Assembly (NCBI GenBank): GCA_025350465.1
Contig: JANXXU010000006.1
Location: forward strand, 124,001-188,000
Reading direction: 5' to 3'
Origin: Alphaproteobacteria bacterium
Lineage (GTDB): Bacteria; Pseudomonadota; Alphaproteobacteria; Micropepsales; Micropepsaceae
Length of the DNA stretch: 64,000 nucleotides
Of the stretch, positions 1-64,000 are shown one piece after another (within the stretch, counting starts at the first letter, position 1; every line of letters starts with the position of its first letter). Under the pieces are notes generated by a model that saw only the letters and a list, made by a program, of their open reading frames with translations, did not search any database and was not told the origin of the DNA. Made by a program: the position numbers and the translations under genes.

Positions 1-652
1 GACCCCCGCCGACCGAACCATGCTGAACGACACCGGCACCGCCCGATTTTAGGACGCGCGCAAACTCGCGCGTATAGGCTTCGAACTGCGGCTTGTTGAT
101 ATGGACGAATACGTCGAACGACCAAATGGCGTCGACCGAGTTGTCTGCGACCCCGGCGAGATCGGTGCCGCTGCCCACCCGAAACTCGACGTTGCCGCAA
201 TGGGCGAACCGCGTGCGGCACTCCTCGACGCACGCCTCTGATATATCGATGCCTGTAAGTTTGCCGGCGCGCATCTGCAGCGCTTCGGTCCACCGTCCGC
301 CGCCCGGCCCGATCTCGACCACATTGCCGCCGCGTGGAATGTTCGGCGCCAGCAGCGTGTCGATCACCGACTGCTTCCAAGCGGGCGAATGCGTCCATTC
401 CTCGCCCTTGGCGCTCCAATCCCATTCGTTCCAAATGAGTTTGTTCATATCGGCGCTGTTCATGCCGGGCAAATTGCGCGCGCGTCGCCGACCGTCGGCC
501 AGCGCGAAGGACTTGTCGGCGACCGCACTGGCGAGGTAGTAGCAACCCATCAGGAACGTCCACACGAAACCGTTTTCTTTGAACGAACGCTGCAGCAGGC
601 GAAGCTTTGTCGACGTTCCAATTCGAGTTCGATTGTCGATGATGTCTTTCAT
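1..652 (-). CDS. class I SAM-dependent methyltransferase (partial, runs off left edge)
   Basis: Translating the reverse complement from the ATG at 652 gives MKDIIDNRTRIG...NVVEIGPGGGRWTEALQ...GIDISEACVEECRTRF...SFDVFVHI, with methyltransferase motif I (VEIGPGGG); open to the window edge. Confidence 0.85.
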   Translation of the reverse strand, partial: MKDIIDNRTRIGTSTKLRLLQRSFKENGFVWTFLMGCYYLASAVADKSFALADGRRRARNLPGMNSADMNKLIWNEWDWSAKGEEWTHSPAWKQSVIDTLLAPNIPRGGNVVEIGPGGGRWTEALQMRAGKLTGIDISEACVEECRTRFAHCGNVEFRVGSGTDLAGVADNSVDAIWSFDVFVHINKPQFEAYTREFARVLKSGGAGVVQHGSVGGG

Positions 653-678
653 GACGCCACTATTGCACGGGCCGTTGA

Positions 679-1083
679 ATGTCTGAACACCGGTGGCGCA
701 CACTGTCGAGGCAGCTGCTCGGCTTCGCGACGGTCGGAACGGCTTCGGCGTTGATCTACACGTTGGCGTCGAGCGCATTGGTGGCGATCGCCGGCTGGCA
801 GGCATGGGTCGCCAGCGTTGTCGTCTACGCGATGCTCATTCCGCCGGCTTATCTTGCGCAACGCAAGATTTCCTTTCAAACCGCCGAAGGCCATAAGGTT
901 GTTTTCACGCGCTATGTCGTGGCGACCGTGGGCGGTCTTGTTGCTGCGGCGGTTCTGGCACAGATCCTCCACGTGGCGCTCGCTCTGCCGGCGCTGGTTT
1001 CGTTTGCGCTGGTCGCGGTGACCATTGCGGCGTTCAATTTCGCCGTTCTCCGCCTTTGGGTTTTTCGCGACTTCGACGCCTGA
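679..1083 (+). CDS. GtrA-like family membrane protein (lipid-linked sugar flippase-like)
   Basis: 134 aa, four hydrophobic segments, GtrA-like layout (LLGFATVGTASALIYTL ... FNFAVLRLWVFRD). Confidence 0.8.
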   Translation: MSEHRWRTLSRQLLGFATVGTASALIYTLASSALVAIAGWQAWVASVVVYAMLIPPAYLAQRKISFQTAEGHKVVFTRYVVATVGGLVAAAVLAQILHVALALPALVSFALVAVTIAAFNFAVLRLWVFRDFDA

Positions 1084-1145
1084 ACGTGCATCCGCCGCCC
1101 GGCACGGGTATGGCGAAAGTCCCGAACTTCTGTTGATTATGATCC

Positions 1146-1844
1146 ATGTCCGAATGTGCCCAAGGCCCGAACAGCCAATACAATTTTGCCGCGCCCGATA
1201 GCCTGAGTGTGCGGGTTGCCGCGCGTGTCCGACGGCGCATGTACACGCGCTTCATGCGGAATTTCTCGCCGGACGAGCGCGACGATGTTCTCGACATCGG
1301 CGTGACCTCGGATCGTACGTACGAATCGTCGAACTATTTCGAGGCTTTTTACCCCTTCAAGCAGCGGGTGGTCGCCGCGGGCCTCGACGATGCCTCGTTC
1401 CTTGAACAAGCATACCCGGGCGTGAAATTCGTGTTTGCCAATGCGCTCAACCTGCCGTTCCGCGACCGTTCGTTCAGCTTTGTTCACTGTGCGGCTGTTT
1501 GGGAGCATGTGGGGAGCGCCGAACGTCAGGCGGCCATGTTGGACGAATGTCTGCGCGTCGCGCGCCGCGGCGTTTGTCTCACGACGCCGAACCGGTGGTT
1601 TCCGATCGAAGTCCACACGCAGATCCCTCTGTTGCATTGGCTCCCCAAGCGCCTTCACCGGGGAATTCTCGCAAGAACGAAATTTCATGCGCTGGCGCTG
1701 GAGAGCAACTTGAATCTGATGACGGGAAGCGAGATCAGGGTTCTTGCCAAGCGCCACCCTTCCTGGTCCTTCAAGCTCGAGTACGAAACGCTCCTGGGCT
1801 GGCCCAGCAATATCCTGTGCTTCGCGCACAGGCGCGGCTCATGA
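1146..1844 (+). CDS. class I SAM-dependent methyltransferase
   Basis: DDVLDIGVTSD, NALNLPFRDRSFSFVHCAAVWEHV, CLTTPNRWFPIEVHT motifs. Confidence 0.8.
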   Translation: MSECAQGPNSQYNFAAPDSLSVRVAARVRRRMYTRFMRNFSPDERDDVLDIGVTSDRTYESSNYFEAFYPFKQRVVAAGLDDASFLEQAYPGVKFVFANALNLPFRDRSFSFVHCAAVWEHVGSAERQAAMLDECLRVARRGVCLTTPNRWFPIEVHTQIPLLHWLPKRLHRGILARTKFHALALESNLNLMTGSEIRVLAKRHPSWSFKLEYETLLGWPSNILCFAHRRGS

Positions 1845-3562
1845 ATTTGCGAACGCTACGGAGCCTCGCATTTCCGCAACTCACGCCGCGCGTGACGTTG
1901 GGAATTGTGATTGCGACCTCTGCGTTGTCGCTCTTGTTTCGTTCGGCGATTCCGATTTCGGCCGGCGCCGATAATGTCGGCGATGATGCGCTCTTCGTTC
2001 ACCTGGCGACGCACATCCTGGACGGCCAATGGCTCGGCACGTACGACATACGGACTCTGATCAAAGGTACATTTTATCCGATCTTCGTCGCGGCGAGTTA
2101 TGTCCTCGGGCTTCCGCTGAAGACCGCCGAGCAAATGGCCTACCTTGCCGCCGCGGGTGGTGCCGCGTGGCTATTGTGGCGTCTATCGGCGTCAAGGGCG
2201 CTGGCCGTCGTCGCGTTCGTCCTGCTGGCGTTCAATCCCGCGCTTTGGCATCCCAGCCTTGCACGCGTCCTTCGGGATGCTCTCTACGTTAGCGTCAGTC
2301 TCGCGGTATTTTCGGTTGCGGCGCTTGTGCTGTTCGACACGCAGAAGTCGGCAACGCGGCGCCTCATGCTGTTGTTCGGCTTCGGTATTCTGTTTGCGGC
2401 CTATTGGCTGACGCGCGAAGAGAGCGTTTGGCTTTATCCGGCACTCGCGGTGCTCGCGCTCGGCGCCGTCGCGCTGCGGTTCCTGACGGGGAGCAAAGAT
2501 CGGATCGCTGTGCTGAAAGCCGCCTCCGTATCGATCGCAATTGAGGGCGCCACTGTCGCGGCCGGTTTCGTTCTTCTCGCCGGTACGGTCGCCACCCTCA
2601 ACTATGTCTACTACGGCGTCTTTCTGACCAACGAGATCCGCGAGGGGACGTTTGCCTCGGCCTACGGCGCATTGATGCGCATCGAGCCGGACCACTGGCA
2701 GCGCTACGAGGCCTTTCCTGATGACGTGGCCGAAAAGGCCTATGCGGTGAGTCCAGCCGCCCTCGAACTCAAGCCGCACTTCGATGCGGAAGCGAAACAG
2801 TGGACCGGGGTCAACTGTTCGAGCATGAAGTTGAGCCCGTGCCCCTCCGGCCCCGGCGGTTGGTTGATCTGGGCCCTTCGAGATGCCATCGCCGGCGCGG
2901 GCTACTATCGCAACGGTGCCGCGGGGCAGGCGTTCCAGACGCGCTTGGCGTCGGAGATCAACGCGGCGTGCGATTCCGGGCGCCTTCGCTGTCTGCCTGC
3001 GCGATCGACGATGGCGCCCCCTTTTCGCCGCGAATACATCGCGCCGACTCTGGCGTCGACAGGAAGCAGCCTGGGCGTACTGTTGGGCTGGCGCGGCAGG
3101 TTGATCGGCGCGGGTGCAAGCCGTGGATCACCTGAGCAACTGCAATTGTTCAGGCAAATCGTCGGACGCGTGTCGCCGACCAAGCCCCAAGAACCCGCGA
3201 CACTCGATCAGGTGCTGATCGCCGCCATGCGCCCTCTGTCTTCCGCTTATTATTTCATTCTGCAAACGCTTGTCGTCACCGGGGCTCTTGGTGTCGGACT
3301 GACCGCAATGCGCCTTCGCGCGATGGGGTCGAACGCGGCACTCTTGACGGTGGCGATGGCAGCCGCCGTCGCGGTTATGGCGCGGTGCATGCTGGTCGCC
3401 TACATCGACGCGACGTCATTCACGGCGGTGCAAATGCTTTACCTCGTCGAGGCCTCGCCCTTTCTGATGCTCTTCGCCCTGGTCGGCACCTACCTGGGAC
3501 TGCGATCGTTGCGAGATATGCGATCTCGTGACGTGCGCCCGGGGGGTGTCGCCTCATCATGA
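1841..3562 (+). CDS. polytopic membrane protein, putative GT-C-type glycosyltransferase (paralog A)
   Basis: ATG at 1841 overlaps previous stop (ATGA); many TM segments; acidic DD motif after first TM (NVGDDALFVHLA); strongly similar to next ORF. Confidence 0.65.
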   Translation: MNLRTLRSLAFPQLTPRVTLGIVIATSALSLLFRSAIPISAGADNVGDDALFVHLATHILDGQWLGTYDIRTLIKGTFYPIFVAASYVLGLPLKTAEQMAYLAAAGGAAWLLWRLSASRALAVVAFVLLAFNPALWHPSLARVLRDALYVSVSLAVFSVAALVLFDTQKSATRRLMLLFGFGILFAAYWLTREESVWLYPALAVLALGAVALRFLTGSKDRIAVLKAASVSIAIEGATVAAGFVLLAGTVATLNYVYYGVFLTNEIREGTFASAYGALMRIEPDHWQRYEAFPDDVAEKAYAVSPAALELKPHFDAEAKQWTGVNCSSMKLSPCPSGPGGWLIWALRDAIAGAGYYRNGAAGQAFQTRLASEINAACDSGRLRCLPARSTMAPPFRREYIAPTLASTGSSLGVLLGWRGRLIGAGASRGSPEQLQLFRQIVGRVSPTKPQEPATLDQVLIAAMRPLSSAYYFILQTLVVTGALGVGLTAMRLRAMGSNAALLTVAMAAAVAVMARCMLVAYIDATSFTAVQMLYLVEASPFLMLFALVGTYLGLRSLRDMRSRDVRPGGVASS

Positions 3563-5310
3563 GAGTGTCATCGCCAGGGTGCTTAGCCCTTCCGTCGCTC
3601 ACGCCACGCTTGACATTCGCGATTGTACTTGTCGTCTCTCTTTTGTTGCTCTTGTTCCGCTCTGCCATTCCGGTTAGCGCCGAAGGCTATTTGATCCAGG
3701 ACGATGCGCTATTCGTGCGCCTCGCCCACAACATCCTACAAGGTCAGTGGCTGGGCCCCTTTGACAATCTGACGCTTGCGAAAGGGGCGTTCTATCCACT
3801 CTTTATTGCAACATCGAGGATGGTGGGGCTCCCGCTGAAGATAGCGGAGCAACTGTTTCACCTTAGTTGCGCCGGCATCGCGGCGTATGCGATTTGGCGT
3901 TTCTCACGCTCGCGTGGATTTAGTGTCGCCGCCTTCGCGCTGCTCGCGGCAAATCCACTATTCTGGCATCCGATCTTCGCCCGTGTACTGCGCGAGAACA
4001 TTTATGTCGGCGAAGGATTGGCGCTGATCGCGCTTGCGTCGCTAGTGGCATTTGGCACGCGTGCCGGCGACCGGCCGCGCCTTTCGCGCGTCGCGCTCCT
4101 GTTCGCGTTCGGCCTCGCCTTTGCCGCTTATTGGCTGACGCGCGAAGAGAGCGTGTGGCTCTACCCATCGCTCACCGTCATAGCTCTTGGTGGCGTTCTA
4201 GAGCGCTTCTGTGCCTGGCGCGACCGCGGCACGCCGCCTGTTGAATGGGTCGAGATTGCGTCCTCCGTCGCGGGCCAAGCAGCGATTGCGTTCGGTGGCT
4301 TTGCCGCGCTTGCCGGTACGATCGCGGTATTGAACTACAATGCCTATGGCGTTTTCCTCACGAACGAGTTCCGCGAAGGCAATCTGGAATCGGCCTTTGG
4401 CGCTCTCATGCGAATCAAGCCCGCCGTATGGACGCCGTATTTGGTCTTCCAAGATGATGTCGCACAGCGTGCATATGCCGTTAGCCCTGCCGCCGCCGAG
4501 TTAAAGCCCGGCCTTGAGGGTCCCTCCGGAGAGGACTTTCGTGTATGGGGGTGCCGAGTTCTTGGTATCACGCCGTGTCCGCGATCGTTTGCCGGAGGCT
4601 GGTTTGTTTGGGCCTTGCGCGATGCGGTGCGTGACGCGGGCTACTATCACTCGGCGCCAGAGGCACAAGCGTTCTACGCGCGGCTCGCGACCGAAGTTAA
4701 TGCGGCGTGCGACACGAAGGAACTCCAGTGCCTAGCAGCGCGTTCGACGATGACACCGCCATTTCGCAGCGACTATCTTGGGCGCGGTTTTCAATCGTTT
4801 TTGGGTTCATTAGGCGTTCTCTTCGGAGCGCGGCCGGTCGCTGTCGGCACAGCGCCGAGCAAAGGACGGGAGGATCAGGTAACTCCATTCCGCGACGTTG
4901 CCGGGCGAATCGCGCCGCCGGAGGGCGGCGGCGCCGGTGTGGCACCGTCTTGGGCGATTGAAGAAGAATCATGGACGGTCATGCGAGCTTTCGCCGAAAT
5001 ATACCGCCTAGCTGTTTGGGTTCTGTTAGGCGTCGGTACGCTGGGCTTTTTGCTCGTGCTCGTGCGTTATCGCGTAGCCATGAGTAACATCCCGCTGGTC
5101 ACACTCGCCCTTGCCGCAGGTGGTGCCGTCATCGTACGCGCCGCACTCGTTGCTTACATTGACGTCTCTTCATGGCACGCCGTCAACGAGCTTTATCTTT
5201 CGCCCGCGTCACCCTTTGTGCCAATGTTTGGACTCGTTGGTGCGTTTGTCGGATTGGCCGCGCGCAAAAGTCTCCGCACCAGGAGCGCAGTGCCGACTCT
5301 TCCACGATGA
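3559..5310 (+). CDS. polytopic membrane protein, putative GT-C-type glycosyltransferase (paralog B)
   Basis: 583 aa; shares FRSAIPxSA, DDALFVxLA, YWLTREESVWLYP, YGVFLTNExREG, ARSTMxPPFR with paralog A; ATGA overlap. Confidence 0.65.
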   Translation: MRVSSPGCLALPSLTPRLTFAIVLVVSLLLLLFRSAIPVSAEGYLIQDDALFVRLAHNILQGQWLGPFDNLTLAKGAFYPLFIATSRMVGLPLKIAEQLFHLSCAGIAAYAIWRFSRSRGFSVAAFALLAANPLFWHPIFARVLRENIYVGEGLALIALASLVAFGTRAGDRPRLSRVALLFAFGLAFAAYWLTREESVWLYPSLTVIALGGVLERFCAWRDRGTPPVEWVEIASSVAGQAAIAFGGFAALAGTIAVLNYNAYGVFLTNEFREGNLESAFGALMRIKPAVWTPYLVFQDDVAQRAYAVSPAAAELKPGLEGPSGEDFRVWGCRVLGITPCPRSFAGGWFVWALRDAVRDAGYYHSAPEAQAFYARLATEVNAACDTKELQCLAARSTMTPPFRSDYLGRGFQSFLGSLGVLFGARPVAVGTAPSKGREDQVTPFRDVAGRIAPPEGGGAGVAPSWAIEEESWTVMRAFAEIYRLAVWVLLGVGTLGFLLVLVRYRVAMSNIPLVTLALAAGGAVIVRAALVAYIDVSSWHAVNELYLSPASPFVPMFGLVGAFVGLAARKSLRTRSAVPTLPR

Positions 5311-5339
5311 TACAGGATATGCCACGGCGGTTTTGATAA

Positions 5340-6344
5340 ATGCAGAAAATCTTTCTTCACATCGGGATGCACAAGACTGGCACGACGGCATTTCAATCGT
5401 TTTGCGCATCGCACACGACCGAGTTGCGGCGACAAGGGTTCTTCTACCCTCAGACCGGCCGCCCAAGGGCGAAGGACATTTCATATGGTCATCATCTGTT
5501 GCCTTGGTCACTCACTAGACACTTCACGAGTCCAGAATTTTGGCCTACGGACCTGAATGAGCTTCCTGAAATTTGGGATCATTTGCGGGCGGAGATAGTC
5601 GCCTCTGCCTGTCCAAACATAATAATTACATCCGAGGAGTTTGACACGTTGAACGACGACCAGGTGCGCTTCGTATGCGCGACGCTGGACGGATTCGACC
5701 TCCACCCGATCATCTATCTGCGGAAATTGGATGAGTTCGTGCAGGGCATGTATTCCACCGACGTCATTTTCAATGGTGAGGTGGGAACAATTGCTGACTA
5801 CCTGACTCGCGTGCGCACGCCGCTCGATTACAAAAAAATAATCGATCCTTGGGCGCGCTATGCTGATAGATTACCCGCCGTTCGCTTTTATTCGCCACTG
5901 CTTTCGAAGCACGCGAATATAGTCGACGATATAGCAGCTAACATGGGACTTGCTTTGACCGGCCTTTCTCCGAACGTGTTCGAACGAGTCAACGTCGGGT
6001 CTTGGCCGTGGTACGTTGTTGAGGTCAGTCGCCAAATGAATCAGTGCGGCACTCCCTCTGATCTTGTTGTCAAATTTGCCTTCATAATCCGAGAAATTGC
6101 GGGCCCAGAGGCGCACTACAGCCTCATGCTTCCCAGTAACGCAACATTGCTCAATCAAGCCGGGCTTGAGTCAGCCGAGCGTCTTCAGGAGGTTGGCTTA
6201 ATATCGTGGGTTCCATCGTTCCTTCGGGAGAACTCAGTCGTCGATACGGATGAAAACTGGCTCGACACTCACGCTGCAGAGCACGCGGCGCTGACCTGCG
6301 TGCTCCAACAAATGTCGAACGTCGTGGGGCAGCAGATATCGTAA
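5340..6344 (+). CDS. sulfotransferase-like protein
   Basis: N-terminal FLHIGMHKTGTTAFQSF resembles a PAPS 5'-phosphosulfate binding motif. Confidence 0.65.
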   Translation: MQKIFLHIGMHKTGTTAFQSFCASHTTELRRQGFFYPQTGRPRAKDISYGHHLLPWSLTRHFTSPEFWPTDLNELPEIWDHLRAEIVASACPNIIITSEEFDTLNDDQVRFVCATLDGFDLHPIIYLRKLDEFVQGMYSTDVIFNGEVGTIADYLTRVRTPLDYKKIIDPWARYADRLPAVRFYSPLLSKHANIVDDIAANMGLALTGLSPNVFERVNVGSWPWYVVEVSRQMNQCGTPSDLVVKFAFIIREIAGPEAHYSLMLPSNATLLNQAGLESAERLQEVGLISWVPSFLRENSVVDTDENWLDTHAAEHAALTCVLQQMSNVVGQQIS

Positions 6345-6406
6345 GGAACGAGTGCGTCGGGGAGAACATTCATCTCGACGCAGAAAACCCATACCGGTGA
6401 AAAGCA

Positions 6407-7153
6407 ATGAATCTGGACGACGTCAGTAAGCTCTGGACCGAGTATCGAAATGCTCCGGTGAGCCAGGTGTTTCATCCGAATGATGAAATGCGCACGAAAG
6501 GCCAATCTTGGTATTTTCCTGTGGGGGAATCCGCAGTTTCCGTCATCAGCGCTGCGTTGGCCGCCGCGCCGACGCTCAAAATAAATTCTGCTGCCGACTT
6601 TGGTTGCGGATACGGCCGAGTGTCGCGCCACCTGCGAGCGTACTTACCGCGCGCGCGCCTTTACTATCTTGACATCGATATCGCCGCGACCGAGTTCTGC
6701 GCAACCGAGTTTGGTGGCATAGCTATGCCATCATCTGAGAATCTGTCCGATGTGAAGTTACCGAACCAGCTCGATCTAATTTGGGTAGGGTCCGTATTCA
6801 CGCACTTGGACCATCCGCAGATGCAAATATTGTTTGAACGCCTGTTTGAATCACTGGCGCCAAATGGTGCGCTGATGATCACTACTCACGGATCACGATG
6901 CATTGAGATGGCAAAGCAATATCCCTACATCTCCGCCGAAAAGTGGCAAAAGATCGTTACCAGCTACAACGAGACGGGCTTTGGTTATGAGCGCTATGCC
7001 GATCCAAACCTGCCTGCTGAATGGGGCGTGTCGCTCATTTCGCCGGGACGCGTGTGGGACTTAGGCCGCAAGCCCTCATCTCGGCTTGTCTTCTATAAGG
7101 AGGCTGGGTGGGCAGACCACCAAGATGTCGTGGCTTGGACGCGGCTGGACTAG
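6407..7153 (+). CDS. class I SAM-dependent methyltransferase
   Basis: AADFGCGYGRVSRHL motif I; YYLDIDIAATEFC; DLIWVGSVFTHLD. Confidence 0.8.
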   Translation: MNLDDVSKLWTEYRNAPVSQVFHPNDEMRTKGQSWYFPVGESAVSVISAALAAAPTLKINSAADFGCGYGRVSRHLRAYLPRARLYYLDIDIAATEFCATEFGGIAMPSSENLSDVKLPNQLDLIWVGSVFTHLDHPQMQILFERLFESLAPNGALMITTHGSRCIEMAKQYPYISAEKWQKIVTSYNETGFGYERYADPNLPAEWGVSLISPGRVWDLGRKPSSRLVFYKEAGWADHQDVVAWTRLD

Positions 7154-7187
7154 CGACTGCGGCGACTCATCGACAAAAAAAGGCAAC

Positions 7188-10100
7188 TCACGATTGCTTT
7201 GCACATTCTGTGCGCTCAGCCTCAAGAACCTCAAATTGGTTCTTGAGTTCGTCCAAGTATTCGCTCTGACGTTTCTTAGTCGATTCGTCAGAGCCAAATT
7301 TCTCTAAGCAGTAACTTTGAACACGTTGGATTTCGTCGACTTGACGATCGCTTCTGGTCTGACTGGTAACGCCCTGGGCGTGGCGACGATGCAGGTTCAG
7401 TGATGAGGCGCAATAGCCGACCTTGCCATCGATCGCGCACGCGGCCAGATATAGAAGCCAATCGCCAGCCAGCTTGTAATCTGTCAGCGCTTCTTGGCGC
7501 TGCTCCAGGACTCTCGCGAGCCTGTCCCGGCGCCACAATACCGCCGATACATTGAGGATGAGGTTCCTCTGCGATAGATACTTGCGGGCAAAATTCGCAG
7601 ACGATTCAACAAGATCGTGACTGAGAGCGTCACTCGCGACGCGCGAATAGTAGTCCTTGTAAGTCGCCCGCAGCGGTCGGCCATTGCCGTCAATCGCCCC
7701 GGAGTCCGAGAAAGCGAGGGTCATTTCGGGATCATCGAAGAACGAACTCATTCGTTCCAAAAATCCGAGGTCGGCCAAGTCGTCGGCCTCGGCGATCCAG
7801 ATCAAATCTCCTCGCGCCTTTGCAACACCCTTTGCCCATTGCGAAAAAACATTGCCAGAGTTTTGATCGTTCGCAATCAAGTGAATCTCGCGTCGCGCGG
7901 CGAGGGCGATACTCTCAGCGGCGTGAATGCTGCCGTCTGTCGAGTGATCATCCAGCACGATAATTTCGAAAACCGGATGTGTCTGACCAAAGATGCTGGC
8001 CAGTCGATCATGTAGGTATCTTGCATAATTGTAGTTCGGAACTATCACCGAAACGCGCTTAAGCGTTGCCTCAAGGCGTTCTGCAAGCTCGAACGCATAA
8101 TCGTCGAACGAGAAGCGCTTTACTACGACGTTTCGAATCTCTCGCCCCTGCTTAATGAGCGCACTCTTGTCCTGTTGCAGCGTTCGGACGATTGCCTGGC
8201 TCAAAGCAATCGTGTCGCCATTTGGCACCAACTGTCCGAGTTTATCGGCGCCTAGCAGATCGACAAACCCGCCTGCACCTTCAAAGCCGATGACTGGCAT
8301 GCCCAACGAAAGCGCCTCGAGGACCACTGAAGGGAATGGATCCTCGCGAGACGTGAGCGCGAAGACGTCCGCCGCCGACAGGAGTCTCGCAACATCGCTA
8401 CGCTGCCCCAAGAAGTGAACATTGCGCGGTAGCGAGCCTTGCGCATACCAAATCTCGAAGCCGCGCTCAAGTTTTCCAACCCACAGAAAATGCACGTTGG
8501 GAATCTTGTCTGCGACAAGTTGCGCGGTCGCGCAGAACAAGTCGACTCCCTTCCGCAAGTCCCCGTAGCCCACGTTGACCACAAATTGCGTATCATTTCG
8601 CAGCTGAAGTTCTGCGATCACGCTTTCTCTAGCACCGGGTACCGTGAGGAGGCGGTGGTAAATTCCTTGAGGCCGGATCATTGCTTTCGAAGGCGAGAGC
8701 GCCAGTGTTTCGAAGAACGCTTCGCGCACTGATGCCGCGGGAAAAACGACCTCGTTCGCAAAGGCCGCGATGAGCCTTGCTTCTGCCTCAAGGTTTTTTT
8801 CAAGAATGATACGCGGCATTTCGTGAACGAGGGACAGTACTCGTGCCCCCGCGTCATGTAGCGCCTGAACTGCATTTCCTGTGCCGACGGTGTTTGTTAT
8901 GGCGCAGATGTATCCGTCTTCTGTTGCCTGGCGCGCCGCTGTGGCGAGGCTCAACCGGTCCGGGGCGATGACGACCGGTGCGATTTCGCGGTAACGCGGC
9001 GCTAGCTCACCGTCAGCGCAAAGAAGCACGCGCACATTGAAACCGAACTGTTGACTCAGCGTCTTCGCAAGATTCAACAGCAATAGTTGAGCACCGGCTG
9101 GAAACGCGTCGTGACCAACCAAAAGAATTTTCTTCTGTCCGGATTGCATTCCAACACCACTGATGGCGCGTGCCGTCGCGTTGAGGTACGCACTGCCAAA
9201 ATGGATGTCAGGCTCGAGATATGTGCCTTCGGCCCACTCGTTCCACGCATTGATGAACACGAGGCTTTCGCCATGAAACAAATTTACATTGGCATACGAG
9301 ATGGCTTTATCCAGCCAAGCCCCATATTTCTGCGGGGTTGATGCGATAATGCTCAACCCTTGCCCCTGGCGCCGCGCATCATTGTCCCAAGAGGGAAAGA
9401 CAGTCTTGATGAGGGGAAAATGCGGCGGCGGCTCGGTCGTTGCCGCAGCGATGATGTCGTCATAGCGATAGACGCGGCCGGAGAATTCCTCGTCGAAGAG
9501 GTCGCAAGCGGAGTTGGCGGGGGCAACATTTTTCACAACTTTATGCGGCGGAAATTCGACTGCACCGTCAAATCCGAAGCTCATGGGGTCGACATTGTCG
9601 AACGCTTGCGCCATGAGGATCAAAGGGTGCTCGCCATGGCGTGATTCAAACAGCTTACGCCAATGCGCAAGAGTCTCCTTGGGTTCGGGGATTACGTCAG
9701 GTCGATAGAGTATGACGAGCGGCCGCCCCCTCAGGCGGATATAGCGCGGGTCAGCAAAATGTCTCGCGAGGTCGTCGATGAGCGCTTCCGCGTCCTCACG
9801 TCGATAATCTTGCTGAATTAGGATCTCAGTCTCGGCCCCGTCCCAGCGGCGTGTCCAATTTTCGTTCGCCCAGAGAATACAAAACGGAAAATCGATTTCT
9901 CGACGTGAAAGGAAATCCTCAGTCGGCTTTTGCAGCAAACGTTGGCCGTTGAAATTATAGTAGTAAAAACAGAATCCGTGCAGTCCAGCTGCTTTAGCGG
10001 CCTCGACTTGACGGGGAAGAATGTCTGGCCTGGACAGATCATAAAAGCCGAAATCTCTGGGCACGCGGGGTTGATAGTGACCGACGAAGCGCGGCGTGCC

Positions 10101-10991
10101 GCGTGCAACGTTGGTCCACTCGGTGAATCCCGTCCCCCACCAGCGATCATTTTCGGGGAATGCATGAAATTGCGGAAGGTAGAACGCTATGCATTTGGCT
10201 CGCCGTCGGCTCCCTGCGATCAGGGGGTTGAATTCCTCAAAGTCAGGACTCTTGCTGGTAAATCGACGGATCTCGCTTGCGGCACTAGGAACGCTGGGGT
10301 CGTGATATGTCAAATAGCCGGCCGCGCGGCCCACTTCAAAATAGTGGGTCAGCGGATCCCGTGGGTCATCGCGAAGATGTTTTCGCGTGTAATAGAAGAT
10401 GTCGAACGACGCAGAAGGATTGCGCCCTTCGCGATATCCCGTGGTGATGAAATGCTCGAATGGATCGACATCCGCCGCAGCCACATCGGGATTTGATTCA
10501 AGATAGAACGCGATATCGAAACAACGATTTGGTGAAAACTTTCGTAGGTGGCGATTTTGAAGATAATGCGCGAGTGGGCTACGATCTCCGATCTCCTCTC
10601 CATATGTATGTCGATACCATTCCGTGTCAAAAATAGGTACCGGTTGCCGGTTTTCTTGTTCCCCATAGCGCCAATAATGCACGAGGGGATTTATTTTGGA
10701 TGCGGCAATGTCGGGGTAGGTCTTGAGATACCAGGCTGGATCAAAATAGGGGTTTGGGCGTCGTCCTTCTCGCCAACCCATTCGCAGGAAATGATCGAGT
10801 GGATCGACCTTTGCGGCGAACACATCGCCATACGTCAACAGATACCATTCGGGCGTGAAGAGCCCAGAGTCCGTCAGAGCCTGCAGCGCTTTGCGCATTT
10901 CGACTTCGCGTTGTTGGCCCTCTGGTCCAATGCCTGGCCGCGGGGATCGCCGCATGAATCGTTTTCGTAGATCGTTGAGAATTTCCGACAT
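7188..10991 (-). CDS. multidomain protein: N-terminal ~38-aa repeats, WbsX/GH99-like domain, GT4 glycosyltransferase, GT2 glycosyltransferase
   Basis: 1267 aa; CIAFYLPQFHAFPENDRWWGTGFTEWTNV (WbsX/GH99-like), SREDPFPSVVLEALSLGMPVIGFEGAGG (GT4), VSVIVPNYNYARYLHDRLASIFGQT...DDHSTDGS (GT2). Confidence 0.88.
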   Translation of the reverse strand: MSEILNDLRKRFMRRSPRPGIGPEGQQREVEMRKALQALTDSGLFTPEWYLLTYGDVFAAKVDPLDHFLRMGWREGRRPNPYFDPAWYLKTYPDIAASKINPLVHYWRYGEQENRQPVPIFDTEWYRHTYGEEIGDRSPLAHYLQNRHLRKFSPNRCFDIAFYLESNPDVAAADVDPFEHFITTGYREGRNPSASFDIFYYTRKHLRDDPRDPLTHYFEVGRAAGYLTYHDPSVPSAASEIRRFTSKSPDFEEFNPLIAGSRRRAKCIAFYLPQFHAFPENDRWWGTGFTEWTNVARGTPRFVGHYQPRVPRDFGFYDLSRPDILPRQVEAAKAAGLHGFCFYYYNFNGQRLLQKPTEDFLSRREIDFPFCILWANENWTRRWDGAETEILIQQDYRREDAEALIDDLARHFADPRYIRLRGRPLVILYRPDVIPEPKETLAHWRKLFESRHGEHPLILMAQAFDNVDPMSFGFDGAVEFPPHKVVKNVAPANSACDLFDEEFSGRVYRYDDIIAAATTEPPPHFPLIKTVFPSWDNDARRQGQGLSIIASTPQKYGAWLDKAISYANVNLFHGESLVFINAWNEWAEGTYLEPDIHFGSAYLNATARAISGVGMQSGQKKILLVGHDAFPAGAQLLLLNLAKTLSQQFGFNVRVLLCADGELAPRYREIAPVVIAPDRLSLATAARQATEDGYICAITNTVGTGNAVQALHDAGARVLSLVHEMPRIILEKNLEAEARLIAAFANEVVFPAASVREAFFETLALSPSKAMIRPQGIYHRLLTVPGARESVIAELQLRNDTQFVVNVGYGDLRKGVDLFCATAQLVADKIPNVHFLWVGKLERGFEIWYAQGSLPRNVHFLGQRSDVARLLSAADVFALTSREDPFPSVVLEALSLGMPVIGFEGAGGFVDLLGADKLGQLVPNGDTIALSQAIVRTLQQDKSALIKQGREIRNVVVKRFSFDDYAFELAERLEATLKRVSVIVPNYNYARYLHDRLASIFGQTHPVFEIIVLDDHSTDGSIHAAESIALAARREIHLIANDQNSGNVFSQWAKGVAKARGDLIWIAEADDLADLGFLERMSSFFDDPEMTLAFSDSGAIDGNGRPLRATYKDYYSRVASDALSHDLVESSANFARKYLSQRNLILNVSAVLWRRDRLARVLEQRQEALTDYKLAGDWLLYLAACAIDGKVGYCASSLNLHRRHAQGVTSQTRSDRQVDEIQRVQSYCLEKFGSDESTKKRQSEYLDELKNQFEVLEAERTECAKQS

Positions 10992-11035
10992 TCACCTTCC
11001 GCATGTCAAAAAGCGCGAAGTTTGTCCGCGTGCGG

Positions 11036-11686
11036 TCACTGAACGATCTTTACGTAGATCCCAAGGATCTCGACGGCGCGGCCTTCGCCTGCCGCATCGG
11101 CGTGCACGACGACAATTGGGTTCGAATGGTAGCCCTCTTCAACACGCGGCACGAACCAATCAAATGTTTGTAGCTGGAAGCGTTGCGACACCTTGATCGC
11201 GTTCCAACCGCCGTTACCGGCTTGCTGTGTTGCGTAGAGGATATTGAGCTCACTTGATCCGTTTGCCGGAGCTGAGCGGGCGACGATTCCAACTTGGATG
11301 CGGTGTCCGTTTGATCGTTGCGCAAATTCCACAGGAAGCGTTATAGACAGACCCTGGCTTTCCCATTGTGTTGGCGCCCTCACGAGCGGCGATTGACTGG
11401 TTAGGCGAGCAAACACTACATCAGCCCCGTCGAGGGAGAAACGTTCAAGCCGATGACCTTGAGCCAGGAGCCACTTGTTCCCGTCTTTTTGTGAAAACGT
11501 CGCAACAAACCCGGCGCCGGCCGCGATTTCGCTCATGCGCGCCACCATCTGGGCATCATCGGAGGTCGCTTCGACAGAAGGAGCGTGACCAAGGGGATTC
11601 TTCCGGAAGAAATCGGTGCCGAACAGCACACCGGCCGCCACCAGCGCGAGCACGATGGCCCCGGCAATCAGGTACGTCGATCTCAT
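11036..11686 (-). CDS. hypothetical exported/membrane-anchored protein
   Basis: 216 aa with single N-terminal hydrophobic segment (YLIAGAIVLALVAAGVLFG); no family recognised. Confidence 0.6.
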   Translation of the reverse strand: MRSTYLIAGAIVLALVAAGVLFGTDFFRKNPLGHAPSVEATSDDAQMVARMSEIAAGAGFVATFSQKDGNKWLLAQGHRLERFSLDGADVVFARLTSQSPLVRAPTQWESQGLSITLPVEFAQRSNGHRIQVGIVARSAPANGSSELNILYATQQAGNGGWNAIKVSQRFQLQTFDWFVPRVEEGYHSNPIVVVHADAAGEGRAVEILGIYVKIVQ

Positions 11687-11752
11687 GCCACGCCGTCCGC
11701 TGAATTAGGAGGGTAAACTTGGGCGCAACCTTACGCCGGGCGCTCAATTCGT

Positions 11753-11766
11753 AGCAAATATTTGCT
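11753..11766. promoter_or_regulatory. 14-bp perfect inverted repeat AGCAAATATTTGCT
   Basis: Reads identically on both strands; intergenic, about 67 bp upstream of the start at 11686(-). Confidence 0.4.
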
Positions 11767-11884
11767 CATAAATTCAATCGCGTAAGTAGTAACCGGCCGA
11801 TATGGAGCGCTGCGCGTGAGTAGCGGCCCTCTACAACCCCGATATCTGCGCCAACTTATTTGCCGAGCCCGCCGATCTTTAACG

Positions 11885-11912
11885 AAAGGGCGCGGATCGC
11901 TCCGCGCCCTTT
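11885..11912 (-). terminator. hairpin terminator candidate downstream of EF-hand gene
   Basis: Perfect 12-bp stem AAAGGGCGCGGA/TCCGCGCCCTTT with 4-nt loop TCGC; 22 nt beyond the stop at 11935(-). Confidence 0.75.
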
Positions 11913-11934
11913 ATTTGCCCACGCGGCGCAGTCG

Positions 11935-12585
11935 CTACGGCCCCTGGGTTGCAGGGGCAGGTGCGGCCGGCGGCGTTGTCTGGGCTGCGTCCTGCCGGCC
12001 GCCGCGGCTGCGGGTGCCTTGCTGCAACTCGTCGGCCAGGATCGTGCCGTCGCCGTCGCGGTCCGCGCGCATGGCGAGCGCGCGGGCACGTCCGCCGAAT
12101 TCGTCGGGCGTGATGTAGCCGTCGAGGTTCCAATCCAAACGCTTCATCGTGTCGTAGTTGGTCAGCGCGATATCGGGCGGCGATCCGTCCTGGCCGCTCG
12201 CGCGCCACGTTGCCATGCGCGCTTTGCGGTCCGCCCGGCGCGCGTCGGTGAAGCGTTGATACTCGGACGCGTCTAGGCGGCCGTCGCCGTTGGTGTCGAT
12301 GCTGTGGAATTGGGCCGTGATGCCCGCTTCGACTTCGGCACGCGTGACGCGCCCGTCCTTGTTGGCATCGAACTGCATCAAGCTCATGAGCGCCGAGCCG
12401 CGCGAACCGCCGCGTGTGCCACGCGCACCGCGTACGCTTTGACCGGCGGAACGGTCGTTGCGAGCGTATGTCGGGCTTGCTGAGCTGCCCCAGTCGCCGG
12501 CCACCGCCACCACCGCGACCACCACCACAATCACCACCGCAAGGCCGGCGCCGGCCGCGACCCATGTTTTGTTTATCGTCATCAT
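11935..12585 (-). CDS. exported/membrane-anchored EF-hand domain protein
   Basis: Several EF-hand-like loops (DANKDGRVTRAE, DTNGDGRLDASE, DWNLDGYITPDE, DRDGDGTILADE); N-terminal TM; start at 12585 preceded by GGAGGT. Confidence 0.88.
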   Translation of the reverse strand: MMTINKTWVAAGAGLAVVIVVVVAVVAVAGDWGSSASPTYARNDRSAGQSVRGARGTRGGSRGSALMSLMQFDANKDGRVTRAEVEAGITAQFHSIDTNGDGRLDASEYQRFTDARRADRKARMATWRASGQDGSPPDIALTNYDTMKRLDWNLDGYITPDEFGGRARALAMRADRDGDGTILADELQQGTRSRGGRQDAAQTTPPAAPAPATQGP

Positions 12586-12771
12586 TTGAACCTCCATCCA
12601 TGCGCGCGCTGTTGCGATGCGGCGCGGATTAAGCATGCCGAGATCTGCGGCGGCTGGCGCGGGCGTTCCTGTCATCGCGCCTGTCCGGCGCCGGGGGCGA
12701 CAAAGTCTGTTACAATCTTTCCGCAATAATCCTTCCCGTTGACGCCGATTCCGCCGCTAAATCATGTCCCG

Positions 12772-13494
12772 ATGACTGAATCGAGTTCACATATCCTTGT
12801 CGTCGACGATGCGCGCGAGATCCGCGATCCGTTGGTGAAATACTTGACGGCGAACGGCTATCGCGCGCTCGCTGCAGACGGTGCCTCAGCAGCGCGCCGT
12901 TTGATGAAGGCGCACGCCTTCGATCTGATCGTGCTCGATGTGATGATGCCGGGCGAAGATGGGTTGAGCTTTTGCCGCTCGCTGCGTGAATCGAGCGATG
13001 TGCCGGTGCTCTTTCTGACCGCGCGGAGTACCGACGTGGACCGCATCGTCGGCATCGAGATCGGCGCCGACGATTACGTCGTCAAACCGTTCAACCCGCG
13101 CGAGCTGTTGGCGCGCATCGGCGCGATCCTTCGACGAACGCGCGCTCTGCCGCCGTCTCAACAGCCGGTGACCGCGGGCCGCATCAAATTCGACCGCTGG
13201 ATTCTGGACACCGTTCGGCGCGAGCTCGTCGGCGAAGACGGCGTCGGCGTCGCCTTGTCGAGCGGCGAGTATCGCCTGCTGACGGTGTTGATCGAACGGC
13301 CGAACTTCACCTTGACGCGCGATCAACTTCTCGATTTGACGCGCGGACGCGACACGACGTTGTTCGACCGCAGCATCGACAACGCGATCATGCGGCTGCG
13401 CAAGAAGATCGAGCACGATCCCGCCAACCCGCGCATCATCAAGACGGTGTGGGGCGGCGGCTATGTCTTCGCGGCAGAGCCGAAGGCCGCATGA
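12772..13494 (+). CDS. OmpR/PhoB-family response regulator
   Basis: ILVVDDAREIRDPLVKYL, LDVMMPGEDGLSFC, GADDYVVKPFNPRELLARI, C-terminal winged helix (RLRKKIEHDPANPRIIKTVWGGGYVF). Confidence 0.93.
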   Translation: MTESSSHILVVDDAREIRDPLVKYLTANGYRALAADGASAARRLMKAHAFDLIVLDVMMPGEDGLSFCRSLRESSDVPVLFLTARSTDVDRIVGIEIGADDYVVKPFNPRELLARIGAILRRTRALPPSQQPVTAGRIKFDRWILDTVRRELVGEDGVGVALSSGEYRLLTVLIERPNFTLTRDQLLDLTRGRDTTLFDRSIDNAIMRLRKKIEHDPANPRIIKTVWGGGYVFAAEPKAA

Positions 13495-14831
13495 CGGCGC
13501 GCCCTCGCGGACTCCCGTTGTGGCTCGAATTGTCGGTGGCGATTCTGATCGCGCTGATCGCCTCGAACGCCGTCACCGTTGGGGTTATCGAATACAAGCG
13601 TTCGCAGGAGATTCGTTCCGAACGATTGAGCACGGTCGAGGACCGGCTGTCGGCGCTTGTCGCGTTGCTGGCGCGCCTGCCGAAAACCGAGCGTAAGAAT
13701 CTTCTGAAGATCGCATCCGTGCGCGGAGAGCGGATCTCGATCGGGGCTCGCCCGCGCGTGGCCGAGGACGCGGCCCGCGACGCCGAGGCGGAGGCGCGTC
13801 TGCGCAAGGTGCTTGGTTCTGAGACAAACGCGGAGCTACGCATTGCCAAGCGCGGCAATCCCGATCTCAGCCTATTCGGCCCCAGGCCCCACACCAATCT
13901 CGAGCGCTTCAGCGTCGCGATTGCCCTCCCGAACGATGAGTGGCTGAACGCGGAATTCGTCTGGCCGGAAGGCGCAAGCCTGCTGCCGGACATGGTCTTC
14001 TCCGCCCTTATCGCTTCGATTGCTCTCATCGCAGTCGCGATCTGGCTGAGTTTGCGCGTCTCCGGGCCCTTACGGCGTCTGTCGCGAGCCTCCGCCGAGA
14101 TGGCGCAGGGCAAGACCGTGGCGCCGGTGCCGGAAACGGGGCCCGTCGTGCTCCGGACCGCGGCGAGCGCCTTCAACACGATGTCGCGCCGCTTGATGGC
14201 CACGCTCGACAATCAGCGCGTGCTTCTGGCTTCGATCGCGCACGATCTGCGCACGCCGATCACCTCGCTGATGATCAAGAGCGAATTCATCAACGATCCG
14301 GAATTGAAGGAGCGTATGCGCGTCAGCCTGGAGGAGTTGCAGACGACGACGGAAGCAGCCCTCGAAGCGGCGCAAACCGGCATGGGCGAGGAGCGTCCGC
14401 GCGAGGTCGACGTGGCGGCCTTGATCGAAAGTATGTGCGCCGATGCGGCCGATCTGGGTGGCGACGTCACCTTCACGAACACCAAGCCGATGAAGGCCAA
14501 CTGCCGTCCGAACGAAATTCGCCGCGCAACGCGCAATCTGGTCGAGAACGCCATCCGCTACGGCAAGCGCGCGCGTGTGTCGTTGAGTGCGGTTGGCGAC
14601 GTCATTGCGGTCGTCATCGACGACGACGGGCCGGGACTGACCAAAGATCAAATAGCCCGGGTCTTCGAGCCGTTCGTCCGGCTCGAGCCCTCGCGCAACC
14701 GCGAGACGGGAGGCTTGGGCCTTGGCCTTACGCTTGCCCGCGCTGTCGCCCGCGGCCACGGCGGCGACATCGTGCTTGAGAACCGCCAAGGCGGCGGCCT
14801 GCGCGCGACGCTAACGATGCGCGAACGCTGA
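13491..14831 (+). CDS. sensor histidine kinase with HAMP domain
   Basis: ATGA overlap with RR; two TMs, HAMP (RVSGPLRRLSRASAEMAQG), H-box SIAHDLRTPIT, N box NLVENAIRYG, G boxes. Confidence 0.93.
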   Translation: MTARPRGLPLWLELSVAILIALIASNAVTVGVIEYKRSQEIRSERLSTVEDRLSALVALLARLPKTERKNLLKIASVRGERISIGARPRVAEDAARDAEAEARLRKVLGSETNAELRIAKRGNPDLSLFGPRPHTNLERFSVAIALPNDEWLNAEFVWPEGASLLPDMVFSALIASIALIAVAIWLSLRVSGPLRRLSRASAEMAQGKTVAPVPETGPVVLRTAASAFNTMSRRLMATLDNQRVLLASIAHDLRTPITSLMIKSEFINDPELKERMRVSLEELQTTTEAALEAAQTGMGEERPREVDVAALIESMCADAADLGGDVTFTNTKPMKANCRPNEIRRATRNLVENAIRYGKRARVSLSAVGDVIAVVIDDDGPGLTKDQIARVFEPFVRLEPSRNRETGGLGLGLTLARAVARGHGGDIVLENRQGGGLRATLTMRER

Positions 14832-14855
14832 CTCAGCCGTCGCTTGCCTTTCAGC

Positions 14856-15356
14856 CTATTTTTGCTTCGCCAAGCGCTTTCCATAAATCGCCAGGCCGTC
14901 GCCGTCGGCGTACCAATCGGGCACTTCGGCCAGGCGTCTGTAACCGCAGCCGCTGTAGAAGCGATGCGCCGGCGCGTAATCGGCGCGCGTCGAGGTTTCC
15001 GCGAACAACATGACACCGCCCTGCGCCAGCACGGCGTCTTCGGTTGCGGTCAGAAGTCGCTGGCCAAGCCTCGCATGCTGGTTCTGTGGATGGACGGCGA
15101 TCCAATAGAGATCGAAGCGCCTGACCGTGCCCGGAATCGGGCCGAAACAGGTGTAGCCTTCGATCCCCAGCGGTCCGTCGGCGACGAGAAAATGATAGCC
15201 GGAGACGTCTGGCCCTTCCGACAGATTTTCCTCGGCAAGTTCGCGCGCCGTCGCGATCTCTTCGTCGCTGAAAACCGTCGTCAGGCGCACAAGATTGCCG
15301 ATTGCGTCGATATCGGCGCGACGCAGCGACGTGCGCAACGGCAGCGCGGGCGTCAT
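14856..15356 (-). CDS. GNAT-family N-acetyltransferase
   Basis: DLYWIAVHPQNQHARLGQRLL...AETSTRADYAPAHRFYSGCGYRRLAEVPDWYADGDGLAIYGKRL. Confidence 0.85.
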   Translation of the reverse strand: MTPALPLRTSLRRADIDAIGNLVRLTTVFSDEEIATARELAEENLSEGPDVSGYHFLVADGPLGIEGYTCFGPIPGTVRRFDLYWIAVHPQNQHARLGQRLLTATEDAVLAQGGVMLFAETSTRADYAPAHRFYSGCGYRRLAEVPDWYADGDGLAIYGKRLAKQK

Positions 15357-15451
15357 CTCGCGCGCCTTGGGGCGGTGGGCGGTGAATGTTTGTCAGGCGA
15401 GATCGTCATGGCTAACCTTGTGTGCAGGCGGCTTCAGAGTCTTCAATTCTC

Positions 15452-18250
15452 ATGAAAAAAGCAAAGCAGGCTTCGGTGCAGTCGATCGCTGGATGGCGGG
15501 CGCTCACGACCGGCTGGACGTGGGCGAAGGGCGAGGGTCGTTTCCCGATCGCGGCATATTCTGAGTTTATCCCACCACCGCGCCGCTGCCAAAAGCCGTA
15601 TGGAGCGCGCGAGTTGCAAGCGCCTTTCAGGGACGACGACCCGTGGGGCTGGCACGTCGCCACGCACGAACAAGACGCCGGGCTGACGCCGGGCCTTGCG
15701 AACATTGCCCGACAGGTGGGCAAGGTGATCCAGGCGCTAGGCAGCGGCCTCAACACACATGGTATCGGCCAGCTTCATCTCGACGATAATCTCTATTGGC
15801 CTCCGGCACTCGCCGCACATGCCGGCGCTCTTGCGCACGAGCGCTACGTTTTCCTTTCGCCCTTGGCGCTCTCCATGACGCAAGACGATATGGCGAACGT
15901 GCGTTGGACATTGTTCGGTGGCAGCGATCAGGGACCGGCCAAAGGCTTTTGGCGCAGCTTTTTTTCAGCGCCCGGCGTTGAAGTTGCGGCGCCGACTGCC
16001 CTCGGTCTGTTGCGCCGGATTCTCGTTGGAGCCTACGGGTTGGGTGAGGCCCAGCTCGCCGATTTGCGCCTCGCAGGATTGCGCATTCTGCCGGCAGGTG
16101 ATGACGCGGACTTTTCGCACTGGCAGGAAGGACCGCTGCCGAGTTGGACACGAGAACTGCTGTTGCGTGACGACGAAGCACTCGACGGCGTACATTATCT
16201 CCTAACGTTCCGCCCCTTTGGCGCGCTGCCGGAACGCATTCAGCAGGCCTATCTCTCGGGCGCTCTGCACCTTCTGCCCTCGCCGGCGAGCCTCGTGTTC
16301 TGGGGGTCTCGCCCTTATCGGCGCCTCGCGCGCGCGCTGCCGTTGGCGATACAGGTTCCGCTGCTCCATGCGGTGGCGCGTCACGAAGGGCCGCGCGGCA
16401 TTCGTGTTCCGCAGTCGGGCTGGCTGCATGAGGCGCGCGAAGGACATCCCGGTCACGACGAGCGGCTCGGTGCTGTGCGTAACAAATTCCGGCGCAGCCA
16501 TCGCTGGCAGCGCGTTCTGCGTGACGCGGACCTCGTCGCGGTCGAGCGCGAGGATCACATTCACACGGTGCTGTTCAGCGCGCATCCGGACGATGTGGGA
16601 CTTTACGGCAAGCCGATGGCGCGCAACGTACATATTTGGTCGAGCGATTTCGCGCCCGTGCTTGACGGCCCGCGCGCCGACGCCAACACCATTCACCACG
16701 CGGAGGAAGCGATCGCCAAGGGCAGGTCGTTCGGCTATCGCATGTTCTACCCACCGATGCAGGTCGGTCGCTCGGCCGTGTTCTGGCACCGTCCGCTGGT
16801 CGCCTTCTTCGATCCGGCGACGAAAGAGGCGCAGGTCGTCGCAGATGCGCCGCTCGGTTATTTGACCGCAACCGACGCGGCGACGTTCGCGCCGGCAGGC
16901 GCGCTGGAGTTGTGGCCGCGTCTCGAGCTCAACACGCCGAACGCCGCTGCGCCGTCCGCGCCGACGAAGAGGAAGAGCCATCGCAGTGCGGTGGGCGAAC
17001 GGGCCGCGGGCTTGTTCCAGTCGCTCTTTGCCGCCGATGCCGCGCCTCCGCCCGATCCAGCCGGCGCGCTCACCTTTGGGCACACCGCGCGGCGCGATTT
17101 CGAAGTGCGCTATTGGAAGACGATCGCGTCGCTCGCCGAAGGGCGCTATCTCAACCAAAACAGCGGCGATGTCGTGCAGGACGTTGCGACGCAAGCGCGT
17201 CGGGCTTATCCGGAGCGCGATCTCGACAATCTCGGCGACTACTTGCTTGCGTATTACGCGCGGCTCGCCGAAGGCGTGGGCATGAAACGCAAGGTCGTCG
17301 TCGGGGCGCAGCGCTTCCCGTGGCGCACTGATTTCAACTATCCGTGGATGGGCGGCTGGCTCGACAATCAGAAAGGCGCGAAGCAAGAGCGCAACATTTT
17401 CGCCGTCATTCCGGGCAAGAACCGCAGCGAAGCGGTGATCATGGCCGATCATTACGATACGGCGTACATGGAAGACGTTTACGGCGACGATCCGCATGCC
17501 AAGGGCGCGGGCGCGCGTCTCGCCGCGGCGGGCGCGGACGACAATCATTCAGCCACGGCGGCACTCATGCTGGGCGCCGAGATTTTTCTGGAGCTGAGCC
17601 GCAAAGGCCAACTCGAATGCGATATCTGGCTCGTCCATTTGACGGGCGAGGAATTTCCTGCCGACAGTCTGGGCGCTCGCAACCTCTCGCAAGCGCTGGT
17701 CGAAGGTACGCTGCGTCTATGGACCGGCGCGAAGAAGCCCGTCGATCTGTCGGGCACGCGCGTGCGCGGGCTTTACGTGCTCGATATGGTCGCGCACAAC
17801 AATGAACGGCGGCGCGATATCTTTCAGATTTCGCCGGGCAGCGATCGGCAGGCTATTTGGCTGGCGCTTCAAGCGCATGTTGCAAGCGAGAGTTGGACGA
17901 AGGGCTGCGAGCTTTGGAACGCGAGCCCGTCGCGACGGCGGCTTGAGCGTGTACGGCGCAGCCCGCATGGCGGCGCCATACCGCTCATCGGCAAACACCT
18001 CGCACCGCACGGCGAAGTACGCCTGCACGACGAGCCGACGAGCACGCTATTCAATACCGACGGCCAGATCTTCGCCGATGCCGGCGTGCCCACGGTTCTC
18101 TTCATGGAAAATTACGACATTGACCGCAAGGGCTATCACGACACCGGCGACACGATGGCCAACATTGATCTCGACTACGGCGCGGCGGTCGCCGCCATCG
18201 CAATCGAATCCGTCGCCCGCGCCGCGACGCGATCTCCGCCGAGGAAATAG
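15452..18250 (+). CDS. M28-family-like zinc metallopeptidase with long unassigned N-terminal region
   Basis: C-terminal AVIMADHYDTAYMED, AAGADDNHSATAALMLGAE, HLTGEEFPADSLGARNL, YHDTGDTMANID; first ~550 aa not recognised; start codon uncertain (15422 or 15452). Confidence 0.75.
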   Translation: MKKAKQASVQSIAGWRALTTGWTWAKGEGRFPIAAYSEFIPPPRRCQKPYGARELQAPFRDDDPWGWHVATHEQDAGLTPGLANIARQVGKVIQALGSGLNTHGIGQLHLDDNLYWPPALAAHAGALAHERYVFLSPLALSMTQDDMANVRWTLFGGSDQGPAKGFWRSFFSAPGVEVAAPTALGLLRRILVGAYGLGEAQLADLRLAGLRILPAGDDADFSHWQEGPLPSWTRELLLRDDEALDGVHYLLTFRPFGALPERIQQAYLSGALHLLPSPASLVFWGSRPYRRLARALPLAIQVPLLHAVARHEGPRGIRVPQSGWLHEAREGHPGHDERLGAVRNKFRRSHRWQRVLRDADLVAVEREDHIHTVLFSAHPDDVGLYGKPMARNVHIWSSDFAPVLDGPRADANTIHHAEEAIAKGRSFGYRMFYPPMQVGRSAVFWHRPLVAFFDPATKEAQVVADAPLGYLTATDAATFAPAGALELWPRLELNTPNAAAPSAPTKRKSHRSAVGERAAGLFQSLFAADAAPPPDPAGALTFGHTARRDFEVRYWKTIASLAEGRYLNQNSGDVVQDVATQARRAYPERDLDNLGDYLLAYYARLAEGVGMKRKVVVGAQRFPWRTDFNYPWMGGWLDNQKGAKQERNIFAVIPGKNRSEAVIMADHYDTAYMEDVYGDDPHAKGAGARLAAAGADDNHSATAALMLGAEIFLELSRKGQLECDIWLVHLTGEEFPADSLGARNLSQALVEGTLRLWTGAKKPVDLSGTRVRGLYVLDMVAHNNERRRDIFQISPGSDRQAIWLALQAHVASESWTKGCELWNASPSRRRLERVRRSPHGGAIPLIGKHLAPHGEVRLHDEPTSTLFNTDGQIFADAGVPTVLFMENYDIDRKGYHDTGDTMANIDLDYGAAVAAIAIESVARAATRSPPRK

Positions 18251-18909
18251 GTTGTCGCCGTTTGCAAGGTTTGGATCGCCTGGCCATGTGCATGGGCGGA
18301 GCGGGCGACGACGGCGGTGATGAGGACAAAGGCCACGAAGCCGGCGAGCAGAGGCCCCGAACCGACGTTCGACAGAGCGCCGATGCCCAAGTGCGAAAGA
18401 GTGTATAGCGCGAGGGGTGTGTAGACCGCCGAGATCGAAAGTGTCGTGAGCACGAAACGTTTGAACGAGACGCCAAATCCGCCGCAAGCGACAAAGGTCG
18501 GAAATAACACGCCGGGGACAAGGCGCGACAACACGACGGCGTGAGTCAGATGGGATTCGAGCCACGTGCTCGATTGAACCGCTGCTTCATTGCGCAGGAA
18601 GCGCGCCCGCGCCCAATCGTTTCGCCTCACCAAGACGCCAACCCCGTAGATGCAAACGTCGCTGGCGATGATGGCGCCGAACAGGACGATACCGACGTAG
18701 AAGGCCGCCATTCTTTGCTCCGCGATCAGGAGCGCGCCGCCGGCCAATGCTGCACTTTCGTTCACGAACGTGCCGAAGAATAACGCCGCCGGTTGCCATA
18801 GCTGGTCGGCTACACTCGAAACGGCATGGACCACATGGTGAACCGCCGGCGACCTCGCATGAGCTGAAGCACCGGCTCGTTGTCCGAACCGCCGCAGCTG
18901 AGCACGCAC
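18175..18909 (-). CDS. DedA/VTT-domain family membrane protein
   Basis: FFGTFVNESAALAGGALLIAEQRM, HLTHAVVLSRLVPGVLFPTFVACGGFGVSFKRFV; start codon uncertain. Confidence 0.75.
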   Translation of the reverse strand: MRAQLRRFGQRAGASAHARSPAVHHVVHAVSSVADQLWQPAALFFGTFVNESAALAGGALLIAEQRMAAFYVGIVLFGAIIASDVCIYGVGVLVRRNDWARARFLRNEAAVQSSTWLESHLTHAVVLSRLVPGVLFPTFVACGGFGVSFKRFVLTTLSISAVYTPLALYTLSHLGIGALSNVGSGPLLAGFVAFVLITAVVARSAHAHGQAIQTLQTATTYFLGGDRVAARATDSIAMAATAAP

Positions 18910-19133
18910 ATATGATCAGGGCCGGTGTGAATGCCGACTGAACCGGACGTTCAACCGACAGCTAGCTATTGCCCTCTTCTCAGCTGGCGCCAGAGAAGGC
19001 GCCTCTTGTCGCTGTCGCCGCTGGAAGGCAACGGTGTCCGCAACGCACGAGGTCGTGATCGCGCTTGACCATCGCTCTCACGCACGCGCAATGAGGGCGC
19101 GATTGACGATAAGACTAGGCCGATTGGCCGTGG

Positions 19134-20390
19134 TCAGCCTGCGATACGAACCGGAACTTCGGTGAAGCCGTGCACGAAGTTTGAGCGCGTGCGCACCGGT
19201 TCGCCGACGAGTTCGATGCGCTCGAAGCGCTTCATGATCTCTTCCCACACGATTTTCAGCTGCATCTCTGCGACACGGTTGCCCATGCAGCGGTGGATGC
19301 CGAAGCCGAACGACAGATGATGTCGCGGGTTGGCGCGGTCGATGATGAATTCGTTGGGCCGCTCGATCGTCGTGTCGTCGCGGTTGCCCGAGATGTACCA
19401 CATCACGACCTTGTCGCCCTTGCGGATCGTTTTGCCACCGACGACGGCATCTGTCTTGGCTGTGCGGCGCATGTGCGACAGCGGCGTTTGATAACGGATG
19501 ATCTCAGACACCATCGAAGGGATCAGCGCCGGGTTCGCGCGCAGCTTGTCGTACTCGGCCGGGAAGCGGTTGAGCGCTACGACGCCGCCCGAGATTGAGT
19601 TGCGCGTCGTATCGTTGCCGCCGACGATGAGCAGCATCAATGTGCCCAGATAGAGCATCGGATCCTTGTACATATCCTTCGTCGAGGGCCCGCGTGCCAA
19701 GAGCGAGATGAAATCGAAACCCGGCTTGTCGGTATTCACGCGCTCGTTCCACAGGCGCACGAAATACGCCAAGCACTCGTGCAGAATTTCCTGCCGCTTC
19801 TCGGGCGCGAGTGACGTGACGCCGACCGTTTCCGTTGCCGTGGTCACGTCCGACCAATAGGGCAGCAAGTGGCGATCCTCGAATGGAAAATCGAAGAGCG
19901 TCGCCAGCATTTGCGTGGTGAGCTCGATCGACACGTGTTCGACCCAATTGAATGTCTTGTTGCGCGGCAGCGCATCGAGGATCTTGCCGGCGCGCTCGCG
20001 AATGATGGGCTCGAGTTCGAGCAGGCGCGCGGGGCTGACGGCCGGCGTCACGACTTTGCGATGTTCGTCGTGGGTCGGCGGGTCCATGGCGATGAACATC
20101 GGCGGGGCGAATTCGCCCGGTGCATCGCCGATGACTATGTCGCGGTCCGATGAAAAGGCCGCCGGATTCGTTTCGACTTTCACGATGTCGTCGAATTTTG
20201 TGATCGACCAATAGGGGCCGAATTCGCTCTCGGCGCAGAAATGCACCGGGTCTTCGTTGCGCAGCCGTTCGAAATAGCCCCACTGCGCGTCGCGTTCGTA
20301 GAGCTCCGCTTTGCTCACGTCGATCTTCGCCAACGGAATCGACCAGGCTTCATTTTCGGCGCTTGTATGAGCGCGCGGTGCGACGGACAT
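19134..20390 (-). CDS. cytochrome P450, CYP153-like
   Basis: I-helix LMLLIVGGNDTTRNSISGG, ExxR region SEIIRYQTPLSHMRR, heme loop FGFGIHRCMGNRVAEMQL. Confidence 0.9.
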   Translation of the reverse strand: MSVAPRAHTSAENEAWSIPLAKIDVSKAELYERDAQWGYFERLRNEDPVHFCAESEFGPYWSITKFDDIVKVETNPAAFSSDRDIVIGDAPGEFAPPMFIAMDPPTHDEHRKVVTPAVSPARLLELEPIIRERAGKILDALPRNKTFNWVEHVSIELTTQMLATLFDFPFEDRHLLPYWSDVTTATETVGVTSLAPEKRQEILHECLAYFVRLWNERVNTDKPGFDFISLLARGPSTKDMYKDPMLYLGTLMLLIVGGNDTTRNSISGGVVALNRFPAEYDKLRANPALIPSMVSEIIRYQTPLSHMRRTAKTDAVVGGKTIRKGDKVVMWYISGNRDDTTIERPNEFIIDRANPRHHLSFGFGIHRCMGNRVAEMQLKIVWEEIMKRFERIELVGEPVRTRSNFVHGFTEVPVRIAG

Positions 20391-20648
20391 TCGGAAATTC
20401 CTCCAAGGCGACCGTGATTGCGATGCAGCGAGAGACTAATGCCGATGCGGTGTCGGCGCCAAGGAGTGGTTGAGTTCCGCGCGTATCGTCATGCTGCAAA
20501 GCACAATGAGCATCAGCGTAACGATGCGCACACCATTTGTGAACGCAACTTCAACAATTCGGGTGTAATTTCAACGAATCACCGGCCGTCATGAGAAGCG
20601 CCGGGTCGGGCCCGTGGCCCTCGCCTTGGGCCCGCATGGGAGCAGGAA

Positions 20649-20888
20649 ATGCAAGAACGTACCCCTATCAACACGCTGAACACCGTCAACTTCGCGGCGA
20701 TGAGAGTCATCCGCGAGGCCTTCGACGACGCCTTGAAGGAAGTTCAAGTGCGTCGCGGCACCGCAATGCCGCCCTCCGACGACACACGCGCCAAGCTCGC
20801 CCGGCAAATTCTTGACTTGGCAAAGCTCGGAGAGCGCGATGCCATTCGCTTGCGCGACGGCGCGCTGAGCGCATTGCACCTCGCTTAA
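20649..20888 (+). CDS. small conserved-looking hypothetical protein
   Basis: 79-aa ORF between divergent P450 and hybrid kinase; no family recognised. Confidence 0.5.
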   Translation: MQERTPINTLNTVNFAAMRVIREAFDDALKEVQVRRGTAMPPSDDTRAKLARQILDLAKLGERDAIRLRDGALSALHLA

Positions 20889-20984
20889 GGAATTGCTCAT
20901 TTATTGAGCGGTTTACTCCAAATTCAGCACCCAAGCGCATGATGGCGTTGCACAACGCGCGCCCGCTTGAGCTGAACCAACGCA

Positions 20985-22595
20985 ATGAAAAAAGACTCCG
21001 CAACGGACACGCCGGCCAACCTCGCGGCGTTGATCGAAGAGGCAGTTCACGCGCTCTCCGACGGATTTGCGATTTTCGACGCCGACAATCAGATGATCTT
21101 CGCCAACGAGCCGTCGCGCCGGAATTTCGCGAACACCTACGACGGCATGAAACGCGGGATGAGCTATCCCGAAGCCCACCTCGACTCCGTGCGCAAGGCC
21201 TTGCCCCATCTGACGGAAGACCAGTGCCAGGAGGTCGCCGACAAACTTCTCGCGCGCATGCGCGCGGGCAAGCCGACGATCCTGCTCACCGACGGCGGTC
21301 TGCCGGTGCAAACCGTCTACCGGCCGATGCGCGATGGGCGCATGGTCGCTATCTCAGCCGACATCTCCGCGCTGCGGCAAAAGGAAAAAGAGTTGGAGGT
21401 GGCAAAGGCAAAGGCCGAAGCCGCAAATCAGGCGAAGTCCGATTTCCTCGCCAATATCAGCCACGAGATCCGAACGCCGCTCAACGGCATCCTAGGGATG
21501 GCGCAGGTTTTGGCCGCGGCCGACCTCGATCCCCAGCAGAAAGAGCAGGTCGAAGCGATCCTGGAGTCCGGCAAGTCACTGATGTCGATCGTCAACGATG
21601 TCTTGGACCTCTCGAAGATCGAAGCAGGCCGGCTGGAAATCGCGCCCGTCGATCACGATCTCGGCCACATGTTGCGCCGCTTGCAAAAGCTCTGGGGCGC
21701 CCGCGCAGACGAAAAGGGCATCAAGCTCATTGTCGCCGCCGACGCTAGCCTGCCGCCACGGCTCAAGCTCGATCCCGTGCGCGTTCGTCAATGCATATCC
21801 AACTTGATCTCGAATGCAATCAAGTTCACCGACCGCGGCCTCGTCACCGTCATCGCCTCGATCGACGAGACCAAGGACGGCGCCGTCACCACGAGCGTGC
21901 GCGTCGAGGATTCGGGCATCGGCATGAACGAGGAGACGCTGGCGAAACTGTTTCAGCCGTTCACCCAAGCCGACGCCTCGACGACGCGCCGCTTCGGCGG
22001 CACCGGCCTCGGCCTTTCCATCACACGCAAACTCGCCAACCTGATGGGCGGAGACGTAACGGTCGAAAGCGTTCCCCATCGCGGCTCGGTTTTCACGCTC
22101 AAATTCAAGGCTGAGATTGCGCAAACCTACACCGGTGCACTCGATCCAAGCACCGGCAGGAGCGGCGGCGCCGAAAGAATGATGAACGCGCAAGGCGTCG
22201 CCGTTCTTATTGTCGACGATCATCCGTTGAACCGGACAGTCGCCCGCTTATTTCTCGAGCCGCACGGTTTCAAAATCACCGAAGCCGAAAACGGCCGCGA
22301 CGCACTTGCCGCTCTCAAGAGTCAAGCCTTCGATCTCGTTCTCCTCGATGTGCACATGCCCGTCATGGACGGACCGGAAACCATCCGCCACATCCGCGAC
22401 GCCGACGAAGATTGGGCGAACGTGCCGGTGATCGCTCTGACCGCCGACGCGATGTCGGGCGATCGCGAAAAACTTCTCGGCGCCGGCATGACCGGCTACG
22501 TCTCCAAGCCCATCGACCAGCGCGAACTCATCGCCGAAATCTGCCGCGTGCGTGGTGAGACGGCGCTGGTGCCGGCGAGGATCACAGCGGCTTAG
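20985..22595 (+). CDS. PAS-like/hybrid sensor histidine kinase with C-terminal receiver
   Basis: FLANISHEIRTPLNGILGMAQ H-box, NLISNAIKFT, GTGLGLSITRKL, receiver VLIVDDHPLNRTVARLFL...LLDVHMPVMDGPE...GYVSKPIDQREL. Confidence 0.93.
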   Translation: MKKDSATDTPANLAALIEEAVHALSDGFAIFDADNQMIFANEPSRRNFANTYDGMKRGMSYPEAHLDSVRKALPHLTEDQCQEVADKLLARMRAGKPTILLTDGGLPVQTVYRPMRDGRMVAISADISALRQKEKELEVAKAKAEAANQAKSDFLANISHEIRTPLNGILGMAQVLAAADLDPQQKEQVEAILESGKSLMSIVNDVLDLSKIEAGRLEIAPVDHDLGHMLRRLQKLWGARADEKGIKLIVAADASLPPRLKLDPVRVRQCISNLISNAIKFTDRGLVTVIASIDETKDGAVTTSVRVEDSGIGMNEETLAKLFQPFTQADASTTRRFGGTGLGLSITRKLANLMGGDVTVESVPHRGSVFTLKFKAEIAQTYTGALDPSTGRSGGAERMMNAQGVAVLIVDDHPLNRTVARLFLEPHGFKITEAENGRDALAALKSQAFDLVLLDVHMPVMDGPETIRHIRDADEDWANVPVIALTADAMSGDREKLLGAGMTGYVSKPIDQRELIAEICRVRGETALVPARITAA

Positions 22596-23105
22596 CTAAC
22601 GGCCGTTGCAATTATACGCTGACGGCGCCCGCTCCTTTCGCATCAGGCATCGCACTTCTTCCTCGGTCAGGGTGTCGAGTCCGCGCCCATAGTAGAAATG
22701 CGCTGCTCTACTGAAGCCATGGACCTGGTGTCCCAGATAGGCTTGAGCTGCATACAGCGCCACCAGATCTTTGCGCTGAAATCTGAGTTCGATCCACCAA
22801 CTTAGCGCAAGGTCTTCGACCCGATGACCCCAGTCCTCGCTAGGCGGTCCGTTGCACTCAGTCGGCCAAGTCACAAGTCGCACGACCCAGAAGTGTGATG
22901 ATTTCTTCTGCTCCACCTCGATCGCCCTAGTCACGAACGCGGGTGGTTTTCGATCAAGCGGATCGGCGTGCTTAAGAACGTCGAGCGCCGCTTGGGTGCA
23001 GCGTGCGAACTTGGGCCCCTCAGTCATGGCGGGCAGAATGATGCCCGGTACCACGATGATTGCGGCAAGGGCGATGACGAATTTGTCGAGCCTTGTAAGC
23101 ATCAA
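22596..23105 (-). CDS. short membrane-anchored protein related to GT51 transglycosylase domain (degenerate)
   Basis: LVALYAAQAYLGHQVHGFSRAAHFYYGRGLDTLTEEEVRCLMRKERAPSAYN resembles the GT51 C-terminal region (ELYLN..YLG....G...AA..YFG..L..L...E...L......P..YN); N-terminal TM. Confidence 0.55.
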   Translation of the reverse strand: MMLTRLDKFVIALAAIIVVPGIILPAMTEGPKFARCTQAALDVLKHADPLDRKPPAFVTRAIEVEQKKSSHFWVVRLVTWPTECNGPPSEDWGHRVEDLALSWWIELRFQRKDLVALYAAQAYLGHQVHGFSRAAHFYYGRGLDTLTEEEVRCLMRKERAPSAYNCNGR

Positions 23106-23258
23106 GATCTTTCCTGGGCTTGTGCCCTTTTAGCAGGGGCGTCGGCAGTGGGCTGTGACGGCCATGCCAAACAGGTTTCTTAGGGGTGGCCGCTTTTTCC
23201 GCATCACGATGGGCGGAAATCCTTCGCGAATTCAGGCTGTTATGGCATTGTGCGACGC

Positions 23259-24320
23259 ATGAAAATCCTGGTGACCGGCGGAGCAGGCTTCATCGGCTCG
23301 GCAGTCGCACGTTTGTTCGTGCGCGAGAGCGAGCACGACGTCTTGGTCGTCGACAAGCTGACCTATGCTGGCAATCTGGAGTCGCTTTCCCCGATCCGGG
23401 ACCATAAGCGCTTTGCCTTTCTCAAGGCCGATATCGGCGATCGCTTGGCCATGCGCACGGCGTTCGCATCGTTTCGGCCCGACATCGTCATGCACCTCGC
23501 CGCCGAAAGTCATGTCGACCGCTCGATCGATGCGCCCGGTGATTTCATCACGACCAATATCGTCGGCACCTACACATTGCTTGAGGTCACGCTTGCCTGG
23601 CACCGCGAACTCGATGCCGATCGCGCGCGCCGCTTCCGCTTCCATCACATCTCGACCGACGAGGTATTCGGTTCGCTCGGTCCCGCGGGAGCCTTCCGCG
23701 AGGACACGGGTTATGCCCCGCGCTCGCCCTATTCGGCCTCGAAGGCAGCAAGTGACCATCTGGTGCGCGCTTGGGCCGAGACCTACGGCTTGCCGGTTGT
23801 GCTCTCGAATTGCTCGAACAACTACGGGCCCTACCAGTTCCCGGAAAAATTGATCCCGTTGACGATCCTGAACGGGATGAAAGGCGCAAGCCTGCCCGTT
23901 TACGGCACGGGCGAGAACGTGCGCGATTGGATCTTCGTTGAGGATCACGCCAAGGGCCTCGCGGAGGTCGCGTTGCGCGGGCGGCCGGGCGAAACTTATT
24001 TGCTCGGCGCCCGCACCGAACGCCGCAACATCGACGTCGTCCGCGCGATTTGCGCGGCGTTGGATCGCCTTGCGCCGGATACGGTCGGCCCGCACGCGCG
24101 TCTCATTCAATTCGTCACCGACCGTCCCGGCCACGATCATCGCTATGCCGTCGACTGCTCGAAGGCAGAGCGCGAACTTGGCTGGCGTCCGCACGCCTCG
24201 TTTGAATCCAATCTCGAGACCACCGTGCGTTGGTACCTTGAAAACAAAGCGTGGTGGCAGCGCATCCACTCAGGCGCCTACCGTGGTGAGCGCCTCGGCC
24301 TAGGTACGGTGAAGGCGTGA
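23259..24320 (+). CDS. rfbB: dTDP-glucose 4,6-dehydratase
   Basis: [71 protein letters not shown]. Confidence 0.95.
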
Positions 24321-25210
24321 TCGAACGCGAACTCGAAATTGTGCTTTTCGGTAGTGGAGGACAGTTGGGCTCGGCGCTGTGCCGCAGCGCTGAAAAGCGC
24401 GAGACGTCGCTCTGCGCCTTTTCGCGGACGGATTGCGATATCGCCGACAAGGCCATGCTCCTGGATGCCGTGAATGCCAAGCGGCCGACGCTCGTAATCA
24501 ACGCAGCCGCCTACGCGGCCGTCGATCGCGCGGAGGCCGAGCAGGGTCGCGCATTCGCGATCAACCGCGATGGAGCCGCCAATGTCGCGGCCGCTGCCAA
24601 GTCGGTGGGCGCCTTGCTAATCCATATATCGACGGATTACGTCTTCGACGGTAGTAAGAACGAGCCATACGTCGAGACCGATCCCGTTGCGCCGCTAGGC
24701 ATCTACGGTGTCTCGAAAGCTGAAGGCGAAAGCGCGATCCTAGAACGAATGCCCACAGGTGCTTTGATCCTGCGCACGGCTTGGCTTTATGGCCTAGAAG
24801 GCGCGAACTTCGTGAAGACGATGCTGCGCCTGGGCGCTGAGCGTGAAGTCGTGCGCGTGGTCGACGATCAACGCGGCTCGCCGACCTTCGCTGACGACTT
24901 GGCCGACGCGATTCTCGAGCTTGCGTATCAGTTGAAGCCCGTTCGATCGCGCGTCTATCATTTGGCGGGGCAGGGTACTGCGACCTGGTGCGAATTCGCC
25001 CGCGAAATCTTCACCGAGGCGGGCAGACGAGGCCTGCGCACGCCGCGCCTTGAGCCGATACCGACATCGCAATATCCGACGTCGGCCAAACGCCCGGCGA
25101 ATTCTGTGCTCAATTGCAGTTTGATAAAGCGTGACTTCGGCATCGCCTTGCCGCCCTGGCGCGACGGCTTGAAGCGTATGCTCGCCGCACATCTGGAGGC
25201 CGCCCGATGA
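24317..25210 (+). CDS. rfbD: dTDP-4-dehydrorhamnose reductase
   Basis: [51 protein letters not shown] overlap with rfbB. Confidence 0.93.
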
Positions 25211-26082
25211 AAGGAATCATCCTCGCCGGCGGTCACGGCACGCGGCTTTATCCCCTGACCTTGGCGACTTCGAAGCAGCTCTTGCCGGTCTTCGACAAAC
25301 CGATGATCTACTACGCGCTGTCGAGCCTGATGCTCGCCGGCATTCGCGATATCTTGATCATTTCGACGCCTCACGATCTGCCGTCGTTTCAAAAAGCCTT
25401 GGGCGACGGCGCCGATTTCGGTGTGCGGCTGACTTATGCCGAGCAACCGCGTCCCGAGGGGCTGGCGCAAGCCTTTGTCATCGGCGCCGGCCACATTGGG
25501 GACGACAGCGTCGCTCTTGCGCTGGGCGACAATCTCCTGTTCGGCCAAGGTTTGCAGGTCGTTCTCCAACGCGCGGCAGCGCTCGCAAGCGGCGGTCTGG
25601 TATTCGGCTATCACGTGCCGGACCCGCAGCGTTACGGCGTCGTTGAATTCGACAAGACGGGCCGCGCCCTCTCGATCGTCGAAAAGCCCGCGCAACCGAA
25701 ATCGAATTGGGCCGTCATCGGCCTCTATTTCTATGACAATCGCGTCGTCGACATCGCGCGCGCCCTGAAGCCGTCCAAGCGCGGCGAGCTTGAGATTACG
25801 GATATCAACGCGACCTACCTGTCGCGCGGCGAGTTGCAAGTCGAACGTTTGAGTCGTGGCTTTGCCTGGCTCGATGCCGGCACGCACGACTCGCTTATTG
25901 AAGCGGGCGAATTTGTCCGCACAATCCAGCACCGGACAGGCTTACAGATCGCCTGTCTTGAGGAAATCGCGCTCGACAAGGGTTGGCTCGAGCCCGGCGA
26001 CGTCATGCGCCGCGCGCAGAAGCTTGCCGCAACCGACTATGGCCAATACCTCCGCCGCCTTCTGGAAGATCGCGATGCTTGA
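25207..26082 (+). CDS. rfbA: glucose-1-phosphate thymidylyltransferase
   Basis: [53 protein letters not shown]. Confidence 0.96.
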
Positions 26083-26629
26083 CATCCGCTCTCTCGCCAT
26101 TCCGGATGTGAAGGTGATCACGCCCAAACGCCACGGCGATGCCCGGGGCTATTTTGCCGAAACCTGGAATCGCAAAGGCTTTCGCGATGCTGGTATCGAC
26201 GCCGATTTCTGCCAGGACAATCAGTCCCATTCTGCGCCTCTCGGCACAGTGCGTGGCTTGCATTTCCAAACGCCGCCGCACACACAAGCCAAGCTCGTGA
26301 GTGTCCTGCGTGGACGCGTCTTCGACGTCGTCGTGGACTTGCGCAAAGCCTCGCCGACCTTTCGCCGCCACGTTACCTTTGAGTTGAACGCGGAGGATGG
26401 ACACCAGATCTTCGTGCCGAGAGGTTTCGCTCACGGCTACGCGACTCTCGCTTCCGACACGACGGTGCTCTACAAAGCAGACGCGCACTATGCGCCGTCG
26501 AACGACGCAGGCATTTTATGGTCCGATCCCGATCTCGCTATTTCGTGGCCCGTACGGGCCGAAGATGCCGTGCTGTCGGCCAAGGACGCCGCGCTTCCAC
26601 GCCTGCGCGACATCGTCTCGCCGTTTTGA
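26075..26629 (+). CDS. rfbC: dTDP-4-dehydrorhamnose 3,5-epimerase
   Basis: [66 protein letters not shown]. Confidence 0.95.
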
Positions 26630-26645
26630 CGATGAGTGCGCGGGC

Positions 26646-27992
26646 ATGAATTTCCGTTTCAAGCTTCCGGACCTGCTGAACCGCGCACCGGCGAAGTCCG
26701 AGGCGGCACCGGACGCTCGCGCTTTGCGCGCCGAATCGGATGCCTTGGCCGGCGTGGTTGCGGCCTTCCTGGGCAAGACCGGCCTCTTCGATCGCGAGGC
26801 TTACTCGCGCGCCTATCCCGACATCGCGAAGTCGGGTCTCGATCCGCTGCATCACTACGTGCGCTTCGGCATTCACGCCGGGCGCAATTTTACCAGCCAA
26901 CAGACGATCGCGCGATTGTGGCGCGAAGTGCTGCGAGGCGAGGACTACAAACAAGCGATCGCCGAAATACATCGCCCGCCATCGGTCGCAAATCCAGAGC
27001 GTTTCCGCGTCGGCGTCTATGTGTCGAGCAAGGGCAACTTCTTCATGGCCGAAATCGCGGCGCTCATTGCCGCGGGCTTGGAGGAGGCCGGCGCCGTGTC
27101 TCGCGTTCTTGATGAGACCGCGTCGCCGTCCGCCGACTTCACGCACAATGTCGTGGTCGCGCCGCACGAATTCTTCGTGCTCGGCGATGGCCGGCGTTGG
27201 GCCAACGAGCAATTCGTCTCTCGCGCGACTTTGTTTTCGACCGAGCAGTTGCAGACACAATGGTTCGCACGCTCGTTGCCGTTCCTCCTGCGCGCCCGCC
27301 TTGTCGCAGACCTCAACCACCAAAGCGTCGCGATCCTGCGCCGCGCCGGCGTCAACGCGGCTTGCGTTCAGCCGGGACATTCACAACGTTTCACGGCATT
27401 CACCGCACCCAAGGATTTGAGCGCACATTCTGTGTTTGCCGGTTGCTCGTCCGCTGTGCGTAATCACGATCCTTCATCGCCGCGCTTTGCCGATCGTCCT
27501 TTGGACGTTGCCTTCATGGGGCAGAGTTCGCCCCGCCGCGACGAGTGGCTTGGCGCATACGCGTCGACGTTCGCCAAGCTGCAGGCTTTCATTTACTGCG
27601 CCCGAACGACCGCGCCTCTCAGCGTCGAGACGAGCCCGATGGCGTCGTCCGATGTGAGTGCGGCAATTTTGGGCCGTACGAAGGTTCTTTTGAACTTGCA
27701 TCGCGACGAATACGCCTATTTCGAATGGTGGCGCGTGATGCAGGCGTTCTGGATGAAGGCGGTCGTCGTCAGCGAGCCGTGCTTTCCACATCCGCTGTTC
27801 AAGCCCGGCGTACATTTCTTCGAAGAGGCGCCGCGCCACATTCCCGATCTCGTGAACTGGCTTGCGACCACGCCCGAGGGCCAAGCGAAAGCTGAAGAGG
27901 TCCGCGCCCGCGCGTTCGATGATCTCGTCGGCGAGGCAAGTGCAAGAGCGGCGGGAATGCGCTTGCTCGCGGCGATGGGTGCCGCGTCGTGA
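26646..27992 (+). CDS. putative glycosyltransferase/glycan-locus protein with N-terminal YPDI repeat unit
   Basis: N-terminal LFDREAYSRAYPDIAKSGLDPLHHYVRFGIHAGRNF matches repeats in the 7188..10991 protein; C-terminal region glycosyltransferase-like; operonic with rfb genes. Confidence 0.6.
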   Translation: MNFRFKLPDLLNRAPAKSEAAPDARALRAESDALAGVVAAFLGKTGLFDREAYSRAYPDIAKSGLDPLHHYVRFGIHAGRNFTSQQTIARLWREVLRGEDYKQAIAEIHRPPSVANPERFRVGVYVSSKGNFFMAEIAALIAAGLEEAGAVSRVLDETASPSADFTHNVVVAPHEFFVLGDGRRWANEQFVSRATLFSTEQLQTQWFARSLPFLLRARLVADLNHQSVAILRRAGVNAACVQPGHSQRFTAFTAPKDLSAHSVFAGCSSAVRNHDPSSPRFADRPLDVAFMGQSSPRRDEWLGAYASTFAKLQAFIYCARTTAPLSVETSPMASSDVSAAILGRTKVLLNLHRDEYAYFEWWRVMQAFWMKAVVVSEPCFPHPLFKPGVHFFEEAPRHIPDLVNWLATTPEGQAKAEEVRARAFDDLVGEASARAAGMRLLAAMGAAS

Positions 27993-28741
27993 ATCTCTTC
28001 GCCCCGCCCGTCACAACCGTGCGCGAAAAGCGCAGCGCCGCAGCGCCGCAAGTCTCCGTTATCGTCACCCTCTACAATTATGGGCATTATCTCGAGGCGT
28101 GCCTCGACTCGATCCGAACCCAGACTCAACCGGACTTAGAACTCGTCATCGTCGACGACTGCTCGACGGACGGTAGTTTGGGCGTCGCCACGCGCTGGCT
28201 TGCGCGCAACGAAGACGTGTTGGCAGGACACTGCTTGCTGCATCACACGAAGAATATGGGCCTCGCCTATGCTCGCAACACGGCGTTCGCCGGCGCCCGC
28301 GCGCCATACGTATTCGTCATGGATGCCGACAACATGCTCTATCCCCCGGCCGTTGTGCGCTGTCTTGCGGCGATCAAAAACTCCGGCGCCGGTGCCGCGT
28401 ATACACAGCTCGAGTTCTTCGACGAGCGTGCCGGCTTGGGTCTCGCCGATTTCTGGAGCGTCGAGCGCTTGAAGCGTGCGAACTACATCGACGCCATGGC
28501 ACTTGTCGATAAGAAGGCGTGGGAGAAAGTCGGCGGCTATACGCAACTGATGGCGACGGGTTGGGAGGATTACGACTTCTGGTGCAAGTTCGTCGAACAC
28601 GACTTGAATGCCGCCTTCGTGCCCGAGGTACTCTGCCGCTATCGCTGGCATGGCAAGTCGATGTCGATAACCGAAACCAACCCGAACGCCGGCACGCTCA
28701 TCCTCGAAATGTCGATGCGCCACCCCTGGTTGGAGCTTTAA
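27989..28741 (+). CDS. GT2 family glycosyltransferase
   Basis: VSVIVTLYNYGHYLEACLDSIRTQTQPDLELVIVDDCSTDGS, FVMDADNMLYP; GTGA overlap with previous gene. Confidence 0.9.
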   Translation: MNLFAPPVTTVREKRSAAAPQVSVIVTLYNYGHYLEACLDSIRTQTQPDLELVIVDDCSTDGSLGVATRWLARNEDVLAGHCLLHHTKNMGLAYARNTAFAGARAPYVFVMDADNMLYPPAVVRCLAAIKNSGAGAAYTQLEFFDERAGLGLADFWSVERLKRANYIDAMALVDKKAWEKVGGYTQLMATGWEDYDFWCKFVEHDLNAAFVPEVLCRYRWHGKSMSITETNPNAGTLILEMSMRHPWLEL

Positions 28742-28752
28742 CCGGGCGGCTC

Positions 28753-29931
28753 CTATTTGACGGCCGCATCCAGCGCCGCGACTGTTCGTCCGACCGCATC
28801 GCGTTTCTCGACGAATTCATGCGCCGTTTCGCCGGCTAGCCGAGCCGCAATCTGGAATTTTTGATCGGTGTTCAAACACTCGATTGCTTCACGCAGGCGT
28901 TTGCGTTCGAGCGGCATGATGCTGATACCGACACCCAAGTCTTCGAGAAGCTTTGCCGTCCGGTCGGCTTCGCCGTGGCGGGGGCTTAGAATTTGCGGGC
29001 GGCCGGCCGCGAGGGCGGCGGCGGTCAGCCCACTCCCGGCATGCGAGAACACACAGGTCGCCAGCGGCAGCATCTCGCGCAACGATGGTGCCTCGCCATA
29101 CACGGTGACGCCGCGGCTCCTCAGGACGTTGCCTCGCGCGCCCAGAGTGCCGCGAAGGTAAACGGACGCTTGCGGCCCCAACTCCATCAGCGCTGCCGAG
29201 AGTTCGTCGATGAGCACGTAATCGTTGGCCGAGTAGGCGAAGAGACGTGGCTTTGAGGGAATTGGAGTGAGAGGTGGCAAAAACTCAAGCGGGCCCAACA
29301 CCTCGTCCTTGCGGATAGCGCGGTAGGGATCAAGTTCGGGAAACCCATAAACCGCCCGGAAGGCGCCGCGAAACGGCTCCGTGACAGTCTTCGGCGGGGT
29401 GCGACCGCGTAGCGCGAGCGCCTGTTGCATCGCCGCCAAAATCGCTGCCTGCGACCCAGGCTCGCCGGATACCGGCTTATAAGGCTCGAAGATGGTGCCG
29501 TCCGCCGGCGGCACGACAAACCCGTTGCCGACAAACGCGACGGGCAAGCGTCCAAAGGCGGCGAGAGCTGCGCCCGGCGCATGCTCGCAAATCAGCAGAT
29601 CTGGCTTGGCAACGGCGAACAAATCGTCCCAAGCTCCTATGAGCCCGCCGACATCTTGAGCCGATGAGAAGCCGTTGGCGGCGAGAATGTCGGCGTAGGT
29701 GTAAGTCGGCTTGGTGACGGCGACCGGGTTCGGCCAAAATGGGGAAGGAAGGATCGCGCAATTGAGTTCGACCAGGCTCGCGCGCGTTTGGATCGGATCT
29801 CTCAGCGCGAAGACGACAGTCCAACCTTCGTCCTTCAACGCCGCAGCGATCGCCTTGAGCGTCGGCAAATGCCCAAACCCTTCGCCGATCTCCCAGGCGA
29901 GCAGAACAGTCTTGCTGGAGCGCACAGCCAT
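28753..29931 (-). CDS. MGT/UGT-like glycosyltransferase (GT1-type)
   Basis: LLAWEIGEGFGHLPTLKAIAAAL, VFSHAGSGLTAAALAAGRPQILSPRHGEADRTAKLLEDLGVGI. Confidence 0.75.
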   Translation of the reverse strand: MAVRSSKTVLLAWEIGEGFGHLPTLKAIAAALKDEGWTVVFALRDPIQTRASLVELNCAILPSPFWPNPVAVTKPTYTYADILAANGFSSAQDVGGLIGAWDDLFAVAKPDLLICEHAPGAALAAFGRLPVAFVGNGFVVPPADGTIFEPYKPVSGEPGSQAAILAAMQQALALRGRTPPKTVTEPFRGAFRAVYGFPELDPYRAIRKDEVLGPLEFLPPLTPIPSKPRLFAYSANDYVLIDELSAALMELGPQASVYLRGTLGARGNVLRSRGVTVYGEAPSLREMLPLATCVFSHAGSGLTAAALAAGRPQILSPRHGEADRTAKLLEDLGVGISIMPLERKRLREAIECLNTDQKFQIAARLAGETAHEFVEKRDAVGRTVAALDAAVK

Positions 29932-30010
29932 GGGGCTTTGTCGGCCAAAATGGGAAAGGCGCAGGAGGCTAGTCCGCGCCTTTTGCAAACACTAGTGCGC
30001 CACTAAGCGC

Positions 30011-31414
30011 CTAATTCCCGTAGATCGCCGCCAAACGCGAGCGCTCTTGTTCGACGCTTTGAAAAAGATTGATGAGCGAAGAGTCGGGATCTTGCTTGCG
30101 GTGACGATCCTTGAGGCTGGCGTTGGAGCCGAAATAGTAGGTCAGCCCGCCCATGACGCTGTGGTAGTCGTCGTCGCCGATGACCCCTTGGACGTCGAAT
30201 GCGAGGCCCGGCAGCGCAGATAAGCCCGGCATGAATTCGGCCTGCAGGTGTCCTTGCTTGACGTTTTGGTGTCCTTGATTGTTGACGTCTTGCTGGAAGC
30301 TGCCCCCGCCCGTGATTGCAAAATTGTCGGTCGCATACCAGCGCAGATCGATCGAGCCGAACGCCTTGTCGCCCAGCTTTTCGCTGAACTGATAGCCAGC
30401 TTTGGCCAACAGAGAAATCTGTTGCATGTAGAGTTCGCCCTCTGCGCCGACCTGCTCAGCCTGGAGATCGAAATGATCTTCCTTGGCATAGGACGCAAAC
30501 AGGCCGAGCAAGTATTTGTCGGGATCGCGCGTGAAGATGTGGGCGCCTGCTCCGTAACCGGTGTCATTGTCGACGCCGAAGCCGCCCGCCTCAAGCTCGA
30601 CTCCGGTGAATTGGCCAAGCGGCGCGGTGAGGGCGGCGCCTGCAGTCCACGACGTTTGGTCGTCGGTTTGTCCGCCTGAACCGGAGAGTTTGAGATTGGT
30701 CTCCGACACGGCGGGGTCGCGCGCGACGGCTGCCGTCGTCATGCCGAAGCCGAAGAGAGCCGCCAACGTGACGGGCTTCCAAAAACGCATCGTCGCCGCA
30801 GTGAAACGGCTGGTCCAGCGCACGACCGAGCGTCCGTCCACCGCAACCAGATGTGCTTGGGGCAAGCCGAAGCCGACTCGGACCGCCGGGCAATCATCGA
30901 GACACGGCGCGAACGCCGCCCTCATGGCATCGACGACTGCGAATTCGACGTTCGCGAGTTCGGCGACTTTAATTTTTTCGCCGACAACAAGATTGGCGGC
31001 CTTCAGTGCGACATAGAAGGTGCGTAGACGTGGGGCGTAATAGAGGCCGAAGAGCTTGTCGTTCAGCGAGCTTCGAACTGTACGGCCGGCACTAACCAGG
31101 GCTTTTGCGCGGGCTACTGCCTCTGTCGGGTCATAAACGATGTCGTCGCCGCCGAAGCGCGCGACAAGCCGTTCAAGGCTGCGCGGCGCATGGAGTTGGG
31201 CGGCGTTGTGAAATCGAACACGTACCTTCTCGGCACCGGCACTGCGCACGGCATCCAAAATTTGCTGACGAACGAGCGAACGGCGCGGAGCCGCTGCAAC
31301 GTGGACCAGAAGTTCGGATTGGTTGGACCACGCAGCGGCGAAGATCGGCGCTGCGACTGCACGTAACGCGGATGCGATGAGATAGGCGCTAGGACGCCCC
31401 TCTACCCTACCCAT
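30011..31414 (-). CDS. hypothetical protein: unassigned N-terminal region followed by internal signal-peptide-like segment and predicted outer-membrane beta-barrel-like region
   Basis: Single ORF; internal MRFWKPVTLAALFGFGMTTAAVARD then alternating amphipathic strands ending GGLTYYFGSNASL. Confidence 0.55.
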   Translation of the reverse strand: MGRVEGRPSAYLIASALRAVAAPIFAAAWSNQSELLVHVAAAPRRSLVRQQILDAVRSAGAEKVRVRFHNAAQLHAPRSLERLVARFGGDDIVYDPTEAVARAKALVSAGRTVRSSLNDKLFGLYYAPRLRTFYVALKAANLVVGEKIKVAELANVEFAVVDAMRAAFAPCLDDCPAVRVGFGLPQAHLVAVDGRSVVRWTSRFTAATMRFWKPVTLAALFGFGMTTAAVARDPAVSETNLKLSGSGGQTDDQTSWTAGAALTAPLGQFTGVELEAGGFGVDNDTGYGAGAHIFTRDPDKYLLGLFASYAKEDHFDLQAEQVGAEGELYMQQISLLAKAGYQFSEKLGDKAFGSIDLRWYATDNFAITGGGSFQQDVNNQGHQNVKQGHLQAEFMPGLSALPGLAFDVQGVIGDDDYHSVMGGLTYYFGSNASLKDRHRKQDPDSSLINLFQSVEQERSRLAAIYGN

Positions 31415-32023
31415 GATCAACCCCAAATTTTATTTTTGCCTGCGTGCCAGGTTGGTACGTTGATACCACCGACAGAACGGCGACCGAATGACATTCCGAC
31501 GTGAACTTCAGTCGAGGCATCAGTTTGACTCAATTCTGTGGTCTAGTCGCAACAGACTCCGAGGTTAACCCTCAAAGTTTAATTAGATTTGCAAGAAATA
31601 GACCAAGCAGAAGATGAGTCCTTCGCGCAGTTCGCGTGTCTTTAATCATTCGCGATGCTTGCCGCGCTAATCGCCGGAGTCTCAGCCCCAGCCCAATTAT
31701 GCACGCACTATGATTTATCTCCGCGCAGTGCGCGGTCAGGTTGAAAATTGAACATCGTTCGATTTCACTTTTTCGGCTTGATCAAAAGAAAATTGAGAGC
31801 CGACCCGGCAAGTTCGAGGAATGTTTGAACGTTCATCAAAAGATGGAATAATCTATCTATACATCAGATAAAGGCGCAATAAATTTATAAATAGGTAAAG
31901 ACATTAAGAAGAGATACGAGTGATTGGGGTGATAGTTAAGAAAAAGGTAAAGTCGATACGCTTGGCGCAAAAAAGGCAAAGCATAGATTTTCCTCTTCTT
32001 AAGAGATGTTGACAAGACGCAAG

Positions 32024-33862
32024 TTATGTTTGGACCGATGCATCTTCTTCAAGTCTACTTGGTCCGATCGGGGCCACCGTTTCAAGCGGCGTTGGAATCA
32101 AGAAACCGGGAATTAGTCCACGCAGAGCGTTGCCGAACCAAACCTGACCCGAAGAGAGATCGTCGATCGTTAGAATGCGCTCTTCGACAACCGGGTTGGC
32201 GGCCTCGATCAATTCGCGCCGTAGGCAGCCATCTAGCACGCCGCACTCAAGTGGCGGCGTCAGCCACCGGCCGTCGCGCTCCACGAAAATCGTACTTCGG
32301 CTCCCCTCGGTGATGTCGCCGCGCTCATTTAGGAAGACGACCTCGTCAGTGCCCAGCGCATCGCGCAGACGCTGCCACTCGCCGTCGTAAATCTCCCGGG
32401 AACTGGTTTTGTGATGATAGATCGCTTGGCTCGAATCCGTTTGCCGGTCGGAGATCGCGAAACGCCACACCGCGCCGGGCTCGTGCAGAGCAAACGGAGA
32501 AATGGTGACTTGGGCGTCGCCCCGCGCGTCAAGTGTGAGCCTGACCCGCAGTGGTCCTTCCGCCTGCGCTACGGCGGCGACAAGCCGGTCGCGGACCAGA
32601 CGTTGATCGCAAACGAATCCGAAATAGCGGGCCGAACGAACCAACCGCGAAAGATGGCGCCGAAACAGAAAAAAACCTTCGCCGGGGCTCCATCGCAAGG
32701 TTTCGATAAGGTGAAAGGACGGCGCCGTTTCCGTGAAGAAACGAGCCTTGAGCAGGCACTCCGCAAACTCGCTGGCCGGCTCGGAGTCCCAGACGATGCC
32801 GCCGCCCACACCCATCTGGACCTTATTGCCGCGAACGGTGAGGGTACGGATGGCGACGTTGAATGCGGCACGCTGCTTGTCGACATAACCCACGGCGCCG
32901 CAATAGACGCCCCGTGGCTCACCCTCGAGCGCGCGAATGATTTCCATCGCCCGAATTTTGGGTGCGCCGGTCACAGATCCGCACGGATAGAGTGCCCGCG
33001 CGATTTCGTGCAGACCTACGCCTTCCTCAAGCTCCGCCGAAATGCCCGACGTCATCGTGTGGAAGCGCGGGTAGGTTTCCACGGTGAAAAGGTCTTCGAC
33101 CTTGACCGAACCGATTTTCGCCACGCGCGAAATGTCGTTGCGCAACAGATCGACGATCATCAAATTTTCTGCGCGCTGCTTGGGGTCGTGCTTGAGATCG
33201 AGTTTCCGCGTCGCGTCGCCGCGCCAATCCGGCGCGCGTGGACAAGTGCCCTTCATCGGCCGTGCCGTGATGCGCCCGCTCGCGACAGTGAAAAACCGCT
33301 CTGGTGAGAGCGAAACGATGTCTTCGTCCGGAAACCGCAGGAAACTCGCGGCGCCTGCACGCGAACTCTCGCGCAATCGCGCGTAAAGGCCCAACGCGTC
33401 GCCCGCCAAAGTCGCATTGAGCTTGAGTGTGAAATTGACTTGATAGACATCGCCATCGGCAATGAGCTTGCGGATGTCGTCGATTCGCGCGCCGTAGGCA
33501 TGCTCATCAAGGCTCGGTTCGATCGCCGAAAGACGAGGCGTGTCGGCGCAAAGAAATTCGTCGCGCGCGTCGGGAGTCAGCGTCTCGGATTTCGTGAACA
33601 GCGCGAAGCGGAGCAACGGTTGCTCGGTTTTCGGCACAAGGGACGCAAGGCGCGGCTCAAATACATAGCCAAGCTCATAGGCGCAGTACCCGGCCGCGAT
33701 GAGGCCGTTCGCCGCCCCTGCCTCAATTGCGTCGAACGCGGCCTCAACCCCGCTTGCATCGACGGCTTCAATCATTCGCGCCGGTTCGGTCAGAAGCCGG
33801 GCCGGACGGTCTGGCCACGTCGCATCGTCGAAAAGTGCAAAACAGTCGCCAAATGTCCGCAT
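32024..33862 (-). CDS. pabB: bifunctional aminodeoxychorismate synthase component I / aminodeoxychorismate lyase
   Basis: PabB: VYQVNFTLKLNA, SLSPERFF, ITARPMKGTCPR, ENLMIVDLLRNDISRV, PCGSVTGAPKIRAMEII; C-terminal PabC-like TSSREIYD...DEVVFLNERGDITEGSRSTIFVE. Confidence 0.93.
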   Translation of the reverse strand: MRTFGDCFALFDDATWPDRPARLLTEPARMIEAVDASGVEAAFDAIEAGAANGLIAAGYCAYELGYVFEPRLASLVPKTEQPLLRFALFTKSETLTPDARDEFLCADTPRLSAIEPSLDEHAYGARIDDIRKLIADGDVYQVNFTLKLNATLAGDALGLYARLRESSRAGAASFLRFPDEDIVSLSPERFFTVASGRITARPMKGTCPRAPDWRGDATRKLDLKHDPKQRAENLMIVDLLRNDISRVAKIGSVKVEDLFTVETYPRFHTMTSGISAELEEGVGLHEIARALYPCGSVTGAPKIRAMEIIRALEGEPRGVYCGAVGYVDKQRAAFNVAIRTLTVRGNKVQMGVGGGIVWDSEPASEFAECLLKARFFTETAPSFHLIETLRWSPGEGFFLFRRHLSRLVRSARYFGFVCDQRLVRDRLVAAVAQAEGPLRVRLTLDARGDAQVTISPFALHEPGAVWRFAISDRQTDSSQAIYHHKTSSREIYDGEWQRLRDALGTDEVVFLNERGDITEGSRSTIFVERDGRWLTPPLECGVLDGCLRRELIEAANPVVEERILTIDDLSSGQVWFGNALRGLIPGFLIPTPLETVAPIGPSRLEEDASVQT

Positions 33863-33975
33863 CGGGTCCGCGCGAAACGCCGCTTGATTGGCCGGGGGCC
33901 AGGCTTACATGCGGGGTGTATTCGAGCACGGCGGCGGGCGCTAGTCTAAGGGCGCTCACAAATTTGAGGCTTTGA

Positions 33976-34386
33976 ATGTCGCGACCCGGCCCCTTCGGAC
34001 ACCCCTATTTGCTGGGCTTCGAGGAGATCGAGCGCATGCTCGAGCGGCTCGCCAAGCAGGCCGAGGCCTATCCACCGTGCAACATCGAGGAGTTGGGCGA
34101 AGGCCATTTGCGCATCACCCTTGCCGTGGCCGGCTTTTCCAACGAGGCATTGTCGATCGTCTTGAGCGACCAGGAACTCAGCGTGCGTGGCGAGCGGCCG
34201 CAGACCGAAGAGGATCGTACCTTCCTCTACAAGGGGATCGCCGCCCGCGGCTTCCAGCGTAGTTTCATTCTGGCCCAGGGCTGGGAGGTCGAGGCCGCCC
34301 GCTTGGTGAACGGTTTGTTACGCATTGATCTCAAACGCGTGAGGCTCGCGCCGGACGTCCGCAAGATCCCGATCACCATCGGGTGA
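33976..34386 (+). CDS. Hsp20 family small heat shock protein
   Basis: LLGFEEIERMLERLAKQ...YPPCNIEELGEGHLRITLAVAGFSNEALSIVLSDQELSVRGER...FLYKGIAARGFQRSFIL. Confidence 0.93.
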   Translation: MSRPGPFGHPYLLGFEEIERMLERLAKQAEAYPPCNIEELGEGHLRITLAVAGFSNEALSIVLSDQELSVRGERPQTEEDRTFLYKGIAARGFQRSFILAQGWEVEAARLVNGLLRIDLKRVRLAPDVRKIPITIG

Positions 34387-34510
34387 GTTTCGGGTTCCTG
34401 GCCGCCGGTCGTTCCAATTTCGCCACACACTTCCCATATAACCAGCTAGCACCAAGGAACGGGCTGCCTTTTCGGGGCTTTCCGCTGGTGGCTGTAGGAA
34501 GGAGTAAACC

Positions 34511-34798
34511 ATGCAGTCGAACCAAAACGAGAACCGCAAATCGAAGGTCGCGATTCCTCCGTTGGACGCCGAAGAGATCGACCGCCTGATTGGTCGCAAC
34601 ACGGTCTATGTGCGCGAGGTCGGCGTAGACGAGCTCAAGGGCTCCGGCGTAATCGCGGTTGACGTCTTAGTACCGGCGTCGCAGAAATTCTTTGCACTTC
34701 ATCTGGCCGATGGCCGTCGCGTTGCGGTCATGGACGACCGCGACTTAGCGTTCGCCGCAGCTCGTCAGCACGATCTGGAACCGGTCAGCGTTCATTGA
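34511..34798 (+). CDS. DUF1150-like family protein
   Basis: 95 aa downstream of hsp20; strong SD (GGAAGGAG) upstream of ATG; arrangement common in alphaproteobacteria. Confidence 0.8.
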   Translation: MQSNQNENRKSKVAIPPLDAEEIDRLIGRNTVYVREVGVDELKGSGVIAVDVLVPASQKFFALHLADGRRVAVMDDRDLAFAAARQHDLEPVSVH

Positions 34799-34827
34799 CG
34801 GCCGTCGGCGTTCATTAGCGATTTTCA

Positions 34828-35295
34828 TCACGCCGCTTGATACGTTGCAGTCGGTTCGGTGAGAAGAGCATAGAGCGCGGCCTTGTCGGGCGCCGCACGC
34901 AGTTTTTCGCACATGCCGACATTGCGCATCAGGCGAGAAATGCGCGCCAACGCCTTCAAATGGTCGGCCCCCGCATCTTCCGGCGTCAACAACAAGAACA
35001 CGAGATCGACGGGTGCATCGTCGACCGCGTCGAAATCGATGGCGTCCTCGAGCCGCGCAAAGACGCCTGTTATGCGGTCGAGCTTCGGCAAACGCGCATG
35101 CGGGATCGCAACGCCGTGACCCACGCCGGTCGTCGACAGCTTCTCGCGCTCCCAAAGCGTTTCGAAGATCTTGTCCTCTTTGCCGGCGATGAGCGGCGCA
35201 GCGCGTTGCGCGAGATCGACAAGCAGTTTCTTTTTGTTGGCGGCCTTGAGCCTCTGGAAAACGCCCTGAGGAGCCAAAATGTCTGCGATATCCAT
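34828..35295 (-). CDS. ptsN: PTS IIA-like nitrogen regulatory protein
   Basis: REKLSTTGVGHGVAIPHARLPKLDRITGVFARLEDAIDFDAVDDAPVDLVFLLLTPEDAGADHLKALA. Confidence 0.95.
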   Translation of the reverse strand: MDIADILAPQGVFQRLKAANKKKLLVDLAQRAAPLIAGKEDKIFETLWEREKLSTTGVGHGVAIPHARLPKLDRITGVFARLEDAIDFDAVDDAPVDLVFLLLTPEDAGADHLKALARISRLMRNVGMCEKLRAAPDKAALYALLTEPTATYQAA

Positions 35296-35341
35296 GGCGG
35301 CTGACTACGTTGTTTCACAAAGCGGCAATTGGTACCGGCCC

Positions 35342-35923
35342 TTAGCGCTGCGCTTTTTGCAGCGCCGGGTCGATCCAACCGATATGGCCGTCTGCACGGC
35401 GATAGACCACGTTTATTTCCCCATGCGCGCTGTTGCGGAACACGAGTGCCGGTGTTTCCGCAAGATCGAGCTGCATGACGGCTTCGCCCACTGTGAGCGT
35501 GCGCAGTTCCAGCGTCGTTTCGGAAACGACAACCGGCGTAAGCGAATCGGGTTCCGCCGCGTCGTCATCTTCGCGGGCGATGACGCGCTCGCGCGCCGCG
35601 CCCACTGGCAATTCGCCGCGCGCGCCGTTGTGATGGTCGCGCAGCCGGCGCTTGTACCGACGTAGGCGCTTTTCTATGCGTTCGGCCGCGGCGTCGAAGC
35701 TGGCGTAGATATCGGGCGAGCGTCCTTGCGTGTGGAGATGCAAGCCTGAAGCAAGGTGCAGCGCGCAATCGGCGCGATATTCAAATCCGTCGCGCACGAA
35801 CGTGACCGATCCGTCAACCGTGCGGTCGAAATACTTGGCGACGGCCTGTGCCATCCGCGTCTCGACAAGCGTGCGCAAGGCGGTTCCGATGTCGATTTGT
35901 TTTCCGGTGACGTTCAACTGCAT
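35342..35923 (-). CDS. hpf: long-form ribosome hibernation promoting factor
   Basis: MQLNVTGKQIDIGTALRTLVETRM...ASFDAAAERIEKRLRRYKRRLRDHH...C-terminal MQLDLAETPALVFRNSAHGEINVVYRRADGHIGWIDP. Confidence 0.93.
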   Translation of the reverse strand: MQLNVTGKQIDIGTALRTLVETRMAQAVAKYFDRTVDGSVTFVRDGFEYRADCALHLASGLHLHTQGRSPDIYASFDAAAERIEKRLRRYKRRLRDHHNGARGELPVGAARERVIAREDDDAAEPDSLTPVVVSETTLELRTLTVGEAVMQLDLAETPALVFRNSAHGEINVVYRRADGHIGWIDPALQKAQR

Positions 35924-36039
35924 GGCTTTTCGCGTCCTGTTTGAGAGGAAACGCTTTGCGACCCCGATTCGAAAAGCGCGCTTCTCGCGAAAGGCGGCGG
36001 ACGTTTAGCCGCGACCCCTTCTCCTGTCAACGACAGGTC

Positions 36040-37560
36040 TCAGGGGGCGGCGACGCCCTCCGGCAGGCCCATTTCCTGTTTCATACGGCGGCGTTCAACT
36101 GACGAGGGAATCCGCATTGCTTCACGATATTTTGCGACTGTCCGGCGCGCAATATCGATGCCGGTTTTGCGCAAGATTTCAACAATTCTGTCGTCGGACA
36201 AGATGGCGCTCGGCTTCTCGCCTTCGATCAGCTCGCGAATATGGTAGCGTACTGCCTCGGAGGAATGGGTTTCGCCGCCCTCCGAGGAGGCGATCGACGA
36301 GGTAAAGAAATACTTGAGTTCGAAGGTTCCACGCGGCGTCGCCATGTATTTGTTGGCGGTCACGCGACTCACCGTCGATTCGTGCATGCTGATCGCTTCG
36401 GCGATGACACGCAGATTGAGTGGGCGCAAATGCGTGACGCCGTTGACGAAGAAGCCGTCCTGCTGGCGCACGATTTCCGTCGACACCTTTAGGATCGTTC
36501 GCGCTCGCTGATCGAGACTCTTGACCAGCCAATTCGCGGTGTTGAGGCAGTCGCTGAGGTAGGTCTTCGCATCCTTGCCGCGCTGAAGTGTCTGCGCGTA
36601 GTAGCGCGTATTGACGAGTACGCGCGGCAACGTATCGGAATTAAGTTCGACCTGAAAGCCGCCGGCGGAATTTTCACGCACGAAGACATCGGGCACGACG
36701 GGTTGTACCGGCTCGGCGCCGAATTTGAGGCCGGGCTTCGGGTTGAGTTGTTTGATCTCGGCGATCATGTCGGCGAGGTCTTCTGCCGAGACCTGCGCCA
36801 CCCGCATCAGCTGTGCCGCATCGCGCTTTGCCAGAAGTTCGAGATTGCCGATCACAGCCGCCATCGCGGGATCGAACCTGTTTTTCTCTTTCAGCTGCAA
36901 CGCCAAGCATTCGCTCAAGCTTCGCGCGCCGACGCCCGTCGGATCGAAACTTTGGATCGTCGTCAGCACGCGCTCGACGACGGACTCAGGCACCACCAAA
37001 TGCTGCGCCGCCATCGTGATGCCGCCGGTCAGGTAGCCTGCTTCGTCGATCAGGTCGATGAGGTAGGCACCGATTAAGCGGTCGCGTGGATCGGTGCACG
37101 CGACGTGCAGTTGCTCGCTCAAATGGTCATGCAGATTTGTCGCGCGCGCCAAGGTGGATTCCAGCGACATCGCGTCTTCGTCGTCGAAGCGGCCACCGCG
37201 CGTGTTCGCATAGGACGACGGCCCTTGGTCGTTCGAAGGCGGTGCCGCGCGATCGGCGGCGCTGTCTTCGGCATAGACGTTTTCATAGTCGGTATCGAGA
37301 TCGCGCGATGCGTCGGCCGGCGGCGCGTCTTCGCGCAGAGTGAGTGCCGCGTCGGCGCCGGCGATTGCCTCTTCTTTGCTCGCATCCTCGCGCGGGGCCG
37401 CTTCATCGCGTTCGAGCAGTGGATTCTTTTCGAGTTCCTGTTCGACGAACGCGGAGAGTTCAAGGTTCGACATTTGCAGCAGCTTGATCGCCTGCTGCAA
37501 TTGCGGCGTCATGACCAACGCTTGGCCCTGGCGGAGCTCCAATCTCTGGGTCAGCGCCAT
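36040..37560 (-). CDS. rpoN: RNA polymerase sigma-54 factor
   Basis: MALTQRLELRQGQALVMTPQLQQAIKLLQMSNLELSAFVEQELEKNPLL; RpoN-box region RRTVAKYREAMRIPSSVERRRM. Confidence 0.97.
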   Translation of the reverse strand: MALTQRLELRQGQALVMTPQLQQAIKLLQMSNLELSAFVEQELEKNPLLERDEAAPREDASKEEAIAGADAALTLREDAPPADASRDLDTDYENVYAEDSAADRAAPPSNDQGPSSYANTRGGRFDDEDAMSLESTLARATNLHDHLSEQLHVACTDPRDRLIGAYLIDLIDEAGYLTGGITMAAQHLVVPESVVERVLTTIQSFDPTGVGARSLSECLALQLKEKNRFDPAMAAVIGNLELLAKRDAAQLMRVAQVSAEDLADMIAEIKQLNPKPGLKFGAEPVQPVVPDVFVRENSAGGFQVELNSDTLPRVLVNTRYYAQTLQRGKDAKTYLSDCLNTANWLVKSLDQRARTILKVSTEIVRQQDGFFVNGVTHLRPLNLRVIAEAISMHESTVSRVTANKYMATPRGTFELKYFFTSSIASSEGGETHSSEAVRYHIRELIEGEKPSAILSDDRIVEILRKTGIDIARRTVAKYREAMRIPSSVERRRMKQEMGLPEGVAAP

Positions 37561-37573
37561 GGGTGAGCCATCC

Positions 37574-38386
37574 CTAGAGCGAGAACCGCTCGCCGAGATA
37601 GACGCGCCGCACGTCGATATTCGCGACGATTTCTTTCGGTGTGCCTTCGGTCATCACTTCGCCGTCGTGGATGATGTAGGCGCGATCGATGATGTCGAGC
37701 GTCTCGCGGACGTTGTGGTCGGTGATGAGGACGCCGATGCCGCGCTCCTTCAAGTGCTGCACCAGCTTGCGGATTTCACCGATTGCGATCGGATCGATGC
37801 CGGCGAACGGCTCGTCGAGCAGCATGAACGATGGTTGTGTCGCCAGCGCGCGGGCGATCTCGACGCGGCGCCGCTCGCCGCCGGAAAGCGCGAGCGCCGG
37901 CGCTCGCCGCAAATGCTCGATCGCAAATTCGGCCAAGAGATCGTCGACCAGCTGGCGGCGGCGCTGCCGGTCATGCTCGACCAGTTCCGCAACCGACATG
38001 ATGTTTTGCTCGACCGTCAGCCCGCGGAAAATCGACGCCTCTTGCGGCAGGTAGCCAATACCGAGCCGCGCGCGTCGATACATCGGCAACGCCGTGATGT
38101 CGTGCCCGTCGAGAAAGATCGATCCGGTGTCGACAGGGATGAGGCCGGTGATCATATAGAAACACGTGGTCTTGCCCGCGCCGTTCGGTCCCAACAATCC
38201 GACGGCTTCGCCGCGCTTCAGTTGCAGCGACACGCCGCGCACGACCGGGCGCCGGCGAAAGCTCTTGCCGATCTGATCGGCGACGAGTCCGGTTTGCTCG
38301 GCGACCAGGCGCGGTCCGCCGTACTGTCCGCTGTTGTTCGGGTCGAAGGTCATTACGCCGTTGTCGCCGTGGTACTCGTTACCCAT
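37574..38386 (-). CDS. lptB: LPS export ABC transporter ATP-binding protein
   Basis: [81 protein letters not shown]. Confidence 0.96.
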
Positions 38387-38454
38387 TGAAGTTTCTCATC
38401 AAATCGCGTTTGGCCTTAAAATTGCGTGAAGTCACAACGGGTTGCTCGCACATC

Positions 38455-39018
38455 CTAGGGTTTTGCCGGCGCTGCGGGCGCGACCGGCTTCTTCGCCGGT
38501 TCTTGCGCATTGGTTAAGGTCGGTGCGGTCAACTGTTTCGTCGGCACGAACAGACCTTCGACGCGCCCCGTTGGTGACGTAAGATTGGCTTGGCCCGACG
38601 CGAGGTTGACGACGAGGGAAGAGCCGCGCATGACGTTCTGACCGTTCGTCAACACGACTTTTCCCGTCAGCGTAACGATGCGCTTCGACACATCGTAGAC
38701 GGCGTTCGCGCCCGTTGCTTGACCTTGCGCCGACGCGACCACGACGTTGCCGTTCGCTTCGATGCGCGAAATCGTTCCTTTCTGGGCGCGGATCGCAAGC
38801 GTGTCGGAGCGCAGCCGAAGATCGCCCTGCACCACGTGCACGTTGCCCTTGTACGTTGCCGTTTCGCCGTTGATGTCGGCGACTGTTGTGTCCGCTTGGA
38901 TTGCAATCGGTTTGTCGCTGTCGCCGCCCATGCCCGAAAACGGATTCGACACGCTTGATCCGGCTGCGTTTGCGGCAATCGTTGCGACGAGAATGGCGAG
39001 GGCTGCTTTGATGATCAT
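38455..39018 (-). CDS. lptA: LPS transport periplasmic protein LptA
   Basis: PIAIQADTTVADINGETATYKGNVHVVQGDLRLRSDTL; signal peptide; position between lptC and lptB. Confidence 0.9.
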   Translation of the reverse strand: MIIKAALAILVATIAANAAGSSVSNPFSGMGGDSDKPIAIQADTTVADINGETATYKGNVHVVQGDLRLRSDTLAIRAQKGTISRIEANGNVVVASAQGQATGANAVYDVSKRIVTLTGKVVLTNGQNVMRGSSLVVNLASGQANLTSPTGRVEGLFVPTKQLTAPTLTNAQEPAKKPVAPAAPAKP

Positions 39019-39890
39019 GGGTGCGTTGGCTTCGGCCTTGGGAGCGGAACGGAAAGTCTAGGAGTCGATGACGACGGCGCCAGCGAAGGCGTCGGCGAGC
39101 CCGGAGGCGTGATCGGCGCATCGCTCGGCGCGGTATTGCCGGCGCTTGTCGGATCGGCGGCTTCCTTGGCCGCGTCCGGATCGCGCGGCGAGGGATAGAT
39201 GGTCGTCGAGACGCCGCCCGAAAACTCCATGCGGCCGGCCTCTCTTAATCCTTCGAAACTCTTTGCGGTGATGAGGCCCAGCGGACCTTGGCAATTGATC
39301 GGATGCTCACCCCGCAATATGCCGGCGCCGATGTCGTAACGCGCCACTGTCGTATGACACTCATATCCCTTGTCGGTGAAGATATTGATTGCGTCGTAGA
39401 GGTCGAGCGTTTTGGCATCTCCGTCCATCAGGCCGCGCGTCGCTTCGAGCGCCAGCCAGCTCTTGTCCTGCATCGTGATATCGCCGACGACGTTGTCGAA
39501 ATTCATTTTCTGCGACTTGCCGGGCGCTTGCGTCGCTGACTTCGCCGTCACCGTAAAGGGTTGCCCGCGTCCGTCAGTGCCGGTCAGGCGCGGTGCCACC
39601 AATTGACGGTCGTCCGCGCCGCCCGTTCGTGGCACATAGGCGATCTTGAAATTCTGAGTGTCGCGTCCCAGCGCCGAATAGACGACGACGAGTACGACGA
39701 GAGAGAACGCGATAAGCGGCAGCGTGATCTTCATTATCCGCACGAAGCGGCTGTAGCGTTGTGTCGCGCCCGCGGCCGGACGTCGTTGCTCGCGCCAATT
39801 GCGCAGATGAGCGCGCGGTTGCTGCGCCCGCACGGCCGGATCTGTCGCGATCAAGCGGCCGGTTTCGGGGTCGGTGCGATAATGAGCCAT
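39015..39890 (-). CDS. lptC: LPS export protein LptC
   Basis: Single N-terminal TM (MKITLPLIAFSLVVLVVVYSAL), position upstream of lptA; start chosen at MAHYRTD. Confidence 0.85.
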   Translation of the reverse strand: MAHYRTDPETGRLIATDPAVRAQQPRAHLRNWREQRRPAAGATQRYSRFVRIMKITLPLIAFSLVVLVVVYSALGRDTQNFKIAYVPRTGGADDRQLVAPRLTGTDGRGQPFTVTAKSATQAPGKSQKMNFDNVVGDITMQDKSWLALEATRGLMDGDAKTLDLYDAINIFTDKGYECHTTVARYDIGAGILRGEHPINCQGPLGLITAKSFEGLREAGRMEFSGGVSTTIYPSPRDPDAAKEAADPTSAGNTAPSDAPITPPGSPTPSLAPSSSTPRLSVPLPRPKPTHP

Positions 39891-39901
39891 CGGTTGGTCG
39901 T

Positions 39902-40909
39902 TCACGCGATGCCTGCGCGCAGACAATCGTGGATATGCACGATGCCGATGGGTTTCGGCGCGGGCTTGCCGACATCTTCATCGGCGACGACGAAGAGGCA
40001 GGTCTTGCGCACCGGGCTCTCGGTCATCAACCGCAGGGCTTCCCCGCCGAGCGCGGTCGCCCTCACCATCGTCGGGCGCGGCGTCATCACCTCGCGCGCC
40101 GTGCGTTTCAACAGTTCGTTCTGCATGTGGCGCCGCAAATCGCCGTCCGTGATAACGCCGATGAGGCTGCCCGTGGGGTCGACGACGCCGGCGCAGCCGA
40201 AGTGCTTCGAGGTCATTTCGACCAAAACCTCGCTCATATGCGCTTCCGGCGCGACCAGCGGAATCTCAGTGCCGGTATGCATGATATCCACGACGCGCAC
40301 GAGCCGCTTCCCCAGCGAGCCGCCCGGATGCAGCACGCGATATTGATCTTCCGTGAAGCCACGCCGCTCCATCAGTGCCACGGCCAGCGCATCGCCCAGC
40401 GCCAGCATCATTGTCGTCGAAGTCGTCGGCGCCATCCCCATCGGGCAAGCTTCGCCAACCGGCGGTAGGATCAACGCGATGTCGGCGTGCTGCGCCAAAG
40501 CTGAGTCTCCGCCGCTCGTGATGGCGATCAACGGAATACCGGCACGCCGAGTGAAAGCGATGATGTCGGAAAGCTCTTGGGTCTTGCCTGAGTTCGACAT
40601 CAACAACGCCGCGTCCTTGGCCGTGAAGAAGCCGAGGTCGCCGTGGCTCGCCTCGCCCGGATGAACGAACTGGGCCGGTGTCCCGGTGGAGGCGAGGGTG
40701 GCCGCCATCTTGCCGCCGATATGACCGCTCTTCCCCATGCCGCTGACGATCACGCGGCCTTCGACGCCGAGTATGGTGTCGACAGCGCGCGCGAAGGCTC
40801 CGTCCAGCGACTTGGCAAGTTCGCTCAGCGCCTCGCTCTCCAATGCGAGGACGCGCCTCGCTACCTGCAAATCGACGTCGGGAGCGCTTTGAGCCTGGGG
40901 CTTTGTCAC
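39902..40909 (-). CDS. kdsD: KpsF/GutQ-family arabinose-5-phosphate isomerase
   Basis: SIS domain GRVIVSGMGKSGHIGGKMAATLASTGTPAQFVHPGEASHGDLG plus CBS pair. Confidence 0.95.
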   Translation of the reverse strand: MTKPQAQSAPDVDLQVARRVLALESEALSELAKSLDGAFARAVDTILGVEGRVIVSGMGKSGHIGGKMAATLASTGTPAQFVHPGEASHGDLGFFTAKDAALLMSNSGKTQELSDIIAFTRRAGIPLIAITSGGDSALAQHADIALILPPVGEACPMGMAPTTSTTMMLALGDALAVALMERRGFTEDQYRVLHPGGSLGKRLVRVVDIMHTGTEIPLVAPEAHMSEVLVEMTSKHFGCAGVVDPTGSLIGVITDGDLRRHMQNELLKRTAREVMTPRPTMVRATALGGEALRLMTESPVRKTCLFVVADEDVGKPAPKPIGIVHIHDCLRAGIA

Positions 40910-41070
40910 CGTCTATCCTGTGAAGATCAATGGCCCAGCCGATTTCATTGTGATCGCACCAAGGGGCGCTTTCACAAGCGAAATTCGTGCCAGCTCGGCA
41001 GTATGGTCATTCGCCTATGGTGAATCAAGACGAGCGCGGCGGTGCGGTTAAGCGCCGCTATGCACAACTA

Positions 41071-41682
41071 CTAGTGCGCAAAGATATCCTCAGCCGCCCA
41101 GCCGTTGAGATCGAGTGTCGTCCGCGTACCGATGAACGCGAAGCAAGCGAGCGCCAACTCAAGCCGCCCTTCGCGAATGAGCATCGCCTCGAGCGCCGCC
41201 TTCAGTTTGTGCAGGTGGAGCACATCGGACGCGGCGTACGAAAGTTGCGCGTCCGAAAGTTTGGTTGCGCCCCAATCGGAGCTCTGTTGTTGCTTCGACA
41301 TGTCGACGTCGAGCAGCTCCTTCACCAAATCTTTGAGTCCGTGTTTGTCCGTGTAGGTGCGCACGAGCTTCGAAGCAATCTTCGTGCACCACACCGGGTT
41401 CGTCGGCGTCTTCAAGTATTTCTGAAACACCGCGACGTCGAAGCGCGCGTAGTGGAAAATCTTGGTCACGTCGGGATCGGTCATCAGGCGAACGAAATTC
41501 GGCGCCGCGTAAGCCTTGCGATCGAAACGCAGGATGTGGCAATGCCCGTCACCCGCCGACAGCTGCGCGAGGCACAAGGCGTCGCGCTCCGGATGGAGAC
41601 CCATGGTCTCCGAATCGATCGCGACCGATTTGCCGAAATCGAGTCCGGCCGGCAGATCACCCTCGTGGAAGTGAATCTTCAT
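41071..41682 (-). CDS. rnd: ribonuclease D family 3'-5' exonuclease
   Basis: VAIDSETMGLHPERDALCLAQLSAGDGHCHI, IFHYARFDVAVFQKYL, YAASDVLHLHKL. Confidence 0.93.
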   Translation of the reverse strand: MKIHFHEGDLPAGLDFGKSVAIDSETMGLHPERDALCLAQLSAGDGHCHILRFDRKAYAAPNFVRLMTDPDVTKIFHYARFDVAVFQKYLKTPTNPVWCTKIASKLVRTYTDKHGLKDLVKELLDVDMSKQQQSSDWGATKLSDAQLSYAASDVLHLHKLKAALEAMLIREGRLELALACFAFIGTRTTLDLNGWAAEDIFAH

Positions 41683-41862
41683 AGGACCATTGTGAAAGAG
41701 GCTGCTTAACGTTTCGTTGGTATTTGCCCCAATTGCGATTGTGGATAGTGGCCGATCAGCCGGATTGCAAGGCGGAAAGCTTACACGCTCTGTGGTTGCT
41801 GCTGGTGCGGTGGAACCTCCGCCTCCTGACGATCGCCTTTGCGAGAGCGCTTCGCCGTCCCG

Positions 41863-42540
41863 TTATGCTTTTGCCGTTGGTTTGGCGCGCGTCGCATCGA
41901 CCATGGCGATAAACTCGCTCCGGTCGGCGTTCCAGCTCTCTTTCAGGACTTCGGTATAGCCGACGGGCAGCCACGGCGCGGCTGCCGAGAGCCTGCGCAT
42001 GCAGGGCTCGATTTGGTTCTTGGCGACGGGCAGGACGTCGGCCTCGCCGTTGCGCGTCCAAAGCACAAGCTGATGCGTGCGGCCGGTCGGGATCATGTTC
42101 ACGCTATGGCGCACGACTTCATGATAGGCCCACGCCAATTGGTCGAGCGGGCGGACCATCACTTGGCCCTTGCCCGCGAAGCAGGCAAAGCGCGTGCCGA
42201 CTTGCAGAGGGAAGTCGTCGATCGCGCGAGCTCCGAAATCGGCATCGACCTCGCTTTTGATCACCGCGAGATCGCCAAGGCTTGCCAATGCCTTGCCGAT
42301 CGGATGAGTGGCAAGGCGACGGCGCGTGAGATAGCGGCGTGCGAGATAAGCGATCCAAGCAACCGCACCGGTGAGAGCAAGATAGGCGGCGATCTGATTC
42401 CCGGCCCCTTCGGAGTTGGCGGCGGCCGCAAGACCGAACGCACCAAGCGCGAGCGCGCCGGCGAGGGCTTTGGCGTCGCGCCACAAGAAGCCGGGCTCGG
42501 CTTTGACGACGAGACGATCGATGAAGCTTGTGGCGCTCAT
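41863..42540 (-). CDS. hypothetical membrane protein, possibly DUF6709-like
   Basis: About two TMs then cytosolic region LAWAYHEVVRHSVNMIPTGRTHQLVLWTRNG; overlaps upstream gene by 4 nt. Confidence 0.6.
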   Translation of the reverse strand: MSATSFIDRLVVKAEPGFLWRDAKALAGALALGAFGLAAAANSEGAGNQIAAYLALTGAVAWIAYLARRYLTRRRLATHPIGKALASLGDLAVIKSEVDADFGARAIDDFPLQVGTRFACFAGKGQVMVRPLDQLAWAYHEVVRHSVNMIPTGRTHQLVLWTRNGEADVLPVAKNQIEPCMRRLSAAAPWLPVGYTEVLKESWNADRSEFIAMVDATRAKPTAKA

Positions 42541-43403
42541 ACGCCGGCTCGCGGTGTTTGCGGGAGGCGCGTCGCTTCGAGGCCTCGCACTTGTGTCAGG
42601 AAGGGCTCAAGCGCGCGTTCGGGCGCGGTGGACAATGCAATCGGCACCGGCGCGCCGCCGGCGTTGAACATGAAGGCATCGCACTTGCCGATCTCCTCCG
42701 GCAGCGGCATGGGCAAAACCTGCGCGGTTAGTTGGCGAATTCGGCCGTAGCCGAGCGGGCGCAGAGTCGGATCGGGCACGAGCATCAAAACGCGCCGCCA
42801 ATCGGTCGTCGCGGCAACCGCGTTGAGCTCCCACCACGTGCCCTGGGTGGCTTCCGGCTGGAGGATGACGATTGCCGCCCGCTTTATGAGCGCGAGCACC
42901 GTCTCTTGCCAGACGTCGTCGCCGACATAGACGCGTGCGGCCCCGAGCGGCGCAACACTGTCGCCGGGTTTGCCGATCGCAACCAAGGGGCCGACGCGAT
43001 GCAAGGCACGCGCGATCTCGCGTTCGTGTGAAGCATTGCGCTTTACCGACGCGCCGCTACCGACGCCGCCATGGCGAGCGCCGACGGGCCCGTCGTAGAT
43101 TTGCCGCTCGTCTTCGAAAAAGGGCCGGAGATAAACGACGGGCGGACGCAAGTCGCGTTGCATCACCGTCCACCCATCGGCCAAGCGCATGCGTCGGCCG
43201 AGGTCGAAGCCCCAGCTACCGCCCATGGCGACGAAAATGCCCCCCAACAACAAGAACGAAAACCTGTCGGTGAGCGAAACGATCAACCAAAAGGCAAGAA
43301 TGGCAAGGATGGGCGAAGCCACCATGAGCGCGGCGCCGCCGAACTTCGAGCGAATAGGCTGGTGCGCCGCGCCCTTCGGCGCCGGAAGCATCGTCGAAGT
43401 CAT
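42537..43403 (-). CDS. membrane protein with TIR-like cytosolic domain
   Basis: Two TMs then VVYLRPFFEDERQI...REIARALHRVGPLVAIGKPGDSVAPLGAARVYVGDDVWQETVLALIKRAAIVILQPEATQGTWWELNAV; start at 43403 preferred over the ORF-track start 43556, which lies inside the upstream gene. Confidence 0.6.
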   Translation of the reverse strand: MTSTMLPAPKGAAHQPIRSKFGGAALMVASPILAILAFWLIVSLTDRFSFLLLGGIFVAMGGSWGFDLGRRMRLADGWTVMQRDLRPPVVYLRPFFEDERQIYDGPVGARHGGVGSGASVKRNASHEREIARALHRVGPLVAIGKPGDSVAPLGAARVYVGDDVWQETVLALIKRAAIVILQPEATQGTWWELNAVAATTDWRRVLMLVPDPTLRPLGYGRIRQLTAQVLPMPLPEEIGKCDAFMFNAGGAPVPIALSTAPERALEPFLTQVRGLEATRLPQTPRAGV

Positions 43404-43494
43404 TCGCGAAAGCCCCCTCGATCGGCGACACGGGACAAGGATGCCGCCGGGCGCAGCGTCGGGCAAGAGGCGACGCGCGGGGCCGGGCGCGCCG

Positions 43495-44661
43495 CTAGCG
43501 TTTCGCGCCGAGGAGATTGCGTGCCACCACCCATTTGTGCACCTCGGTCGGCCCATCGTAGATGCGCATGGTGCGCACCTTCGAGGCCATCAGCTGCAGC
43601 GGCAATTCCTTGGTCATGCCCATGGCGCCGAAGGTCTGCATGGCGCGATCGACGACGGTCCAGGCCATCTCGGTCGCGAACGCCTTGATCATGGAAATCT
43701 CGAGCCGCACATCGCGGCCTTTGTCGAGCTTCCAGGCGCAATCGTAGGTCATGAGGCGAGCGGCATGGATTTGAGTTGCGGCGTCGGCGACCCACCATTG
43801 GATCGCTTGGCGCTGCGACAAGGGTTCGCCGAAAGTTACGCGCTGAGGCGCGAACTCGCAGATCATATCGAGCGCGCGCTGCGCCATGCCGATCGACCAC
43901 GCGGCCATCTCAAGTCGCCGCGTGCCAAGCCGTAGTTGCATCGGCGCAAAGCCGTTGCCTTCGGTGCCGAGCAGTTTCCAGCCTTCGACCCGGCAATCCT
44001 CCAGCGCCACTTCATAGGTGGCGGCGCCGCCGATCATCGCAATGCGCCTCAGCACGTTGAAGCCGGGCGTTCCCTTGTCGACCAAAAACGCCGAGATGCC
44101 GCCGCGCGCGCGTTTCTGCTTGTCGGTCACCGCCATGACAATGGTGAAGTCGGCGTCGGCGGCGCGGCTGATCCAGATCTTGCGCCCGTTCAACAGCCAG
44201 TCGTCGCCGTCGCGTTCCGCGCGCGTAATCATGCCGGCCGGGTCCGAACCGGCGCCCGGCTCTGAGATTCCGATCGCTGAAATCGTCTCGCCGCGCACGT
44301 AAGGCGCTAAGTAGGCCTCGCGCTGGCGCTCGCTGACGGTTGCCATCAGCATGCGCAGGTTCGGCGAATCCGGCGGCAACGTATATGGCGTAATAGAGCG
44401 CCCCATCTCTTCGTTCACGCCGACGAGCGCAACGTGGGGCAAGTCCGCGCCGCCGATATCGGTCGGCGCATCGAGACCCCAGAGGCCGAGTTTCTTCGAT
44501 ACGGCGTCGATCCGCTTGCGCTCGGCTTCGCCGATACCCAGTCCGCGCCCCGCCGCTTCTCGTGCGAGCACGTCGGCTTCAAGCGGCATCAATTCGTCGC
44601 GCACGAAGCGGTGCACCAGCTCCTTGAGCATGCGATGCTCTTCCGACAGTTCAAATTCCAT
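43495..44661 (-). CDS. acyl-CoA dehydrogenase family protein
   Basis: AIGISEPGAGSDPAGMITRAERDGDDWLLNGRKIWISRAADADF, QAIQWWVADAATQIHAARLMTYDCAW, FGAMGMTKELPLQ. Confidence 0.94.
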   Translation of the reverse strand: MEFELSEEHRMLKELVHRFVRDELMPLEADVLAREAAGRGLGIGEAERKRIDAVSKKLGLWGLDAPTDIGGADLPHVALVGVNEEMGRSITPYTLPPDSPNLRMLMATVSERQREAYLAPYVRGETISAIGISEPGAGSDPAGMITRAERDGDDWLLNGRKIWISRAADADFTIVMAVTDKQKRARGGISAFLVDKGTPGFNVLRRIAMIGGAATYEVALEDCRVEGWKLLGTEGNGFAPMQLRLGTRRLEMAAWSIGMAQRALDMICEFAPQRVTFGEPLSQRQAIQWWVADAATQIHAARLMTYDCAWKLDKGRDVRLEISMIKAFATEMAWTVVDRAMQTFGAMGMTKELPLQLMASKVRTMRIYDGPTEVHKWVVARNLLGAKR

Positions 44662-44828
44662 AGCTGCCGCTCCTCACTGCGCCGTACGTTCTACGACGAT
44701 GCCGTTCGGCCGTACCTTTGCCGTCGGCATCGGTGGCTCGGTCTTACGTCTGCAGCGAAGGGAGAAACCAATCGTAGGCGAGATGCGCGAATGCAATCGC
44801 GCGGTTCATGCGCCGATCGAGAATCCGG

Positions 44829-44913
44829 TGGTGCCCAGAAGAGGACTCGAACCTCCACACCTTGCGATACTAGCACCTGAAGCTAGCGCGTCTACCAATT
44901 CCGCCATCTGGGC
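44829..44913 (-). tRNA. tRNA-Leu (anticodon CAG), CCA encoded
   Basis: Reverse complement GCCCAGATGGCGGAATTGGTAGACGCGCTAGCTTCAGGTGCTAG...GGTTCGAGTCCTCTTCTGGGCACCA; acceptor GCCCAGA/TCTGGGC; anticodon stem CTAGC/GCTAG around TTCAGGT. Confidence 0.95.
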
Positions 44914-45039
44914 CGACCGGAGGGGGCGAGTGATAAGATTGCGGCTGCCCCAAGTCAACGCGTGTTCCGGCCGCGAACCACACTTCTACAGCGACCTTCT
45001 TTTCTCTATCACAGGCGCTTGCGAACGGCGGAGCGAGTC

Positions 45040-46008
45040 ATGGGCGAGAAGCTGGTTACGGTCTTTGGCGGATCGGGGTTCGTTGGCCGGCATGTTGTTC
45101 GTCGCCTGGCAAAAGAGGGCTACCGCATTCGTGTCGTGGTGCGCCGTCCGGCCGACGCCTATTTTCTTCAACCGCTTGGCGACGTCGGCCAAATCGCCGT
45201 TCTGAAATGCGATATTCGCGACGAAGTGCAAGTTGCCGCTCTGGTCGCCCGCGCCGACGCCGTCGTCAATCTCGTCGGCATTTTGCGGCCCTCAGGCGGT
45301 GAGACCTTCGACGCCATTCATGTCGAAGGGGCTGGATCGGTTGCGGCCGCGGCCGCGAGCGCGGGCGTCAAGCGCTTGGTCCACATCTCTGCCATCGGCG
45401 CCGATGCCGAAGCGAAATCGCGATATGCACGGTCGAAGGCCGCCGGCGAGGCGCGGGTGCGCGCCGCGTTTCCCGCGGCGACGATCTTGCGCCCCTCGAT
45501 CGTCTTTGGGCCGGAGGATCGCTTCTTCAATCGCTTCGCCGCACTGATGCGGCTCGTCGGATTTGTCTTCCCGCTCTTTGGCGGTGGTCGCACGTTGTTT
45601 CAGCCGGTCCATGTCGGCGACGTCGCCCGCGCCGTTGCGAATGCCTTGCGCTCCGATGGGGCGGCTGCGAAGACCTACGAGCTCGGCGGTCCCGTCACCT
45701 ACTCGTTCAAGGAACTGCTGCACTACATCGCACGCGTCACCGAGCGAAGGCCGTTGTTCATTCCAATTCCGTTTGCGCTGCTGGATCTTAGCACTCTGTT
45801 GATGGGCTGGTTGCCGGGCGTTCCCATCACCTACGATCAGGCAAAGCTGTTGCGCGTCGACAATGTGGTGAAGGCGGGACGCGACGCGAACAGTGTCGGA
45901 ACGTTCGCCGATCTAGGCGTCGTGCCGACCGCGGTTGAAGCGATCGTGCCGAGCTATCTGTGGACCTATCGGCCGAGCGGCCAGTACGCGGAGCCCCGGG
46001 GTGCCTAG
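45040..46008 (+). CDS. NAD(P)-binding SDR, complex I NDUFA9-like
   Basis: MGEKLVTVFGGSGFVGRHVVRRLAKEGYRIRVVVRRP...ADAVVNLVGIL...ATILRPSIVFGPEDRFFNRFA. Confidence 0.9.
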   Translation: MGEKLVTVFGGSGFVGRHVVRRLAKEGYRIRVVVRRPADAYFLQPLGDVGQIAVLKCDIRDEVQVAALVARADAVVNLVGILRPSGGETFDAIHVEGAGSVAAAAASAGVKRLVHISAIGADAEAKSRYARSKAAGEARVRAAFPAATILRPSIVFGPEDRFFNRFAALMRLVGFVFPLFGGGRTLFQPVHVGDVARAVANALRSDGAAAKTYELGGPVTYSFKELLHYIARVTERRPLFIPIPFALLDLSTLLMGWLPGVPITYDQAKLLRVDNVVKAGRDANSVGTFADLGVVPTAVEAIVPSYLWTYRPSGQYAEPRGA

Positions 46009-46046
46009 TCCTACCCAGGGTGCAGTCTCACCCGGGCTGCTTAGTC

Positions 46047-46865
46047 TCAAATGGGTGTTCCGCGAACGGCGAACCAGCTCAACAGGAAGCCGCCCACGAA
46101 GATGCGGTACCAGGCAAAGATGCCGAATCCGTTCTTTGATACGAACGTAATGAAGCGCTTCACGACCCAATAGGCGCAGACGAACGCCACGACAAATCCA
46201 AGCGCGAGGATGAACAAGTCCTCCACGTGCAGCTCATGCCAGTGCTTGTATAGCGAATAGACAGACGCGCCCAGCATCGTCGGAATCGCCAGGAAGAACG
46301 AGAATTCCGCCGCCGCACCGCGCTCGACCTTCATCAACAGCGAACCCATGATTGTAGCGCCCGAACGCGACACGCCGGGCACGAGCGCCAGACATTGGCA
46401 CAATCCTATTTTGAGATAGAGCGGCAGCGGAAAGTCTTCGACGGCGTAGTATTGAGGTATCTTGACGACGCGCTCGATGAAGATGATCGCAACGCCGCCG
46501 ACGATCAGCGCGACCGACACGACGTAAGGGTTGAGCAGATATTTTTCGATGTAGTCGGCGGTTAGCACGCCGATCGCGGCCGCCGGCAGGAATGCGATGA
46601 ACAGCCCGAATGCGAAGCGCTGAGCATTTTCGTTGCGCGGCAACGCTCGCGTCACTTTCCACAGATACTCGAAATAGATCACGCAGACCGAGAGGATCGC
46701 GCCGAATTGGATGAAGACTTCGAAGACATTGCCGTGAACCGCTTCCAGCCCGAGCAGGCTGCGCACCAAAATCAAATGACCCGTCGAGGAAACGGGCAAA
46801 AACTCGGTGACGCCCTCGACGATGGACAGAACGATCGCCGAGAAGATTTTCCAAACCAGTTCCAT
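46047..46865 (-). CDS. uppP: undecaprenyl-diphosphatase
   Basis: SIVEGVTEFLPVSSTGHLIL, CQCLALVPGVSRSGATIMGSLLM. Confidence 0.96.
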   Translation of the reverse strand: MELVWKIFSAIVLSIVEGVTEFLPVSSTGHLILVRSLLGLEAVHGNVFEVFIQFGAILSVCVIYFEYLWKVTRALPRNENAQRFAFGLFIAFLPAAAIGVLTADYIEKYLLNPYVVSVALIVGGVAIIFIERVVKIPQYYAVEDFPLPLYLKIGLCQCLALVPGVSRSGATIMGSLLMKVERGAAAEFSFFLAIPTMLGASVYSLYKHWHELHVEDLFILALGFVVAFVCAYWVVKRFITFVSKNGFGIFAWYRIFVGGFLLSWFAVRGTPI

Positions 46866-47174
46866 GTCGAGCGGAGCGATACCTGAAGGGGCCGAAATCG
46901 CGCGCGACCGTAAACTGGATTGTGCACGTGCGCACCAGGCATTCGCGCCGCACGTGTGCCGCTGCCTCGCGGCGCAAACCCGACCTCATCGGTCTCAACA
47001 TAATTAAGACCGTTTCAGGACTATTATTTGGACTTGCTTGCATCGAAGGGGTCATCAGCAGCGCGCTGCATACCATTTAGGACATAGCATCTGTCATAAT
47101 TTGCAGCTTTGTCCTTGTTACGCAACAATCGGCACGTATAACGATCTTCGACTTTAGAAAATTGCGTGGACGGA

Positions 47175-48623
47175 ATGGCGGAAAACAAGCTTTTGAAGTT
47201 CGTGACCACTGGCCGGCAAATGCCGACGAAGCGGCCGGCGGGTGCGCGCGCCCACGATTTTCAAGAGATTTTTGGCGAGTACATCACTCAAAAGGCTGAG
47301 GAGCAGGCTGGCCGCTGCTCGCAATGCGGCGTGCCGTTTTGCCAGGTCCATTGCCCGCTGCAGAACAACATTCCCGACTGGCTGAAGATGACCGCCGAGG
47401 GTCGGCTTGAGGAGGCCTACGAACTCGCTTCCGCCACCAACAACATGCCCGAGATCTGCGGTCGCATTTGCCCGCAGGACCGCCTCTGCGAGGGCAACTG
47501 CGTCATCGAACAATCAGGTCACGGCACGGTGACGATCGGCGCCGTCGAGAAATACATCACCGAGACCGCCTGGAGCCGCGGCTGGATCAAGCCGATCGCG
47601 CCGGCACGCGATCTCGCTCGCTCGATCGGCATCGTCGGTGCGGGACCGGCAGGCCTCGCCGCTGCCGAGCAGATGCGCGCCAAGGGCTACGCCGTCACCA
47701 TCTACGATCGCTACGACCGGGCAGGCGGCTTGCTGATCTATGGCATCCCGAACTTTAAGCTCGAGAAACCGGTTGTCGAACGTCGCACCAAACGGCTCAT
47801 CGCCAGCGGCGTCCACATTCGCCAAAACAGCGAAGTCGGCCGCAACGTTGCGCTTGGCGAACTTCGCGCTCGCCACGACGCCGTGTTGATCGCGACCGGA
47901 GTCTACAAGGCGCGCGACATGGCGGCACCCGGCGTCGGGCTCGCCGGCATCGTCCCCGCGATGCGCTATCTCACGGCGTCGAACCGCAACGGTCTGGGCG
48001 ACAAGGTCAAGGAATTCGACAGCGGCGCGCTCAATGCCGCCCGTCGCAATGTTGTCGTCGTCGGCGGCGGCGACACGGCGATGGATTGCGTGCGCACGGC
48101 GGTGCGCCAAGGCGCAAAGTCCGTGACGTGCCTCTATCGCCGCGATCGCGAGAACATGCCTGGATCGCTCCGCGAAGTGACGCATGCGGAAGAAGAAGGC
48201 GTCGTCTTCTCATGGCTTTCCGCTCCAAAGGCGTTCTTGGGCGACAAGCGCGTCAAAGGTGTGCGTGTGATCAAGATGCGTTTGGGCGCGCCTGACGTGA
48301 GCGGCCGCCACGTGCCCGAGGAAGTGCAGGGCAGCGAACACAATGTCGACGCCGACCTCGTGATCATGGCGCTGGGCTTTGATCCGGAGGATTTGCCGGC
48401 AATGTTCGCCGAACCGGCGCTCGCCGTCACGCGCTGGGGCACGCTCAAGATCGACTACAAGACGATGATGACGTCGCTGCCGGGCGTGTTTGCCGCCGGC
48501 GACATCGTGCGCGGCGCTTCGCTCGTTGTTTGGGCGATCCGCGACGGCCGCGACGTTGCAGAGGCGATGCACAAATATCTCGAAGCGAAAGCCGCGCCCA
48601 CAATGCGCGCCGCTGCGGAGTGA
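47175..48623 (+). CDS. gltD: glutamate synthase small subunit
   Basis: AEEQAGRCSQCGVPFCQVHCPLQNNIPDWL, IVGAGPAGLAAAEQMRAKGYAVTIYDRYDRAGGLLIYGIPNFKLEK, VVVVGGGDTAMDCVRTA. Confidence 0.96.
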   Translation: MAENKLLKFVTTGRQMPTKRPAGARAHDFQEIFGEYITQKAEEQAGRCSQCGVPFCQVHCPLQNNIPDWLKMTAEGRLEEAYELASATNNMPEICGRICPQDRLCEGNCVIEQSGHGTVTIGAVEKYITETAWSRGWIKPIAPARDLARSIGIVGAGPAGLAAAEQMRAKGYAVTIYDRYDRAGGLLIYGIPNFKLEKPVVERRTKRLIASGVHIRQNSEVGRNVALGELRARHDAVLIATGVYKARDMAAPGVGLAGIVPAMRYLTASNRNGLGDKVKEFDSGALNAARRNVVVVGGGDTAMDCVRTAVRQGAKSVTCLYRRDRENMPGSLREVTHAEEEGVVFSWLSAPKAFLGDKRVKGVRVIKMRLGAPDVSGRHVPEEVQGSEHNVDADLVIMALGFDPEDLPAMFAEPALAVTRWGTLKIDYKTMMTSLPGVFAAGDIVRGASLVVWAIRDGRDVAEAMHKYLEAKAAPTMRAAAE

Positions 48624-48628
48624 ACCAT

Positions 48629-51600
48629 ATGACCGACTCTGCCGAACAGGAACTGCAGCGCTATCTGGACAACGCAAAAAAACTCGAAGAGGGCCACGCT
48701 TATTCGCCGTCGGACGAGCACGACGCCTGCGGTGTGGGCCTCGTCGCGGCCGTCGATGGCAAGCCGCGCCGTGAAGTCGTGGTCAACGCGATCAATGCGC
48801 TGAAATGCGTCTGGCATCGTGGCGCCGTCGACGCCGACGGAAAGACCGGCGATGGCGCGGGTATTCACATCCAAGTGCCGCAGGATTTCTTTTCCGACGA
48901 GGTGCGCGCGACCGGCCATGAGTTGGAAGGCGGCCGTATCGGCATCGGCATGATCTTTCTGCCGCGCACCGATTATGCCGCGCAGGAGGCATGCCGCACG
49001 ATCGTCGAAGCCGAGATCTTGCGCTTCGGCTATTACATCTATGGCTGGCGCCAGGTGCCGGTCGACATCTCCGTCATCGGCGAAAAGGCGAACGCGACGC
49101 GCCCCGAGATCGAACAGATCATGTTCGACACCGGAGAGAAAACCAATGTCGATGCGATCGAGCGGGATCTTTTTCTCATTCGCCGCCGCATCGAGGCAGC
49201 GGTGCGCCGCGCCAGCATTCCGAATTTTTACATTTGCTCGCTGTCGACGCGTTCGCTGATCTACAAGGGCATGTTCTTGGCCGAGCAGCTCTCGACCTTT
49301 TATCCGGATTTGCAGGACGCGCGCTTCATCTCGCCGATGGCGATCTTCCATCAGCGCTATTCGACGAACACCTTCCCGACCTGGCATTTGGCGCATCCCT
49401 TCCGGATGCTCGCTCACAACGGCGAGATCAACACGCTCAAAGGCAACGTCAACTGGATGAAGAGCCATGAGATCCGCATGGCCTCCGAAGCGTTCGGCGA
49501 CTACCAGGAAGACATCAAACCGATCATCCAGCCGGGTTCGTCGGACTCCGCCGCGCTCGACGCGGTATTCGAAGTGTTGTGCCGCGCCGGCCGCACGGCG
49601 CCGATGGCCAAGCTGCTGTTGATTCCGGAAGCCTGGTCGAAGAAGGGCACCACCATGCCCGACTCGCATCGCGCGATGTATTCTTATGCGAACGCGGTGA
49701 TGGAACCGTGGGACGGACCGGCGGCAATCGCCGCAACCGACGGGCACTGGGTCATGGCGGGGCTCGACCGCAACGGCTTGCGCCCGCTGCGCTACACGCT
49801 CACCGATGATGGATTGCTGTTCGTTGGCTCCGAAACCGGCATGGTTGTGTTGCCGGAGGCAAAGATCAAAAAGAAAGGCCGCGTCGGCCCCGGACAGCTG
49901 ATCGCCGTCGATCTTGTCGAAGGTCGCTTCTACGACGACCGCGCGATCAAGGACAAATTGGCGGCCGAGCTGCCGTACGAAGAATGGACGAAGAACGTCG
50001 TCGATCTCGATCCGATCATAGGACCGGGGCCGGAGCCGCGCCTGTTCGAAGAAAAGAGCGATCTGCGCCGTCGTCAGCTCGCCGCCGGAATCTCGATCGA
50101 AGACCTCGAAATGATCCTCCATCCGATGGTCGAGGATGCGAAAGAGCCCGTGGGTTCGATGGGCGACGACGCGCCGCTCGCTGTGCTCTCGGCGCAATAT
50201 CGACCGCTCTCGCATTATTTCCGGCAAAACTTCAGCCAAGTGACGAATCCGCCGATCGACTCGCTTCGCGAAGACCGCGTGATGAGCTTGCGGACGCGCT
50301 TCCGCAATCTCGGCAATGTCCTGGCGCAGGACAAGAGTCAGGTCGAAGTCTTCACGCTCGAAAGTCCGGTGATTTCGACCGGAATGTTCATCCGCATGAA
50401 GGAGCATTTGATCGGGCGCTTCTATGAAATCGATTGCGTGTTCGACATAGGTGCCGAAGGCGGGCGCGATGGTGCGCTCAAGGCGGCGCTCGACCGCATT
50501 TGCAAAGAAGCGGAGGAAGCGGTTGCCTCCGGTTATAGTCATTTGATCCTGACGGACGAGCGCGTCGGCCCCGGCATTGCGCCGATCCCGATGATCTTGG
50601 CGACAGGCGCCGTCCACACGCATCTCGTCAAGACGCGCATGCGCACGTTCACATCGCTCAACGTGCGTGCCGCCGAGTGCATGGACACGCATTATTTCGC
50701 TGTATTGATCGGCGTCGGCGCGACGACGGTGAATGCGTATCTGGCCCAAGAATGCATCGCCGAGCGTCACGCGCGCGGCCTCTTCGGCAATCGTCGCCTC
50801 GGTGAGTGCGTCAAACGCTATCTCGACTCCGTCGATGCCGGCTTGCTCAAGATCATCTCCAAGATGGGCATCTCGGTCATCTCGTCCTATCGCGGCGGCT
50901 ACAACTTTGAGGCCGTCGGCCTGTCGCGTTCGATGGTCGCCGAATATTTCCCCGGCCTCTCGTCGCGCATTTCCGGCATCGGCCTCAACGGCATCCAGAA
51001 GCGCATCGCCAAGATGCACGTGCGCGCCTTCGATGAAGATGTGACGGCCCTCCCGATCGGCGGCTTCTATCGCTATCGCAAGGGCGGAGAGACGCACGCC
51101 CACTCCGCGCAGTTGATCCACCTGCTGCAGGAAGCCGTCACGCGCGAGGCTTATCAGACGTTCAAGAAATATTCCGAGATACTGCGTGAATCGCCGCCGA
51201 CGAGCTTGCGCCATCTCATGGATTTCCGCCCACGCGGACGCACGCCAATTCCGACGGAAGAGGTCGAATCGATCACCGAGATCCGCAAGCGCTTCGTGAC
51301 GCCGGGCATGTCGCTGGGCGCGCTCTCGCCCGAGGCGCACGGCACGCTCAACATCGCCATGAACCGGATCGGCGCAAAGTCGGACTCGGGCGAAGGCGGC
51401 GAGGACCCGTCGCGCTTCAAGGCGCGTCCCAACGGCGACAACGCGAACTCTGCGATCAAGCAGATCGCCTCGGGCCGCTTCGGCGTCACCGCGGAATATC
51501 TGAATCAATGCCGCGAGATCGAGATCAAGATCGCGCAAGGCGCCAAGCCGGGCGAGGGCGGCCAGCTGCCCGGCTTCAAAGTCACCGAGATGATCGCCAA

Positions 51601-53179
51601 GTTTCGCTTGGCGACGCCGGGTGTGACCCTCATCTCGCCGCCGCCGCATCACGACATTTATTCCATCGAAGATCTGGCACAGCTCATCTACGACCTCAAG
51701 CAGATCGCGCCGACCGCGCGCGTCTGTGTGAAGCTCGTGGCCTCGACTGGCATCGGTACGATCGCGGCCGGCGTTGCGAAGGCCAAGGCCGACGTTATCT
51801 TGATCTCGGGTCACGTCGGCGGCACCGGCGCGTCGCCGCTGACTTCGATCAAATATGCCGGTGTGCCGTGGGAGATGGGGCTCACTGAAGTCAATCAACT
51901 GTTGACGCTCAACAATCTGCGCCATCGCATCGTGCTGCGCACCGATGGCGGCATTCGCACCGGCCGCGATGTGGTGATGGCGGCGATGATGGGCGCTGAA
52001 GAATACGGCATAGGTACCGCCGCTCTCATCGCCATGGGTTGCATCATGGTGCGCCAGTGTCATTCCAATACCTGTCCCGTTGGCGTGTGCACGCAGAACG
52101 AGGAGCTACGCAAGAAATTCACCGGCACGGCCGAGAAAGTCGTGAACCTGATGAGCTTCATCGCGGAGGAAGTCCGCGAGATCTTGGCCTCGCTTGGTTT
52201 CCGTTCGCTGAAGGAAGTCATCGGCCGCACGGACCTCTTGGGCCAGTTCAATCGCGGTGCCCACGATCTCGACGACCTCGATCTGAATCCGCTCTTGGTG
52301 CAGGCGGATCCCGGTCCGCACCCGCGCTATTGCACGATCGACGGACGCAACGAAGTGCCGGACACGTTGGACAAGGAAATCGTGCGCGACGCGCAGCGCT
52401 TCCTGGACGACGGCGAAAAAATGCAGCTGACCTACACCGTGCGCAACACGATGCGCGCGATCGGAACGCGCACGTCGTCTCATATAGTGCGCAAATACGG
52501 CATGAAGGGCCTAAGTCCCGGGCAGCTCACGCTCGAACTCCGCGGCTCGGCCGGCCAATCGCTCGGCGCCTTCGCGGTCCAAGGGCTGAAGCTCAAACTC
52601 TTCGGCGACGCTAACGACTATGTCGGCAAGGGCTTGTCGGGCGCGACCATTATCGTGCGCCCGATGGTGTCGAGCCCGCTTGAGAGCCAAGACAACGTCA
52701 TCATCGGCAACACGGTTCTCTACGGCGCGACGTCCGGCAAATTATTCGCGGCCGGCCAAGCTGGCGAACGATTCGCCGTACGCAATTCCGGCGCGCTCAC
52801 GGTGGTCGAAGGCTGCGGCTCGAACGGTATTGAATATATGACAGGCGGCGTTGCGGTTATCCTCGGCGCGGTCGGTGACAATTTCGCGGCAGGAATGACC
52901 GGCGGCATGGCGTTTGTCTATGACCTGCACAACGAGATCGCCCACCGCCTGAACGTCGACAGCGTAGCCGAGCCAATGCGGCTGAGGTCGCAGTATTGGG
53001 AACACTTGTTGCTCGGTCTCATCGAGGAGCATGCGGCCGAAACCGGTTCGCGGCACGCCAGACGCATTCTCCAGCAATGGGACGTTGAGCGTGCCCGCTT
53101 TTGGCAAATCTGCCCAAAGGAAATGCTCACACGCCTCAAGCACCCGTTGAGCGACGAGGTCGAAGCCGTCCGGGCGTGA
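48629..53179 (+). CDS. gltB: glutamate synthase large subunit
   Basis: DACGVGLVAAVDGKPRREVV (N-terminal Cys glutaminase), NRNGLRPLRYTLTDDG, SDSGEGGEDPSRF, ISGHVGGTGASPLTSIKYAG, CHSNTCPVGVCTQ; start reassigned to 48629. Confidence 0.97.
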   Translation: MTDSAEQELQRYLDNAKKLEEGHAYSPSDEHDACGVGLVAAVDGKPRREVVVNAINALKCVWHRGAVDADGKTGDGAGIHIQVPQDFFSDEVRATGHELEGGRIGIGMIFLPRTDYAAQEACRTIVEAEILRFGYYIYGWRQVPVDISVIGEKANATRPEIEQIMFDTGEKTNVDAIERDLFLIRRRIEAAVRRASIPNFYICSLSTRSLIYKGMFLAEQLSTFYPDLQDARFISPMAIFHQRYSTNTFPTWHLAHPFRMLAHNGEINTLKGNVNWMKSHEIRMASEAFGDYQEDIKPIIQPGSSDSAALDAVFEVLCRAGRTAPMAKLLLIPEAWSKKGTTMPDSHRAMYSYANAVMEPWDGPAAIAATDGHWVMAGLDRNGLRPLRYTLTDDGLLFVGSETGMVVLPEAKIKKKGRVGPGQLIAVDLVEGRFYDDRAIKDKLAAELPYEEWTKNVVDLDPIIGPGPEPRLFEEKSDLRRRQLAAGISIEDLEMILHPMVEDAKEPVGSMGDDAPLAVLSAQYRPLSHYFRQNFSQVTNPPIDSLREDRVMSLRTRFRNLGNVLAQDKSQVEVFTLESPVISTGMFIRMKEHLIGRFYEIDCVFDIGAEGGRDGALKAALDRICKEAEEAVASGYSHLILTDERVGPGIAPIPMILATGAVHTHLVKTRMRTFTSLNVRAAECMDTHYFAVLIGVGATTVNAYLAQECIAERHARGLFGNRRLGECVKRYLDSVDAGLLKIISKMGISVISSYRGGYNFEAVGLSRSMVAEYFPGLSSRISGIGLNGIQKRIAKMHVRAFDEDVTALPIGGFYRYRKGGETHAHSAQLIHLLQEAVTREAYQTFKKYSEILRESPPTSLRHLMDFRPRGRTPIPTEEVESITEIRKRFVTPGMSLGALSPEAHGTLNIAMNRIGAKSDSGEGGEDPSRFKARPNGDNANSAIKQIASGRFGVTAEYLNQCREIEIKIAQGAKPGEGGQLPGFKVTEMIAKFRLATPGVTLISPPPHHDIYSIEDLAQLIYDLKQIAPTARVCVKLVASTGIGTIAAGVAKAKADVILISGHVGGTGASPLTSIKYAGVPWEMGLTEVNQLLTLNNLRHRIVLRTDGGIRTGRDVVMAAMMGAEEYGIGTAALIAMGCIMVRQCHSNTCPVGVCTQNEELRKKFTGTAEKVVNLMSFIAEEVREILASLGFRSLKEVIGRTDLLGQFNRGAHDLDDLDLNPLLVQADPGPHPRYCTIDGRNEVPDTLDKEIVRDAQRFLDDGEKMQLTYTVRNTMRAIGTRTSSHIVRKYGMKGLSPGQLTLELRGSAGQSLGAFAVQGLKLKLFGDANDYVGKGLSGATIIVRPMVSSPLESQDNVIIGNTVLYGATSGKLFAAGQAGERFAVRNSGALTVVEGCGSNGIEYMTGGVAVILGAVGDNFAAGMTGGMAFVYDLHNEIAHRLNVDSVAEPMRLRSQYWEHLLLGLIEEHAAETGSRHARRILQQWDVERARFWQICPKEMLTRLKHPLSDEVEAVRA

Positions 53180-53260
53180 TGGGTCGGCGCCGGCGAACGT
53201 GGCGTCTGTTGCGCCCTTGAACTTGCGCTATGCGCGCCCCTCCGCCTATTTCTCGCATCC

Positions 53261-54400
53261 ATGGATGGAACCCACAGCGAGTCGTCCGGGGCCTGGACGC
53301 TGCGTTTGCGGATCGACGGCGTCGAACACGCCGGGCGAGCTACGATGGTCGAAACCGTAGTGGAGGCCCTTCCGGGCATACGCTGGGCGCGGGTCGACTA
53401 CGCACTTGCACACATCGATATTCGCGGCAGGGGACCAATCGACGAAGCTGAATTGGTTGCCGCTGTTGCAGGCACCGGGTGTACTTTGCGCGCCATGGGG
53501 GAAGAAGATCATCCCGAGCCCGACCATTCCGCCAGCGACGACCACGACGAGCCGGTCGCCGAACCCGACCGTTCGCCGGATGAGCATGGCGAGGACGATG
53601 GTCGAGGCGAGGACGCGCGTGGTGATGACGTTGCTGACGACGGTGCGCGATCTCTTTCGGATATCTTCCGCAGCGGCTCCGACGACGGCCAGCCTGGAGA
53701 CACGGCCCCACGCGAGGCCTCCGGCCTTAACATCTTCGGCTTCTTCGCACATGTAGCGCTTTGGTGCCTTGCGGTCTCCCTGTTGTGGGCACTCGCTTAT
53801 CGCGTCCTTCCGGTGCCGATGACGATGCCGATGTTCGGCGATGCGGTCTTCGGAAACGGCGTTCGCAACCATTGGGTATCGCTCGAGCGCATCTCGCCCA
53901 ATCTTATTCGCTCGGTTATCGCCTCCGAGGACAATGAGTTCTGTCATCACTACGGCTTCGATTTCGGCGAAATCCATGATGCGCTGCGCGAGGCCCAGAA
54001 CGGAGGCCGAGAACGCGGCGCCTCCACCATCAGCCAGCAGACCGCGAAGAATGCGTTTCTCTGGGCCGATCACTCGTGGTTGCGCAAGGCGCTCGAAGCG
54101 TATTTCACGTTGGTAATCGAAACGCTCTGGCCGAAGCGGCGCATTATGGAAGTCTATTTGAACATCGCCGAGTGGGGCGATGGTATCTACGGGGCGGAAG
54201 CCGCCGCGCGTCATTGGTTTCACAAGCCGGCGTCGCGCTTGAGCGCATTGGAGGCCGCCAGGCTCGCCGCAATTCTGCCGGCGCCGGATCGCTGGAAGGC
54301 AAGCCCAGCGGGTCCCTATGTTGTGTCGCGCTCCTACACAATCATGGCGCGGGCAAATAGCGTCGATCTCGGTGGCGACGATCGCTGCGCACGGCCGTAA
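53261..54400 (+). CDS. mtgA: monofunctional biosynthetic peptidoglycan transglycosylase with N-terminal HMA-like domain and acidic linker
   Basis: C-terminal GT51: LIRSVIASEDNEFCHHYGFDF, GASTISQQTAKNAFLW, RIMEVYLNIAEWGDGIYGAEAAARHWF; N-terminal LRIDGVEHAGRATMVETVVEALPGIRWARV. Confidence 0.9.
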   Translation: MDGTHSESSGAWTLRLRIDGVEHAGRATMVETVVEALPGIRWARVDYALAHIDIRGRGPIDEAELVAAVAGTGCTLRAMGEEDHPEPDHSASDDHDEPVAEPDRSPDEHGEDDGRGEDARGDDVADDGARSLSDIFRSGSDDGQPGDTAPREASGLNIFGFFAHVALWCLAVSLLWALAYRVLPVPMTMPMFGDAVFGNGVRNHWVSLERISPNLIRSVIASEDNEFCHHYGFDFGEIHDALREAQNGGRERGASTISQQTAKNAFLWADHSWLRKALEAYFTLVIETLWPKRRIMEVYLNIAEWGDGIYGAEAAARHWFHKPASRLSALEAARLAAILPAPDRWKASPAGPYVVSRSYTIMARANSVDLGGDDRCARP

Positions 54401-54459
54401 ATGGGCCGCAGCCGCTTCACACTGGACGCGCGTGTGCTGATCCCTCATCTTCCGCGTCC

Positions 54460-55137
54460 ATGCGCCACCTTCACCATTTTGTGCTGTCGCCGTTTTGCCG
54501 CAAGGTTCGTCTCGTGCTCGGCGAGAAGAAGCTCACCTTCGATCTGGTGCCCGAACGGCCATGGGAACGGCGTGCCGAATTCTTGGCGCTGAATCCGATG
54601 GGTCAAGTGCCGGTCATGATCGAAGAAAGCGGCGTCGTCATCGCCGATAGCGGCGCCATCGCTGAATACTTCGAGGAGATTCATCCAGAGCCGTCCTTGA
54701 TGCCGGCACGACCGCCCGAGCGGGCCGAAGTTCGGCGTCTCGTCGCGCTCTATGATCAGCTTTTTTTCACCGAGGTCTCCGGCGTCCTGTTGCGCGAAAA
54801 GGTCCTGAAGCGCTTTGGCTGGGGCACTGACGGCTCGACCTCGCCCGACCTCACCGCCATTCGCGCGGCCCTCGACTCCTTGCGCAGACTTTTGGCTTAC
54901 ACCGGCGAGCTTGGTGAAAGGCGCGGTTGGCTGGCGGGGCCATTGAGTCTGGCCGACTTCGCCGCCGCCGCCCATATTTCATGTATCGATTATCTCGGTG
55001 ACATCGCTTGGGAGACGGCGCCAGAGGCGAGAGAATGGTATGCGCGCGTCAAGTCGCGGCCCTGTTTCCGGCCGTTGCTGACCGATCATTTGCCCGGCAT
55101 GCCGCCGCCGCGCCATTATGCAAACCTGGACTTTTAG
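54460..55137 (+). CDS. glutathione S-transferase family protein
   Basis: LSPFCRKVRLVLGEKKLTFDLV...NPMGQVPVMIEESGVVIADSGAIAEYFEE. Confidence 0.9.
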   Translation: MRHLHHFVLSPFCRKVRLVLGEKKLTFDLVPERPWERRAEFLALNPMGQVPVMIEESGVVIADSGAIAEYFEEIHPEPSLMPARPPERAEVRRLVALYDQLFFTEVSGVLLREKVLKRFGWGTDGSTSPDLTAIRAALDSLRRLLAYTGELGERRGWLAGPLSLADFAAAAHISCIDYLGDIAWETAPEAREWYARVKSRPCFRPLLTDHLPGMPPPRHYANLDF

Positions 55138-55148
55138 GTGACTGTGTG

Positions 55149-56261
55149 ATGCAGGCGTTGCGCGAGGCCATCCGCGATCGCGCTCTAGCTGAGGGCTTTG
55201 ACGCAATCGGCTTTGCGCCCGCCCAGTTGGGGGCCGAAGCTTCGCAAGGGCTGGTGGAATTCTTACAGGCTGGCTTCCACGGCGATATGGGTTGGCTGGC
55301 CGAGCGCTCGCGCGAGCGTGCCCAACCGACCGCGTTGTGGTCGCAGGCAAAAACGGCGATCGTCGTCGGGCTGTCCTATGCGCCGAAAGACGATCCGATG
55401 ACGCTGCTCGCACACAAGGAGCGCGGACTCATTTCTGTCTATGCGCGCGGCGGCGATTATCACGAGGTGATGAAATCCCGCCTGCGGCGCGTGGCGCGGT
55501 GGTTGAGCGAGAAACACGACGCCGGCGTCAAACTGTTCGTCGACACGGCGCCCTTGATGGAAAAGCCGTTGGCGATGGCGGCGGGTCTCGGTTGGCAGGG
55601 CAAGCACACCAACTTGGTCAGCCGGGATCACGGTTCGTGGCTGTTCCTCGGCAGCATCTTGACGACCTTGGAGTTGGCCGCCGACGAACCGCATGCGGAT
55701 CATTGCGGCACCTGTCAGCGTTGCCTTGACGTTTGTCCGACGAACGCCTTTCCGGCGCCTTACAAGCTCGATGCGCGCCGCTGCATTTCTTATTTGACGA
55801 TCGAGCACAAAGGTCCGATCCCGCATGAGCTGCGGCCCCTAATGGGCAACCGCATCTACGGCTGCGACGATTGCCTGGCGGTCTGTCCCTGGAACAAATT
55901 CGCGCACAGCGGTCGCGAAGCGGCCTTTCATGCGCGCATCGAATTGAATGCACCGATGTTGGCCCAATTGGCGCAGCTCGACGACGGTGCGTTCCGAAAA
56001 CTGTTTTCGGGCTCGCCGATCAAGCGGATAGGGCGAAATCGCTTCATACGCAACGTCCTCATCGCCATCGGCAATTCGGCCTTGACCGCATTGGTGCCCA
56101 ACGTCGAAGCGTTGTTGAACGATGCGGCCCCGCTCGTCCGCGGCGCGGCAGTTTGGGCATTGAGCAGGTTGGCCGGCGGCGCGGAGTTCCTGGTGCAAAA
56201 GACCGCCCGTCTATCGGTCGAAGACGACGCAACCGTTCGCGACGAATGGAACAGCGCTTGA
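55149..56261 (+). CDS. queG: epoxyqueuosine reductase
   Basis: FHGDMGWLAERSRERAQP, HADHCGTCQRCLDVCPTNAFPAPYKLDARRCISYLTIEHKGPIPHELR, YGCDDCLAVCPWNKFA. Confidence 0.96.
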   Translation: MQALREAIRDRALAEGFDAIGFAPAQLGAEASQGLVEFLQAGFHGDMGWLAERSRERAQPTALWSQAKTAIVVGLSYAPKDDPMTLLAHKERGLISVYARGGDYHEVMKSRLRRVARWLSEKHDAGVKLFVDTAPLMEKPLAMAAGLGWQGKHTNLVSRDHGSWLFLGSILTTLELAADEPHADHCGTCQRCLDVCPTNAFPAPYKLDARRCISYLTIEHKGPIPHELRPLMGNRIYGCDDCLAVCPWNKFAHSGREAAFHARIELNAPMLAQLAQLDDGAFRKLFSGSPIKRIGRNRFIRNVLIAIGNSALTALVPNVEALLNDAAPLVRGAAVWALSRLAGGAEFLVQKTARLSVEDDATVRDEWNSA

Positions 56262-56263
56262 TC

Positions 56264-56983
56264 TCAGCGTTGCTTCGTTTCCATTTTTTCGATCGCTTTG
56301 CGCGCGCTTGCGCCCGCATCGCTGTCGGGCGCAGCGGCCAGCACGGCGAGGAAATCCTTGCGCGCCGCCCCCTTGTTGCCTTGTTGGACATAGATGAGCC
56401 CGCGTTCGACCAGCGCCTCGACATTTGTTGGCTCAAGCAACAAAGCCTGCGTCACGTCACCGATCGCGCCCTTGATGTTTCCTTGGGCGCGCCGCGCGCC
56501 GGCGCGCAACACCAGCGCCTCGACCGACCCGGGTTCCGATGTCAGCGCCGATGACAGGTCGGATTCAGCGGCTGCCCAATTCTTCAGAGACGCCGATGTG
56601 CGTGCGCGATCGACCAAGAATTGCGCCTCGCCCGGCAAGAGCCCGAGTGCCGCTGTGAACGACGCTTGCGCCAATTCCGGCTGACCGGCCAGGAGCCAGG
56701 CATTGCCGGCTTGGCCGAGCAGCATGGCGCGCAGCTCGTTGCTTTCGACGCCCGGCCGGCGGGCAAGTTCATCGAGACGCCTGGCCGCCTCGCCGTATTC
56801 CTTGAGATTGACCAAGGCGACAGCGGCGCAATGTTCGGCCGGAATCCCGCCGCCGTCGTCTTTCGCCGCCATCGCGTCTTCGTAGGCTTGATCGGGGTGG
56901 CGGTCGGCGACCTTCAGACACGTGTCGTAGGCAAAATTCGCCGAGGAGGAAACCGCGGCTGCGAAGAAAAGGAGCGTGATCAT
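56264..56983 (-). CDS. tetratricopeptide repeat protein with signal peptide
   Basis: TPR-like repeats (AWLLAGQPELAQASFTAALGLLP, ALLLEPTNVEALVERGLIYVQQGNKGAARKDFLAVL). Confidence 0.75.
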   Translation of the reverse strand: MITLLFFAAAVSSSANFAYDTCLKVADRHPDQAYEDAMAAKDDGGGIPAEHCAAVALVNLKEYGEAARRLDELARRPGVESNELRAMLLGQAGNAWLLAGQPELAQASFTAALGLLPGEAQFLVDRARTSASLKNWAAAESDLSSALTSEPGSVEALVLRAGARRAQGNIKGAIGDVTQALLLEPTNVEALVERGLIYVQQGNKGAARKDFLAVLAAAPDSDAGASARKAIEKMETKQR

Positions 56984-57135
56984 GGCGCGAGAGACTCGTC
57001 CGTCTTTGCTATGATATCAAGCCTGCGCTTGCCCGCGAACGCAACAAAATCGCGGGCACTCGTCGCGACTTGAGGGAGATCAAGGGCTCTTGAGCCGTTG
57101 TGGTCCAGCGTTACCAAACATTTGGAGTACCGCTC

Positions 57136-57537
57136 ATGCATCATTTTCACGCAATCATGTGGCTCGATCACCGCGAGGCCAAGATTTACGAGTTCAATGC
57201 CGACGATGTGCAAAAATTCGTGATTCGCGCGGAAAGCGAAGCCACGCACCATATTCATCACAAGGCGGGATCGATCGGATCTGGGCACACGGCAGACGAC
57301 CAACATTATTTTATGGCAATTGCCAAGGCGTTGGCGCCGGTAGGCGAAGCGCTTGTCGTTGGACCTGGCTCCGCAAAAACTGCATTCATGCAGTATCTGG
57401 CAACGCACGATCCGCGGACTGCGGCTAAGGTAGTGGGTGTGGAGAGTGTCGATCACCCGACTGACGGCGAGGTCGTGGCATTCGCGCGCAAATATTTCAA
57501 CGCCAAGGATCACACGTTACCGCAGCGCTCCAGCTAG
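57136..57537 (+). CDS. eRF1-like bacterial translational machinery protein
   Basis: MHHFHAIMWLDHREAKIYEFNADDV...HHIHHKAGSIGSGHTADDQHYFMAIAKALAPVGEALVVGPGSAKTAFMQYL...VVGVESVDHPTDGEVVAFARKYF. Confidence 0.75.
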   Translation: MHHFHAIMWLDHREAKIYEFNADDVQKFVIRAESEATHHIHHKAGSIGSGHTADDQHYFMAIAKALAPVGEALVVGPGSAKTAFMQYLATHDPRTAAKVVGVESVDHPTDGEVVAFARKYFNAKDHTLPQRSS

Positions 57538-58292
57538 AAGCGGCGGCTTAGCCGCTCGACGGCGCCTTCGAGGCGCGCGATATCCGCGCTCGTCGACAAG
57601 CGATGGTCGCCATGCTTCACGAGCTCGAGCGTTACGTCGTCGCCTTCCAATCTTTCAACCAATCGCAGGGCGTGGGTCCAGGGCACATCTTGATCCGCCA
57701 TTCCGTGTAGAATGTGAGTTGGCAAGCGGAGTGGTATCGGTCGCTTCATTAGCAGATGCCGGCGCCCATCTTCGATCAGCGCGCGCGTGATCGGATAGGG
57801 ATCGGGATCATAGGCAGAGGGGCGCAGCCACTCGCCGGATATTTCCATCTCGCGCTTTGCCTCGTCCGGCAATTTATCCCAGATCAGTTCCTCCGTGAAA
57901 TCCGGAGCTGGCGCGATCAGCACCATTCCGGCAACGCGAGCGGGCCGGACCGACGCCGCGAGTAGGGCGATCCACGCGCCCATCGACGAGCCGACGAGAA
58001 TAAGCGGGCCGTTCGTCAATTCGTCGATCACGGCCAGCGCATCCTCGCGCCAGCGTGAGACCGTGCCGTCGCGAAATGAGCCGCTTGACGCCCCGTGGCC
58101 GAAATAGTCGAAGCGTGTATAACCGCGGCCGGTGCGGGCTGCCCACGCATCCAGGGCCGCCGCTTTGGTCCCGGTCATGTCGGATTTGAAGCCCGATAGC
58201 CAAAGAACGCCGGGGCCCGTGGCTTTCGCCGCCCGCTTCAGATAGGCGATCGTGTGCCCATCGGGCCGTTCGAGTCGCAAGACTTGCGTCAT
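57534..58292 (-). CDS. alpha/beta hydrolase
   Basis: GPLILVGSSMGAWIALLAA nucleophile elbow; ILHGMADQDVPWTHALRL; HGDHRLS. Confidence 0.9.
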   Translation of the reverse strand: MTQVLRLERPDGHTIAYLKRAAKATGPGVLWLSGFKSDMTGTKAAALDAWAARTGRGYTRFDYFGHGASSGSFRDGTVSRWREDALAVIDELTNGPLILVGSSMGAWIALLAASVRPARVAGMVLIAPAPDFTEELIWDKLPDEAKREMEISGEWLRPSAYDPDPYPITRALIEDGRRHLLMKRPIPLRLPTHILHGMADQDVPWTHALRLVERLEGDDVTLELVKHGDHRLSTSADIARLEGAVERLSRRF

Positions 58293-58318
58293 TGTCAGGG
58301 GACGGACTGTTCTGAAGA

Positions 58319-59467
58319 ATGCCGGACGCGAAGGCCATACCTCTAGTCGTTCTGCAAGTCACCCCCGACCTCAATGTCGGGGGCGCCGAGCGCACGACGG
58401 TTGACGTCGCGCGTGCGGTCGCCTTGGCCGGCGGCAAGGCATTGATCGCGACCGCGGGCGGCCGACTGGTTGCCGAGGCCGAACGCGCCGGTGCGCGCGT
58501 GATCATCGGACCCTACGACTCAAAGAATCCCTTGACCGTCTGGCGCAACGTTGCGCGCCTGATCGACGTTATCAACGCTGAGCACGTTGCAATCGTTCAC
58601 GCGCGTTCGCGCGCGCCGGCTTGGAGTGCGATGTGGGCTGCGCGGCGCGCGGGAATACCCTTCGTCTCGACCTATCACGGGATCTACAAAGCGGGGAATT
58701 CGTTGAAGCGTGCCTACAACGCCGTCATGGCGAACGGCGACGTTGTCATTGCCAATTCGCAATACACCGCCGCGCATGTTTTGGCCGAGCACAAAATCGA
58801 TCCGTCAAAGCTCGTGACCATTCCTCGCGGCATCGACATCGAGGCCTTCACGCCGTCCAAGGTAGCGCCCGAGCGCATCGCTAGGCTGCGGGGACAATGG
58901 AATCTGGCAGCGGACATGCCGGTCATTTTGTTGCCCGGCCGGCTGACGCGATTGAAGGGCCACACCACATTCCTTGATGCGTTGGCGAAACTGCCTCATC
59001 GCCGCTTCGTCGCCGTGCTCGCGGGCGGCGGTGAAGATCGCTACGTCGAGGAGCTCAAACGGCAAGTGGATCGCCTAGGGCTCGCCGCGAATGTGCGTAT
59101 GCCCGGTCATGTCACGGACATGCCGGCGGCGTACATGGTCGCCGATATCGTCGTGTCGCCGTCGACCGTGCCCGAGTCGTTCGGCCGGACGCCTGTCGAA
59201 GCGCAAGCGATGGGACGGCCTGTGGTCGCGACGGCGCTCGGCGGGCAGCTCGAAACGGTGGAAGATTCGGCAACCGGATTCCTGGTTCCGGTCTTCGACG
59301 CTGCGGCACTGGCGAGTGCGATCGAACGGGCGCTCGCGCTCGACAAGAATGCGCGCGATGCGATGGCGCTCCTCGGTCGCACCCGCGTGCTCGAGCGTTA
59401 CACTGTCGACGCGATGTGCGCGGCGACGCTCGATGTCTACAAAAAGCTCCTTGTCCGCCATGGCTGA
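58319..59467 (+). CDS. GT4 family glycosyltransferase
   Basis: LNVGGAERTTVDVARAV, TIPRGIDIEAFTPS, LLPGRLTRLKGHTTFLDAL, VPESFGRTPVEAQAMGRPVVATALGGQLETV. Confidence 0.92.
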   Translation: MPDAKAIPLVVLQVTPDLNVGGAERTTVDVARAVALAGGKALIATAGGRLVAEAERAGARVIIGPYDSKNPLTVWRNVARLIDVINAEHVAIVHARSRAPAWSAMWAARRAGIPFVSTYHGIYKAGNSLKRAYNAVMANGDVVIANSQYTAAHVLAEHKIDPSKLVTIPRGIDIEAFTPSKVAPERIARLRGQWNLAADMPVILLPGRLTRLKGHTTFLDALAKLPHRRFVAVLAGGGEDRYVEELKRQVDRLGLAANVRMPGHVTDMPAAYMVADIVVSPSTVPESFGRTPVEAQAMGRPVVATALGGQLETVEDSATGFLVPVFDAAALASAIERALALDKNARDAMALLGRTRVLERYTVDAMCAATLDVYKKLLVRHG

Positions 59468-60392
59468 GCTGCGCCGGATTCTCGTCATCAAGTTTGGCGC
59501 TTTCGGCGATTTCGCGGTGGCGATGGGTTTGTTTCGCGCCATTCGCGAGTATCACCGCGACGCTCGAATCACGCTGCTGACGACACCGCCTTTCGAAGAA
59601 TGGGCCGAAGCAGGGCATTGGTTCGATGACGTGTGGACCGACGGCAGACCGACCGGCCTCAATGCGTACGTCGCTCTTGTTCGGCGTTTGCGCGAGGCGC
59701 GCTTCGACCGCGTCTACGACCTGCAGACGAATGGACGCTCGAGCCTGCTTTACCACGCGCTTCGCCCGAACCCGCCCGAGTGGTCGGGTATCGCCTGGGG
59801 TGCATCGCACCCGCACGCCAATCCGCGTCGCGATCTCATGCACAATTACGCTTCGAAACGCGAGCAACTCTTGATGGCGGGTATTGCAAATGTTCCGGAC
59901 ACGGACGTTTCTTGGGCGACGGGGATTCCTCTTCGCTTCGAGATTGCCAAGCCGTTCGTGCTCCTTGCGCCCGGCGGCGCCGCGCATCGGCCGGCCAAAC
60001 GCTGGCCCGTCGAGCGCTATGCCTTGCTCGCGTCGGCGCTTTCGAGCCGGGCATTGACGCCGGTCGTCGTCGGCGGCGAGCAAGAGCGCGAACTCGCCGA
60101 AGCGATAAGAAAGGTCGCACCGGACGCAGTGCTGCTGGCCGGTCAAACCTCGTTCGGTGATCTTGTCGTTCTTGGTCGCGAGGCCGCCCTCGCCGTCGGC
60201 AACGACTCGGGGCCCATGCATCTCTTCGCTGCCGCGGGCTGCCCGATGCTGGTGCTCTTCGGCGGTGACAGTTCCCCGACGCTCTCGGCGCCACATGGCG
60301 CGCGGGTACGTACGCTTCAGGCAACGGCGATTGCCGATTTGACGGTCGAACAGGTGTTGAACGCATTGCCCGAAGCGCGTTCCATTCCTTGA
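59460..60392 (+). CDS. GT9 family (heptosyltransferase-like) glycosyltransferase
   Basis: ILVIKFGAFGDFAVAMGLFRAIREYHRDARITLLT, FVLLAPGGAAHRPAKRWPVERYALLA, AVGNDSGPMHLFAAAGCPMLVLFGG; start overlaps upstream stop by 8 nt. Confidence 0.92.
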   Translation: MAELRRILVIKFGAFGDFAVAMGLFRAIREYHRDARITLLTTPPFEEWAEAGHWFDDVWTDGRPTGLNAYVALVRRLREARFDRVYDLQTNGRSSLLYHALRPNPPEWSGIAWGASHPHANPRRDLMHNYASKREQLLMAGIANVPDTDVSWATGIPLRFEIAKPFVLLAPGGAAHRPAKRWPVERYALLASALSSRALTPVVVGGEQERELAEAIRKVAPDAVLLAGQTSFGDLVVLGREAALAVGNDSGPMHLFAAAGCPMLVLFGGDSSPTLSAPHGARVRTLQATAIADLTVEQVLNALPEARSIP

Positions 60393-60458
60393 CTTGGGCG
60401 CGGTGGGCAACCAATCTCGCGCCCCTTCGAGAACCTATGAGCAACAGGAACCACGCCC

Positions 60459-62429
60459 GTGTCGGCTGAACTCGCGAACGACATCCGTATCACCTTGCCG
60501 GACGGCTCGGTGCGGACGACGACGCGCGGCTCGACCGGCGCGGCTGTCGCCGCCTTGATCGGCCCGGGCCTCGCCAAGGCGGCGCTCGCGGTCAAGGTCA
60601 ACGGCGAGCTGAAGGACCTCGATTGGCCGATCCCTTTCGACGCCAAGGTCGAGATCATCACGCGCAAGAGCGACGAAGCCCTCGACCTCATCCGCCACGA
60701 CACCGCGCACTTGCTGGCACAAGCGGTGCAGGAACTTTATCCCGGCACGCAAGTCACGATCGGCCCGAACATCGAGGACGGCTTCTACTACGACTTCGCC
60801 CGCAACGAGCCCTTCACCCCGGCCGACCTGCCGCGCATCGAAGACAAAATGCGCGAGCTGGTTGCGCGCGATTTGCCGACCAAGCGCACGGTCTGGGAGC
60901 GCGACAAGGCAGCGAAGCATTTCTTGGACCTCGGCGAGATCTATAAGGCCGAGATCATTCGCGATCTGCCGAAGGACGAAGAGGTCCGCGTCTATTATCA
61001 CGGCAACTGGCACGATCTCTGTCGCGGTCCGCATTTGATGTCGACCGGCAAAATCGGCTTGGGCTTCAAGCTGACCAAGATTGCAGGCGCCTATTGGCGT
61101 GGCGACGCCAAGAACGCGCAGCTTCAGCGCATCTACGGAACCGCCTGGCGCGATGAGAAAGAGTTGAACGCTTATATGACGCGCCTCGAAGAATCCGAGA
61201 AGCGCGACCATCGCAAGATCGGCAAGGAGATGGATCTCTTCCACGTCCAGGAGGAGGCCGTCGGACAAATCTTCTGGCACCCGAACGGCTGGACGATCTA
61301 TCGCGCGCTGGAAAACTACGTGCGCCGCAAGATTACGCGCGCCGATTATCGCGAAGTGAAGACACCGCAACTGATGGACATAAAGCTCTGGCAAGAGTCG
61401 GGGCATTGGGAGAACTATCGCCCGCATATGTTCATCGCCGAGGTCGACGAGGGCGACCACAAAGAAAAGCGTGTGCTCGGGGTCAAGCCGATGAACTGTC
61501 CCGGCCACGTGCAGATCTTCAAGCAAGGTTTGAAGAGCTATCGCGACCTGCCATATCGCCTTGCCGAATTCGGGTCATGCCATCGCTATGAACCGTCGGG
61601 CGCGCTGCACGGCATCATGCGTGTCCGCGGCTTCGTGCAAGACGATGCCCATATTTTCTGCACCGAGGAACAAATTGTTCCCGAGACCGAGCGCTTCGTT
61701 AAATTGCTGAGTGACGTCTACCGCGACCTCGGCTTCGATTCGTTTTCGGTGAAGCTCGCGACGCGGCCGACGCCGCGCGCCGGTAAAGAGGCCGACTGGG
61801 ACCGCGCCGAAGCGACGCTGGAACTCGCCTGCCATCGCATCGGCATTCCGTTCGCCCTGAACCCAGGCGAGGGGACGTTCTATGGGCCGAAGCTCGAGTT
61901 CGTTCTTCGCGACGCGATCGGACGCGATTGGCAATGCGGAACGATCCAGATCGACTACGTTTTGCCGGAGCGGCTTGACGCCGAGTACATTGCCGAAGAC
62001 GGCAATCGCAAGCGCCCCGTGATGCTGCACCGCGCGATCCTGGGTTCTCTCGAGCGCTTCATCGGCGTGCTCATCGAGCACTACGCCGGCAAGTTTCCGC
62101 TTTGGCTGGCGCCTGTGCAGGCGGTGGTGGCGACCATCGTCTCCGACGCGGACGCCTATGCCGAGGAGGCGACCGCCGCCCTCAAAGCGGCCGGTATCCG
62201 CGTTGAAACCGACCTGCGCAACGAAAAGATCAACTACAAAGTCCGCGAGCATTCGCTGGCAAAGGTGCCATACCTTCTGGTTGCAGGCCGGCGTGAGGCT
62301 GAACAGCGCACCCTTGCGGTGCGGCGTCTGGGCTCCGAGGCGCAAGAAAACCTTGCGTTAGCTGATGTGATTTCTATGCTGCGGTCCGAAGCCGCGCCGC
62401 CGGACCTCAAGTCCGGCGGCGTTGCTTGA
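60459..62429 (+). CDS. thrS: threonyl-tRNA synthetase
   Basis: TGS domain, [94 protein letters not shown] start. Confidence 0.97.
62395..62421 (+). promoter_or_regulatory. perfect 11-bp stem-loop at 3' end of thrS
   Basis: CGCCGCCGGAC-CTCAA-GTCCGGCGGCG; no U-tract follows. Confidence 0.45.
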
Positions 62430-62486
62430 TGACCAGCGGATCCATAACCAGGGAGAACTGCGTGGCAAGCAAAACAGGAGAAGACA

Positions 62487-63029
62487 ATAGTTAGACGTCC
62501 CTACCAATCGGCGATGCCGCCCTCAAAAGATGGGCCGCGCGTGAATGAGATGATCACCGCTTCCGAACTTCTGGTGATCGACGATGATGGCGGCAAGCGC
62601 GGCGTGATGAGCAAGTTCGACGCGCTCAAGATGGCCGAAACCGAAGGGCTCGATCTCGTCGAGGTTGCCCCGCTGGCCAAGCCCCCCGTCGTCAAGTTGA
62701 TGGACTTCGGCAAATACAAATATCAAGAGCAGAAAAAGGCGGCCGAAGCGCGCAAGAACCAAAAGATCATCGAGATAAAAGAGATCAAGATGCGTCCGAT
62801 GATCGACGATCACGATTACGACGTGAAAATGCGTTCGATCAAACGCTTCTTCGAAGAGGGCGACAAGGTGAAGGTGACCTTGCGCTTCCGCGGTCGCGAA
62901 ATGGCGCACATGGAAATCGGCATGGAGCTGCTGCAGAAAGTGAAGCGCGACGTCGATCTGATCGGCAAGATCGAGCAGGAGCCCAAGCTCGAAGGCCGCC
63001 AAATGATCATGGTGATGGCGCCGAAATAG
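62487..63029 (+). CDS. infC: translation initiation factor IF-3 (probable ATA start)
   Basis: [69 protein letters not shown]...; in-frame ATA at 62487, 6 nt after AGGAG (62476-62480); ORF track starts at internal ATG 62514. Confidence 0.9.
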
Positions 63030-63098
63030 GCGGCGCCGATCACGGCACTCCAGCGCCGTCACGGTTCGCGTAGCGGACCGCGACGGCAAATGGATCAG

Positions 63099-64000
63099 TT
63101 ACGCCGCCCTTTCGACTTCCATCTCCAGTTCCACCGCCAGGCTGTCGACGTCACGGTAGATCGATGCGACCGCGAGCACGCGTTTGTTTTGCATGAAGCG
63201 CAGCACGCAGTCCTTTGCTGCGATGTCGCCCTCGATCGCAATCTCGTCCCATGCTTCGGCGTGGCCGACATAGTTGATGGGCACGTCGTAGTGCTGGCTC
63301 CAGAAGAACGGCACTTGCTCGAATTTCTCCTGTAAGCCCAGCATGTTGCGCGCCGCCGTCGCGCCCTGTCGTTGTGCCACGATCCAATGTTCGACGCGGA
63401 TGTTCGCGCCGCTGTGCGGGTCCGGCCAGCGCGCAATGTCGCCCGCCGCGAGAATATTGGGGTCGGTCGTTTCCAGATACGCGTTGACGGCGACGCCGCG
63501 ATCGATCGCGAGCCCCGCCTTTTCCGCGACATCGATGCGCGGGCGCACACCGACGCCGGCGACCACCAAATCGGCTTCGAGCGCGGCGCCGCTCTTGAGC
63601 TTCACGCGTCGGCCTTCGATCGCGACGGCTGAATCCTCGAGATGGAAGTGGACGCCATTCTCCTCGTGGAGCTTGCGAATGAAATCGCCCATCTGCGGTC
63701 CCAGCACCCGTTCCATCGGCCGCTTCTCGGGCGCCACGACATGGACCTCGATCTTGCGATTGCGCAACGACGCGGCGACCTCAAGCCCGATGAAGCTGGC
63801 GCCGATCACGACGGCCCGCCGTGCGTCTCGGGCCGCGGCGATGATCGCACGGCAATCGTCGAGCGAGCGCAGGGTGTGGACGACGGGCCCATCGAAGCCC
63901 GGAATCGGCAACCGAATAGGCTCCGCACCGGTCGCCAGCAGCAGGCGATCGTAAGCAACCTTGCTCCCATTGCCGAGCATGACCTCGCGCGCTCGCCTAT
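63099..64000 (-). CDS. FAD-dependent NAD(P)/disulfide (ferredoxin/rubredoxin reductase-like) oxidoreductase, partial (runs off right edge)
   Basis: AYDRLLLATGAEPIRLPIPGFDG, AVVIGASFIGLEVAASLRNRKIEVHVVAPEKRPMERVLG, NILAAGDIARWPDPHSG. Confidence 0.92.
   Translation of the reverse strand, partial: RRAREVMLGNGSKVAYDRLLLATGAEPIRLPIPGFDGPVVHTLRSLDDCRAIIAAARDARRAVVIGASFIGLEVAASLRNRKIEVHVVAPEKRPMERVLGPQMGDFIRKLHEENGVHFHLEDSAVAIEGRRVKLKSGAALEADLVVAGVGVRPRIDVAEKAGLAIDRGVAVNAYLETTDPNILAAGDIARWPDPHSGANIRVEHWIVAQRQGATAARNMLGLQEKFEQVPFFWSQHYDVPINYVGHAEAWDEIAIEGDIAAKDCVLRFMQNKRVLAVASIYRDVDSLAVELEMEVERAA

Follow-up and report, generated by a model that had tools for sequence, protein, structure and literature searches.

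A metal-site-less HMA domain on the glycosyltransferase MtgA and its probable descent from a CopA-MtgA fusion

Within the window (the whole 64,000-nucleotide stretch of DNA analyzed here) we describe hma-mtgA, a gene that joins a peptidoglycan glycosyltransferase of the MtgA family to an N-terminal heavy-metal-associated (HMA) fold without metal-binding cysteines, and we find that in sister genera mtgA is instead fused to a complete Cu+-ATPase of the CopA type. We consider it probable that HMA-MtgA descends from a CopA-MtgA fusion through loss of the ATPase core and the metal site, the polymerase being kept and the cytosolic domain now being structural or vestigial.

The hma-mtgA gene and its N-terminal fold

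The gene and its surroundings are laid out as follows; the three neighbors are named from reading of their sequences.

48530..53179, + strand: gltB (glutamate synthase large subunit), upstream of hma-mtgA
53223..53228, + strand: -35-like element TTGCGC of a promoter conserved in the window's genus
53247..53252, + strand: -10-like element TATTTC, 8 nt ahead of the ATG
53261..54400, + strand: hma-mtgA, 379 amino acids; ATG at 53261, frame ending at 54400
53291..53497, + strand: degenerate HMA domain, residues 11-79, with CxxC replaced by HxxR
53498..53731, + strand: acidic linker of low complexity, residues 80-157, with little conservation of length or composition
53732..53806, + strand: predicted transmembrane helix, residues 158-182, which lines up with the membrane-anchoring segment of other MtgA proteins
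53858..54325, + strand: GT51 glycosyltransferase domain, residues 200-355, with the motifs EDNEFCHHYGFD, GASTISQQTAKN, RKALEAYF, and KRRIMEVYLN intact
54460..55137, + strand: glutathione S-transferase (GST)-like gene, downstream, conserved across the family
55008..56261, + strand: QueG-like gene, a conserved neighbor given as the listed open reading frame; its true start is probably near 55150

Judged by its sequence, the window gene is an ordinary monofunctional MtgA, a lipid II polymerase by family. The whole protein scored 240.4 bits against TIGR02070 (MtgA) over residues 159-368, above the curated cut-off of 182.65, and PF00912 (GT51, 160.7 bits) was the sole Pfam family over its cut-off; no transpeptidase domain was present, and DUF2267 gave a weak match in the full-length protein. 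The GT51 catalytic motifs were invariant across eight relatives. Thus, the protein resembles MtgA (TIGR02070, GT51, PF00912) in its full-length match, transmembrane anchor, and catalytic motifs but differs from it by about 158 extra N-terminal residues bearing the HMA fold, whereas most MtgA proteins of the family have about 25-60 residues ahead of the transmembrane helix. A full-length AlphaFold model (pLDDT 49.5, of low confidence outside the HMA domain) was used for the transmembrane helix only, its helix blocks having pLDDT values of 57-67. Because of the placement of this helix, and by analogy with the topology of the MtgA family and CopA, the N-terminal extension is very probably cytosolic, as the first-pass annotation had supposed. 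A 400-amino acid open frame (window 53246-54448, - strand) lies antisense to the entire gene and is most likely an effect of high-GC codon usage.

Relatives were sought in ten other genomes of the window's genus. Seven of the ten (G001, G002, G004, G005, G008, G009, and G010) contained a complete orthologous frame with the same layout, namely a short start, an HMA-like domain, a mostly Pro/Glu-rich linker, a transmembrane helix, and GT51, and an eighth (G006) contained a fragment with the HMA part at a contig end, behind gltB. No MtgA was seen in G007, and the G003 genome is 64% complete. The fusion of an HMA domain to MtgA in one frame, HMA first, was therefore confirmed in the window and in its genus relatives.

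On the window protein alone, PF00403 scored 14.9 bits (residues 16-73, E 0.037) against a gathering cut-off of 24.8; hence, the HMA assignment of the first-pass annotation could not rest on the window sequence alone. It was borne out by the relatives and by structure prediction. The orthologous stretch exceeded the PF00403 cut-off in G002, G004, G005, G008, G009, and G010 (34.6-48.2 bits) and in the G006 fragment (34.4 bits), and a profile of eight N termini matched the metal-binding domains of CopA and PacS in the PDB (E 3.6e-15 for PacS). Further, an AlphaFold model of the window domain, built on the eight-row alignment, had a mean pLDDT of 82 and the beta-alpha-beta-beta-alpha-beta order, and it aligned with the PacS, CopA, MerP, and ATP7B domains at TM scores of about 0.7-0.8 (0.68-0.79 for the CopA/PacS domains). 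We reject a chance resemblance to HMA, given how the orthologues score in Pfam, what their profile matches in the PDB, and how the domain folds in the model, and the N-terminal domain is a genuine HMA fold without the metal-binding cysteines. Compared with the HMA domains of CopA/PacS Cu+-ATPases and CopZ/MerP (PF00403), it has the same fold and spacing and retains G20, E31, P38, and G39, but it has no CxxC and is joined to a glycosyltransferase.

Could the extension nevertheless go unmade, with translation starting near the transmembrane helix and the HMA-like frame being a relic or open merely by chance? No clear Shine-Dalgarno sequence was seen before the window ATG, and the subthreshold score of the window protein on its own would fit such a reading, which we nonetheless regard as highly improbable. 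The start codon and an MG[DE]S-like N terminus are conserved in eight genomes. All eight relatives have a promoter with CTTGC at -38 to -35 from the ATG, an 18-bp spacer, a -10 element starting with TA, and 5-8 nt to the ATG (that of G010 was read by eye, the scripted table having given another CTTGC for this genome), and the CTTGC-18bp-TA pattern precedes 8 of 4650 ATGs in the loci of these relatives. Between the window and G001, dN/dS was about 0.25 in the HMA part, 0.52 in the linker, and 0.07-0.08 in GT51, suggesting moderate purifying selection, and thus protein-level constraint, on a domain whose fold is itself confidently predicted. A downstream start was rejected on the conserved start codon and promoter and on this constraint; the extension is very probably translated, in agreement with the first-pass annotation, and with the -10 element only 8 nt from the ATG, the transcript would probably be leaderless.

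The metal site and the linker

Both metal-binding cysteines had been described as replaced, and in the window these positions are indeed H and R (GVEHAGR). CxxC was found in none of the nine genus members seen: the first cysteine is gone from all nine, the second is kept in six (G002, G004, G005, G006, G009, and G010), and the site is free of cysteine in the window, G001, and G008. The linker had been called His/Asp/Glu-rich, which holds for the window protein (36% D/E, four His), but the His richness is not conserved in the genus. Over eight relatives the His counts were 4, 1, 0, 0, 0, 0, 3, and 0; a His-rich linker is confined to the window genome and, in part, G009, and the other linkers are Pro/Glu/Ala-rich with 0-1 His. 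On these counts we rejected a metal-binding linker.

The results bear on the proposal that the extension is an active regulatory arm, in which the HMA domain and linker would respond in the cytosol to a metal or to a partner, for instance a copper chaperone, and tune glycan polymerization. Consistent with such an arm are the preserved fold and its moderate purifying selection, the second cysteine in six of nine members, and the genetic linkage of copper-type pumps to mtgA in the family (see below). However, no member has CxxC, three have no cysteine at the site at all, the His-rich linker is not conserved, and the copper regulator CueR is absent from the ten genus genomes searched. We therefore judge a regulatory arm to be quite unlikely, and a metal-sensing role, as suggested in the first-pass annotation, is not supported by the sequences.

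Copper-type ATPases fused to mtgA or beside it

In three genomes of three sister genera (G012, G013, and G016), mtgA is the C terminus of a complete HMA-type Cu+-ATPase in one frame of 959-1002 amino acids. The genera with fusions are g3, g4, and g7, G013 belonging to g4 and G016 to g7.

L048:5133-8138, - strand: CopA-MtgA fusion
L049:6499-9390, + strand: CopA-MtgA fusion
L050:1258-4131, + strand: CopA-MtgA fusion

The uninterrupted frames run through HMA (47-54 bits, GMTCxxC), E1-E2 ATPase, hydrolase, and Transgly domains, and the ATPase motifs TGES, CPC, DKTGT, and GDGxND and the TM7/TM8 copper signatures YN/MxxSS, as read from the sequences, are intact. Like these fusions, the window protein is one frame with HMA first and MtgA last; in contrast to them, it has no P1B ATPase core between the two in the Pfam scan, a linker standing in place of the core, and no CxxC, both of which the fusions possess in full. 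The first-pass annotation, although correct about the HMA-MtgA fusion, had missed these CopA-MtgA proteins, which give the extension its probable origin. Its remark that it knew of no description of the architecture agrees with our literature search, which found no description of HMA-MtgA or CopA-MtgA, most subscription papers lying outside the search.

The G016 fusion promoter carries TTGACCTT-10-AAGG, and the same spacing recurs at several other sites of the G016 genome. CueR exceeded the NCBI cut-off in G012, G013, G016, G018, G026, and G047 and, by the same cut-off, in none of the 10 genus genomes searched. Because the dyad in the G013 promoter has a different spacing and no CueR-like dyad was found in the genus promoters, CueR control of the fusion promoter is only suggested. 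A 244-amino acid MerR-type regulator without metal-site cysteines is encoded between gltB and CopA-MtgA in G013 (L049:5753-6484, + strand) and near mtgA in G018 (L051:11916-12653, - strand).

In genera g2 and g5, an ATPase of a different subfamily lies upstream of mtgA, directly and on the same strand at nine loci and at 1-2 kb at three more.

Directly upstream: L052, L060-L062, L064, L065, L067-L069
At 1-2 kb upstream: L059, L063, L066

These P1B ATPases form one clade (100/99) and, in the two members scanned, contain YHS and HMBD domains and no HMA. In G045, G104, G106, and G126 the match runs through the ATPase and mtgA across a single TAA. Some of these loci (G104, G106, and G126) were chosen on the strength of a known ATPase match, and the share of loci with an ATPase is therefore not an unbiased rate. 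Outside the family, no ATPase was found within about 1.5 kb of mtgA at any of 28 loci, and neither fusion was seen in 385 genomes of the class and 399 of the phylum when the best two candidates per genome were scored, a depth at which rare fusions could be missed; the order as sampled consists of one family of 96 genomes.

Two further kinds of copper-related locus were observed. Downstream of mtgA in a different alphaproteobacterial family (f37), at about 0.7-1 kb and in convergent orientation, is a small CopZ-like gene (GIxCGGC). G007, the genus member whose search turned up no mtgA, carries a copper island that encodes, besides a CopZ-like protein, a P1B ATPase with an HMA domain and additional HMA proteins.

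L137:2871-3119, - strand: CopZ-like gene of f37
L144:2971-3228, - strand: CopZ-like gene of f37
L130:222-482, + strand: CopZ-like gene of f37
L150 (G007:C310:38000-48748): copper island

Descent of HMA-MtgA and its meaning

The MtgA tree, the gene order, and the promoter geometry together favor a CopA-MtgA ancestor that lost its core. The MtgA tree places the G016 fusion as sister to the HMA-MtgA clade of the genus (99/90), and this fusion is the nearest MtgA relative of the genus. The G013 fusion occupies the same locus, with the order gltD-gltB-MerR-X-GST, that is, the order of the window locus plus a MerR gene, with gltB again upstream; further, the gene just before X is common to G016 (g7) and G001. 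The G013 and G016 fusion promoters (TTGACC-19bp-TATCTC/TTAGTC, ending 6 nt before the ATG) have the same geometry to the ATG as the TTGC-18bp-TA promoters of the genus. A check tree of the neighboring QueG placed g1, g3, g4, and g7 on one side, together with two g5 genomes (87/88). The presence of CueR in G012, G013, and G016 and its absence from the 10 genus genomes searched also speak for this reading, as do the moderate purifying selection on the genus HMA and its placement with canonical CopA HMAs.

We infer from this evidence that the direction of change was core loss. In an ancestor shared with g3, g4, and g7, an HMA-type copA would have been fused in frame to mtgA; since the C terminus of CopA is cytosolic, this fusion would keep the topology predicted for HMA-MtgA. 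The window's genus would then have lost the ATPase core but kept the promoter, the start codon, the HMA domain, and MtgA, a low-complexity linker now filling the gap, and CxxC would have decayed, its first cysteine being already lost in the genus ancestor. The present protein would be a membrane-anchored GT51 enzyme that polymerizes lipid II in the periplasm and whose cytosolic N terminus is the leftover domain of a Cu+-ATPase; this domain, now only a fold, would most likely serve as a soluble cap, structural or for protein contact, or persist as a tolerated vestige, rather than sense metal.

The trees of the other two parts are less accommodating. Genus HMAs fall with canonical CopA HMAs, apart from the other HMA-ATPase of these genomes (GxRCAxCIAKIERG type), which is thus not supported as their source, but the HMA tree does not specifically group them with the HMAs of the fusions. 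Scored with the genus profile, CopA HMAs from outside the family (68 and 65 bits) did no worse than the HMA of the G016 fusion (62 bits). Shared descent of the HMA domain with the fusions is therefore pointed to by the MtgA tree and gene order, but not by the HMA tree alone. The three fusion ATPases group weakly (62/77) on long branches, G018, also of g4, has an mtgA without any ATPase or HMA, no intermediate or remnant of an ATPase core was seen, and the promoter geometry could be that of a generic leaderless promoter.

These observations leave some room for independent captures, in which the genus acquired a stand-alone HMA (CopZ-like or the 5' end of a copA), the sister genera separately acquired a whole copA, and mtgA is a recurrent point of attachment for copper genes in the family. 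In this family mtgA is found together with ATPases of two unrelated subfamilies, the HMA type fused and the YHS/HMBD type unfused upstream, which would be in keeping with such captures, as would an HMA tree that does not join the genus to the fusions and the small CopZ-like genes beside mtgA in f37. They would not, however, lead one to expect that the nearest MtgA relative is a CopA-MtgA fusion of like domain order, that G013 has the gene order of the window locus, or that promoter and start geometry are common to the fusions and the genus; we consider independent captures unlikely. Overall, descent by core loss from a CopA-MtgA ancestor accounts better for these findings.

We know of no well-established physiological role for MtgA, and a partner fixed to it by gene fusion is therefore informative. 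Taken by itself, the window gene is a minor curiosity; more surprising is the CopA-MtgA fusion to which it led. If core loss is true, the window gene represents a later stage, in which the pump has been lost and the metal-binding fold left, and it is an example of a multidomain protein reduced by internal deletion. More speculatively, CopA-MtgA may act as copper exporter and polymerase in one protein, coupling Cu+ export physically to glycan-strand synthesis under a promoter that is metal-responsive in some genomes, with the HMA-MtgA of the genus a descendant in which the retained cytosolic domain regulates the polymerase or gives it a contact site, although we hold this to be doubtful. The Cu+-ATPase fused in three genera and the second type of ATPase upstream of mtgA in others suggest a functional tie between copper export and peptidoglycan synthesis in this lineage, and a link between copper and the cell wall thereby becomes testable.
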